In this document: positions 1-35,045 of the stretch, piece after piece | Numbering within the stretch: the first letter of the stretch is position 1 | How the letters are laid out: each line of letters opens with the position of its first letter | Virus record (IMG/VR): IMGVR_UViG_3300014962_000027 | Coordinates: 1 to 35,045 of that record | Reading direction: 5' to 3' (one strand) | From: a virus | Length of the DNA stretch: 35,045 nt | Translations under genes and position numbers: made by a program | The notes under the pieces: model-generated | Database searches by the model: none | What the model was told of the DNA's origin: nothing | The model's input: the letters and a program-made list of their open reading frames with translations, nothing else

Positions 1-1
1 C

Positions 2-99
2 CTAAGGCCCCCCCCCCCCCGCTACCCGGGCCAGGGTGAGCATGGCCTGGGCGGTGGCCAGGGCCGACTCGGCCGCCGCAATGGCCGCGGCGAGCTGCA
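2..99. repeat. Terminal direct repeat, left copy
   Basis: These 98 bases are identical to 34948-35045; base 1 (c) differs from its counterpart 34947 (a). The repeat lies inside a coding region rather than at a packaging site. The most economical reading is redundancy left when a circular or concatemeric phage molecule was assembled, so unique length is about 34,946-34,947 bp. A true short terminal repeat of the virion DNA is possible but less likely. Confidence 0.85.
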
Positions 100-334
100 C
101 GGGCGTGTCTCCCGGTGTGTCGTCGGGCGTGTCGGCCCGGCGTGTCGCGAGCCCGTTGGCCACGTACCAGTCGGCCACCTTCTCGTCGTAGGCCGATTGA
201 TCAAGCGGCAGAAGCCCCCACTGCTCGAGCAGGACGGCCGTCTCCCGGCGTTCTGGGGCCAGCCCGGTCACGTCCCGGCCGGCCTCCCGTGCCGCCGAAA
301 GTGCTTGCTGCACCTGGTTTCTTGCGTACTTCAC
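2..334 (-). CDS. Hypothetical 110-aa protein, leftward
   Basis: Function not recognised. It starts at GTG (332-334), preceded on the minus strand by a strong AGGAGGGG ribosome site about 8 nt upstream, and stops at TAG (2-4). The protein is mostly helical: an N-terminal basic helix, a centre rich in acidic and aromatic residues (YDEKVADWYV), a short DTPDD/TPGDTP linker and an Ala-rich C-terminal helix ending VAGGGGP. The four glycines are encoded by a run of 13 G, so slippage of one base would remove the stop and change the C-terminus. It is one of only four leftward genes. It converges on the rightward operon ending at 34852, with a bidirectional terminator between them on the circular map. 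No homologue comes to mind. Confidence 0.8.
   Translation of the reverse strand: MKYARNQVQQALSAAREAGRDVTGLAPERRETAVLLEQWGLLPLDQSAYDEKVADWYVANGLATRRADTPDDTPGDTPVQLAAAIAAAESALATAQAMLTLARVAGGGGP
8..20. repeat. 13-base poly-C/poly-G homopolymer
   Basis: Thirteen consecutive C (G on the coding strand) sit in the last codons of the leftward 110-aa gene. The second copy at 34954-34966 has the same length. Runs of this length are prone to replication slippage and to sequencing error, which could also explain why the contig was cut here. Confidence 0.9.
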
Positions 335-749
335 TAGCCACTCCCCTCCTGTGGCGGCCGCGTTCGCGACACGCCGATCCTAGGGGGTTCTTGCCAGTTG
401 GTTGTGAAATCACTACGTTGCCCGTTGACACTTTCATAACCGGACGTTGAGCGGTTTCATCACCGGGTAATGTGCGTTATCGGCGATACGCAACATGCGT
501 AACAGGCCTCTAGCGACATAACAGGCGATTACCCCCAACGTGATGGTACGTCGGGGGGTTCTAGATGTCTCGCTTTGTCCGCTTCGCATTTCCTTGCGAA
601 TCGTTGACCCCCCGAAGCCCTCTGCCCCCGTCCCCCCGTGGGGCAGAGCCGCGGGGCGGGCTGATCGACGCGACCGCCACGGTCCTCAGGCGTCCAGCCC
701 GCCCCGCACATTCCCCAGCCCAGACACCGTCCCACTTCTAGGGGGCACC
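335..749. promoter_or_regulatory. Non-coding divergent control region
   Basis: No convincing gene lies in these 415 bases between the leftward 110-aa gene and the rightward early operon. The half nearest the leftward gene carries three related motifs: GGTTGTGAAA on the plus strand at 400-409, and, on the minus strand, GGTTATGAAA (at about 432-441) and GGTGATGAAA (at about 454-463). These are spaced like operator sites. TAACAGGC occurs at 500-507 and again at 519-526, a 19-bp spacing. A TTGACA hexamer at 425-430 has no good -10 box at 16-18 bp. The right half is dominated by hairpins. Divergent promoters must be here, but exact -35/-10 pairs cannot be assigned. Confidence 0.5.
532..648. other. 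Three successive hairpins in early leader
   Basis: Hairpin 1 pairs 532-541 with 548-557 (CCCCCAACGT against ACGTCGGGGG, one mismatch, 6-nt loop). Hairpin 2 pairs TTCGCA 583-588 with TGCGAA 595-600. Hairpin 3 pairs CTCTGCCCC 620-628 with GGGGCAGAG 640-648 over an 11-nt loop. None has a U-run, so they are not classical terminators. They would form a structured leader or small RNA ahead of the early operon if transcription starts upstream. Confidence 0.5.
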
Positions 750-935
750 ATGGAATTTCTCATCCTGCTGGCCGCGATCCTGCTGGCCGGCATCGGCCTG
801 GTCATCTGGTTTCGCCTCAGCGACGACTGGCACGACCGCGACCAATTCCGGCGCTTCCAGGAGGCCATGCGCACGCCCGGCATGAGGCCCCTGGACGACC
901 GCCACGACCACGACAACCCGGGGCGGCCCGAATGA
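750..935 (+). CDS. Small single-pass membrane protein (61 aa)
   Basis: The first gene of the early operon. ATG at 750 follows AGGGGG four bases upstream. Residues 3-21 form a strongly hydrophobic segment (LILLAAILLAGIGLVIW), followed by a charged cytoplasmic-type tail rich in Arg, Asp and His. This predicts one membrane helix with a short N-terminus. The stop overlaps the next start (ATGA), implying translational coupling with a second small membrane protein. Function unknown; membrane proteins expressed early by actinophages are sometimes linked to superinfection exclusion, but nothing in the sequence shows that here. Confidence 0.75.
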   Translation: MEFLILLAAILLAGIGLVIWFRLSDDWHDRDQFRRFQEAMRTPGMRPLDDRHDHDNPGRPE

Positions 936-1189
936 GCCCCGTGCTGGGCGCCGCCCTGCTCGCCATGGGCATCGGCGCCATCTCCGCCTTCGCCGCCTAC
1001 TGGATGGGCCGCGCCACCGGCGAGCGCAACCTGCGCATCGTCCAGGCCCGGTACGCCCTCATGACCCAGACCTCCATCGACCTCGCGTGCAGCCTCGCGC
1101 ACCTCAAGCGCCACTACGGCCACCTCACGCCCGAGGAGGCCGACGCCTTCATCGCCATCACCACCAACTTCGGAAAGGAATCCGCATGA
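932..1189 (+). CDS. Small membrane protein (85 aa)
   Basis: Starts at ATG 932 inside the stop of the previous gene. An N-terminal hydrophobic helix covers roughly residues 3-24 (LGAALLAMGIGAISAFAAYWM), followed by a basic stretch (GRATGERNLR) consistent with a cytoplasmic C-terminal domain. The rest is helical with an acidic TPEEADAF turn. It and the preceding gene make a coupled pair of membrane proteins at the head of the early operon and might work together. No family recognised. Confidence 0.72.
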   Translation: MSPVLGAALLAMGIGAISAFAAYWMGRATGERNLRIVQARYALMTQTSIDLACSLAHLKRHYGHLTPEEADAFIAITTNFGKESA

Positions 1190-1371
1190 CCACGTCTCTC
1201 ACCTCCGAGCCCGCCGACGACGACTTCGGCACCCCCTACAAGGAGCTCGTCACCCCGAGCCAGCCGACCCCGAGCGCGGTGCGCGCGTGGGCGCTCGAGC
1301 GCGGCCTGCCCGTCGGCAAGCGCGGCCGCATCCCGGCCGACGTGGAACTCGCCTACATGCAGGCGCACTAG
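1186..1371 (+). CDS. Minimal Lsr2-like DNA-binding protein
   Basis: This 61-aa protein starts at ATG 1186, overlapping the previous stop, with GGAAAGGAA upstream. Residues 28-60 (SAVRAWALERGLPVGKRGRIP then DVELAYMQAH) match the C-terminal DNA-binding domain of Lsr2, the actinobacterial xenogeneic silencer. The RGR of that domain, an AT-hook-like motif that inserts in the minor groove of AT-rich DNA, is intact. The N-terminal dimerisation/oligomerisation domain of Lsr2 is missing: only about 27 disordered acidic residues precede the binding domain. By family knowledge such a protein can bind Lsr2 sites but should not bridge DNA. The inferred role is competition with host Lsr2-type silencing, or local nucleoid binding. 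Confidence 0.82.
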   Translation: MTTSLTSEPADDDFGTPYKELVTPSQPTPSAVRAWALERGLPVGKRGRIPADVELAYMQAH

Positions 1372-1374
1372 CCG

Positions 1375-1728
1375 ATGTCCACCCGCAAGCAGCGCGGCTA
1401 CGACTCCCAGCGCCTGGTCGCCAACTACCTGCGCGACAACGGTTTCCCGCACGCCGAACCCGTCGGCGCCGGGCGCACAGGCTCAGACGTCACCGGCACC
1501 GTCGGCATCGACTGGGAAGTCAAGGCCCGACGCGGCCTTGACCTGCCCGGCTTGATGCGTCAGCTCAACGAGCGCGCCGCAGACGGCGTCATCGGCATCG
1601 GCGTGCTGCGCCTGGACGGAATGGGTCCGGCGTCCATCGCGACCTGGCCGGCCGTCGTCTGTCTTGCGGACGTCGTGGCTCTGCTGCGCGCAGCGGGCTA
1701 CGGCATCCCACCCGAGGAGGACTTGTGA
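1375..1728 (+). CDS. PD-(D/E)XK nuclease, resolvase-like
   Basis: A 117-aa protein from ATG 1375. The pattern 'YDSQRLVANYLRDNGF ... GSDVTG ... IDWEVKA' is the active-site signature of small PD-(D/E)XK endonucleases of the Holliday-junction-resolvase/VRR type, with putative catalytic D38, E48 and K50. The N-terminal helix (residues 8-21) and the later 'LMRQLNERAADGVIGIGVLRL' segment fit the usual helix-strand packing. Likely role: resolving branched replication or recombination intermediates before packaging. It sits among early genes, and its TGA overlaps the GTG of the next gene. A restriction-like nuclease role cannot be excluded. Confidence 0.75.
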   Translation: MSTRKQRGYDSQRLVANYLRDNGFPHAEPVGAGRTGSDVTGTVGIDWEVKARRGLDLPGLMRQLNERAADGVIGIGVLRLDGMGPASIATWPAVVCLADVVALLRAAGYGIPPEEDL

Positions 1729-2054
1729 GATTCAAGAGATCCGAGTACGAGCGGATGGCCAACGACGTCATCCGCCACCAAGTGACCATCAACCGTCTCA
1801 GGAACGACCTGACAAGTGCCGAGCAGCGCGTCAACTCGCTGGAGAACGAGGTGCGCGCCGAACAGCGCGAGCGCCGCAGCGCCCTGGCGACCATGGCGGC
1901 CACGGCCCTCCAAGGGTTGGACCTGGCGGTGCTGCGCCCCAACTATCGCGGCTCCATTCCTGCCGAATCGGACGCGCTGCTGGCCCTGTACGGCAACGCC
2001 GACGACATCCGCGCATTTGAGTGCGCCCTGACCCGCCACGAGGAGGACTCGTGA
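1725..2054 (+). CDS. Coiled-coil protein (109 aa)
   Basis: GTG start at 1725 with GAGGAGG upstream, overlapping the nuclease stop. Residues 5-52 form a probable coiled coil: repeated Arg/Glu/Leu heptads with INRLRNDLTSAEQRVNSLEN and a run of EQRERR. The C-terminal part is a compact Ala/Leu-rich helical segment (LALYGNADDIRAFECALTRH). The shape suggests an oligomeric adaptor or DNA-associated protein, but no family is recognised. It is translationally coupled on both sides. Confidence 0.72.
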   Translation: MRFKRSEYERMANDVIRHQVTINRLRNDLTSAEQRVNSLENEVRAEQRERRSALATMAATALQGLDLAVLRPNYRGSIPAESDALLALYGNADDIRAFECALTRHEEDS

Positions 2055-2521
2055 TCGCCCCACTCACCGCCGCTGTACTCGCGGCCAGCATGACCATCGC
2101 CCCGGCACCCGCGCCCGCGCCCAAACCCTGCAAAGACCGCATTGTCAACGTCATCAAGGCCGCGGGCTGGAAGGGGGCAGCCGCGAGAGTGGCCTACGGC
2201 GTGGCGTGGCGCGAAAGCAATTTCCACGCCGGGCACATCTCGCCCTCGAGCGACTACGGGCTGTTTCAACTCAACGCCCCGACGTGGTCCGGCACCCGCT
2301 ACTGGCCCGCCGAGCCGCTCAACGCCCTGTCCAACGCGAAGGCCGCCTACCGTCTCTGGAAGGACACCTCGTGGCGGCCGTGGGGGCTCAACGCCGACGG
2401 CACCGGCGTCGACATGCGCGACTACAACTGGAGCACCTGGCAGGTCGACAACTGGGTGTGGAAGCCGTACACCGTCGGGCTTGCCAAGTTCGACCGACTC
2501 CCCCGGGCCTGTCATGCCTGA
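2051..2521 (+). CDS. Secreted lytic transglycosylase-like enzyme
   Basis: Start at GTG 2051 with AGGAGG just upstream, overlapping the previous stop (GTGA), giving 156 aa. Residues 1-25 look like a signal peptide or membrane anchor (IAPLTAAVLAASMTIAPAPAP). Residues 30-115 resemble an SLT/lysozyme-like goose-type fold: 'VAWRESNF' carries the probable catalytic Glu55, followed by 'SDYGLFQLNAPTW' and 'NAKAAYRLWKDT..RPWG'. Such enzymes cleave the MurNAc-GlcNAc bond. Because of the export signal and its early-operon location, far from the M15 endolysin at 32765, it may remodel the wall early or block superinfection instead of acting only in final lysis (inference). Confidence 0.78.
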   Translation: MIAPLTAAVLAASMTIAPAPAPAPKPCKDRIVNVIKAAGWKGAAARVAYGVAWRESNFHAGHISPSSDYGLFQLNAPTWSGTRYWPAEPLNALSNAKAAYRLWKDTSWRPWGLNADGTGVDMRDYNWSTWQVDNWVWKPYTVGLAKFDRLPRACHA

Positions 2522-2690
2522 ACTAGTTGCCATTAGGGCCACGCAGGAACTGCTTGGCGGCGTGTCGCGGCAGACCATCTACAACCTCATTGCCAATGGT
2601 GAGTTGCACCGGGTCAATTTGGGGCGACGAGCCTTCATCACGGGTGCATCCATTGAAGCGCTGCTCGACAGGATCGGAGCGCACTCATGA
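2514..2690 (+). CDS. Excisionase-like HTH DNA-binding protein
   Basis: A 58-aa protein from ATG 2514, overlapping the previous gene by 8 bases. The pattern 'ATQELLGGVSRQTIYNLIANGEL' then 'VNLGRRAFITGASIEALLDRI' is the winged-helix/MerR-like fold of the phage excisionase (helix_turn_helix_17) family: a recognition helix around residues 18-28 and a wing around 31-45. Such proteins either direct integrase-mediated excision or act as small transcription factors. No integrase is present in this window, so a regulatory role or a relic of a lost lysogeny module is more likely. Confidence 0.8.
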   Translation: MPELVAIRATQELLGGVSRQTIYNLIANGELHRVNLGRRAFITGASIEALLDRIGAHS

Positions 2691-2821
2691 CGCCCCGGTA
2701 CGTCTGCTGGGACTGCCACGGCCTGAAGCACGTCTGGTACGTCGACCGACTCGGCGACCCCGACAAAGACATCTGCCTGACCTGTAACGGCTTGGGCTAT
2801 CTCATTGAGGAGACCACATGA
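2687..2821 (+). CDS. 44-aa zinc-finger peptide
   Basis: ATG 2687 overlaps the previous TGA, and its own TGA (2819-2821) overlaps the next ATG. It encodes 44 residues with two knuckles, CWDCHG (from residue 7) and CLTCNG (from residue 32). The CxxCxG pattern and spacing resemble half of a DnaJ-type zinc-finger pair, so one zinc ion bound by four cysteines is expected. Coupled overlap on both sides and the codon composition support it as a real gene. Role unknown; possibly nucleic-acid or protein binding. Confidence 0.72.
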   Translation: MTPRYVCWDCHGLKHVWYVDRLGDPDKDICLTCNGLGYLIEETT

Positions 2822-3012
2822 GTCAGGCCACCGTCCGGCTCATGCTGGACCCCACCACGACCGCCCGCGAAGCCGGACGCCAGCAGGGCCGCCACGAGAT
2901 GCGCGAGCAACTAGCTGCCATGTTCGCAGGCTTCGCGACCAGCCACCCCGACCCCGTCGTCAGCGACGAGCTGTGGACGTTTGTCATGCACATTCGGGGG
3001 GCGGCGTCATGA
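2818..3012 (+). CDS. Hypothetical 64-aa protein
   Basis: ATG 2818 overlaps the upstream stop and its TGA overlaps the WhiB start, so it is embedded in a chain of coupled genes. GAGGAG lies just upstream of the start. The protein is a basic helix (residues 13-33: TTAREAGRQQGRHEMREQLA) followed by a short helical C-terminus with aromatic residues (DELWTFVMHIRG). No motif or family recognised. Confidence 0.7.
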   Translation: MSQATVRLMLDPTTTAREAGRQQGRHEMREQLAAMFAGFATSHPDPVVSDELWTFVMHIRGAAS

Positions 3013-3368
3013 CCAACGATGCACACCCCTGCCCTCGATGCGGCCTCATCCGATCCGCGTCCAAGCGACAGGACCGCACCCTGCTGTGCCGCGACTGTGT
3101 CAACCCAGCCCGCATTGAGCGGGCCAGGCCGTGGGCCGAGTACGCCGCCTGCCGTGAATCGCCGGTCATAGACCCCGACTGGTGGTGGCCGGTGAAGGAG
3201 GACCCGAAGTTCACGACCCTGCCGCTGGCCATCTGCCACCGCATTTGCCAGGTCCGCGACCTCTGCTTGGACTACGCCGTCAACCGGCCCGAGCCCGAGG
3301 GCATCTGGGGCGGCACCTTGCCCAGCGAGCGCCGGCAGATGATCGCCCGGCGAAGGAGGGTCGGCTAA
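3009..3368 (+). CDS. whiB: WhiB-family Fe-S regulator with N-terminal zinc ribbon
   Basis: A 119-aa protein from ATG 3009. Residues 44-110 form a WhiB-like domain: 'YAACRE', then 'AICHRICQVRDLCLDYA', then 'GIWGGTLPSERR'. The candidate [4Fe-4S] ligands are C48, C76, C80 and C86, and GIWGG is the family signature turn. The usual central CxxC is here CxxxC (C76/C80), an uncommon spacing. The N-terminus adds CPRC (C8, C11) and CRDC (C27, C30), a separate zinc ribbon. A basic tail (RRRRVG) follows. WhiB proteins contact the RNA-polymerase sigma subunit, and phage copies are known to alter host division and septation programmes. Its stop and the next start share one base (TAATG). Confidence 0.9.
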   Translation: MTNDAHPCPRCGLIRSASKRQDRTLLCRDCVNPARIERARPWAEYAACRESPVIDPDWWWPVKEDPKFTTLPLAICHRICQVRDLCLDYAVNRPEPEGIWGGTLPSERRQMIARRRRVG

Positions 3369-3736
3369 TGCCCGTCCTCATGCCCACGCCGCAGGAATTG
3401 CGACACATTCCGCGACACAAGCGCGAGCGCATCCAACGCGCCATCGTCGGAATTCTGGCTGACGTTGACGGCCTGGCCGATAACGAGGCCCAGCGCACCG
3501 AGGAGCGTCGTCGATTCGGTGATCTTGTCCTGCGCGACGCGCGCATCCTTGAGCAGGCCGAGCCGCGTGACTCCCCCACCGAAATTCAGCAACGCCGCAT
3601 CGAATTGCTCACGGCGCTTTCCACATCTGTGCAAACGCCTGTGCACAGGAAGCGAATCGTGAGGGAAGCAAATGCGATTCCGATCCACGTACCTGTTGCC
3701 CTCTGGCGCGACGCAAATGAAACGCGCACGATCTAG
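3368..3736 (+). CDS. Hypothetical 122-aa helical protein
   Basis: ATG 3368 shares a base with the WhiB stop. The protein is largely charged and helical, with EEL-type repeats between residues 10 and 85 (basic HKRERIQRA, then acidic NEAQRTEERRRF) and a short beta-like tail (IPIHVPVALW). It may oligomerise, but no domain is recognised. Its base composition matches the neighbouring early genes, although the last 120 bases are a little richer in A/T. Confidence 0.7.
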   Translation: MPVLMPTPQELRHIPRHKRERIQRAIVGILADVDGLADNEAQRTEERRRFGDLVLRDARILEQAEPRDSPTEIQQRRIELLTALSTSVQTPVHRKRIVREANAIPIHVPVALWRDANETRTI

Positions 3737-3761
3737 CCCTCGACACCCGCAAGGAGCCCGC

Positions 3762-4589
3762 ATGTTTGCCCGACCGTCCACCGACATACCCCGCGACCGC
3801 TGGGGCCGCCCGCTCATCACGCCCGCCGATGGCGGAAAGCCCATCCCCTACACCCGCGTATCCACCCTCGCCAAGGCACTTGACGACAAGACCGCCCTCA
3901 CCCAATGGCGGTGCCGCCAGACCGCCATCGGACTGGCCACCCGCCCCGACCTCGTCACCAAGGCCAAGGCCGTCGGCGACGACAGGCGCGCTCTCAACGA
4001 GGTCGTAGAGGAAGCCCTCACAGCCGCCCAGTCCGACCGGGCCGCCAACGTGGGCACCGCCCTGCACGCCTTCACCGAGCGCATTGACAAGGGCGAAGAC
4101 CCCGAGCAGCTCGTCCCCCACACCGACCCGCTGTACCTGGACCTCGTCGCCTACCGGGAAGCCACCGCCCACCTGTCCATGGAGGCCGCCGAACTGTTCG
4201 TCGTGTGCGACGAGCTCCAGGCCGCCGGGTCCTTCGACCGCCTAGTCAGCGTGCCCGGCGTCGGACTCATCGTCGCCGACGTGAAAACAGGACAGTCCGA
4301 ACCCGATTACCCGCACGGCGTCGCCCAGCAGATCGCCATCTACGCCCACGGCAGCCTGTACGACCCTGAGCAGGGCCGCGTCGCCTCGCTGGCCGACCTG
4401 GGCGTGCGCACCGATGTCGGGATGCTCATCCACCTGCCGTCCGAGCGCGGCAAGTGCGACCTCTACCTCATCGACCTCAACCACGGCTGGGCGCTGGCCC
4501 AGACCGCCGTGGCCGTCCGCAGCGCCTACAAGACCAAACCCCTGACCGCCTACACACCCGCGCCTGCGCCCGCAGCCGCCACCGCATAG
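3762..4589 (+). CDS. Cas4/RecB-like exonuclease
   Basis: The start was set at ATG 3762 because AAGGAG lies five bases upstream; an upstream in-frame ATG lacks this. The 275-aa protein has the RecB/Cas4-type PD-(D/E)XK motifs: 'VGTALHAF' (H102), 'GSFDRLV' (D159), 'IVADVKTG' (D173, K175) and the Q..IAIYAHG motif (Q190, Y194). Enzymes of this type degrade DNA ends and in phages usually process DNA for recombination or replication. No Cas4 iron-sulphur cysteine cluster is evident. It is followed after 12 bases by an SSB-like gene and then the primase-helicase, forming a replication/recombination module. Confidence 0.85.
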   Translation: MFARPSTDIPRDRWGRPLITPADGGKPIPYTRVSTLAKALDDKTALTQWRCRQTAIGLATRPDLVTKAKAVGDDRRALNEVVEEALTAAQSDRAANVGTALHAFTERIDKGEDPEQLVPHTDPLYLDLVAYREATAHLSMEAAELFVVCDELQAAGSFDRLVSVPGVGLIVADVKTGQSEPDYPHGVAQQIAIYAHGSLYDPEQGRVASLADLGVRTDVGMLIHLPSERGKCDLYLIDLNHGWALAQTAVAVRSAYKTKPLTAYTPAPAPAAATA

Positions 4590-4601
4590 AAGGAGAAACA
4601 C

Positions 4602-5066
4602 ATGTCACAGTTCGCCGCCCCCGCCGCCTCCAGCGGTTCCGACGTCAAGCCCGCGGACCTCGAGGGCCACCTGCTCATCGTGGAGCCGCTGGAATACTGC
4701 GAGAACATCGTTACCAGCCTTGGTGACAAGGATGCCGTGCGCGTCACCATTCACGACGTGACCGACGGCGCCACCTACGAAGACGTGCTGTGGTTCCCCA
4801 AGGTGCTCGTCGGCTCCCTCAAGGGCCGCATCGGCCAGAAGGTGCTGGCCGTCCTCGGCAAGGGCACCGCCAAGCCCGGCCAGTCCGCGCCCTGGGTCCT
4901 CATCGACGCCACCACCGACAGCGACTGCGTCAAGGCCGCCACCGGCTACCTTGACAGCATCGCCGGTAAGCAGTTCGCCAGCGACCCCGAGATCACCGAC
5001 ATGGCCGCCGAGTCCGGCAACCTCGCCCTGGCCGCCGCCCTCGGGAAGCTCGGCGCGCGCAAGTAG
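4602..5066 (+). CDS. SSB-like OB-fold protein
   Basis: A 154-aa protein from ATG 4602 with AAGGAG nine bases upstream. The segment 'DLEGHLLIVEPLEYCENIVTSLGDKDAVRVTIHDV' followed by 'VLWFPKVLVGSLKGRIGQKVLAVLGKG' and 'PWVLIDATTDSD' matches a conserved actinophage protein usually placed beside the exonuclease and often treated as a single-stranded DNA-binding protein. The alternation of strands between residues 22 and 105 suits an OB fold. The C-terminus is Ala/Leu-rich and lacks the acidic tip of cellular SSB. The likely role is coating ssDNA for the adjacent exonuclease and primase-helicase. Confidence 0.7.
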   Translation: MSQFAAPAASSGSDVKPADLEGHLLIVEPLEYCENIVTSLGDKDAVRVTIHDVTDGATYEDVLWFPKVLVGSLKGRIGQKVLAVLGKGTAKPGQSAPWVLIDATTDSDCVKAATGYLDSIAGKQFASDPEITDMAAESGNLALAAALGKLGARK

Positions 5067-5074
5067 CGCAAGCC

Positions 5075-5129
5075 CCCCGCCCTTGACCTGCCCAGGCAAG
5101 CAGCCCGTTCGAGACGGGCGCGGGGACCA
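5075..5129 (+). other. tRNA-half-like structured element
   Basis: In the 87-base gap before the primase-helicase gene, CCCCGC (5075-5080) can pair with GCGGGG (5120-5125). Inside it are a bulged hairpin (5082-5089 with 5094-5100) and a 5-bp stem GCCCG/CGGGC (5103-5107 with 5115-5119) closed by the 7-base loop TTCGAGA. That arm abuts the closing stem with no spacer, and the closing stem is followed by A-CCA (5126-5129), as in the T-arm/acceptor half of a tRNA. There is no D-arm and only 55 bases, so it is not a normal tRNA gene. It may be chance, a regulatory fold or a relic. Confidence 0.3.
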
Positions 5130-5153
5130 CTAGCCGCAGACCTAGGAGGAACG

Positions 5154-7496
5154 TTGACCGTGGCCCAGCCGACCAGCGGCCTCATCGAAGCCGCCCGAGC
5201 CTGGTACGACGCCGGCTTCTGCGTCATCCCCAGTCACGAGGACGGCGGCAAGCGGCCCTTCGGGCAATGGAAGCAGTATCAGCGGCAGCGCCCCGACTGG
5301 GCCACCCTTGAGGGCTGGCTGTCATCGGGGCGGTACACCGGCATTGGACTCATCATGGGCGGCGCCAGCGGCAACGCCGAAATGATCGAGATTGAAGGCC
5401 CAGGGCTCGACAAGCGGCTCAAGACACTTTTCGACACCGCCCGGGACATGGACAAGAAGGTCGACGGCGTCACCGAGCTGCTGGTCCGCTGCTACAACGG
5501 ATGCGCCGAGACCAGCGCCGGCGGTGGCCTGCACATCTTCGTGCGCGTCACCGACGGCCCCGTGCCTGGCAACACGAAACTGGCCATGGATCACGACAAG
5601 GTCGTGGCCGAGACCCGCGGCGAGGGTGGTTTCGTCATTGTGTGGCCGACCCCGGCCAGGACAGGCCACGACCCCGACGAGGCATACGTCCTCATCGCCG
5701 ACGCTTACCCGGCCAACGCCGCCCAGATCACTAGCGAAGAGCACGAGCTGCTGCACTACCTGTTCAGCGAGGCCTTTGGCGGGGTCGACGCCCCCTTGGC
5801 CACTGTCACGCCCATCAAGCCCGGCACCACTCAGCCCATCGGCAGCGGCCTCAGTCCCTTCGACGACTACCGTCAGCGCGTCACCTGGGCCGAAATCCTG
5901 CAACCGGCCGGCTGGACATGGCACTCCAAGGACGCCACCCACGACTACTGGACCCGGCCCGGCAAGGACCCGCGCGACGGTCACTCCGCGTCCACCATCG
6001 ACGACGGCCCCTTCTACCTGTTCTCCACCTCGGTCCACGGAATCCCCACCCAGATCGGACTCAGCAAAGGCCAGGTCTACGCCCACCTCCATCACGGCGG
6101 CGACCTGTCAGCCGCCTCTCGCCAACTCAGGGTCGACGGCTACGGCGACCCGTTGCACGAGCTGCCCACCTGGAACCCACCCGCCAAGATCGCTCCCGAA
6201 TTCTGGGACGCTCATCCCACCCTGGCGCTTGTGCGCCAGGCCGCCTACGCGCGAATGGTCAGCGCCGACGCCGTCCTCGCCTGCGTCCTCGCCCGCGTCG
6301 TCCAGCACATCCCCTACGAGTACGTCATCCCGCCCATTGTCGGCGGCAAGTCGACGCCGAACCTCTACGTCGCTCTCATTGGACCCAGCGGCACTGGCAA
6401 GGGCGGCGCCCGAAGGGCAGCCGACGACCTGCTGGGCCACATCCCCGTCAACTCCAGCAACCCCGTCACCGAAGGGCCACTCGGCAGCGGCGAAGGGATC
6501 GTCAGCCTGTTCTACGAATACCCGCCCGACCCCGACGACCCTGACGCCAAGCGCGGCAAGAACCTGGAACTTCATTACCGGGGAGTAATGATCCTCGACG
6601 AGGAAGGATCAGCCCTCGCCGAACTCATCAAGCGACAGGGCCAGGTCACCGAGCAGACCCTGCTCAAGATGTGGTCGGGCGAGCGCCTGGGCTTCTCCTA
6701 CAGCGCACGAAACTCCGGCCTGCGCCTCTCAGTCCCCGACGGCCAATACCGGGCTTCCGCCCTCCTGGGCATCCAACCCGCCGCCGCCGCGTTCCTCCTC
6801 GATGACGAACGCTCCGACCGCGGACTCCCCCAGAGATTTCTGTGGGCCTCCACCATTGACCCCAACGTGCCCGAGGACGAATTGGAATTCCCCGTCCCGC
6901 TCAACTGGAAACCCCCAAGTTTCGGCAAGGGCCTAGACGCCACCGTCATTTCCATCGCCCAGGAAATACGCCAGCAGTTGCGCAAGAGCCACCACGCTCG
7001 CGTCACCGGGGCCGGCAGCCTTGGCCTGGAATCCCACGGCGGCCTTGTGCAATTGAAGACCGCCGTCGCTTTGGCCGCCCTGTTCAACCCGGGTCAACCG
7101 CTCGCCGTCGATACCGAGATTTGGGGGCTGGCGGGCCAACTCAAGGAAGCGTCAGACTCCGTTAGGGAATCCGTCGCCCAGCGCGCGAGGGCCGACCGGG
7201 AAAAGGTCGCCAGGGCTCGGCAGGACATTGCCGTGCGCCAGCGTGTGGCCGTCCAGGAAGTCGACGCCAAGGTCAAGAATTGCGCCCGCAGTATCGCCCG
7301 GCACATTGCCAAGCATCACTCCGATGAGGGCACCTATTGCACCAGGAACTGTGCCAAGAAGTCGCTGGCCAACAAATACCGCGACGTGTTCGAGGCCGCC
7401 ATTGAATGCGCCGCAGACCTGGACTGGATCGTCGACATCACGCCTGAGGAAAGCGACACCAGCCACTACGGGCTTGGCGCGAGCAGGCCCGCGTGA
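5154..7496 (+). CDS. Primase-helicase (prim-pol plus P-loop ATPase)
   Basis: A 780-aa replication protein. TTG 5154 follows AGGAGG (5144-5149) after four bases; GTG 5160, at ten bases, is an alternative start. Residues 8-200 are a bifunctional primase/polymerase domain ('AWYDAGFCVIP', 'GIGLIMG', acidic MIEIEG near residue 80, and SAGGGLHIFVRV as the histidine motif). Residues 400-620 are a helicase-type ATPase: Walker A GPSGTGKG (K416) and Walker B MILDEE (D482), then a DUF3987-like 'LLKMWSGERLGF ... RGLPQRFLWAS'. The C-terminus is a long charged helix with a Cys/His cluster (CTRNCAKK). It would open the origin and prime synthesis. No phage DNA polymerase is present, so elongation presumably uses the host enzyme. 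Confidence 0.88.
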   Translation: MTVAQPTSGLIEAARAWYDAGFCVIPSHEDGGKRPFGQWKQYQRQRPDWATLEGWLSSGRYTGIGLIMGGASGNAEMIEIEGPGLDKRLKTLFDTARDMDKKVDGVTELLVRCYNGCAETSAGGGLHIFVRVTDGPVPGNTKLAMDHDKVVAETRGEGGFVIVWPTPARTGHDPDEAYVLIADAYPANAAQITSEEHELLHYLFSEAFGGVDAPLATVTPIKPGTTQPIGSGLSPFDDYRQRVTWAEILQPAGWTWHSKDATHDYWTRPGKDPRDGHSASTIDDGPFYLFSTSVHGIPTQIGLSKGQVYAHLHHGGDLSAASRQLRVDGYGDPLHELPTWNPPAKIAPEFWDAHPTLALVRQAAYARMVSADAVLACVLARVVQHIPYEYVIPPIVGGKSTPNLYVALIGPSGTGKGGARRAADDLLGHIPVNSSNPVTEGPLGSGEGIVSLFYEYPPDPDDPDAKRGKNLELHYRGVMILDEEGSALAELIKRQGQVTEQTLLKMWSGERLGFSYSARNSGLRLSVPDGQYRASALLGIQPAAAAFLLDDERSDRGLPQRFLWASTIDPNVPEDELEFPVPLNWKPPSFGKGLDATVISIAQEIRQQLRKSHHARVTGAGSLGLESHGGLVQLKTAVALAALFNPGQPLAVDTEIWGLAGQLKEASDSVRESVAQRARADREKVARARQDIAVRQRVAVQEVDAKVKNCARSIARHIAKHHSDEGTYCTRNCAKKSLANKYRDVFEAAIECAADLDWIVDITPEESDTSHYGLGASRPA

Positions 7497-7966
7497 AGGG
7501 GGTGGAACCGTGGAACGTTCCACGGTCAGGGTCCGCGCCGAAGGGTCCAAGAAATAGGTTTTATGAGGGGATTGTCTACATTCAAGATGTATCTGGCGGG
7601 GGGGCGGACAGGCCAGGGGTGGAAGTTCCACGGTTCCACCCCCAGCGCCGTACCGACAGATTCACCGCCAACACCTGCCGCAAATGCGGGGCCATCATCC
7701 TGACCGGCACCACCTACGGTCTCGTCCTCCACCTCGAACCCCGCACCCTCACCGACGAAACCGAATACCGCGCCCTCGTCGACCAGGTCCCCACCTACAA
7801 CCTGCTGCCCGACAACACCGTGGACCGCCGCCACCTCGAACACATCAAGCACCCCGAGCGCTATCCCCGCCACGCCGAACACGTTTGCGGAAAGCAGTAC
7901 GGCACCCAGCCCCGACCCACACCGCCCGCCCCGCCAGAGCCCCCTGGCGACGACTTGCCGTTCTAG
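7493..7966 (+). CDS. Zinc-finger protein, start uncertain
   Basis: The longest reading starts at GTG 7493, overlapping the primase-helicase stop, and gives 157 aa. The first ~45 codons run through palindromic GTGGAA repeats and a locally A/T-rich segment and do not look like ordinary coding sequence, so an in-frame GTG near 7619 is a credible alternative start. The recognisable core is 'NTCRKCGAIILTG' with a matching distal cysteine in HVCGKQ, suggesting a zinc-binding fold, then a Pro-rich tail ending GDDLPF. That acidic, Phe-terminated tail resembles the C-terminal tip by which SSB proteins recruit partners (inference). Confidence 0.65.
   Translation: MKGVEPWNVPRSGSAPKGPRNRFYEGIVYIQDVSGGGADRPGVEVPRFHPQRRTDRFTANTCRKCGAIILTGTTYGLVLHLEPRTLTDETEYRALVDQVPTYNLLPDNTVDRRHLEHIKHPERYPRHAEHVCGKQYGTQPRPTPPAPPEPPGDDLPF
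7502..7642. repeat. GTGGAA repeat and palindrome cluster
   Basis: The hexamer GTGGAA or its complement TTCCAC occurs six times in 138 bases: 7502, 7510, 7518, 7619, 7626 and 7634. Two symmetrical structures result: a perfect 20-bp palindrome at 7507-7526 (ACCGTGGAACGTTCCACGGT) and an inverted repeat GGGGTGGAA/TTCCACCCC at 7616-7624 and 7634-7642 with a 9-nt loop. The 7550-7600 stretch between them is unusually A/T-rich for this genome. Iteron-like repeats flanking an A/T-rich core beside a primase-helicase gene suggest a replication origin or operator. Confidence 0.6.
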
Positions 7967-7976
7967 GAGACCCAGC

Positions 7977-8654
7977 GTGAATGAAATCGTTCAAGCAGGA
8001 AACGTCTGCAACGCCCCGCATCGCGGCGACCGCTACCGCACCACCGCCCCCGGCTTGCGCCTGTGCCTGTCATGCCGCGACCGCCTGGCCAGCGACATCG
8101 CCCGACTGCCCGACCTGTACGCCGACCTTGAGCTGGCCCTCATCCACGACACCCCCACCCAGGACGAGCGCATCACCCACCGCAAAGACCCCGGCCTCGT
8201 CGTCAACCAGCGGGCCGTGGCAGCCAGGACACTCATCCGACACGAGCTCGTCAGCACGACCCGCATGGTCATCGAGGAGCGAGGGCTGGTCACCTGGCCG
8301 GCCGACACCGTGTCCGCCATGGCGGCCTGGCTGGCTGCCCACATCGACTGGCTGGCCGCCCACGAGATCGCCGTCGACGTCGCAGCCGAATACTCCAGCG
8401 TCAGGGCCGAAGCCCAGCGCGTCGCCTACCCCGCCAAGACCAGGCGCTGGTTCCTGTCGCCATGCGTCGAAGACAATTGCGACGGCGCGCTCATGGTCAC
8501 AATTCGCAGCGACGACGACCTGCTGCCGAGCGCCATCACCTGCGACAAAACCACCGAGCACACATGGGAACCGAACCAATGGCTCGCACTCGGCAGGCGC
8601 ATTAGGCGCGAAGGATACGAGCACCTTGCACTCCGACTTGACAATCCGGCATAA
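7977..8654 (+). CDS. Conserved hypothetical 225-aa protein
   Basis: GTG 7977 with GGAGA about seven bases upstream. Three pairs of Cys/His-type residues occur: C11 and CLSC near residue 30, then C171 with CDG, and C201 in the third quarter, in the order typical of phage zinc-binding proteins ('LRLCLSCRDRLASDIARLPDLYADLE' is characteristic of a family seen in actinophages). The middle is helical with LAAHIDWLAAHEIAV. A DNA or RNA-binding role after the replication gene is plausible. It is the last gene before a promoter-terminator pair, and its TAA overlaps a candidate -10 box. Confidence 0.65.
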   Translation: MNEIVQAGNVCNAPHRGDRYRTTAPGLRLCLSCRDRLASDIARLPDLYADLELALIHDTPTQDERITHRKDPGLVVNQRAVAARTLIRHELVSTTRMVIEERGLVTWPADTVSAMAAWLAAHIDWLAAHEIAVDVAAEYSSVRAEAQRVAYPAKTRRWFLSPCVEDNCDGALMVTIRSDDDLLPSAITCDKTTEHTWEPNQWLALGRRIRREGYEHLALRLDNPA

Positions 8655-8655
8655 T
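8626..8655 (+). promoter_or_regulatory. Candidate sigma-70-type promoter
   Basis: TTGCAC (8626-8631) and CATAAT (8650-8655) are separated by 18 bases at the end of the 225-aa gene. A start near 8662 would give a short leader that runs straight into the terminator at 8685. The -35 departs from consensus in two positions. Confidence 0.3.
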
Positions 8656-8684
8656 GTCGTGAGACGTTGGCGCACTATGCCACT

Positions 8685-8712
8685 AGCCCGGTGATAACTC
8701 ACCGGGCTTTGT
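8685..8712 (+). terminator. Rho-independent terminator
   Basis: AGCCCGGTGA (8685-8694) pairs perfectly with TCACCGGGCT (8699-8708) over a TAAC loop, followed by TTGTCATT. Ten uninterrupted base pairs plus a short T-rich tail make a good intrinsic terminator closing the early operon. It may also act as an attenuator for the 63-aa gene that starts 15 bases later. Confidence 0.75.
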
Positions 8713-8726
8713 CATTGGGAGGAGCA

Positions 8727-8918
8727 ATGGCCGCCACTACCACGCGGCGGCACGCGCCCGAGCCACCGATACGCATCCACGAAATAGACGAGGCCCTCAC
8801 CTGGGCTGCCATCACCTACTGGCCCCGAGACCGCGCCTGGTATCGGTGGGTCAACCACCTGCTGGATCAGCGGCTCAGGCTTCAGCCACGCGATCCAGCC
8901 AATACTGCACACCGATAA
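8727..8918 (+). CDS. Hypothetical 63-aa protein
   Basis: ATG 8727 has GGGAGGAG immediately upstream, the strongest argument that it is translated. The protein is basic and aromatic: a disordered N-terminus (ATTTRRHAPEPP), an acidic/Trp patch (IDEALTWAAITYW) and a basic tail (LDQRLRLQPRD). No motif recognised. It lies just after a terminator, so it needs read-through or its own promoter. Its last 44 bases overlap, tail to tail, the end of the leftward HIRAN gene, which is unusual. Confidence 0.55.
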   Translation: MAATTTRRHAPEPPIRIHEIDEALTWAAITYWPRDRAWYRWVNHLLDQRLRLQPRDPANTAHR

Positions 8919-9309
8919 ACGAGTTCTCCACCTTGGGATTCGTCTTCAGCAGGCCACCCGCCCACGACGTACCGCCCACGGCATCCAACTTCGGGGCCAG
9001 CCTCTCGGCGTCGGCCTTTGCCACATAGCCCACAAGCAGCGGACCAGCGAACACGGCCACGGCATTCCGGTCTTGCTTGTTGGCGTAGTCGCGCTTCAAG
9101 GCCAGCACCAGGAACGCATCCTCGCGGCGGCAGTCCGGGGTGAAGCCAATACCAGCAGCCAACTGCACGAGGGCCTGCTGGTAGAAGGACTCCCCCACTA
9201 CCTCCCGCGGCTTCACCTTCTTCCGCAACACCTGGTCCCTAGAGAACCCTTTGGCCTCCAGGTCGGTCAGCTCGTCGAGGTCCACCTGATACGTCTGCTC
9301 GTATGGCAT
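8875..9309 (-). CDS. HIRAN-domain protein
   Basis: The start chosen is ATG 9309 with AGGGGG seven bases upstream; a longer reading to 9396 lacks a ribosome site and overlaps the opposing HNH gene. The 144-aa protein has a short acidic N-terminal helix and then a HIRAN-type domain (residues 37-110): 'VVGESFYQQALVQL', 'FLVLALKRDYANKQDRNAVAVF' and 'LLVGYVAKADAERLAPKL'. HIRAN domains bind 3' ends of single-stranded DNA in fork-remodelling helicases such as HLTF. A free-standing copy probably recognises damaged or stalled DNA ends. It is transcribed against the surrounding genes from the short gap shared with the HNH gene. Confidence 0.8.
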   Translation of the reverse strand: MPYEQTYQVDLDELTDLEAKGFSRDQVLRKKVKPREVVGESFYQQALVQLAAGIGFTPDCRREDAFLVLALKRDYANKQDRNAVAVFAGPLLVGYVAKADAERLAPKLDAVGGTSWAGGLLKTNPKVENSFIGVQYWLDRVAEA

Positions 9310-9388
9310 CACGCCACCCCCTTCGCCGCCACGGTAATACGCCAAGGCACAAGGCAGCCAGTCAATTCCTGCACAACGAGGGGACACC

Positions 9389-9655
9389 ATGGCCAAGGGT
9401 GACGGCCGATGCAGCCGCCCGTTCCGCAGGGCACGGGCCGAGGTCCTCTCCCAGTCCGATGTATGCTGGTTGTGCGGACACCCAGGCGCGACGACTGTCG
9501 ATCACGTCATCCCGCTTCGCGTCCTGCGCGAGACCGGGCAGATGCACCTGGCCAACGCCGTCGGCAACCTGCGGCCGGCGCACCTGACCTGCAACTCCCG
9601 GCGCCAGGACCGAATGCCCGAGGTAGTTGGTCCCCCTCCATCGCGCCGTTGGTGA
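9389..9655 (+). CDS. HNH endonuclease
   Basis: An 88-aa protein from ATG 9389 with GAGGGGAC upstream. It has a full HNH/beta-beta-alpha-metal motif: CWLC (C26, C29), 'TTVDHVIPL' with D38-H39, N60, H65 and C68 in 'NLRPAHLTCN'. Small HNH proteins placed just before the terminase are common in HK97-type phages and are required for packaging and for cutting at the cos end in several of them. Position here, 90 bases before the small terminase and beside a candidate cos site, fits that role. Confidence 0.9.
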   Translation: MAKGDGRCSRPFRRARAEVLSQSDVCWLCGHPGATTVDHVIPLRVLRETGQMHLANAVGNLRPAHLTCNSRRQDRMPEVVGPPPSRRW

Positions 9656-9698
9656 CTCCGCGCGCCCGGTGTGTCCGATTTTTCTAGAGATTGACCGA

Positions 9699-9721
9699 CG
9701 GAAAACCCCCGCGCTTTTCCG
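9699..9721. other. Candidate cos packaging site
   Basis: In the 91-base gap between HNH and small terminase, CGGAAAA (9699-9705) and TTTTCCG (9715-9721) form an inverted repeat around the GC-only core CCCCCGCGC (9706-9714, 9 bases). Two-fold symmetry around a GC-rich core of 9-10 bases beside HNH and terminase genes is what many actinophage cos sites look like. The exact cleavage positions cannot be read from sequence alone. Confidence 0.35.
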
Positions 9722-9746
9722 CTTTCTCTCCCTATGAGTTCTGGAG

Positions 9747-10007
9747 ATGCCCGTGCCGCGTGCCAGGAAGGTCCCAGAGACGCTGGCGGGCCTCGCCGCG
9801 ACCGGTGACAGGCGCGCGACGCTTGAAGCCCTACGGAATTTCCTAGCGGCACAACTTGAAAACTCCGAGCGCGACATTCCCGCGCTTGCGAAGCAACTGC
9901 GCGACACCATCGCCGAATTGGACGCCTTGCCGAATCCGAAGGAGACGAGCCGTGTCGACGAGCTCAACGCTCGCCGCGCCGCTCGGCGCTCAAAGGCCGC
10001 GGGTTAG
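9747..10007 (+). CDS. terS: Terminase small subunit
   Basis: An 86-aa basic, helical protein from ATG 9747 with CTGGAG upstream. Position alone (between HNH and large terminase, overlapping the latter by 56 bases) supports the call. The pattern 'RRATLEALRNFLAAQLENSERDIPALAKQLRDTIAELDAL' followed by a basic tail (NARRAARRSK) matches short small-terminase-like proteins of HK97-type actinophages. It would recognise the packaging site and present DNA to the large subunit. No helix-turn-helix is obvious, so the call rests mostly on context. Confidence 0.7.
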   Translation: MPVPRARKVPETLAGLAATGDRRATLEALRNFLAAQLENSERDIPALAKQLRDTIAELDALPNPKETSRVDELNARRAARRSKAAG

Positions 10008-11382
10008 TCACTTCCCAGAGGGGGTGAGTTCCGCGGGGGTTGAGGCGGCCGAGTTAGCCGCGTCGGCAGGTCTCGTGCTGGACGACTGGCAGCAGTTCGT
10101 CCTGGCGCATTCCCTGGCCGAGCGCAAGGACGGCAAGTGGGCGTCCTTCGAGGTCGGCCTGGTCGTGCCGCGTCAGAACGGCAAAGGCTCCATCCTCGAG
10201 GCTCGCGAGTTGGCCGGCTTGTTCATGTTCGGCGAGCAGCTCATCTTGCATTCGGCGCACGAATTCAAGACCGCGCAGGAGGCGTTCCGGCGCATCCTGT
10301 TCCTGGTCGAGAACACCGACGACCTGCGGAAGCGGGTTGCTCGGGTGCGGACCTCGCACGGCGAGGAGGGCATCGAGCTCAAGACGGGCCAGCGGCTGCG
10401 CTTCATCGCGCGGTCCACGGGCTCAGGCCGCGGATTCTCGGGCGACTGCGTCATCCTTGACGAGGCTTATGAGCTGTCGGCTCAGGCCATGGGCGCGCTG
10501 CTGCCGACGCTGTCGGCCCGGCCAAACCCTCAGATTTGGTACACCTCGAGCGCCGGGAAGTTGTCGTCGTCGCAGTTGACGATGGTCCGCGACCGCGGAC
10601 GCGCGGGGTCGGACCCTCGGCTGGCCTATTTCGAGTGGTCGGCCGATCCGAAATGCGACGCGCTGGACCGCGAGGCGTGGGCGGCCGCTAACCCGGCGTT
10701 GGGCATCCGCATTGACTCCGAGTTCGTGGAGGCCGAGGCGACGGCGCTGCCGGAGATTGAGTTTCGCCGGGAGCGCCTGGGCATCTGGGACGACGAGAAC
10801 GCGGGCGCCGATTGGGTGATCCCGATCGACGCCTGGGACGCCTGCGGGGACGCGGACTCTGAGGTTGAGGACCCGGTGACCTTCGCCATTGACGTGTCCA
10901 TGGACCGGGCGCACGCCTCCATCTCGGTGGCGGGATTGCGCGCCGACGGTTTGCCGACGGTGGAGGTCGTGGACTTCCGGCGCGGCACCTCGTGGGTGAC
11001 GAAGCGGGTCGTGGAGTTGGTGGGCCGTCATGGGGCGCTGGCCGTGGGGTTGGACCCTGGGGGGCCGTCGGGGTCGCTGATCCCCGAGCTTGAGGCCGCG
11101 CTGGACGTGCCCATCGTGACGTTCTCGGCGCGTGACTTCGCGCAGGCCTGTGGCTCGTTCTACGACGCGGTGCTGTCGGGGCAGCTGCGGCATCGGGGTC
11201 AGCCGGAGTTGAACCTGGCCGTGTCGGGTGCGCGCAAGCGGCCCTTGGGGGATTCATGGGCGTGGGCTCGCAAGGGCGCCGCCTCGGAGATCACGACGCT
11301 GATCTCGTCAACTTTGGCTTTGTGGACTTATTCGGATGCGACGGCCGTGAAGCCGGTAAATGTCGCTGACTCGGTGTGGTGA
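9952..11382 (+). CDS. terL: Terminase large subunit
   Basis: The start chosen is GTG 9952, with AAGGAG seven bases upstream inside the terS gene; this gives 476 aa. The ATPase half has a variant Walker A 'VVPRQNGKG' (K78), the 'ILHSAHEFKTAQEAFRRI' motif and Walker B 'CVILDEAYEL' (D170, E171). The C-terminal nuclease half shows 'FAIDVSMDRAHASI' (D314) and 'AVGLDPGG' (D368), typical of the RNase-H-like headful/cos nuclease. It pumps DNA into proheads and cuts concatemers. HK97-type terminase family, of usual length. Confidence 0.95.
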   Translation: MSTSSTLAAPLGAQRPRVSHFPEGVSSAGVEAAELAASAGLVLDDWQQFVLAHSLAERKDGKWASFEVGLVVPRQNGKGSILEARELAGLFMFGEQLILHSAHEFKTAQEAFRRILFLVENTDDLRKRVARVRTSHGEEGIELKTGQRLRFIARSTGSGRGFSGDCVILDEAYELSAQAMGALLPTLSARPNPQIWYTSSAGKLSSSQLTMVRDRGRAGSDPRLAYFEWSADPKCDALDREAWAAANPALGIRIDSEFVEAEATALPEIEFRRERLGIWDDENAGADWVIPIDAWDACGDADSEVEDPVTFAIDVSMDRAHASISVAGLRADGLPTVEVVDFRRGTSWVTKRVVELVGRHGALAVGLDPGGPSGSLIPELEAALDVPIVTFSARDFAQACGSFYDAVLSGQLRHRGQPELNLAVSGARKRPLGDSWAWARKGAASEITTLISSTLALWTYSDATAVKPVNVADSVW

Positions 11383-11390
11383 GGAGTTTC

Positions 11391-11537
11391 ATGCGCGCAC
11401 GGCTGCCTTTCGTGCTCGACGTCGCGGGCATCGTCCTCGTGTGCGCCGGGGCCTGGGCGTTCTCCTCCATCGCCGGCCTGGTCGTGTCTGGCCTTGGCTG
11501 CCTGGGCCTGTCCTTCCTCGTGGAGCGTGATAAGTGA
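11391..11537 (+). CDS. Small two-helix membrane protein (48 aa)
   Basis: ATG 11391 with GAGGAG eight bases upstream. It encodes 48 residues that are hydrophobic almost throughout: helix one near residues 6-24 (DVAGIVLVCAGAWAF) and helix two near 27-43 (AGLVVSGLGCLGLSF), with a charged VERDK end. Its stop overlaps the portal GTG. Small membrane proteins between terminase and portal genes recur in actinophages, but their function is not established; too short for most gene callers. Confidence 0.7.
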   Translation: MRARLPFVLDVAGIVLVCAGAWAFSSIAGLVVSGLGCLGLSFLVERDK

Positions 11538-12748
11538 GCCTTATTCGTCGCTTGACGCAGGGGGCGCCTGAGCAGCGCAACGACGTGCCGTGGGCGGGCT
11601 GGCCTGCCTACCCGCTCAATTCCCAGCAGCCGGGGACGACGACTTTCTCGGGCGTCAACGTGTCGGCCGATTCGGCTATGCGTCACGCGGCCGTGTGGGC
11701 GTGTGTGCGGCTGATTTCGGGGACTATCGGGCAGATGCCGCTTCAGGGCGTGCGCGACGGGGGCGACTATCCCGAGCCGGTGACCCCGACTCCCCCGCTG
11801 CTGGCGTCGCCTTCGAGCATTGTCCCGCGCTCGGCATGGGTGGAGTCGGTGCTGGTGTCTTTGCTACTGCGCGGTAACTGCTACGGCCGCGTCGTGGAGA
11901 CGGGCGCCAATGGCCGCGCCACGAAGATCGACATTCTCAACCCTGACCGGGTGCGTCCCGACATTGAGCCGGGCACGCGCCGCAAGGTCTACTACTTGAG
12001 CGGCGAGGACGGCTCGGTCGTGCCGCACTACTCGTTCGACACCGGCCGCGGCGACATCTGGCATGTGCCGGGCCTGCTGCTGCCGGGCTCGTGGGTGGGC
12101 CTGTCGCCCATCGAGTACGCAAAGCAGACCATCGGCCAGGGCCTGGCCGCCGAGAAGTTCGGCTCGCAATGGTTCGGCGAGGGCGGCGTGCCGGCGGCGA
12201 TCCTGTCCACCGATCAGCCCGTGACCGAGGAGCAGGCCAGCACGATCAAAACCCGCTTCATGTCGGCGGTGCGCGGCAAGCGCGAGCCCGCCATCCTCGG
12301 GGCCGGTCTGAAGTACGAGGCGATCCAGGTGGCGCCCGAGGAGTCGCAGTTTATTGAGGCGCAGTCGTGGAGCACCGCCCAGGTGGCTCGCGTTTTCGGC
12401 CTGTCGCCGTCGCTTCTTGAGGTCTCCACGGGCTCGTCTAATGCGCTGACCTATCAGAACCGCGAGTCCCGCGTGAGCGACTTTCTCGCGTTTGGCCTTG
12501 GCCCGTGGATTCATCGCTTGGAGGAGTCCCTGTCGGCGCTGCTGCCGAATCCGCAGCAGGCCCGATTCAAGACCGGCGCCATCCTGCGAGCCGACATTCA
12601 GACCCGCTACCAGACGTATGCCATCGCCGCCCAGGTCCAGGCGTCCACGGGCCAGCCGCTGCTGACGGCAAACGAGATGCGCGCTTTGGAGAACTTGCCG
12701 CCTTTGCCGGCGGCCGATGGGGGCCTTACCGGAGGAACACCAGCATGA
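11534..12748 (+). CDS. Portal protein (HK97 type)
   Basis: GTG 11534 overlaps the previous stop; 404 aa, the usual HK97 portal length. Recognisable segments are 'AVWACVRLISGTIGQMPL' (residues ~53-70), 'LVSLLLRGNCYGRVV', 'GLSPIEYAKQTIGQGLAAEKF', 'TRFMSAVRGKREPAILGAG', and 'FIEAQSWSTAQVARVFGLSPSLL'. These are standard for the Phage_portal family. As a dodecamer it forms the DNA channel at the unique capsid vertex and docks the terminase. It is followed, with a 4-base overlap, by the protease gene. Confidence 0.95.
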   Translation: MSLIRRLTQGAPEQRNDVPWAGWPAYPLNSQQPGTTTFSGVNVSADSAMRHAAVWACVRLISGTIGQMPLQGVRDGGDYPEPVTPTPPLLASPSSIVPRSAWVESVLVSLLLRGNCYGRVVETGANGRATKIDILNPDRVRPDIEPGTRRKVYYLSGEDGSVVPHYSFDTGRGDIWHVPGLLLPGSWVGLSPIEYAKQTIGQGLAAEKFGSQWFGEGGVPAAILSTDQPVTEEQASTIKTRFMSAVRGKREPAILGAGLKYEAIQVAPEESQFIEAQSWSTAQVARVFGLSPSLLEVSTGSSNALTYQNRESRVSDFLAFGLGPWIHRLEESLSALLPNPQQARFKTGAILRADIQTRYQTYAIAAQVQASTGQPLLTANEMRALENLPPLPAADGGLTGGTPA

Positions 12749-13896
12749 GTGACAAGGTCGAGCGCCGTTCAGTCGAAGCGGGGTGGGAAATCCGCACCGA
12801 GCCGGACGGCAAGGTGGGACTGCGCGGGTACGCCGCCATGTTCGACTCTCCCGCGCACGGCGAGGTCATCCGGTCTAGCGCCTTCACTAAGACCCTCGCC
12901 GAGCAGGCCGACTGCCGCTTGCTTGTGAATCACGACGGCGTGCCAATCGCCAGGACGAAGTCCGGCAGCCTGCACCTCAGCGTTGACGAGAACGGCCTGG
13001 TCGTGGACGCCCCCGACCTGGACATGGCAAACCCGACGGTGCAGGAACTGGTCTCGGCCATGTCCCGCGGCGACATTGACCAGATGTCCTTTGCGTTTAT
13101 CCCGGTGCGCGAGAACTACGACCAGGAGACCCGCACTCGCGAGATTCTTGAGTGCCGTCTCATGGACGTCTCGGTGGTCACCTACCCCTGGTACGAGTCC
13201 ACTAGCGTCGGGCTGAAGTCCCTAGACATGGCCCTGGCCGAGGTTCGCTCGGGCGCGGTCTCCCCCGAGGCCCGCGAGGTCATCCTGGCCGCGCTGGGTG
13301 ACGTTCCGGTGGACGCCGAGGGCGAGCCCATCGACCCGGCCAACGATGCGCTTGAGGACGAGCAGGACGCCCGCGACCTGTGCGACTACTTGAACACCGC
13401 CCTGGCCGACGTGTTCACCATGTACTACCGGGCGCACTCCGCGCATTGGGACGTGGTCGGCCCCGACTTCAGCCAGTACCACGAACTCTTTGGCGAAATC
13501 GCGGAGGACGTGTACGGCAGCGTTGACCCGCTTGCCGAGAACATCCGCAAGTGCGGCGGCGTGCCCGTCGGCACCCTGCCCGAAATCGTCGCGGCCCGCA
13601 CTATTGAGGACGCTGCGCCGAGCATGGATGCCCGCACTCTTGCCGCCGACCTTATGACCGCCAACGACCTTGTCGTGGATTGCCTGAAGCGCGCGTTTGA
13701 CGCCGCTGACGACGCCGACGAGCAGGGTCTGGCGAACTTCCTGGCCGAGCGCATCGACCGCCACCAGATGTGGCGCTGGCAGCTCGCCTCTTCGCTCGGC
13801 ATCGCTTCGGTGCCGATGCGTTCCGATTCTCCCGAGGCCGTTGAGTCTCGGGCTGCGCGCAATCTCGAAATTGCGCGTCTGTACCTCGCGCGCTGA
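12745..13896 (+). CDS. Prohead protease fused to Dps/ferritin-like domain
   Basis: One uninterrupted 383-aa reading frame from ATG 12745, GGAGG nine bases upstream. Residues 1-165 are an HK97/U35-type prohead protease: 'GLRGYAAMF', 'LLVNHDGVPIART' (H63), 'MSFAFIPV' (S115) and 'LMDVSVVTYPWY'. Residues ~208-370 match Dps: 'DLCDYLNTALADVFTMYYRAH', then 'AHWDVVGPDF' (H234), 'YHELF' (H246) and 'SVDPLAENI' (D261, E265). The intervals H-12-H-15-D-4-E equal those of the E. coli Dps ferroxidase site (H51, H63, D78, E82); the D67 position is Gly250. The protease matures the capsid. The fused domain would be delivered into the procapsid, where it might bind iron or protect DNA. Confidence 0.9.
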   Translation: MSDKVERRSVEAGWEIRTEPDGKVGLRGYAAMFDSPAHGEVIRSSAFTKTLAEQADCRLLVNHDGVPIARTKSGSLHLSVDENGLVVDAPDLDMANPTVQELVSAMSRGDIDQMSFAFIPVRENYDQETRTREILECRLMDVSVVTYPWYESTSVGLKSLDMALAEVRSGAVSPEAREVILAALGDVPVDAEGEPIDPANDALEDEQDARDLCDYLNTALADVFTMYYRAHSAHWDVVGPDFSQYHELFGEIAEDVYGSVDPLAENIRKCGGVPVGTLPEIVAARTIEDAAPSMDARTLAADLMTANDLVVDCLKRAFDAADDADEQGLANFLAERIDRHQMWRWQLASSLGIASVPMRSDSPEAVESRAARNLEIARLYLAR

Positions 13897-14002
13897 CAGA
13901 CGCGCCAGGCACAAACGTCACGCCGGAGCCACCGGGACTGTCACCCACGGCCACCACCTGACGACGTCCACACACCCCTCAATGCTCTGAAAGGAGCACA
14001 AG

Positions 14003-15292
14003 TTGTCTATTCGCGACTCGCTTATCGCGCAGCGCGAGGGCAAGCTGGCCGAGGCCCGTGCCGTCGTTGAGACGGCCGAGGCCGAGACCCGCGACATCAC
14101 CGACGAGGAGCTCGTCGTGGTGAAGGAGGCCCGTGAGGCCGCCGACGCCATCGACGCTCGCCTGTCAGAGATGGACGCCCTTGAGGCTGCTCAGGCGCGC
14201 TCATTCGCGCCGTCCACCACGGCATCGGTTCAGGTCACCTCTGAGCCTGCCACCTACCGCAAGGACGGGGAGCACTCGTTCTTCCGCGACCTGTTCATGC
14301 AGTCCCGCGGCGACCGTGACGCCATGGAGCGTCTCGCTCGCAACAATGCGGAGGCTCGGGCGCTCAACACGACCGACACCTCCGGCGGCGACATGGTGTT
14401 CCCGCTCTACATGCAGGACGTCATTCGTTTCGCCAGGGCTGGCCGGGTCTCCATTGACCAGCTCAACAAGGCGCCGTTGCCTTCTGGAACCGACTCCATC
14501 AATGTGCCTGCCGTTACCACCGGCACTATCGCAGCGACTCAGTCCAGCCAGAACAGCGGCTTCAATGAGTCGGACGCGGTCACCGCGACCAAGACGGCGG
14601 CCGTGCACACGACGGGCGGCATCCAGACCCTCAGCGTGCAGCTGATCGAGCAGGGCTCGGTCCCGCTTGATCAGATCATCCTGCAGGACCTGGTCGCCGA
14701 CCTGTACCGCGCTATGGACGTGTGGGGCCTGTCCTCCAATGCCACCGGCAAGTACGGCCTCCTGAACACCCCCTCGGCGATCTCGGTGGCGTACACCGAC
14801 GCTTCGCCGACGGTGCCGGAGTTCGTCGTCGCCGTGGGCAACGCGATCCAGCAGATCCACACCCAGCGGTACGCCGCCCCGACGCGCATTCTCATGCACC
14901 CGCGTCGTTGGCAGTGGATTCAGACGGCGGCAGACGGCAATAGCCGCCTGTTCATCGTCCCGACCGCGCAGGGTCCGTTCAACGCGACCGGCACCACCGA
15001 GGGCGTCGTGCCCGAGGGTCTTGCCGGCACGCTGCTCGGCCTCCCGGTGTACGTCGATGCCAACATCCCCACCAACACCGGCAGCGGCACCAACCAGGAC
15101 CCCGTCATCGTCCTCAAGGCCGACGACGTCCACTTCTGGGAGTCCGCTCCCAAGGCGGAGTCCTTCGCGGCAACGCTCGCGAACCAGGGCTCGGTCCTGT
15201 TCCGCGCATACGCGTACCACGCGATGGTTAGCAGGTACGCGAAGTCGGTGGCCGTCGTGAATGGCACCGGCCTCGTCAACCCCTACGCCTGA
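14003..15292 (+). CDS. Major capsid protein (HK97 fold)
   Basis: Start at TTG 14003, with AAGGAG six bases upstream; 429 aa. Residues 1-~75 are a charged coiled coil equivalent to the HK97 delta scaffolding domain, normally removed by the prohead protease. From residue ~125 the HK97 fold is evident: 'LNTTDTSGGDMVFPLYMQDVI', 'PLPSGTDSINVPAVTTG', 'DVWGLSSNATGKYGLLNTP', 'RILMHPRRWQWIQTAADGN', and a C-terminal 'LFRAYAYHAMVSRYAKSVAVVNGTG'. The 106 bases before it contain no gene. It is followed by two stable hairpins that could cap or stabilise its abundant mRNA. Confidence 0.95.
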   Translation: MSIRDSLIAQREGKLAEARAVVETAEAETRDITDEELVVVKEAREAADAIDARLSEMDALEAAQARSFAPSTTASVQVTSEPATYRKDGEHSFFRDLFMQSRGDRDAMERLARNNAEARALNTTDTSGGDMVFPLYMQDVIRFARAGRVSIDQLNKAPLPSGTDSINVPAVTTGTIAATQSSQNSGFNESDAVTATKTAAVHTTGGIQTLSVQLIEQGSVPLDQIILQDLVADLYRAMDVWGLSSNATGKYGLLNTPSAISVAYTDASPTVPEFVVAVGNAIQQIHTQRYAAPTRILMHPRRWQWIQTAADGNSRLFIVPTAQGPFNATGTTEGVVPEGLAGTLLGLPVYVDANIPTNTGSGTNQDPVIVLKADDVHFWESAPKAESFAATLANQGSVLFRAYAYHAMVSRYAKSVAVVNGTGLVNPYA

Positions 15293-15302
15293 TAGCTCAG
15301 GC

Positions 15303-15359
15303 CACGGGTTGACCCCGTGACTGTCCCCCGGCCGCGTACTACCCCCGCGCGGCCGGGGG
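15303..15359 (+). other. Twin hairpins after the capsid gene
   Basis: CACGGG (15303-15308) pairs with CCCGTG (15314-15319), then CCCCCGGCCGCG (15325-15336) pairs perfectly with CGCGGCCGGGGG (15348-15359), a 12-bp G/C stem. No U-run follows, so complete termination is unlikely. The stems could act as an RNase barrier or partial terminator that keeps capsid mRNA above its downstream neighbours. Confidence 0.6.
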
Positions 15360-15388
15360 GCACCACCCCCGAACTTCCAAGGAGACCC

Positions 15389-15601
15389 ATGAGTTCCGAG
15401 TACGTCGCCGCACTCCAGGCCGAGCGTTCCTGGGCTGCCCGCCTGGGCAAGAAGGACCGTGTCGCTGCCATTGACGCCGAGCTCAAGAAGGCCGGCGCCG
15501 CACCGGAGCCCGCCGTCGAGACGGCCGCCGTCTCGGCGCCCGAAACTACCGCGCGCCCCCGCGCAGCCCGCAAGACCGCTAAGGCCGAGGAGACCGAATG
15601 A
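15389..15601 (+). CDS. Hypothetical 70-aa protein after capsid
   Basis: ATG 15389 with AAGGAGA about seven bases upstream. Residues 1-35 are a charged helix (AALQAERSWAARLGKKDRVAAID) and the remainder is Ala/Thr/Lys/Pro-rich and disordered, ending KAEETE. Short proteins with this layout follow the capsid gene in many actinophages; a minor head or head-tail connector role is guessed from position only. Stop and next start overlap (ATGA). Confidence 0.7.
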   Translation: MSSEYVAALQAERSWAARLGKKDRVAAIDAELKKAGAAPEPAVETAAVSAPETTARPRAARKTAKAEETE

Positions 15602-16140
15602 GCACCATCACCATCAAGACCAACGGCCAGACGCTGAAGGTCGACATCGCGCGCGCGGACGGGGTGCGCCCCAGCGACGTCCTCAACGTGACCACGAAGT
15701 CCCTCACCGACAACGTGGCGACCCTCACCACGGCCACGGCCCACAACCTCGCAGCCGGGAACACGGTCGTCGTGGCGGGCGTGGATTCGGTGTTCAACGG
15801 CACCAAGACCGTTGTCGACGTCCCCTCCTCCACGACCTTTACTTTCGCCAAGACCAACGCTGACGTGACCGAGGCCGAGGCCACGGGCACCGTCACGGTG
15901 CAGGCGACCCTCGACGCCGACGGCGCGCGCGTGATGCTGCCGGCCACGATCAGCGCCGACACGACCTACACCGTCGCGGCCCCGTTCGGGTCCTGGGTGG
16001 TCACCTCCACGCTGGCCGATGACACGGCGGTGGACTCCCGCACCGTGAGCATCTCCCCCACCCAGCCCGCCGTGATCGCCCCGGTGCTCTCCCAGGCCGC
16101 CTTGTCGGCTTACGTCGCGACGACGGTGGCCGCAGTCTGA
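15598..16140 (+). CDS. Beta-rich structural protein (180 aa)
   Basis: ATG 15598 with GAGGAGA upstream. Nearly all beta in composition (T, V, A). Residues ~30-85, 'VLNVTTKSLTDNVATLTTATAHNLAAG' and 'VFNGTKTVVDVPSSTTFTF', resemble a small domain found repeatedly in phage virion proteins ('H-x-L-x-x-G-x-x-V ... NGT ... STTFTF'). The second half is again strand-rich. Position between capsid and connector suggests a head-decoration or minor head protein. Not a known enzyme. Confidence 0.65.
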   Translation: MSTITIKTNGQTLKVDIARADGVRPSDVLNVTTKSLTDNVATLTTATAHNLAAGNTVVVAGVDSVFNGTKTVVDVPSSTTFTFAKTNADVTEAEATGTVTVQATLDADGARVMLPATISADTTYTVAAPFGSWVVTSTLADDTAVDSRTVSISPTQPAVIAPVLSQAALSAYVATTVAAV

Positions 16141-16141
16141 C

Positions 16142-16744
16142 ATGGCAACCACCTATGCCCTGCTGGATGACGTCAAGGACGCGCTGCGAATCAGCGACGA
16201 CCACGACGACGTCGTCCTGTCCGGGATCATTGAGTCGGCCTCGCGGTCCATCGACCAATACTGCGACCGCTATTTCGGGCAGACGGGCACGACGGCCTCG
16301 CCGGTGCAGCGCCTCTACCGGGCGACGTCCACGCGCCAGGTCCTTATTGACGACCTGGTCACGCTGACCGACCTTGAGGTGGATTACTCCGGCTACGCCG
16401 AGACGTTCACGAGCCTTGGGGCCGACGGGGTCATCAAGCAGCCCGTCAACGCCGCGACGCTCGTGCCGCCGCAGCCGTTCACGGTGCTTCTGGCCAAGCC
16501 GCGCACCGTGCTCCCGCCCGTCCCCGGCTGGGTTCGCGTGTCAGGTGTATGGGGCTGGCCTGCCGTGCCGCAGCAGATTCGGGACGCTTGCGTCCTTCAG
16601 ACGGTGCGCCTGTTCAAGTCTCGCGACGTGCCCTTGGGCGTGATGGGCGGCTCGGAGATGCTGGCCCCGATGCGCCTGCCCGGCGGCCTGCACCCGGACG
16701 CCCGCATCCTGTGCGAGCCGTTCCGCCGCCTCGGGATCGCCTGA
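16142..16744 (+). CDS. Head-tail adaptor (HK97 gp6-like)
   Basis: A 200-aa protein from ATG 16142; only a weak ribosome site is visible, so coupling to the gene two bases upstream is likely. 'YALLDDVKDALRISDDHDDVVLSGIIESASRSIDQYCDRYF' is the helical start typical of HK97 gp6/SPP1 gp15-type adaptors, and the second half 'WPAVPQQIRDACVLQTVRLFKSRDVPLG' continues the same fold. These form a ring between portal and tail. The insertion 'ATSTRQVLIDDLVTLTDLEV' is the usual beta loop. Confidence 0.8.
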   Translation: MATTYALLDDVKDALRISDDHDDVVLSGIIESASRSIDQYCDRYFGQTGTTASPVQRLYRATSTRQVLIDDLVTLTDLEVDYSGYAETFTSLGADGVIKQPVNAATLVPPQPFTVLLAKPRTVLPPVPGWVRVSGVWGWPAVPQQIRDACVLQTVRLFKSRDVPLGVMGGSEMLAPMRLPGGLHPDARILCEPFRRLGIA

Positions 16745-16746
16745 CC

Positions 16747-17154
16747 ATGGCCGATATCGGCGCCATCATCGACGGCCTGTCGGCGAACCTGGGCACCGTC
16801 GACAAGCTGCGCGTGCAGTCCGAGATTTTGGACACGGTGCCGATTCCGTGCGCCATCGTCGGTCCCCCGACCGACATTGAGTACGACGCGGTGATGGCCC
16901 GTGGAGCCGACACCTACACCTTCACGGTGCGGGTGCTCGTGGCTCGCGCGTCGGAGCGTTCCGCGCAGCGTTCCCTTTTCGACTACGCCTCGGGCACCGG
17001 GGCCAAGTCCATCAAGACGGCCCTGGAATCCGACCGCACCTTGGGGGGCGCGGCCGATTCGCTGGCCGTGACTGCCGCGTCCGGCATCGGCATCTACGCC
17101 TACGGGGAAGCCGACTATCTGGGTATCGAGTTCACCGTGGAGGTGATCGCGTGA
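16747..17154 (+). CDS. Tail terminator/connector protein
   Basis: A 135-aa protein from ATG 16747. 'TYTFTVRVLVARASERSAQRSLFDYASGTGAKSIKTALESDRTLGGAADSLAVTAASG' followed by 'YLGIEFTVEVIA' matches tail-terminator or head-tail connector proteins that precede the tail-tube gene in actinophage genomes. It would stop tube polymerisation and join to the head. Its stop overlaps the GTG of the first tube gene. Confidence 0.7.
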   Translation: MADIGAIIDGLSANLGTVDKLRVQSEILDTVPIPCAIVGPPTDIEYDAVMARGADTYTFTVRVLVARASERSAQRSLFDYASGTGAKSIKTALESDRTLGGAADSLAVTAASGIGIYAYGEADYLGIEFTVEVIA

Positions 17155-17855
17155 CTTTCGTGCACGCTAAGAACAGCCGCTTCGCCTTCGGGTCTTCGGC
17201 CCTGGCCGCCTACCTGACCAGCGTGTCGACGTCCACTACGGTGGAGACGGCCGATTCCACGGACCTGACGGCGACCACGAAGAACTATGTGGCGGGCCTG
17301 GCCGACTCTTCCATTAGTTGCGCGGGCCTCTTTGAGCCGCTGTACGACACGCCAGTCAAGGCCGCGCTTGCCGCTGCCGCAAATAGCCCGGTGACCGTCG
17401 CACCCGACGGCTTCGCGGTGAGCAAGCCGGTGCTCGTGGTCGCGGGCCGGGAGACGGCCTACGAGATCGCCTCAGCGGTCGGCGCGGTCGTCTCGGCGAA
17501 CATCACCATCCAGGGCGACGGCCAGTACGACCAGGGCGTGAGCCTTGCCGACCTCCTCGAGGTCACGGCCGGGGCCAACGGCTCCACCCACACCGACGCC
17601 GCCGGGACCTCTAATGGCGGCATTGCGACCCTGCACGTCACCGCGTGCACGGGCACCTTGACTGTGAAGGTCCAGCACTCCACCAACAACTCAACGTGGG
17701 CTGACCTGGCCACCTTCACCGCCGCGACCGCGGCAACCTCCGAGCGGATCATCGTCGCCCCGGCGACAACCGTGAACCGCTATCTGCGGGCGAGCTGGAC
17801 GCTGACGGGCGCCGGTGCTGCCGCGACTTTCACCACCTCGTTCGCCCGTCGATAA
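17151..17855 (+). CDS. Tail tube protein A, with C-terminal beta domain
   Basis: GTG 17151 overlaps the previous stop; 234 aa. Residues 1-~130 are clearly homologous to the next gene product: both open M-x-FVH-x-K and share 'YVAGL.D.SI....G.F' and '..EIASAVGAVV..N'. Residues ~140-234 form an extra beta-sandwich-like domain ('GTLTVKVQHSTNNSTWADLATF', 'VNRYLRASWTLTG') of a kind attached to many tail-tube proteins and exposed on the tail surface. This is probably the decorated tube subunit. Confidence 0.75.
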   Translation: MTFVHAKNSRFAFGSSALAAYLTSVSTSTTVETADSTDLTATTKNYVAGLADSSISCAGLFEPLYDTPVKAALAAAANSPVTVAPDGFAVSKPVLVVAGRETAYEIASAVGAVVSANITIQGDGQYDQGVSLADLLEVTAGANGSTHTDAAGTSNGGIATLHVTACTGTLTVKVQHSTNNSTWADLATFTAATAATSERIIVAPATTVNRYLRASWTLTGAGAAATFTTSFARR

Positions 17856-17867
17856 GGAGAAACAGAA

Positions 17868-18260
17868 ATGGCATTTGTCCACGGCAAGGGCTCGTACTTC
17901 AAGGTGGCTTCCACCGACCTGAGCGCCTACCTCAACAGCATCTCGGCCAGTCGCACGGCCGACACCGCGGAGACCTCGGCCTTCGGATCGACGTCAAAGT
18001 CCTACGTCGCGGGGCTCAAGGACGCGAGCATCACCCTGTCGGGGATGTTCGACTCCTCGGTCTACTCGACGATCATGGGCTGGCTCGGGTCCTCACAGAC
18101 CTTTGAGTTCGGCCCGTCCGGCTCCACGGCCGGCAACGTCAAGGTCAGCGGCTCGGCCCTCATCACGAGCGTGGAGATGGCCTCGGCCGTCGGCGCGGTC
18201 GTCACCCTCAACCTCAACCTTCAGGTGACCGGCAACGTCACCGACGGCACGTTCGCCTAG
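17868..18260 (+). CDS. Tail tube protein B, short paralogue
   Basis: ATG 17868 with AAGGAGA eight bases upstream; 130 aa. It lacks the C-terminal beta domain of the preceding gene but repeats its core, 'MAFVHGKGSYFKVASTDLSA', 'KSYVAGLKDASITLSGMF' and 'EMASAVGAVVTLNLNLQV'. Together the pair looks like an old tandem duplication of the major tail protein. Two tube subunits could be mixed within the tail or one may cap it; the sequence does not say which is the more abundant. Confidence 0.78.
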   Translation: MAFVHGKGSYFKVASTDLSAYLNSISASRTADTAETSAFGSTSKSYVAGLKDASITLSGMFDSSVYSTIMGWLGSSQTFEFGPSGSTAGNVKVSGSALITSVEMASAVGAVVTLNLNLQVTGNVTDGTFA

Positions 18261-18281
18261 ATCGCACCCAGGGGGTAGCAG

Positions 18282-18560
18282 ATGAATCTGGAATTCAAGT
18301 ACGCCGACGGCACCACCCAAGAGGTCCGCGTCCTGCCCATCGACCGCATCATGTTCGAGCGGAAGTTCGGCAGGTCGGTCCACGCGACCTTCACGGGCGA
18401 GCCCATGGAGGAGCACCTCTTCTGGCTGGGCTGGCACGCGCTGAAGCGTGCCGGCAAGGCTGGGGACGACTTCGACGCCTGGCTTGCCCAGGTCGAGGAC
18501 TTCGATACCCAGAAGGAGCCGGACCCTCCTACGGTGCCGGCAGCGAGCACCACGCCATAG
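18282..18560 (+). CDS. Tail assembly chaperone, short form (gpG-like)
   Basis: ATG 18282; 92 aa. Position between tail tube and tape measure, 'DRIMFERKFGRSVHATFTGEPMEEHLFWLGWHALKRAG' and the acidic end 'WLAQVEDFDTQKEPDPP' match the gpG-like chaperones of siphophages, which hold the tape-measure protein in solution during tail assembly. The reading frame closes at TAG 18558, but the -1 frame stays open and is read as a longer product. Confidence 0.8.
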   Translation: MNLEFKYADGTTQEVRVLPIDRIMFERKFGRSVHATFTGEPMEEHLFWLGWHALKRAGKAGDDFDAWLAQVEDFDTQKEPDPPTVPAASTTP

Positions 18561-18661
18561 CGGCGCTTGCTGTCGCGACCGGGATCGCCCCGAGCGTTCT
18601 GGCGCTCGAGGACCCGATGATGCTCGCCACCATGGTCCGCATTCTCAACGAGAGGGACTGA
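18282..18661 (+). CDS. Tail assembly chaperone, frameshifted long form (gpGT-like)
   Basis: In the -1 frame the sequence continues past 18558 as '...YGAGSEHHAIAALAVATG', 'IAPSVLALEDPMMLATMVRI' and ends LNERD at TGA 18659-18661, two bases before the next gene. The 'IAALAVATGIAPSVL' helix and 'MLATMVRILNE' end are typical of the gpT half. A -1 ribosomal shift is therefore inferred somewhere between about 18500 and 18556. No canonical X-XXY-YYZ heptamer is obvious; a GAC-CCT-CCT run at 18522-18530 is a candidate since CCT can re-pair as CCC. Exact junction unknown. Confidence 0.65.
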
Positions 18662-18662
18662 C

Positions 18663-19160
18663 GTGCCGCAGCTCGTGGAGATGAAGGTCTACGGCCTGGA
18701 CAAGCTCATGCGGGACATTCGGAAACTGCCGGCCGAGGCTCAGGACGAGTTGCGGGCGGCAAGCCGGGAGATCGCGGGCGGGGCCATGTTCAAGGCGTGG
18801 CACGACGCCGCCATGGGCGCCGGGCGTTACGGCCCGGTAATCGCCGGGTCCATCAAGGTCAAGAAGTCCGACCGCATCCCGTCCATCACCATCGGCAGCG
18901 CCAAGGGCCAATTGTCGGGCGGGGCGTCGGCGTCCAACGTGCGCTTCCCGTCTTCGGAGGGTGCGAAGGGTCGCGGCGGGCGAGGCACCTATCGCGGCTC
19001 CAAGGCCACGTCAGGTCGCGGACGCCGCGCTCACCCGTTCCCCGTCGTGTTCGGCGGCGGCACGGGGTGGCTGAAGAACATGGCGAAATACAAGCCTGAG
19101 GCCTACAAGGAATGGCTCAAGGCCGTGGACCGCATCAAGACCAAATTCGAGAGGGGCTGA
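18663..19160 (+). CDS. HK97 gp10-like head-tail protein
   Basis: GTG 18663 with GAGAGGGA upstream; 165 aa. 'MKVYGLDKLMRDIRKLPAEAQDELRAASREIAGG' is the characteristic beginning of HK97 gp10/SPP1 gp16-type proteins involved in tail completion. The remainder carries a Gly/Arg/Lys-rich loop (KGRGGRGTYRGS) and ends in a basic 'WLKAVDRIKTKFERG'. It sits after the chaperones, whereas such genes normally lie before the tube gene, so gene order is rearranged here. Confidence 0.65.
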   Translation: MPQLVEMKVYGLDKLMRDIRKLPAEAQDELRAASREIAGGAMFKAWHDAAMGAGRYGPVIAGSIKVKKSDRIPSITIGSAKGQLSGGASASNVRFPSSEGAKGRGGRGTYRGSKATSGRGRRAHPFPVVFGGGTGWLKNMAKYKPEAYKEWLKAVDRIKTKFERG

Positions 19161-19163
19161 CAG

Positions 19164-21041
19164 ATGGCCGGTGGCCGCCAACTCACAGTCACTCTCGTCG
19201 CCAATACGAAGTCTTTCGGCGCGGGCATGGCCGATGCCGTGCGAAATGCCGAGGGCTTCAAGGGCAAGATGGCGGCCATTGGCGCTTCGCTCAAGAGCGT
19301 GACCGGACCTGCCCTCTTGGGCGCGGCGGCAGCCGCCGGAGCCTTCGCCATCAAGCTCGGAGTCGACGGCGTCCAGGCCGCCATGGACGAGCAGAAGCAA
19401 CTCGCCATTCTGAAGCAGACCCTGGACAACGTCGGCCAGGGCTTCGCCATGGACTCGGTGAATACGTTCATCGACAACTTGCGATTTGCCACCGGCGTCG
19501 CAGACGATGAATTGCGCCCTGCCTTTGAAAAGATTGTGGGCGTCACCAAGGACGCGGCCAGCGCACAGGACCTTCTAGCGGCCGCCGTGGACGCATCCGT
19601 GGGAGCGAGCAAGCCCCTAGAGTCGGTATCGGCTGCGGTGGCCAAAGCGATCGGCGGCCAGTCAACGGCCTTGAGAAAACTCATCCCCGGCCTGGACACG
19701 ACGAAGATCAAGGCTGGCGACGCGACCTCGGTCATTGCGGCGCTTGAGGATCGCTTCGGCGGATCGGCCGCAGCGGCAGCCGGGACTTTTGCTGGGTCCA
19801 TTCAGCGATTGAAAGACGGCTTCAACGAGCTGACTGAGTCATTTGGCACCGGCTTCCTGGGTGCCATGGACCAGGGCCAGTCCGGCATGGGCGACATGGC
19901 CCAGACGCTGCGCGACATGCAGCCTGCCGCTGAGACATTGGGCAAGACTATCGGCGAAGTCACATTCGCCATCTCGGGACTATCGCAGGTAATCCAGCAG
20001 GGCCAGAACATCTGGAACAGCATGCCCGCCTGGATGCAGAGCGTGGTCACGCTGGCCAACAACAGTCTGAATCCCATTGCAAATGTCGTGTGGAACTTGT
20101 CCAACTTGGGCAAGGTCACCGCTCAGACGGCAGAGGCCGAGCAGCTGCACACAGAATGGTTGCAACGTCAGGCTGACCGATTCGTGGACACCAGCAAGTC
20201 GGGGCGAATACTGACAGAGATGCTGGACGGCCAAACCACCGCCCTGGACTCCGCGACCAACGGCACGGTCACCTACACCGACGAGATGTCCCTGCTGCGC
20301 GCGGAAATCAACCGCACCACGGTCAAGCTAGGGTTCCTGGCTGCTGCCTTTGACGAGGCTAACGCCGCCATGGAGCGGCGCCAGGCCATGCAGGATTACC
20401 GGGACGCGCTCAAGACATTCATTGAGGACCCGTCTGGCTCAACGCGGGACGCTGCCGTGCAGGCAATGATGGACGTGGCGGCGTCTATGACTGACCCCAA
20501 AGAGCAGGCCAAGTTCGTCAGCAAAGCCTTTGATGCGATCACGTCTGCTGCGGCTGACGCCGGCGTCCGTGTTCCCCCGGACCTGGCGAAGATTGGCTCT
20601 GCTGCCAGCGATCAGTTGGACCCGGTGGCCAGCCTCAAGCAGGCCATGGAAGAAATCCCCAATTACATCCCGATCAAGATTGATCTCCAATTGCCGCCTC
20701 GCACCATGGTGGACAGCAACGGCAACGGCATCCCCGACATCCTTGAGGCCACGGGTGGCCCGGTGTACGCCTCGGGCGGTTTCGTCGGCGCTGCCGTGGG
20801 CACTCACGCCTCGGACTCAATCCGCGCACGTCTGTCCCGCGGCGAGTACGTCCTGAACGCCGACACGGTGAAACGCCTGGGCGTGGGCACTCTCAACAGT
20901 CTCAACAATGGCGGCGGCATGGGAAGCGGCTTGACGATCAACGGCGGCATCACAGTCCAGTCGGTGGCGGGTGAGCGCGCGGAGGAGTCGGTGCCGCGGG
21001 CGTTGCGTCGCCTCGCTTTTGTGGCGGGCCTGAATGGCTGA
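19164..21041 (+). CDS. Tape measure protein
   Basis: A 625-aa protein from ATG 19164 with GAGGGG upstream. N-terminal 'QLTVTLVANTKSFGAGMADA', hydrophobic 'GPALLGAAAAAGAFAIKLGV' near residue 50 and 'YASGGFVG' followed by 'SDSIRARLSRGEYVLNADTV' near the end are hallmarks of tape measures, the last being a common C-terminal motif. At the usual ~0.15 nm per residue this predicts a tail of about 90-95 nm. It would be assembled inside the tube by the chaperones. No lysozyme or peptidase motif was seen in it. Confidence 0.92.
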   Translation: MAGGRQLTVTLVANTKSFGAGMADAVRNAEGFKGKMAAIGASLKSVTGPALLGAAAAAGAFAIKLGVDGVQAAMDEQKQLAILKQTLDNVGQGFAMDSVNTFIDNLRFATGVADDELRPAFEKIVGVTKDAASAQDLLAAAVDASVGASKPLESVSAAVAKAIGGQSTALRKLIPGLDTTKIKAGDATSVIAALEDRFGGSAAAAAGTFAGSIQRLKDGFNELTESFGTGFLGAMDQGQSGMGDMAQTLRDMQPAAETLGKTIGEVTFAISGLSQVIQQGQNIWNSMPAWMQSVVTLANNSLNPIANVVWNLSNLGKVTAQTAEAEQLHTEWLQRQADRFVDTSKSGRILTEMLDGQTTALDSATNGTVTYTDEMSLLRAEINRTTVKLGFLAAAFDEANAAMERRQAMQDYRDALKTFIEDPSGSTRDAAVQAMMDVAASMTDPKEQAKFVSKAFDAITSAAADAGVRVPPDLAKIGSAASDQLDPVASLKQAMEEIPNYIPIKIDLQLPPRTMVDSNGNGIPDILEATGGPVYASGGFVGAAVGTHASDSIRARLSRGEYVLNADTVKRLGVGTLNSLNNGGGMGSGLTINGGITVQSVAGERAEESVPRALRRLAFVAGLNG

Positions 21042-21450
21042 GACGTACAGCATCGGTAGCACCGACTTGGCCACGGTGTTCACGTCGATTCAGACGCTGG
21101 ACCCGGTCGTGATCCCGTCGCCTGCCCAGCAGGACTACGTCGTGCCGGGCCGTGATGGCGTGGTGGCGGCGAATGCCTGGAAGGGTCCGAAGACCTGGAG
21201 CGTGGCCGGAGTAATCGTCGGCAGCGACCGGGCCGACGCCATCTCCAAGCTGCAGACGCTGGCGGCGTTGGTGTGGGGGTCGGGGTCGACGTTCACGATC
21301 ACTCGCGTGGTGGGGTCCACGACCTCGACCGCGTCGGCCCGGTTCCTGTCGTGGTCGACGGCGTGGCAGGCCCCGAACATCGTGCGGGTGGCGGTGGACT
21401 TCCAGCTCATGGATGGCCAGTTCAAGAACGGCGGCAGCCTTGCCCTCTGA
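21034..21450 (+). CDS. Distal tail (Dit-like) protein
   Basis: ATG 21034 overlaps the end of the tape measure by 8 bases; no clear ribosome site, so coupled translation is likely. The 138-aa beta-rich protein ('VVIPSPAQQDYVVPGRDGVVAANAW', 'TWSVAGVIVG', 'FTITRVVGSTTSTASARFLSWS') occupies the distal-tail position between tape measure and hub and resembles the ring domain of Dit proteins, without a C-terminal carbohydrate module. Assigned chiefly by position and composition. Confidence 0.65.
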   Translation: MAETYSIGSTDLATVFTSIQTLDPVVIPSPAQQDYVVPGRDGVVAANAWKGPKTWSVAGVIVGSDRADAISKLQTLAALVWGSGSTFTITRVVGSTTSTASARFLSWSTAWQAPNIVRVAVDFQLMDGQFKNGGSLAL

Positions 21451-23254
21451 CGGCCTGACCCTAAAGGTTTACGACCCGACGAACACGACGCTTCAGGGCA
21501 CGCTGTCCCAGGTGCTGTCGGCCGAGTTCAGCGACGAGTTCAACGCGACCGGGTTCGGCTCGGTGTCGGTGCCCTTGTCCTCGACGGCCGACAAGGCGCT
21601 GCTCGTGAAGGACAATGTCGTCCGCGTGGAGTACCAGGGGGCCGCGAGGTTCGCGTGGTTCATTGAGGTGTTGGAGCGGGACCTGGCGGCGGGCGGGAAC
21701 CAGCAGACGATTACGGCGTCGGGCCGGGGCCTGCTGGCGTGGCTGGACGATGCGGTCGTGTACCCGCAGGGCGGGCTCGCGGACTTCTCATCCGACCAGC
21801 GGCCATGGAACTACGCCTCAGCCGACGGTGCCTGGAAGTCCAGCGTGACATGGTCAACCCCGCAGACCGTGGTCTGGAAGAACGACACGACGGCGCGGAA
21901 GAACCTGCCGGTGAAGTGGCGGGCGATTGACCCGGACGCGCGTTGGATTTGGGCGACTGACCCGACGGCAGCCGTCCCCCGCGGCACCGTCAACTACTTC
22001 CGGGGTACGTTTACCTTGTCGGCACCCACGCGCCTCGCCATGTGGGCGTCCGCTGACAACTACTTCCAGTTGTGGGTGGACGGCACCCTCGTCATGGATT
22101 CGTCGCGGTTCTCCGAGACTGCCCCGTCCTACGCCCAGTTCACGAAATGGGTGGCCCGGCTCGGCAAGGGCACGCACACGGTGGCGGCGCGGGTGCGCAA
22201 CGACAAGCCGTGGGAGCGGACTGACCTGTCGGTGAGCGCGTCTACGGACAAGGTGTCGGCGTCGGCCCACGGCCTGACGGCTAACACAAAGGTCCGCGTG
22301 ACGGACGTGTCCAAGGCGTGCGGCCTCACCAAGGGCAGTGACTATTTCCTGGTCAACGTGGCTGACGACGATTTCAAGTTGTCGACGACCTCGGGCGGGT
22401 CGGCGGTCAACATCACCGCGGACGCCAAGATTGACCTGCGCCTGGTCGCCGACTCCACGGCCGGGTTCCTGTTCTCCGCCTGGTCCCTTGACGACGACAA
22501 CAAGCCGAACACCCTCATCCTGCGGTCGGCGGCCACCGGCTGGGAGGTCGCGACCGAACCGGCCAAGCACCGCCCGGCCGTCATCCTCAGGACGCTCATG
22601 GAGGAGGCGGCCGCCCGCGGCTGCTACCGGTTCTCCAAGTTCACCTACGGCTTCGACCAGACCGCGCCCACGTCGGGGACCTGGACGACTTATGTGGACA
22701 TGACCACGAAGGTCGGCTCATCCCTCCTGCAAATCTTCGACGCCATGGTGGACCTCGGGCACGACTTCTGGCTCAACCCCGAGACGACGCGACTGGACGC
22801 CTGGGAGTCCCGCGGCACCGACCGCACCTCCACGGTCACCCTGGCGCTGGCGACTCAGGTCATGCAGTACGGGACCCGCTCGGAACCGAAACTCAAGACC
22901 CAGGCGCTGATCCGCACGAAGGACGGCTGGACCCAGGTCGGCGCGAACGTGGACACGAATGGCCGCCGCGAAATGTATGCGGAGTACGGGAACACCCGCG
23001 ACGACGCGACGGCTCGCACGGCGGCCGGCCGGGTGCTGCGCCGCACCGGGCAGACCCAAATCACGGTGTCCAAGATCGAGTGCGCCGTGGTCAGCGGCGC
23101 TGCCCCTTACGTCAACTTCGATGTCGGTGACTACCTGACGGTGCCGAACGCCGACGGCTCGGGGACGGCGACGGCCCGCGTTCTCGCTATCGCTATTCAG
23201 CACGACGGCGCCAACATCCGCTTCATGCCCGAACTGGAGATCCTCAATGCCTGA
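21413..23254 (+). CDS. Tail hub (Tal-like) protein with PA14-like insert
   Basis: A 613-aa protein from ATG 21413, which overlaps the Dit gene by 38 bases; TTG 21440 is an alternative start. The N-terminus ('SAEFSDEFNATGFGSVSVPL', 'FAWFIEVLERDLAAGGNQQTI') and C-terminus ('GRVLRRTGQTQITVSKIECA', 'FDVGDYLTVPN') match siphovirus hub/Tal proteins (ReqiPepy6 gp37-like). Between, residues ~195-270 ('YFRGTFTLSAPTRLAMWASA', 'YFQLWVDGTLVMD') look like a PA14-type sugar-binding insert, and a second beta insert follows near residues 275-345 ('AHGLTANTKVRVTD', 'SGGSAVNITADAK'). The protein would plug the tail tip and anchor the fibres. Confidence 0.75.
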   Translation: MASSRTAAALPSDGLTLKVYDPTNTTLQGTLSQVLSAEFSDEFNATGFGSVSVPLSSTADKALLVKDNVVRVEYQGAARFAWFIEVLERDLAAGGNQQTITASGRGLLAWLDDAVVYPQGGLADFSSDQRPWNYASADGAWKSSVTWSTPQTVVWKNDTTARKNLPVKWRAIDPDARWIWATDPTAAVPRGTVNYFRGTFTLSAPTRLAMWASADNYFQLWVDGTLVMDSSRFSETAPSYAQFTKWVARLGKGTHTVAARVRNDKPWERTDLSVSASTDKVSASAHGLTANTKVRVTDVSKACGLTKGSDYFLVNVADDDFKLSTTSGGSAVNITADAKIDLRLVADSTAGFLFSAWSLDDDNKPNTLILRSAATGWEVATEPAKHRPAVILRTLMEEAAARGCYRFSKFTYGFDQTAPTSGTWTTYVDMTTKVGSSLLQIFDAMVDLGHDFWLNPETTRLDAWESRGTDRTSTVTLALATQVMQYGTRSEPKLKTQALIRTKDGWTQVGANVDTNGRREMYAEYGNTRDDATARTAAGRVLRRTGQTQITVSKIECAVVSGAAPYVNFDVGDYLTVPNADGSGTATARVLAIAIQHDGANIRFMPELEILNA

Positions 23255-25040
23255 CGGCAATTTCCGGCGGCCGCCGCAGCTGTGGGAACAGAAGATCGCC
23301 CAGATGGTGTCGGTGTCCAATGTGGGCGCGGTGGCCGGTGGCGGCACGGTGGAAGTGGGCAGCGACCTGCCGCCGGGCAATGGTGGCGGTGGGGGTGCGG
23401 AGCCGCCCGAGGTGGTGCCCACGCCGACGGCTTTCGGGACGCCTTCGACGCCGACCCTGACCGGTGGCGTGCAGTCCATCATGGTCACCTGGGACGGGCT
23501 GAATTCGTCAGGCGCCCTGTACCCGTATTCGGCCGCCGTGGTTGAGGTCCACTCGTCCACCACCACCGGCTTTACCCCTGACGCGACCACGCTCAAGGGC
23601 GAGCTGCGCTACCCCGGCAACCTGACGATCACGGGTCTGACGGCGGGCACGACCTACTACTTCAAGCTGCGCGGCCGGGACGCCCAGGGGAACTATTCGA
23701 CGGCGTCGGCGCAGGCTTCCGGCCAGACGGGCTTGACCACGTCCAGCGATTACGGCACGGCCACGATTGGCTCGGGTGCGGTGTCATTCAACGCCAGGTC
23801 CATTGGCGGCATCACAACGACGGTGGGCACGACCGCCCCGTCCTCCCCCGTGACCGGCGACATTTGGCTGGACTCCACGGGCGGGTCCATCGTGCATAAG
23901 CGGTGGTCGGGGTCGGCATGGGTGACTCAGGCGTGGGGCACGGGCAGCCTGTCCGCGAACTGCATCACGGCGGCTCAGATGGCCGCCGGGTCGGTCACGG
24001 CGGGCGCAATTGTGGCGGGCGAGGTGACGGCCGCCAAGTTGTCCAGCGACGCCATCGACGGCAAGGTCATCACGGGCGCCACGCTTCGCACGTCCTCGGC
24101 TGCGGGCAGCAGCGGCGCCGGGGTCGTCATCGACACCTCGGGCATTCGCGGCTACAACGCTGCCGTATCCGAGACGTTCAATCTCAACGCTTCCACCGGG
24201 GCGCTGACGATTACGGGCAGTTTCCGCACGGCGCTTTCTGGCGCACGAGTAGAGACTGGGTCAGCATTCAACTCCCTCAGCAATGTGTCGCTTTACAACT
24301 CCAGCGGCGGCGGCGGCGACCTCATCACCGACATCAGCGGCGGCGTGCTATTGGCGTCTCGCAGTACGGCCGCCACCGGCGTCGGCAACACCACCGGCGG
24401 CGTAAACCTGTACGGGCCAGTAACCATGAGCTCGACCGCCAGCGTGTCCAGTAACGCCACCGTCCAGGGCTTGCTGACCAGTAACGGTGGCCTGACCGTC
24501 ACGGGCACGGCCACGCTCAACAATGCGCTCACGGCCAGCGGCGTGTGCCAACTGGGCACCATCGGCGCCAACGCCGGCATCCGCGTCGATTCCAGCGGCA
24601 ACGTCTACTCCAAGGGCATTGAGGGAACGACGACAGGCAATGCCGCAAACGTGCGTCTTGGTACTAACGCGCAGCTCCTCTTCAACAACTCCACGGCGCG
24701 GATCAAGGATGAGCTAGTCACCCTTGGCGCCCCCCTTGTGGGAGTGGAGCCGGAAAAGATCAGCGACCAGGCCGCGTCCGTTGACGTGTACGACGTGCTG
24801 ACTCTGGCGCCCACGGAGTTCAAGTCCCTGTGTGCGGCCGACGACGGCGCCCGCATGGTCGGCTTCGTTGCCGAAGACGTGGCCGCCAAGTTCCCGTTCG
24901 CTGCCGACTTTGACGAGGACGGCCTGCCGTCCGCCGTGCAGGACCGCCCAATCCTTGCCGCGCTCCTCGCCGTTGTTCAGCAGCAGCAGCAGACCATCCA
25001 AGACCTGACCGCCCGAGTAGAAGCCCTGGAGGCCAAGTAG
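23247..25040 (+). CDS. Tail fibre with FN3 and S74 chaperone
   Basis: A 597-aa protein from ATG 23247, overlapping the hub by 8 bases. A glycine-rich hinge (residues ~45-52) precedes a fibronectin type III-like domain at ~65-160 ('VQSIMVTWDGLNSSG', 'TITGLTAGTTYYFKLRGRDA'). A long repetitive beta stalk follows (GSVTAGAIVAGEVTAAKLSS, then TATLNNALTASGV). The C-terminus is a peptidase S74 intramolecular chaperone: 'STARIKD' supplies the Ser482/Lys487 dyad, then 'MVGFVAEDVAAKFPFAAD' and a coiled coil. S74 domains trimerise the fibre and then cleave themselves off, here before S482. Probable receptor-binding fibre. Confidence 0.88.
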   Translation: MPDGNFRRPPQLWEQKIAQMVSVSNVGAVAGGGTVEVGSDLPPGNGGGGGAEPPEVVPTPTAFGTPSTPTLTGGVQSIMVTWDGLNSSGALYPYSAAVVEVHSSTTTGFTPDATTLKGELRYPGNLTITGLTAGTTYYFKLRGRDAQGNYSTASAQASGQTGLTTSSDYGTATIGSGAVSFNARSIGGITTTVGTTAPSSPVTGDIWLDSTGGSIVHKRWSGSAWVTQAWGTGSLSANCITAAQMAAGSVTAGAIVAGEVTAAKLSSDAIDGKVITGATLRTSSAAGSSGAGVVIDTSGIRGYNAAVSETFNLNASTGALTITGSFRTALSGARVETGSAFNSLSNVSLYNSSGGGGDLITDISGGVLLASRSTAATGVGNTTGGVNLYGPVTMSSTASVSSNATVQGLLTSNGGLTVTGTATLNNALTASGVCQLGTIGANAGIRVDSSGNVYSKGIEGTTTGNAANVRLGTNAQLLFNNSTARIKDELVTLGAPLVGVEPEKISDQAASVDVYDVLTLAPTEFKSLCAADDGARMVGFVAEDVAAKFPFAADFDEDGLPSAVQDRPILAALLAVVQQQQQTIQDLTARVEALEAK

Positions 25041-25394
25041 ATGCAATCCCCCGGCCGCTACGACATGACGATTTACCAGGGCGCGTCCTTTGACACGACG
25101 CTGACGTGGAAGGTGGGCGACCCGGCAACGCCGGTGAACCTCACCGGGTACACGGCTCGGCTCCAGGTCCGCTCCTCGACCGACGCCGCTACGACGGCGC
25201 TCGAACTGACTACCGCGAATGGCGGCATCGTCCTCGGGGGCGCGGCGGGGACGATTGCCCTGGCCGTGTCGGCCACCGCCACCGCGGCGCTGTCCCCCGG
25301 CTACTACGTCTACGACCTGGAGCTCGTCAACGGCGCGACGGTCACGCGCCTGGTTGAGGGTCGCGTCACGGTGAGCGCGGAGGTGACCCGATGA
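25041..25394 (+). CDS. BppU-like baseplate/minor tail protein
   Basis: ATG 25041 directly follows the previous stop, with GGAGG nine bases upstream. The 117-aa beta protein ('[18 protein letters not shown]', '[13 protein letters not shown]', '[21 protein letters not shown]') matches the N-terminal domain of BppU-type baseplate proteins, which serves as an adaptor between tail and fibre. It is coupled (ATGA) to the collagen-like fibre gene downstream and likely anchors it. Confidence 0.68.
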
Positions 25395-27250
25395 CCCAGG
25401 TCAACGTGACAAGCCCGACGCCGGCCACGGTGGAGGTCACCGGCCCGACGACCGCGACCGTGACGTGGGCCGACGCTGGCCCGCAGGGTGCGATTGGACC
25501 GACCGGCCCGGCCGGACCTACGGGTCCGCAGGGCGTGACCGGCCCGGCCGGGGCGCAGGGAATCCAGGGCAACGTCGGGCCAAGCGGACCCCAGGGCCCC
25601 GTCGGCGCCACGGGACCCACAGGACCGCAGGGACTTTCCATCACGGGACCCACCGGGCCTAAGGGCGACATGGGTGCCGCGGTTTCCATCAAGGGTTCCT
25701 ACTCCGACTACGCCGCACTCGTCGCAGCTCATCCCACCGGCGCGCTCGGGGACGCCTATCTCACCGACAACGGTGACCTCTACGTCTGGACCGGCGCGGC
25801 GTGGCAGAACGTCGGCAACATCGAGGGACCCACCGGGCCGCAGGGTCCGCAGGGCCCGCAGGGCGAGGTCGGACCTACGGGTGCCGCGTCCACTGTGCCC
25901 GGTCCCACGGGCCCGGCCGGCCCTACCGGCGCGCAGGGTCCGCAGGGTGCACAGGGACCCATCGGCAGCACGGGACCCACCGGTCCTGCCGGGGAATCCA
26001 TCGTCGGCCCGACCGGTCCGCAGGGTCCGCAGGGTGAGGTTGGCCCGACCGGGCCTCAGGGCGACTCGATCACGGGACCTACGGGACCCGCGTCGACTGT
26101 GCCCGGCCCGACCGGCCCTACTGGTCCTGCCGGCGAATCGGTGACCGGACCTACTGGCCCCCAGGGCGAGCCCGGTCCGCAGGGCGATACCGGCCCGGCC
26201 GGGGCATCCGGTCCCACAGGCCCGACGGGACCCGCCGGCGACTCGATCACGGGACCCACGGGCCCGCAGGGTCCGGTCGGTGAGGTCGGTCCCACGGGTG
26301 CCGAGGGACCCATGGGCGCCACCGGCCCGAGCGGTCCGGCTGGCCCGAGCGGACCCACCGGTCCAGAGGGTCCGGCGGGCGCCAAGGGCGACCCCGGGGA
26401 CGTTGGCCCGACCGGTCCCAGCGGTCCGGCGGGACCCAGCGGTCCGCAGGGCGACACCGGCCCGGCTGGCCCATCCGGTGCAGTCGGCCCGACCGGCCCA
26501 CAGGGAGCACCTGGCGCCGACGGTCCCACTGGCCCATCCGGCCCGGCCGGACCCCAGGGGGACACCGGTCCGGTCGGCGCCACGGGTCCGCAGGGGGTGG
26601 CCGGTCCAAGCGGACCCACGGGCCCGGCCGGGGAGGTCGGACCCACGGGACCCCAGGGCTCTCAAGGAATTCAGGGCGATACGGGCCCGGCCGGTGCAGT
26701 CGGTCCTACGGGCCCAGCCGGCGCCGCCGGTGCCGACGGTGCCACGGGTCCGGTCGGCCCGACGGGACCCTCGGGACCCACAGGTCCGCAGGGGCCGCAG
26801 GGAATTCAAGGCATACAGGGAGTGGCCGGCGACACCGGCCCGGCCGGCGCAGTCGGACCAACGGGACCATCCGGTCCAATCGGCCCTACGGGCCCATCCG
26901 GCCCGGTCGGCGACACCGGCCCATCCGGTCCGGTCGGACCTACGGGCCCCACGGGACCCCAGGGAGCTGCGTCCACGGTGACCGGTCCTACCGGGCCCCA
27001 GGGCCCCACGGGACCTACCGGACCTCAACCGTCCCTCGGCTCGGCGACCCCGCAGGCCCTCGGGTCCGCGGCCGCCGGCACGAGCGCGACCGCAGCTCGT
27101 GACGACCACGTCCACCCCACCACCGGCGTCGTCCTTAACGCGCTCTTTACCGCGCCACGGCAATTACTGTCCTCCACCGCGTCAGGCACGCCAGCGGTCA
27201 TCGCCATCGAGGACGACCAAATCATCCTGTCCAATCAGGTCTTCAACTAG
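25391..27250 (+). CDS. Collagen-like tail fibre (619 aa)
   Basis: ATG 25391. After a short beta N-terminus, residues ~31-95 and ~146-545 are Gly-X-Y repeats, mostly GPT, GPS, GPQ and GPA triplets, in all about 150 triplets. Collagen-type triple helices of this kind form thin flexible phage fibres. A globular insert at ~96-145 ('[20 protein letters not shown]', '[14 protein letters not shown]') interrupts the helix. The last ~75 residues carry '[13 protein letters not shown]', a trimerisation/tip motif common in fibres. Hydroxyproline is not needed in bacterial collagens. A long reading frame on the other strand merely mirrors the GGN-rich repeats. Confidence 0.92.
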
Positions 27251-27259
27251 GGAGTATTC

Positions 27260-27622
27260 ATGGCTCAGTTCACTAAGACCCTCCTTAGTGGGTCCACTCA
27301 GGGCAGGGGCATCAAGGTCGTCGCTACCGCGTCCAGCGGCACGACGATTCACACGACGGGTACGTCGTCCACGACGGTCGATGAGGTTTGGTTGTATGCC
27401 TACAACTCGGACACCTCGCCCCGCCTACTGACCATTCAGTTCGGCAACACAACCTCACCGGACGACGACATCAAGGTGACCATCCCGGCGCAGTCGGGCC
27501 TCGTCCTCGTCGTTCCCGGTTTGACGCTGACGGGAACGGGATCGGCAGGTAACGTGGTTCGCGCTTTCGCTGCCACGGCTAACGTCATCACGATTCACGG
27601 CTACGTCAACAGGATTGCCTAA
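27260..27622 (+). CDS. Small beta-rich tail-associated protein
   Basis: ATG 27260 with GGGAG upstream; 120 aa. Almost entirely beta, rich in Thr, Ser and Val ('VVATASSGTTIHTTGTSSTT', 'LLTIQFGNTT', 'VVPGLTLTGTGSAGNVVRAF'). The composition and lack of charged helices resemble small fibre-tip or capping proteins. It lies between the collagen-like fibre and the glycine-rich adhesin. From here to 28943 the G+C content drops below that of the upstream genes. Confidence 0.65.
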   Translation: MAQFTKTLLSGSTQGRGIKVVATASSGTTIHTTGTSSTTVDEVWLYAYNSDTSPRLLTIQFGNTTSPDDDIKVTIPAQSGLVLVVPGLTLTGTGSAGNVVRAFAATANVITIHGYVNRIA

Positions 27623-28542
27623 TGTCAAAGCGTGACAGGCGTTTCGTTTCAACAATGGTGAAAGACTGGGGGCAGTCGCCGCTAACGCGAGTTTCGGACA
27701 CCCTGTTTCCCATTAGCGTCGAATACCTAGTCGTTGCCGGAGGCGGCGGTGGTGGTGCAAGTCGCGGTTCTGGCGGCGGCGCAGGGGGATTTCGTACAAG
27801 TACCGTAAGTTGCAACCTAAATACGACTTATTCCGTGGTCGTAGGGGGCGGCGGATCCGGTGGAACCTCCTTGGGCAATGGCAATCAAGGGTCGAATTCA
27901 ATCTTTTTCAGTGTCACGTCAACTGGCGGCGGGGCAGGCATAGGTGGCAAGTCAACTGGCGACGGCGGCGTCGGCGGCAACGGCGGTTCTGGGGGCGGCG
28001 GCGTCGGCGGTGCCACGACAAATTCGGGCGGTTCTGGGGTTTCGGGGGAAGGCAACGCGGGAGGGCTAGGCGTTTCAACCGGAATCTACGGCGCTGGCGG
28101 TGGCGGTGGAGCATCGGCAGTCGGTGGGGATGGCACATCCAGCGCAGCAGGCGCCGGGGGCAATGGGACGGCTTCTAGCATTTCGGGAAGTTCCGTAACC
28201 TATGCCGGTGGTGGCGGTGGGAGCATCTTCAACTCAACCGCCAGCGGCGCCGCTGGCGGGTCCGGTGGCGGTGGAGCCGGTGCAGGGAGTAACACGCAAA
28301 CAAACGGGACTGCCGGGACCGCCAGCCGTGGCGGCGGCGGAGGCGGCGGAAATCGCACGGGCGACGGCAAGGCTGGTGATGGTGGGGCAGGAGGATCGGG
28401 GATTGTGATCCTTTCCATTCCCGACACGAACACCGCCACATTCTCGGGTGGCGTGACGCAGACCTCAACAACATCGGGCGGTCGCCGCATTTACACCATC
28501 ACCGCAACCACGACCACATCCGAAACCGTTACCTTTGCCTAG
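27622..28542 (+). CDS. Glycine-rich adhesin/tail fibre tip (306 aa)
   Basis: ATG 27622 overlaps the previous stop. Residues ~33-285 are dominated by Gly (VVAGGGGGGAS, GGGGAG, GGNGGSGGGGVGG), interspersed with Ser, Ala and Asn, ending 'GGSGIVILSIPD', the hallmark of phage glycine-rich domains of the polyglycine-II sandwich type that display host-binding loops. A short basic N-terminus (MSKRDRRFVSTM) precedes it and a Thr/Ser beta strip follows. The likely role is a receptor-binding tip. Codon composition is visibly less G/C-rich than that of the capsid genes. Confidence 0.82.
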   Translation: MSKRDRRFVSTMVKDWGQSPLTRVSDTLFPISVEYLVVAGGGGGGASRGSGGGAGGFRTSTVSCNLNTTYSVVVGGGGSGGTSLGNGNQGSNSIFFSVTSTGGGAGIGGKSTGDGGVGGNGGSGGGGVGGATTNSGGSGVSGEGNAGGLGVSTGIYGAGGGGGASAVGGDGTSSAAGAGGNGTASSISGSSVTYAGGGGGSIFNSTASGAAGGSGGGGAGAGSNTQTNGTAGTASRGGGGGGGNRTGDGKAGDGGAGGSGIVILSIPDTNTATFSGGVTQTSTTSGGRRIYTITATTTTSETVTFA

Positions 28543-28553
28543 GAGGCAGACTT

Positions 28554-28943
28554 ATGGGCCACATGGCAAAGATTGAAAACGGCCTGGTCGTATTCGTGAC
28601 GGTCAGCCGCAATGAAGACGACAATCGTGAGTCTGAGATTTCTGCTCAGACAGGCGACACGTATCGCCGCACGTCCTACAACACTCGCGGCGGCGTTCAT
28701 TACGGGCCGGATGGTCAGCCGAGCGCGGATCAGTCCAAGGCGTACAGATTCAATTACGCGGGAATTGGGTACACGTTCAACCCTGACTTCGGGCCAGACG
28801 GCGCATTTATTCCACCTCAACCATTCTCGTCATGGACACTCAACCCCGACACGGCGCTATGGGATGCACCCGTCCCGATGCCGTCCGAGGGCGGCCCGTG
28901 GGCGTGGGACGAAGCGTCCCTGTCGTGGATGTCTGCAATCTAG
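28554..28943 (+). CDS. Conserved tail-associated protein (129 aa)
   Basis: ATG 28554 with AGGAGG seven bases upstream; 129 aa. 'MAKIENGLVVFVTVSRNED', 'TSYNTRGGVHYGPD', 'NYAGIGYTFNPDFGPDGAFI' and 'FSSWTLNPDTALWDAPVPMP' reproduce a protein that is abundant in marine cyanophages and pelagiphages ('FRKNYAGIGYTYD...FIPPKPFPSWVLNE'), where it accompanies virion genes and is presumed structural. Its presence in an actinophage, with relatively low G+C, suggests exchange of tail-tip genes across phage lineages. Function not experimentally known to me. Confidence 0.78.
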   Translation: MGHMAKIENGLVVFVTVSRNEDDNRESEISAQTGDTYRRTSYNTRGGVHYGPDGQPSADQSKAYRFNYAGIGYTFNPDFGPDGAFIPPQPFSSWTLNPDTALWDAPVPMPSEGGPWAWDEASLSWMSAI

Positions 28944-29022
28944 GAATTGCGGACATGCAAAGGATCAGCGCGATTCTTTACACGTTCTGACGACATGCCA
29001 AGTTGATTGACAGGGGAGCGCC

Positions 29023-29211
29023 GTGAGCGTCTGGGCCGTAGTCGAGCAGCACCGGGTCGTGTCCGTGTGGACGACGGAAGAGGCCGCATGGAAAGCGGCT
29101 GACCCTGAGAGGCGGCAACTCATCGTGGAGGCCGACCTGCTCGCTGACTTTCAGGCGTTCGCGTCTGAGTTCCCCGAGTGGGAGCGCATCGCCCTAGAGG
29201 ACGCGCAATAA
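29023..29211 (+). CDS. Hypothetical 62-aa protein
   Basis: GTG 29023 with AGGGGAG seven bases upstream. 'WAVVEQHRVVSVWTTEEAAW' and an acidic C-terminal helix ('LLADFQAFASEFPEWERI') suggest a small mixed alpha/beta protein. It resembles short tail-module proteins that follow fibre genes, but no family is named. It is followed by an intergenic inverted repeat. The 79-base gap before it holds nothing I can identify. Confidence 0.6.
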   Translation: MSVWAVVEQHRVVSVWTTEEAAWKAADPERRQLIVEADLLADFQAFASEFPEWERIALEDAQ

Positions 29212-29225
29212 CTGTCACGTTAGTG

Positions 29226-29301
29226 ACGGGCCAGAATTACTCGGCAAACTGTTGCACTGAAAGAGTTCGCTGGCACAGTTTCCCGAGTAATTGTGACCCG
29301 T
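29226..29301. repeat. 76-bp imperfect inverted repeat
   Basis: Positions 29226-29252 and 29275-29301 are 27-base arms matching at 24 positions when one is reverse-complemented, with a 22-base central segment that continues the symmetry (GAA at 29259-29261, TTC at 29266-29268). Both arms share AATTACTCGG and AAACTGT. No good gene lies here (29212-29435 is otherwise free of convincing genes). It could be a recombinase site, a binding site for a dimeric regulator, or an RNA stem. Confidence 0.85.
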
Positions 29302-29394
29302 TCCGGCTTGGGGCGTGTCGGCCCCTGGCCCATGTCGGGGAGCAGGCGTACCCTGACCAAGATTGAATCGTGCAGGGCCGGTGAGATGCCTAGG

Positions 29395-29424
29395 TGGCTG
29401 ACCCGGCGCTGCCACCCTCAGCCA
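29395..29424. other. Hairpin upstream of the mini-gene array
   Basis: TGGCTGA (29395-29401) pairs with TCAGCCA (29418-29424) across 16 bases, just before the ribosome site of the first mini-gene. It lies in the leader of the tandem array and could affect its translation. No T-run follows. Confidence 0.4.
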
Positions 29425-29435
29425 AGGTAGGCAAC

Positions 29436-29645
29436 ATGACTCACGACCCGATGTGCCCTGTGATCCCGGCTGATGCGAACTTCTCTGACTGGGGCTGCCA
29501 ATGCCACCTGATCGCCAAGGTCAGGGCCGACATGCTGGACAAGGCAGTAGCGGCTGTCCAGGCAGTTGCATCAGATGGAGGCTCGGTCTGGAGTACGGGG
29601 CTCCGCGCCGTCGCCGCCATCGACGCCCAGCGGGGTGTGTCATGA
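29436..29645 (+). CDS. Tandem Cys-rich mini-protein 1 (69 aa)
   Basis: ATG 29436 with AAGGTAGG about five bases upstream. It belongs to a three-member tandem family sharing an N-terminal 'MTHDP-x-C' and a 'CQC-x-LI-x-KVRAD' block: here C7, C27 and C29 precede 'HLIAKVRADMLDKAVAAVQA'. The C-terminal part is a helix followed by Ala-rich residues. Three conserved Cys suggest metal binding or disulphide links. Similar 'MTHDPLCP' peptides occur in actinobacteriophages; their function is unknown. Coupled (ATGA) to the next copy. Confidence 0.78.
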   Translation: MTHDPMCPVIPADANFSDWGCQCHLIAKVRADMLDKAVAAVQAVASDGGSVWSTGLRAVAAIDAQRGVS

Positions 29646-29830
29646 CCCACGACGCGCTGTGCCCTGTCGCAATTCGTTCCAAGAACGTTTCTGGTCAGGC
29701 GACTGTTCTGACTTATGCGTCTGGGACTTGTCAGTGTTCCCTAATTGATATGGTCAGGGCTAGCACGCTTACCTCCAAAGCCTCCGACAGCAAAGCCTGC
29801 CAGGAGTTATACCTGGGAAGTGAATCATGA
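29642..29830 (+). CDS. Tandem Cys-rich mini-protein 2 (62 aa)
   Basis: ATG 29642 overlaps the previous TGA. 'MTHDALCPVAIRSKNVSGQA' and 'CQCSLIDMVRAS' repeat the pattern of the first copy, while the C-terminus (SKASDSKACQELYLGSES) has diverged. It probably arose by tandem duplication and keeps the conserved cysteines. Overlapping ATGA with the third copy. Confidence 0.72.
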   Translation: MTHDALCPVAIRSKNVSGQATVLTYASGTCQCSLIDMVRASTLTSKASDSKACQELYLGSES

Positions 29831-29955
29831 CCCACGACCCCCTGTGCCTCTGGCTGAAACTCCCACCAGAGGAAAAAGCCGCCATGCAGGATTGCGCGGT
29901 TTGCGACCTGATTGTCAAGGTCAGGGCTGACGAGCGGTCTAAATACCCCGCCTAG
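29827..29955 (+). CDS. Tandem Cys-rich mini-protein 3 (42 aa)
   Basis: ATG 29827 overlaps the second copy's stop; TAG at 29953. 'MTHDPLCLWLKLPPEEKAAM' and 'CAVCDLIVKVRADERSK' give the most conserved family member. CxxC replaces the CxC of copies one and two. The small size kept it below usual gene-calling limits. Function unknown. Confidence 0.72.
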   Translation: MTHDPLCLWLKLPPEEKAAMQDCAVCDLIVKVRADERSKYPA

Positions 29956-30139
29956 TCACTTCAGTGGCTCCAAGGTCGGCTTGGCACCGAACGCCGGATA
30001 GGTGAGGCTGCGCCCCTGTCTGCACCCAACAGGGTCCGGCACCCATTTTCTTAGTAGCACAGGATTGGGCCGACATGGATAGGCTTGTGCGAACGGTGAC
30101 GGCACGCTGACTGTCAGACGGCACTGCCACTATTGACAC

Positions 30140-30490
30140 ATGACCAGTCCCTGCAATGACCCCATCATCGCCCTGGCGCCGGACGACTCCGTGCCCCAGT
30201 GCCCCACCTGCGGTTCACAGGGCCGCCGATGCGTCAACCCCGACGGCACCCTAGCGTGGCCCTGGCACGCCTCTAGGACCGTCCTGTACGACGCGGCCTG
30301 GCTTGCCTCCGACCGGGCAGGAATGGGCTTCACCGAAACCCTGCAAGCCACCACGGCCTATGTGTCGGCCTACCTCGCGGGCGTGGCAGACGCGCAGCGA
30401 GGCGCTGCCGTCATTGATGCCGACGAGGTTGCACCTCACCTTGCGGCTGCACAGGAAGCCCTGCGGGACCTGCTCCCCGTCAAGTCCTAG
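30140..30490 (+). CDS. Zinc-finger protein (116 aa)
   Basis: ATG 30140. A single zinc-knuckle unit, 'CPTCGSQGRRCVNPDGTLAW' (C21, C24, C31) followed by 'PWHASR' (H43), is typical of a small actinophage and actinobacterial zinc-finger family whose members bind nucleic acid. A helical remainder (residues 60-116: TETLQATTAYVSAYLAGVAD) ends Ala-rich. No ribosome site is evident upstream and the 184-base gap before it has no other feature I can name, so leaderless or weak translation is possible. It converges on the leftward HTH gene. Confidence 0.65.
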   Translation: MTSPCNDPIIALAPDDSVPQCPTCGSQGRRCVNPDGTLAWPWHASRTVLYDAAWLASDRAGMGFTETLQATTAYVSAYLAGVADAQRGAAVIDADEVAPHLAAAQEALRDLLPVKS

Positions 30491-30516
30491 GCGTTTATCA
30501 AGAAGTAAGCGACGGG

Positions 30517-30837
30517 CTAGAGCTTGCCGAGCGCCCGGCGCACGGTCATGCGGTCAACGCCAGCCAGCTCGGCCGCTGACACTTCCGACAGACCGCGCTC
30601 GACGGCCGTCACGATGGCGGCGTAGCACGCCGCAGCTGCCTCGCGCTCGCGCTCCTTGGCTTTTGCCCACGCCTTGCCGGCACGGTCCAGCTCTTTGGCT
30701 GCGGCCTCGGGCCATTTCTCCCATTTGGCCGTAGCGGCTCTGTGGCAATTAGCGCACAGCCATTCGCCGTCTTTGCGGGTACGAACGGATGCGCCGCAGT
30801 TGACGCACCCACTGGCCGGGGCCTGATCGCGGCTCAT
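30517..30837 (-). CDS. Zinc-ribbon/HTH DNA-binding regulator
   Basis: A 106-aa protein, leftward, from ATG 30837, overlapping the preceding 52-aa gene by four bases (ATGA). CVNC (C11, C14) and CANC (C28, C31) form a zinc ribbon, a charged helix (residues 40-68) follows, and 'SEVSAAELAGVDRMTVRRALGKL' (84-106) is a clear helix-turn-helix, with the recognition helix at about residues 96-105. It is the best candidate transcriptional repressor in this window, transcribed away from the palindromic operator at 31025-31053. Similar small HTH proteins of phage Rep-like origin also exist, so immunity function is inference. Confidence 0.75.
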   Translation of the reverse strand: MSRDQAPASGCVNCGASVRTRKDGEWLCANCHRAATAKWEKWPEAAAKELDRAGKAWAKAKEREREAAAACYAAIVTAVERGLSEVSAAELAGVDRMTVRRALGKL

Positions 30838-30992
30838 CGGGCCACCCCCTGCTCCGCGTTGTAGGTGGCCAGAGCAGCGTGGAACGCGTCTACGCTGCCG
30901 AACCGCGCGATCCCGTCATCGAGGAATCGGCCGATGGCCTGGGCCATGGTGGCGTAGGTAGCCGGGTGGATGTTGGCTGATGTGGCGTTCAT
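30834..30992 (-). CDS. Small 52-aa leftward protein
   Basis: Start chosen at ATG 30992, preceded by GAGGGGG six bases upstream; a longer reading to 31112 would cover the operator. The 52-aa protein is Ala-rich and helical ('NATSANIHPATYATMAQAIG', then 'FLDDGIARFGSVDAFHAALA'). It is coupled to the zinc-ribbon/HTH gene, so it may be its partner or co-regulator. No family recognised. Confidence 0.7.
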   Translation of the reverse strand: MNATSANIHPATYATMAQAIGRFLDDGIARFGSVDAFHAALATYNAEQGVAR

Positions 30993-31024
30993 TTGGTGCC
31001 CCCTCGTGTCGGTGCCTTGCCTTA

Positions 31025-31053
31025 TGTAGAGGACTCTACACCATTCTGTAGAG
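31025..31053. promoter_or_regulatory. Palindromic operator with TGTAGAG sites
   Basis: TGTAGAG (31025-31031) and CTCTACA (31034-31040) form a perfect 7-bp-arm palindrome around a GA centre, and a third TGTAGAG lies at 31047-31053. Nearby CGGGAATTTCCCG (31069-31081) is another symmetrical element. They sit between the leftward HTH operon and the rightward glycosyltransferase gene, i.e. where a divergent operator would be. The -35/-10 boxes cannot be assigned confidently. Confidence 0.6.
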
Positions 31054-31110
31054 CCGTCAACAGCAAACCGGGAATTTCCCGAAAAAGTTTCCGCACAGAG
31101 GGGGTCACAC

Positions 31111-32208
31111 ATGAAGGTCGCCGTCTACTCCATCGCCAAAGACGAAGCCGCCCACGTTGAGCGGTGGGCATCCTCTGCCGCCGACGCCGACTGTCTAGTC
31201 CTCCTTGACACCGGCTCCACCGACGGCACGCCCGACCTCGCCGCCGACCTCGGGGTCGACACCCACGTCCGCACCTTCCGGCCGTGGCGGTTCGACCACG
31301 CCCGCAACACCGCCCTGGCCCTGGTCCCCGACGATGTGGACTATTGCATCGCGCTCGACCTCGATGAGGTGCTGGTCCCCGGGTGGCGCGACGCCCTAGA
31401 GACCGCGCATCGGGAAGGCTGGACCCGGCCCCGCTACCGGTACACGTGGAGCTGGAACCCCGACGGGTCCCCCGGCCTCACCTACGGCGGCGACAAGATT
31501 CACGCCCGGCACGGCTACTACTGGCGGCACCCCGTCCACGAAGTCATCACCCCCCTCGGGGCCGAAACCCAGGGCTGGGTCAGCCTGGAGATTCACCACC
31601 ACCCCGACGCCTCCAAGTCCCGCTCCCAGTACCTGCCCCTGCTGCGACAGGCCGTGGACGAGGACCCGGCCGACGATAGGAACGCCTATTACCTGGCACG
31701 GGAACTCCTGTTCGCCGGCCGCCACGACGAAGCCCGCGCCGAATTCCACCGCTACCTCGCCCTGCCCCGCGCCACCTGGGACGCCGAACGCAGTAAGGCC
31801 ATGCGCTACCTCGCGCAGCTCGACCCCGACCAGGCCGAACGCTGGCTCCTCCGCGCCACCGCCGAAGCCCCGCACCGGCGCGAACCCTGGGTTGACCTCG
31901 CCCAGCACTACCACGACACCGGGCAATGGGTCGCCTGCCTAGCCGCCGCCCGCCGCGCCCTCGACTACACCGACCAGCCCCTGGAATACCTGTGCGAACC
32001 GGACGCCTGGGGCGCGAAACCCCACGACCTCGCCGCGCTGGCCTCCTGGCATTTGGGCCTGTACGGCGACGCCAAACGGTACGGCCGGCAGGCCGTCCAG
32101 CACGACCCCACGAATCCGCGACTAGCAGCCAACTACGACCACTACCGGGAGGCCGCATGCCCTTCCTCATCGCCTTCCTCGCCGGCTTCATCGTCGGATC
32201 AGCACTAG
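31111..32208 (+). CDS. Glycosyltransferase with TPR-like repeats
   Basis: ATG 31111 with GAGGGGG eight bases upstream; 365 aa. N-terminal GT-A (family 2-type) domain: 'VAVYSIAKDEAAHVERW', 'LLDTGSTDGT', and 'ALDLDEVL' carrying the DxD metal motif (D83, D85). 'GDKIHARHGYYWRHPVHEVI' continues the fold. From residue ~185 are TPR-like helical repeats ('NAYYLARELLFAGRHDEARA', 'EPWVDLAQHYHDTGQWVACL'). Such enzymes occur in many actinophages and are thought to glycosylate virion proteins or host surface. The last 15 codons overlap a small membrane-peptide gene and are low-complexity. Confidence 0.88.
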   Translation: MKVAVYSIAKDEAAHVERWASSAADADCLVLLDTGSTDGTPDLAADLGVDTHVRTFRPWRFDHARNTALALVPDDVDYCIALDLDEVLVPGWRDALETAHREGWTRPRYRYTWSWNPDGSPGLTYGGDKIHARHGYYWRHPVHEVITPLGAETQGWVSLEIHHHPDASKSRSQYLPLLRQAVDEDPADDRNAYYLARELLFAGRHDEARAEFHRYLALPRATWDAERSKAMRYLAQLDPDQAERWLLRATAEAPHRREPWVDLAQHYHDTGQWVACLAAARRALDYTDQPLEYLCEPDAWGAKPHDLAALASWHLGLYGDAKRYGRQAVQHDPTNPRLAANYDHYREAACPSSSPSSPASSSDQH

Positions 32209-32225
32209 CCGAACGCCACCGCTAA
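32157..32225 (+). CDS. Overlapping 22-aa membrane peptide
   Basis: ATG 32157 lies in a different frame within the 3' end of the glycosyltransferase, preceded by a strong GGGAGG site. It encodes 22 residues, MPFLIAFLAGFIVGSALAER then HR: one hydrophobic helix with a basic end. It ends at TAA 32223. The Shine-Dalgarno and the clear membrane segment support translation, but so short a product could also be chance. Confidence 0.45.
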   Translation: MPFLIAFLAGFIVGSALAERHR

Positions 32226-32262
32226 CCCACGCCCCCGCGGCAGACCGCAACAGGAGACCACC

Positions 32263-32508
32263 ATGCCCACCTGGCTCGATGAGGCTTCCGAGCTCCTCAC
32301 CTGGCTCACCATCGCGTCCATCGTCCTCGGCGGCCTCGCCGTCCTCGGCCGCTTCTACATGAAGTGGCTACGCGACGTGATCCGCGACGAAGTCTCAGCC
32401 CATACAAGCCTCATCCAGCCGACATCCAACGGCGGCAAATCACTCCCCGACATCGCCGCCAAGGTTGACCGCATCCTCGACCGACTCGACATGAAGGACA
32501 CCAAGTGA
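32263..32508 (+). CDS. Small membrane protein of lysis cassette (DUF2746-like)
   Basis: ATG 32263 with CAGGAGA upstream; 81 aa. One hydrophobic helix (residues ~12-33: LTWLTIASIVLGGLAVLGRF) then a charged coil, 'LPDIAAKVDRILDRLDM', resembling DUF2746 proteins encoded beside actinophage endolysins. Probably a holin partner or antiholin-type regulator (inference from position). Its stop overlaps the next GTG. Confidence 0.72.
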   Translation: MPTWLDEASELLTWLTIASIVLGGLAVLGRFYMKWLRDVIRDEVSAHTSLIQPTSNGGKSLPDIAAKVDRILDRLDMKDTK

Positions 32509-32765
32509 ACTCATTCAGCGAATGGCTCGCCAAGAGCCCCCTCGCCTCCGCGCTACGGGTATTCGTCGCCATCGTCGCCACCATGGCCATTACGGATTGG
32601 TCAACTAAGGGAACCATCGACATGGGCGCGTGGCAGACGTATGTCATCGCCGGACTGGTCAGCGCCGTCCCGGTCGTGACCCGGTGGCTCAACCCCGCAG
32701 ACCCCTCATTCGGCCGCGGCTCAGGCGTCAAGAACCCCTTCGACGTATTCGGAACGGAGGACTAA
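32505..32765 (+). CDS. Holin-like protein (two membrane helices)
   Basis: GTG 32505; 86 aa. Two hydrophobic segments, residues ~16-30 (ALRVFVAIVATMAI) and ~44-59 (TYVIAGLVSAVPVV), then a polar tail with 'NPADPSFGRGSGVKNPFD'. Size, two helices and location directly before the M15 endolysin (shared base) make it the probable holin that permits endolysin exit. No signature distinguishes it from other two-helix membrane proteins. Confidence 0.72.
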   Translation: MNSFSEWLAKSPLASALRVFVAIVATMAITDWSTKGTIDMGAWQTYVIAGLVSAVPVVTRWLNPADPSFGRGSGVKNPFDVFGTED

Positions 32766-33313
32766 TGCCCACATCAATCAACGGCTGGCCCGTGCTGGAC
32801 AACCCCGCCTGGGGCGACCCGCGGCTGGCCACCAAGCCAATCCCCGCCTGCCCCACCCGCAAGCTCACCATGAACAAAGACGTGCTGCCCCTGTTCCTGG
32901 CGTTTGCATCGGACTACCACCGGGAGATAGCCCCCCTGGACACCGGCGCCCTTGACGACTGGTCCTACGACTACCGCATCGCCCGCGCGTCCGGCTCATG
33001 GTCCGACCACTCGTCAGGCACCGCCATTGACCTCAACGCCTCCAAGGAAGGCGGCCTCGGCTACGGCCCCCTCGCATGGTGGAAGCAAGGCAAGCGGGCA
33101 CTCACCGCTCGCCGTCTCAAGAGGCGCTACAAGGTCCTCATGTGGGGCGGCGCCAAAGACCTCGGGGGCGACTACTACCTCGCCAACGACACCGACTGGA
33201 TGCATTGGGCGCTGAAGCCCGGCACGACCCCCGGCCAGGTCCAGGCCGTCATCGCCGAACTCGGCATCACGAAAGACGGCGTGCGAACCAAGGGACCGAA
33301 ACTTCCCGCCTAA
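32765..33313 (+). CDS. Endolysin, M15 peptidase
   Basis: ATG 32765 shares a base with the holin-like gene stop; 182 aa. 'SDHSSGTAIDLN' (H82, D89) and 'DTDWMHWAL' (H147) supply the zinc-binding H-D-H of M15 VanY/Ply500-type L-alanyl-D-glutamate or D-Ala-D-Ala carboxypeptidase enzymes. 'DDWSYDYR' and the 'LMWGGAKDLGGDYY' strand complete the fold. It has no signal peptide, so it depends on the holin-like protein. No wall-binding domain follows the catalytic one. Confidence 0.92.
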   Translation: MPTSINGWPVLDNPAWGDPRLATKPIPACPTRKLTMNKDVLPLFLAFASDYHREIAPLDTGALDDWSYDYRIARASGSWSDHSSGTAIDLNASKEGGLGYGPLAWWKQGKRALTARRLKRRYKVLMWGGAKDLGGDYYLANDTDWMHWALKPGTTPGQVQAVIAELGITKDGVRTKGPKLPA

Positions 33314-33326
33314 CCCTGGAGAGGGT

Positions 33327-33599
33327 ATGAGCCTCAGCGACGACCTCGCCCAATTGGAAGCCGCCCGCAAGAACGTGGGCGGTAAGCAATGCCGCATCGC
33401 CGAACTGCTGGAGGAACTGGACCCGCAAGACGCCGCCGCCCTCGTGCACCTCATTGACGGCACGAAGGTGTACGGCACCCAGATCGCCAACGCCCTGACC
33501 CGCAACGGGCACAAGGTGTCCAGCGGCAACGTGCAGCACCACCGGCGTCGCGCCAAGGGCGCCGGCTGCTCCTGTCCCCGGCCCGAGGGCAAAGGGTGA
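33327..33599 (+). CDS. Putative HTH-like protein (90 aa)
   Basis: ATG 33327 with GGAGAGGG upstream; 90 aa. A helical N-terminal part ('DDLAQLEAARKNVGGKQCRI') is followed by 'VYGTQIANALTRNGHKVSSG' and 'NVQHHRRRAKG', which look like a helix-turn-helix with a basic end, then 'CSCP'. It occurs after endolysin genes in other actinophages. Possibly a regulator of lysis or DNA-binding protein; not confirmed. It overlaps the next GTG by four bases. Confidence 0.65.
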   Translation: MSLSDDLAQLEAARKNVGGKQCRIAELLEELDPQDAAALVHLIDGTKVYGTQIANALTRNGHKVSSGNVQHHRRRAKGAGCSCPRPEGKG

Positions 33600-34357
33600 G
33601 TCTCGCCGACGACCTGGCCGCCCTCGAGGACCGCGAACCCCGCGTCCTCACCCTGGACATTGAGACCTCGCCGAACGTGGTCTACGCCTGGGGCTTGTAC
33701 GGACAAGACATCGGCGTGAGCCAGATCATCGAGCCCAGCCGGGTGCTGTGCTTCGCGGCCAAATGGCAGGGCGAGCCCGTGCAATTCTGGAGCGAGCACC
33801 ACGACGGGCGCGAGGCCATGGTCGCGGCCGCCCACCGGCTACTGGACGAAGCCGACATCGTCGTGGGCTACAACCACGCCCGCTTCGACATCCCGCACCT
33901 CAACCGGGAATTCGTCGCGGCCGGATACGGGCCACCCAGCCCGTACCAGAACGTCGACCTCTACAAGGTCGCCAAGCAGCACTTCAAGTTCGCGTCCAAC
34001 AAGCTCGGGTACATCACCGAGCGCCTGGGCCTGGACACCAAATTGGAAACCGGCGGGCAGCAACTGTGGAACCGGGTGCTGGCCGGCGACGACGAAGCAT
34101 GGGGGCTCTTTCGTGACTACAACTGCACCGACGTCGTCATCACCGAGGCGCTCCTCATGCGCCTGCTGGCATGGATTCGACTCCCCCACATCGGACTGTG
34201 GACCGGCGAACTTTCCAACTGCTACGCCTGCGACTCCCCCAACCTCACCCCCGCCGGCACCGTCTACGCCAAGACCAACGCCTGGCCCAAGCTCTGCTGC
34301 GACGACTGCGGAGCCTGGAACAAGGTCCTCAAGAACGGACAGACCCGTGCCGCGTGA
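33596..34357 (+). CDS. DEDDy-type 3'-5' exonuclease with zinc ribbon
   Basis: GTG 33596, coupled to the upstream gene; 253 aa. 'VLTLDIETSPN' (D21, E23), 'VVGYNHARFDIPHLNREF' (D98), and 'DYNCTDVVITEALL' (Y175, D179; the YxxxD form) place it in the RNase-H-fold DnaQ/YprB-like DEDDy nuclease class. The C-terminal 'CYAC' (C209, C212) with 'CCDDC' (C234-C238) is a zinc ribbon that may bind DNA or RNA. Roles such as proof-reading, RNA processing or degrading host DNA are plausible. It lies beside the lysis cassette. Confidence 0.82.
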   Translation: MSLADDLAALEDREPRVLTLDIETSPNVVYAWGLYGQDIGVSQIIEPSRVLCFAAKWQGEPVQFWSEHHDGREAMVAAAHRLLDEADIVVGYNHARFDIPHLNREFVAAGYGPPSPYQNVDLYKVAKQHFKFASNKLGYITERLGLDTKLETGGQQLWNRVLAGDDEAWGLFRDYNCTDVVITEALLMRLLAWIRLPHIGLWTGELSNCYACDSPNLTPAGTVYAKTNAWPKLCCDDCGAWNKVLKNGQTRAA

Positions 34358-34619
34358 GATCGACTTCACCCTCGCCACCGAGGCGTGCGAGCTCGTCACC
34401 GGGCCACGGCAGGCCGCCTACGCCCACCCGAGCATCAACTTCGCCCGCATCGCCAAGGGCTGGGAGATGGTCCTGGGGCATGCCGTCACGCCCGAGCAGG
34501 TCGGCCTGTGCATGGTCGTGGTGAAACTCGCGCGCGAAGTCAACGGCCACAAGCGGGACAACATCGTCGACGCCATCGGCTATTTGCTCACCACCGACGC
34601 CTGCCGGGAGGACAACTAA
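34347..34619 (+). CDS. DUF6378-like phage protein
   Basis: GTG 34347 inside the exonuclease 3' end; 90 aa. 'ATEACELVTGPRQAAYAHPS', 'FARIAKGWEMVLGHAVTP', 'GLCMVVVKLAREVNG' and 'DAIGYLL' match DUF6378, a helical family common in phages and related in shape to MazG-type nucleotide pyrophosphohydrolases. Its actual activity is unknown. Its stop and the next start share a base (TAATG). Confidence 0.78.
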   Translation: MPREIDFTLATEACELVTGPRQAAYAHPSINFARIAKGWEMVLGHAVTPEQVGLCMVVVKLAREVNGHKRDNIVDAIGYLLTTDACREDN

Positions 34620-34852
34620 TGGCCCATACCGTCAACCTCTGGTTGAGCATTCGTTTCGGCCAGCTCGAGGTCAACCTCTCCGCCGACGACGTCTCCTCCT
34701 ATGCGCCCGACGTGGTCGACGACCTGGCCAAGCAAGGCATCCGGGCCTTCACCGAGGCCATCTCCGAACTCCGCGCTCACGGCGTCATCCCCTCCTCGGA
34801 TGATCCGGCCGACGAGGACGACGACGAGGACGACGAAGACACAACTGAATAG
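34619..34852 (+). CDS. Acidic hypothetical protein (77 aa)
   Basis: ATG 34619 with GGGAGGAC upstream. An N-terminal beta-like 'HTVNLWLSIRFGQLEVNLSA' leads into a helical middle and a strongly acidic tail (DEDDDEDDEDTTE). The acidic end resembles DNA-mimic or chaperone-binding tails, but nothing else is recognised. It is the last gene before the bidirectional terminator. Confidence 0.65.
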   Translation: MAHTVNLWLSIRFGQLEVNLSADDVSSYAPDVVDDLAKQGIRAFTEAISELRAHGVIPSSDDPADEDDDEDDEDTTE

Positions 34853-34870
34853 GCGCTAGGCAGCGCACGC

Positions 34871-34911
34871 GAAAGGCCCCCGCTCCCGTATGAGGGAAGC
34901 GGGGGCCTTTC
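34871..34911. terminator. Bidirectional intrinsic terminator
   Basis: GAAAGGCCCCCGCT (34871-34884) pairs perfectly with AGCGGGGGCCTTTC (34898-34911), a 14-bp stem with an inner CCC/GGG pair. The A-rich left foot and T-rich right foot serve both directions. On the circular map it separates the rightward late operon ending at 34852 from the leftward gene ending at 2. Confidence 0.9.
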
Positions 34912-34947
34912 GTCGTCTAGGACGCCGCGCGGGTCAGGGCAGGGCCA

Positions 34948-35045
34948 CTAAGGCCCCCCCCCCCCCGCTACCCGGGCCAGGGTGAGCATGGCCTGGGCGG
35001 TGGCCAGGGCCGACTCGGCCGCCGCAATGGCCGCGGCGAGCTGCA
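34948..35045. repeat. Terminal direct repeat, right copy
   Basis: Identical to 2-99. It therefore carries a duplicate of the last 32 codons of the leftward 110-aa gene, with the same TAG stop (34948-34950) and 13-base run (34954-34966). It is not a second gene; the truncated copy ends at the window edge. Confidence 0.85.

Follow-up and report, generated by a model that had tools for sequence, protein, structure and literature searches.

A putative phage head maturation protease with an inserted Dps/ferritin-like domain, and the recurrent pairing of viral Dps domains with head proteins

Introduction

Prohead proteases of the HK97 gp4 type (MEROPS S78, PF04586, phrog_80) are co-assembled into procapsids, digest the scaffold and themselves, and largely leave the head. 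Dps proteins form 12-mers, and binding of DNA through a basic tail is a property of some of them only and does not define them all. In encapsulins, an HK97-fold shell encloses a ferritin-fold enzyme, which is loaded by means of a terminal peptide.

Dps and ferritin proteins are also encoded by phages, where they have been reported as host protection (Dps in Gratiaviridae, PMC8008677; Dps/ferritin in Lactobacillus phages, PMC6669764; ferritin of freshwater phages as a defence against ROS, PMC6802176). Multidomain proteins of phages and conjugative elements that are thought to be packaged have been surveyed as polyvalent proteins; the main text of the survey is without Dps or ferritin, and prohead proteases occur only in its reference list (PMC5512222). 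Among open-licence papers, no literature on a prohead protease joined to Dps was found. Here we describe such a protein, encoded within the window (positions 1 to 35,045 of IMG/VR virus record IMGVR_UViG_3300014962_000027), and its relatives.

Results

Fusion gene and its neighborhood

The preliminary description of this DNA had proposed that one frame joins an HK97-type protease to a Dps-like domain, and this is confirmed: the gene (Table 1) comprises 383 codons without an internal stop or a frameshift between the two parts, and in profile searches both parts scored above the curated Pfam cut-offs (Peptidase_S78, 106 bits against 21; Ferritin, PF00210, at residues 214-351, 71 bits against 24.5, E 1.2e-19). 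In the PHROGs collection the protease part matches the head maturation protease phrog_80 (E 4.9e-40) and the Dps part the Dps-type "DNA binding protein" phrog_3636 (E 4.1e-23). The start was placed at 12745 because the ATG is preceded at 9 bases by a Shine-Dalgarno sequence, GGAGG, and forms an ATGA overlap with the stop of the portal gene, and because of the relatives; a longer version starting at GTG 12505 was ruled out, since the Shine-Dalgarno site and the relatives back the shorter one.

Table 1. Features of the head-gene region, in window coordinates.
Feature	Position	Strand	Basis
Terminase large subunit gene	9856..11382	+	phrog_9, E 7e-94
Portal protein gene (4-base overlap with fusion gene)	11534..12748	+	PF04860, E 7e-69; phrog_12
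Shine-Dalgarno-like GGAGGAA of fusion gene	12731..12737	+	read from sequence
Prohead protease-Dps fusion gene (383 aa; position includes stop codon)	12745..13896	+	single open frame; PF04586 and PF00210 over cut-off; whole-length alignment of the three-member fusion family
Peptidase_S78 domain, residues 21-161, catalytic H63 and S115	12805..13227	+	PF04586, E 2.5e-30; H63/S115 invariant in 23 relatives
Acidic linker, residues 171-207, net charge -10, insertion place	13255..13365	+	kept in Dps-less L028-L036; pLDDT about 50-65 over most
Dps/ferritin-like domain, residues 208-351; ligands H234, H246, D261, E265	13366..13797	+	PF00210; phrog_3636; AlphaFold2 Dps fold; dN/dS about 0.22-0.30 between three fusions
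Helix-containing C-terminal tail (residues 352-383, ...SPEAVESRAARNLEIARLYLAR), candidate peptide for docking to the procapsid	13798..13893	+	shared by close relatives whether or not they have Dps
HK97-type major capsid protein gene; N-terminal segment a putative delta-type scaffold	14003..15292	+	PF05065, E 1.2e-13 at residues 150-420; phrog_2263; N-terminal sequence

The GC and GC3 contents of the protease part (64.3 and 85%), the Dps part (66.0 and 86%), the capsid gene and the portal gene all agree, so that there is no sign of chimeric assembly. The fusion is also present in other IMG/VR contigs (L001 and L002, 75% identity; L003, 72%) and is therefore neither an assembly artefact nor chance; a frameshift artefact was ruled out on the same grounds, together with the uniform composition and the lack of stops. 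Phage and plasmid collections held no record covering at least 80% of the fusion protein, and a pattern scan for close relatives found no fusion-bearing prophage among 9 loci from cultured-genome contigs.

The head-gene context that had been described likewise holds (PF04860, PF05065, PHROGs). The gene lies between those for the portal and the major capsid protein, with the terminase large subunit gene further upstream, which is the order found with HK97 gp4-type proteases. The domain and the catalytic His and Ser are also shared with that type, and the assignment of H63 and S115 as catalytic residues agrees with their invariance across the aligned proteases. The best matches of the protease part are in mycobacteriophages and a Pseudonocardia plasmid record, which is weak evidence for an actinobacterial host; no tRNA genes were found in the sequence. 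Elsewhere the window encodes a DNA polymerase/primase-like protein (5154-7496), a tail-fibre protein that strongly matches collagen-like families (25391-27250) and a beta-1,4-glycosyltransferase-like protein (31111-32208, phrog_13126).

Fold and ligands of the Dps domain

The nearest sequences of solved structure are all Dps proteins (1n1q, E 5e-17; 8ff9, E 7e-17). Residues 202-383 were modelled with AlphaFold2 from an alignment of 17 sequences (a mixed alignment of protease and solo Dps sequences, which misplaced helix A, was left out of folding), giving a mean pLDDT of 89.6, with values of at least 94 over most of the Dps domain. The single-chain model has helices at 2-35, 41-68, 77-83, 95-122 and 126-149 (domain-construct numbering), that is, four long helices plus, in the BC loop, the short one by which Dps is recognised. 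A four-helix bundle was thus obtained, as the preliminary description had anticipated. In VIA-align it superposes on Dps crystal structures with Z scores near 22: 2chp gave 22.5 (148 residues, rmsd 1.3) and 2fjc 22.6 (150 residues, rmsd 1.5). The top 50 PDB rows in Foldseek were Dps-family proteins. The full-length fusion modelled poorly (pTM 0.42), and for this reason the relative placement of protease and Dps is not readable from the model.

The four ferroxidase ligands do stand at the spacing of E. coli H51, H63, D78 and E82. Among 93 distinct viral Dps domains, the equivalents of D261 and E265 are invariant (93/93), and those of H234, W235 and H246 are invariant wherever covered (92/92), the latter figure being biased because the search patterns included the histidines; they did not include D261 or E265. 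At the position of E. coli D67 the protein does have Gly250, but this is not peculiar to it, since Asp occurs there in none of the 93 viral domains and Glu in 12.

Bacterial Dps proteins and mini-ferritins (PF00210; e.g. PA0962 of Pseudomonas aeruginosa, 8ff9, and MrgA of Bacillus subtilis, 2chp) share the four-helix bundle, the BC helix and the His/His/Asp/Glu spacing with the window domain, which differs in being part of a phage head protein, in having no acidic residue at the D67 position, and in being acidic (pI 4.3) without a basic DNA-binding tail (the C-terminal tail has a net charge of +1). The main groups of fused Dps domains are similarly acidic (median pI about 4.4-4.5). Between the three fusions, dN/dS is 0.22-0.30 for the Dps part and 0.13-0.19 for the protease, values that are rough because synonymous sites are near saturation; by these estimates the Dps domain is under purifying selection.

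Dps as an insert

The preliminary description had presented Dps as a C-terminal fusion. It does lie downstream of the protease, but a conserved tail follows it, in which A377 and R378 are nearly invariant (alignment of 23 sequences). The nearest proteases without Dps (L028-L036, 73-87% identical over the protease) run into the acidic linker and end in the shared tail (NLEIARLYLA or RIDIARALYLR). Judged from this alignment, Dps is an insert between the linker and the tail, a feature which sets the protein apart from HK97 gp4-type proteases. Over all 72 proteases the AR motif of the tail gave a count of 38 against a mean of 33 in simple composition shuffles, which is not beyond chance, so that the evidence for a conserved tail comes only from aligning close relatives. 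In 14 Dps-less records, some of them short fragments, no ferritin domain was found elsewhere in the available sequence.

In the protease tree, the nearest row to the window is the Dps-less L028 (88%), L003 groups with the Dps-less L031 and L034, and the Dps label needs five changes. In the Dps tree, the Dps domains of the three fusions form one clade with full support. A single gain followed by several losses, or cassette exchange, would fit this single clade set against five changes.

Other domains were seen in the same stretch of protease relatives: a zinc ribbon in L039 (5861-6625) and L041 (6001-6861), a TUDOR-like domain (PF11160) between protease and C-terminal tail in L089 (5210-6139), and a domain of about 90 aa, containing DWAVYYCYDGDWD or similar, in the protease linker of L048 (2793-3671), L051 (3041-3919) and L052 (3021-3890), for which no Pfam match was found in L048 and L052. 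With such domains in relatives, the linker looks as if it were an exchangeable slot.

Recurrence of Dps in head proteins

When 17 Dps domains were used as queries, at least 587 viral relatives came up, and 80 loci were retained; this set is biased towards relatives of the window's Dps, and group fractions are therefore not population frequencies. In about 45 cases, a distinct viral Dps domain shares its ORF with a head protein: (i) 31 domains precede an S78 protease, in many cases accompanied by phrog_2859 and a TUDOR-like domain; (ii) five are C-terminal to S78 (the window clade, L117 and L169); (iii) five are paired with a phrog_9427 protease and one with phrog_2753; (iv) two are in portal/protease ORFs (phrog_859, phrog_18402); and (v) one is joined to a minor head protein. 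A further 33 are solo, and 13 are in other large ORFs. The protease-Dps arrangement is thus present as described, but it is one among several ways in which Dps is repeatedly fused to head proteins, in both orders. The neighbors of the other large ORFs match major head protein, head maturation protease and portal families, whereas those of solo Dps genes are mainly replication initiation proteins and helicase loaders. In the Dps tree, whose deep branches are weak, one change separates head-linked from solo domains.

In BFVD, "Prohead protease" entries of uncultured Caudovirales (333, 432 and 763 aa) match the window's Dps model. Going by the names of these entries and their Dps match, such fusions appear to have been deposited already without discussion.

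Several loci show further arrangements. In L164 (5560-7971), an 804-aa ORF combines Dps with a minor head protein region matching the zeta-toxin kinase family (PF06414). In L159 (413-2919), two ORFs in different frames, one for a phrog_9427 protease and one for Dps with phrog_19463, share 28 bases; the same domains form a single ORF in L192, of which L159 is possibly a split or frameshifted version. The phrog_2859 domain accompanies Dps in varied head ORFs: L131 (5632-7842), L161 (2286-4217), L192 (4063-7281), L185 (2242-7398) and L158 (5557-6444).

Discussion

We consider it somewhat better than an even chance (about 55%) that this gene encodes a head maturation protease carrying Dps as cargo, which would be loaded into the procapsid to oxidise and hold iron. 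Speaking for this are both domains in one frame between the portal and capsid genes, the Dps fold, the invariant ligands, the dN/dS of 0.22-0.30, the linker and tail kept with or without Dps, the repeated fusion of viral Dps, in either order, to head proteases of different families, and the replication neighbors of solo Dps as against the head-gene neighbors of Dps in large ORFs. Against it, the closest relatives have no Dps and must be viable without it, and the ferroxidase site may be weaker because the fifth ligand (E. coli D67) is missing; moreover, Dps might be lost along with the protease, as enzymes of the HK97 type are self-destroying and for the most part do not stay in the head.

We infer the following course. 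The fusion would be made late, together with portal and capsid protein, and enclosed in the procapsid via its protease part and probably also the conserved tail; joined to a protease of a type that is co-assembled into procapsids, Dps would thereby be carried to the head interior. There the Dps domains would assemble, through the dimer and trimer interfaces usual for Dps, into cages with ferroxidase activity, while the protease would cut the delta domain of the capsid protein and perhaps also the flexible acidic linker within the fusion itself. At about 9 nm across, such a cage should exceed the shell pores and so would stay in the head, or it might be expelled with the DNA unfolded or as smaller units. 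It would oxidise Fe(II) with peroxide, hold the iron, and shield the genome, either packaged or incoming, from hydroxyl radicals.

Among the roles that had been suggested for the Dps part, iron sequestration is favoured, because the ferroxidase ligands are strictly conserved. DNA compaction is unlikely, given the acidity of fused Dps domains and the lack of a basic tail in the window protein; the acidic composition speaks against direct DNA binding in general, and protection of DNA by a Dps that does not bind it is known from the entry title of 1o9r. An internal scaffold role is also disfavoured: the capsid protein has a likely delta-type N-terminus of its own, so that a scaffold is not missing. 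The joint frame, the head-gene context and the ferroxidase ligands of the preliminary description therefore stand, whereas Gly250 as a special trait and a plain C-terminal fusion do not, and the compaction and scaffold roles are disfavoured.

The same delta-type segment also argues against the improbable case in which Dps is a temporary filler or assembly aid of the procapsid that is removed and degraded during maturation, as do the conserved catalytic ligands; the acidic, poorly ordered linker would suit a cleavable segment, and HK97-type proteases do digest scaffold and themselves. Dps could instead be an oligomerisation module only, clustering proteases as dodecamers in the procapsid and tuning their dose or activation, with iron chemistry incidental. 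Its 12-mers, the protease as constant partner in most fusions, and the unrelated domains in the same place in other relatives are all compatible with this, but we regard it as unlikely, for the ligands are invariant in all fused domains and not needed for oligomerisation alone, and relatives 77-87% identical in the protease manage without Dps.

Alternatively, Dps might protect the host from ROS while the cell is infected, either prior to assembly or once cleaved from the protease, and fusion would merely secure late co-expression. Freshwater phages are reported with ROS-defence genes including ferritin (PMC6802176), and the DPS enzymes of gut phages were read as host protection (PMC8008677); yet stand-alone viral Dps genes are found mainly in replication regions while fused ones are tied to several head protein families, and co-expression alone would not require fusion. 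We hold this explanation, too, to be rather unlikely.

The Dps cargo reading can be set beside known systems. The stand-alone phage Dps of Lactobacillus phages (PMC6669764), Gratiaviridae (PMC8008677) and freshwater phages (PMC6802176) has the viral Dps domain in common with the fusion; the stand-alone genes sampled here have no head protein fused to them and lie for the most part near replication genes. Like polyvalent proteins (PMC5512222), the fusion protein is multidomain, and it is encoded in the head module. The HK97-fold shell, ferritin-fold enzyme and terminal loading peptide of encapsulins with ferritin-like cargo are likened here by analogy, packaging in the phage being conditional; the window belongs to a true phage with portal, terminase and tail genes, and its cargo is covalently fused to the shell protease. 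A bolder proposal, which we put forward tentatively and consider somewhat doubtful, is an independent encapsulin-like phage system, in which head proteases would be the carriers, the linker an exchangeable slot for cargo (Dps, zinc ribbon, TUDOR-like and other domains) and the tail the part that docks to the shell, a distinct head Dps lineage having been shuffled among several protease families and loading ferritin cages into virions.

Beyond the preliminary description, Dps emerges as an insert, and its pairing with head proteins recurs in several arrangements. Phage Dps and ferritin have so far been read as host protection; that they are repeatedly fused to an enzyme which procapsids enclose suggests iron chemistry within the head, and, given this recurrence, the heads of these phages are probably loaded with cages that detoxify iron. 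Whether virions carry or handle iron, as has been proposed, thereby becomes directly testable, and the fusions offer a natural model for enzyme loading into HK97-type shells, in parallel to encapsulin-ferritin compartments.
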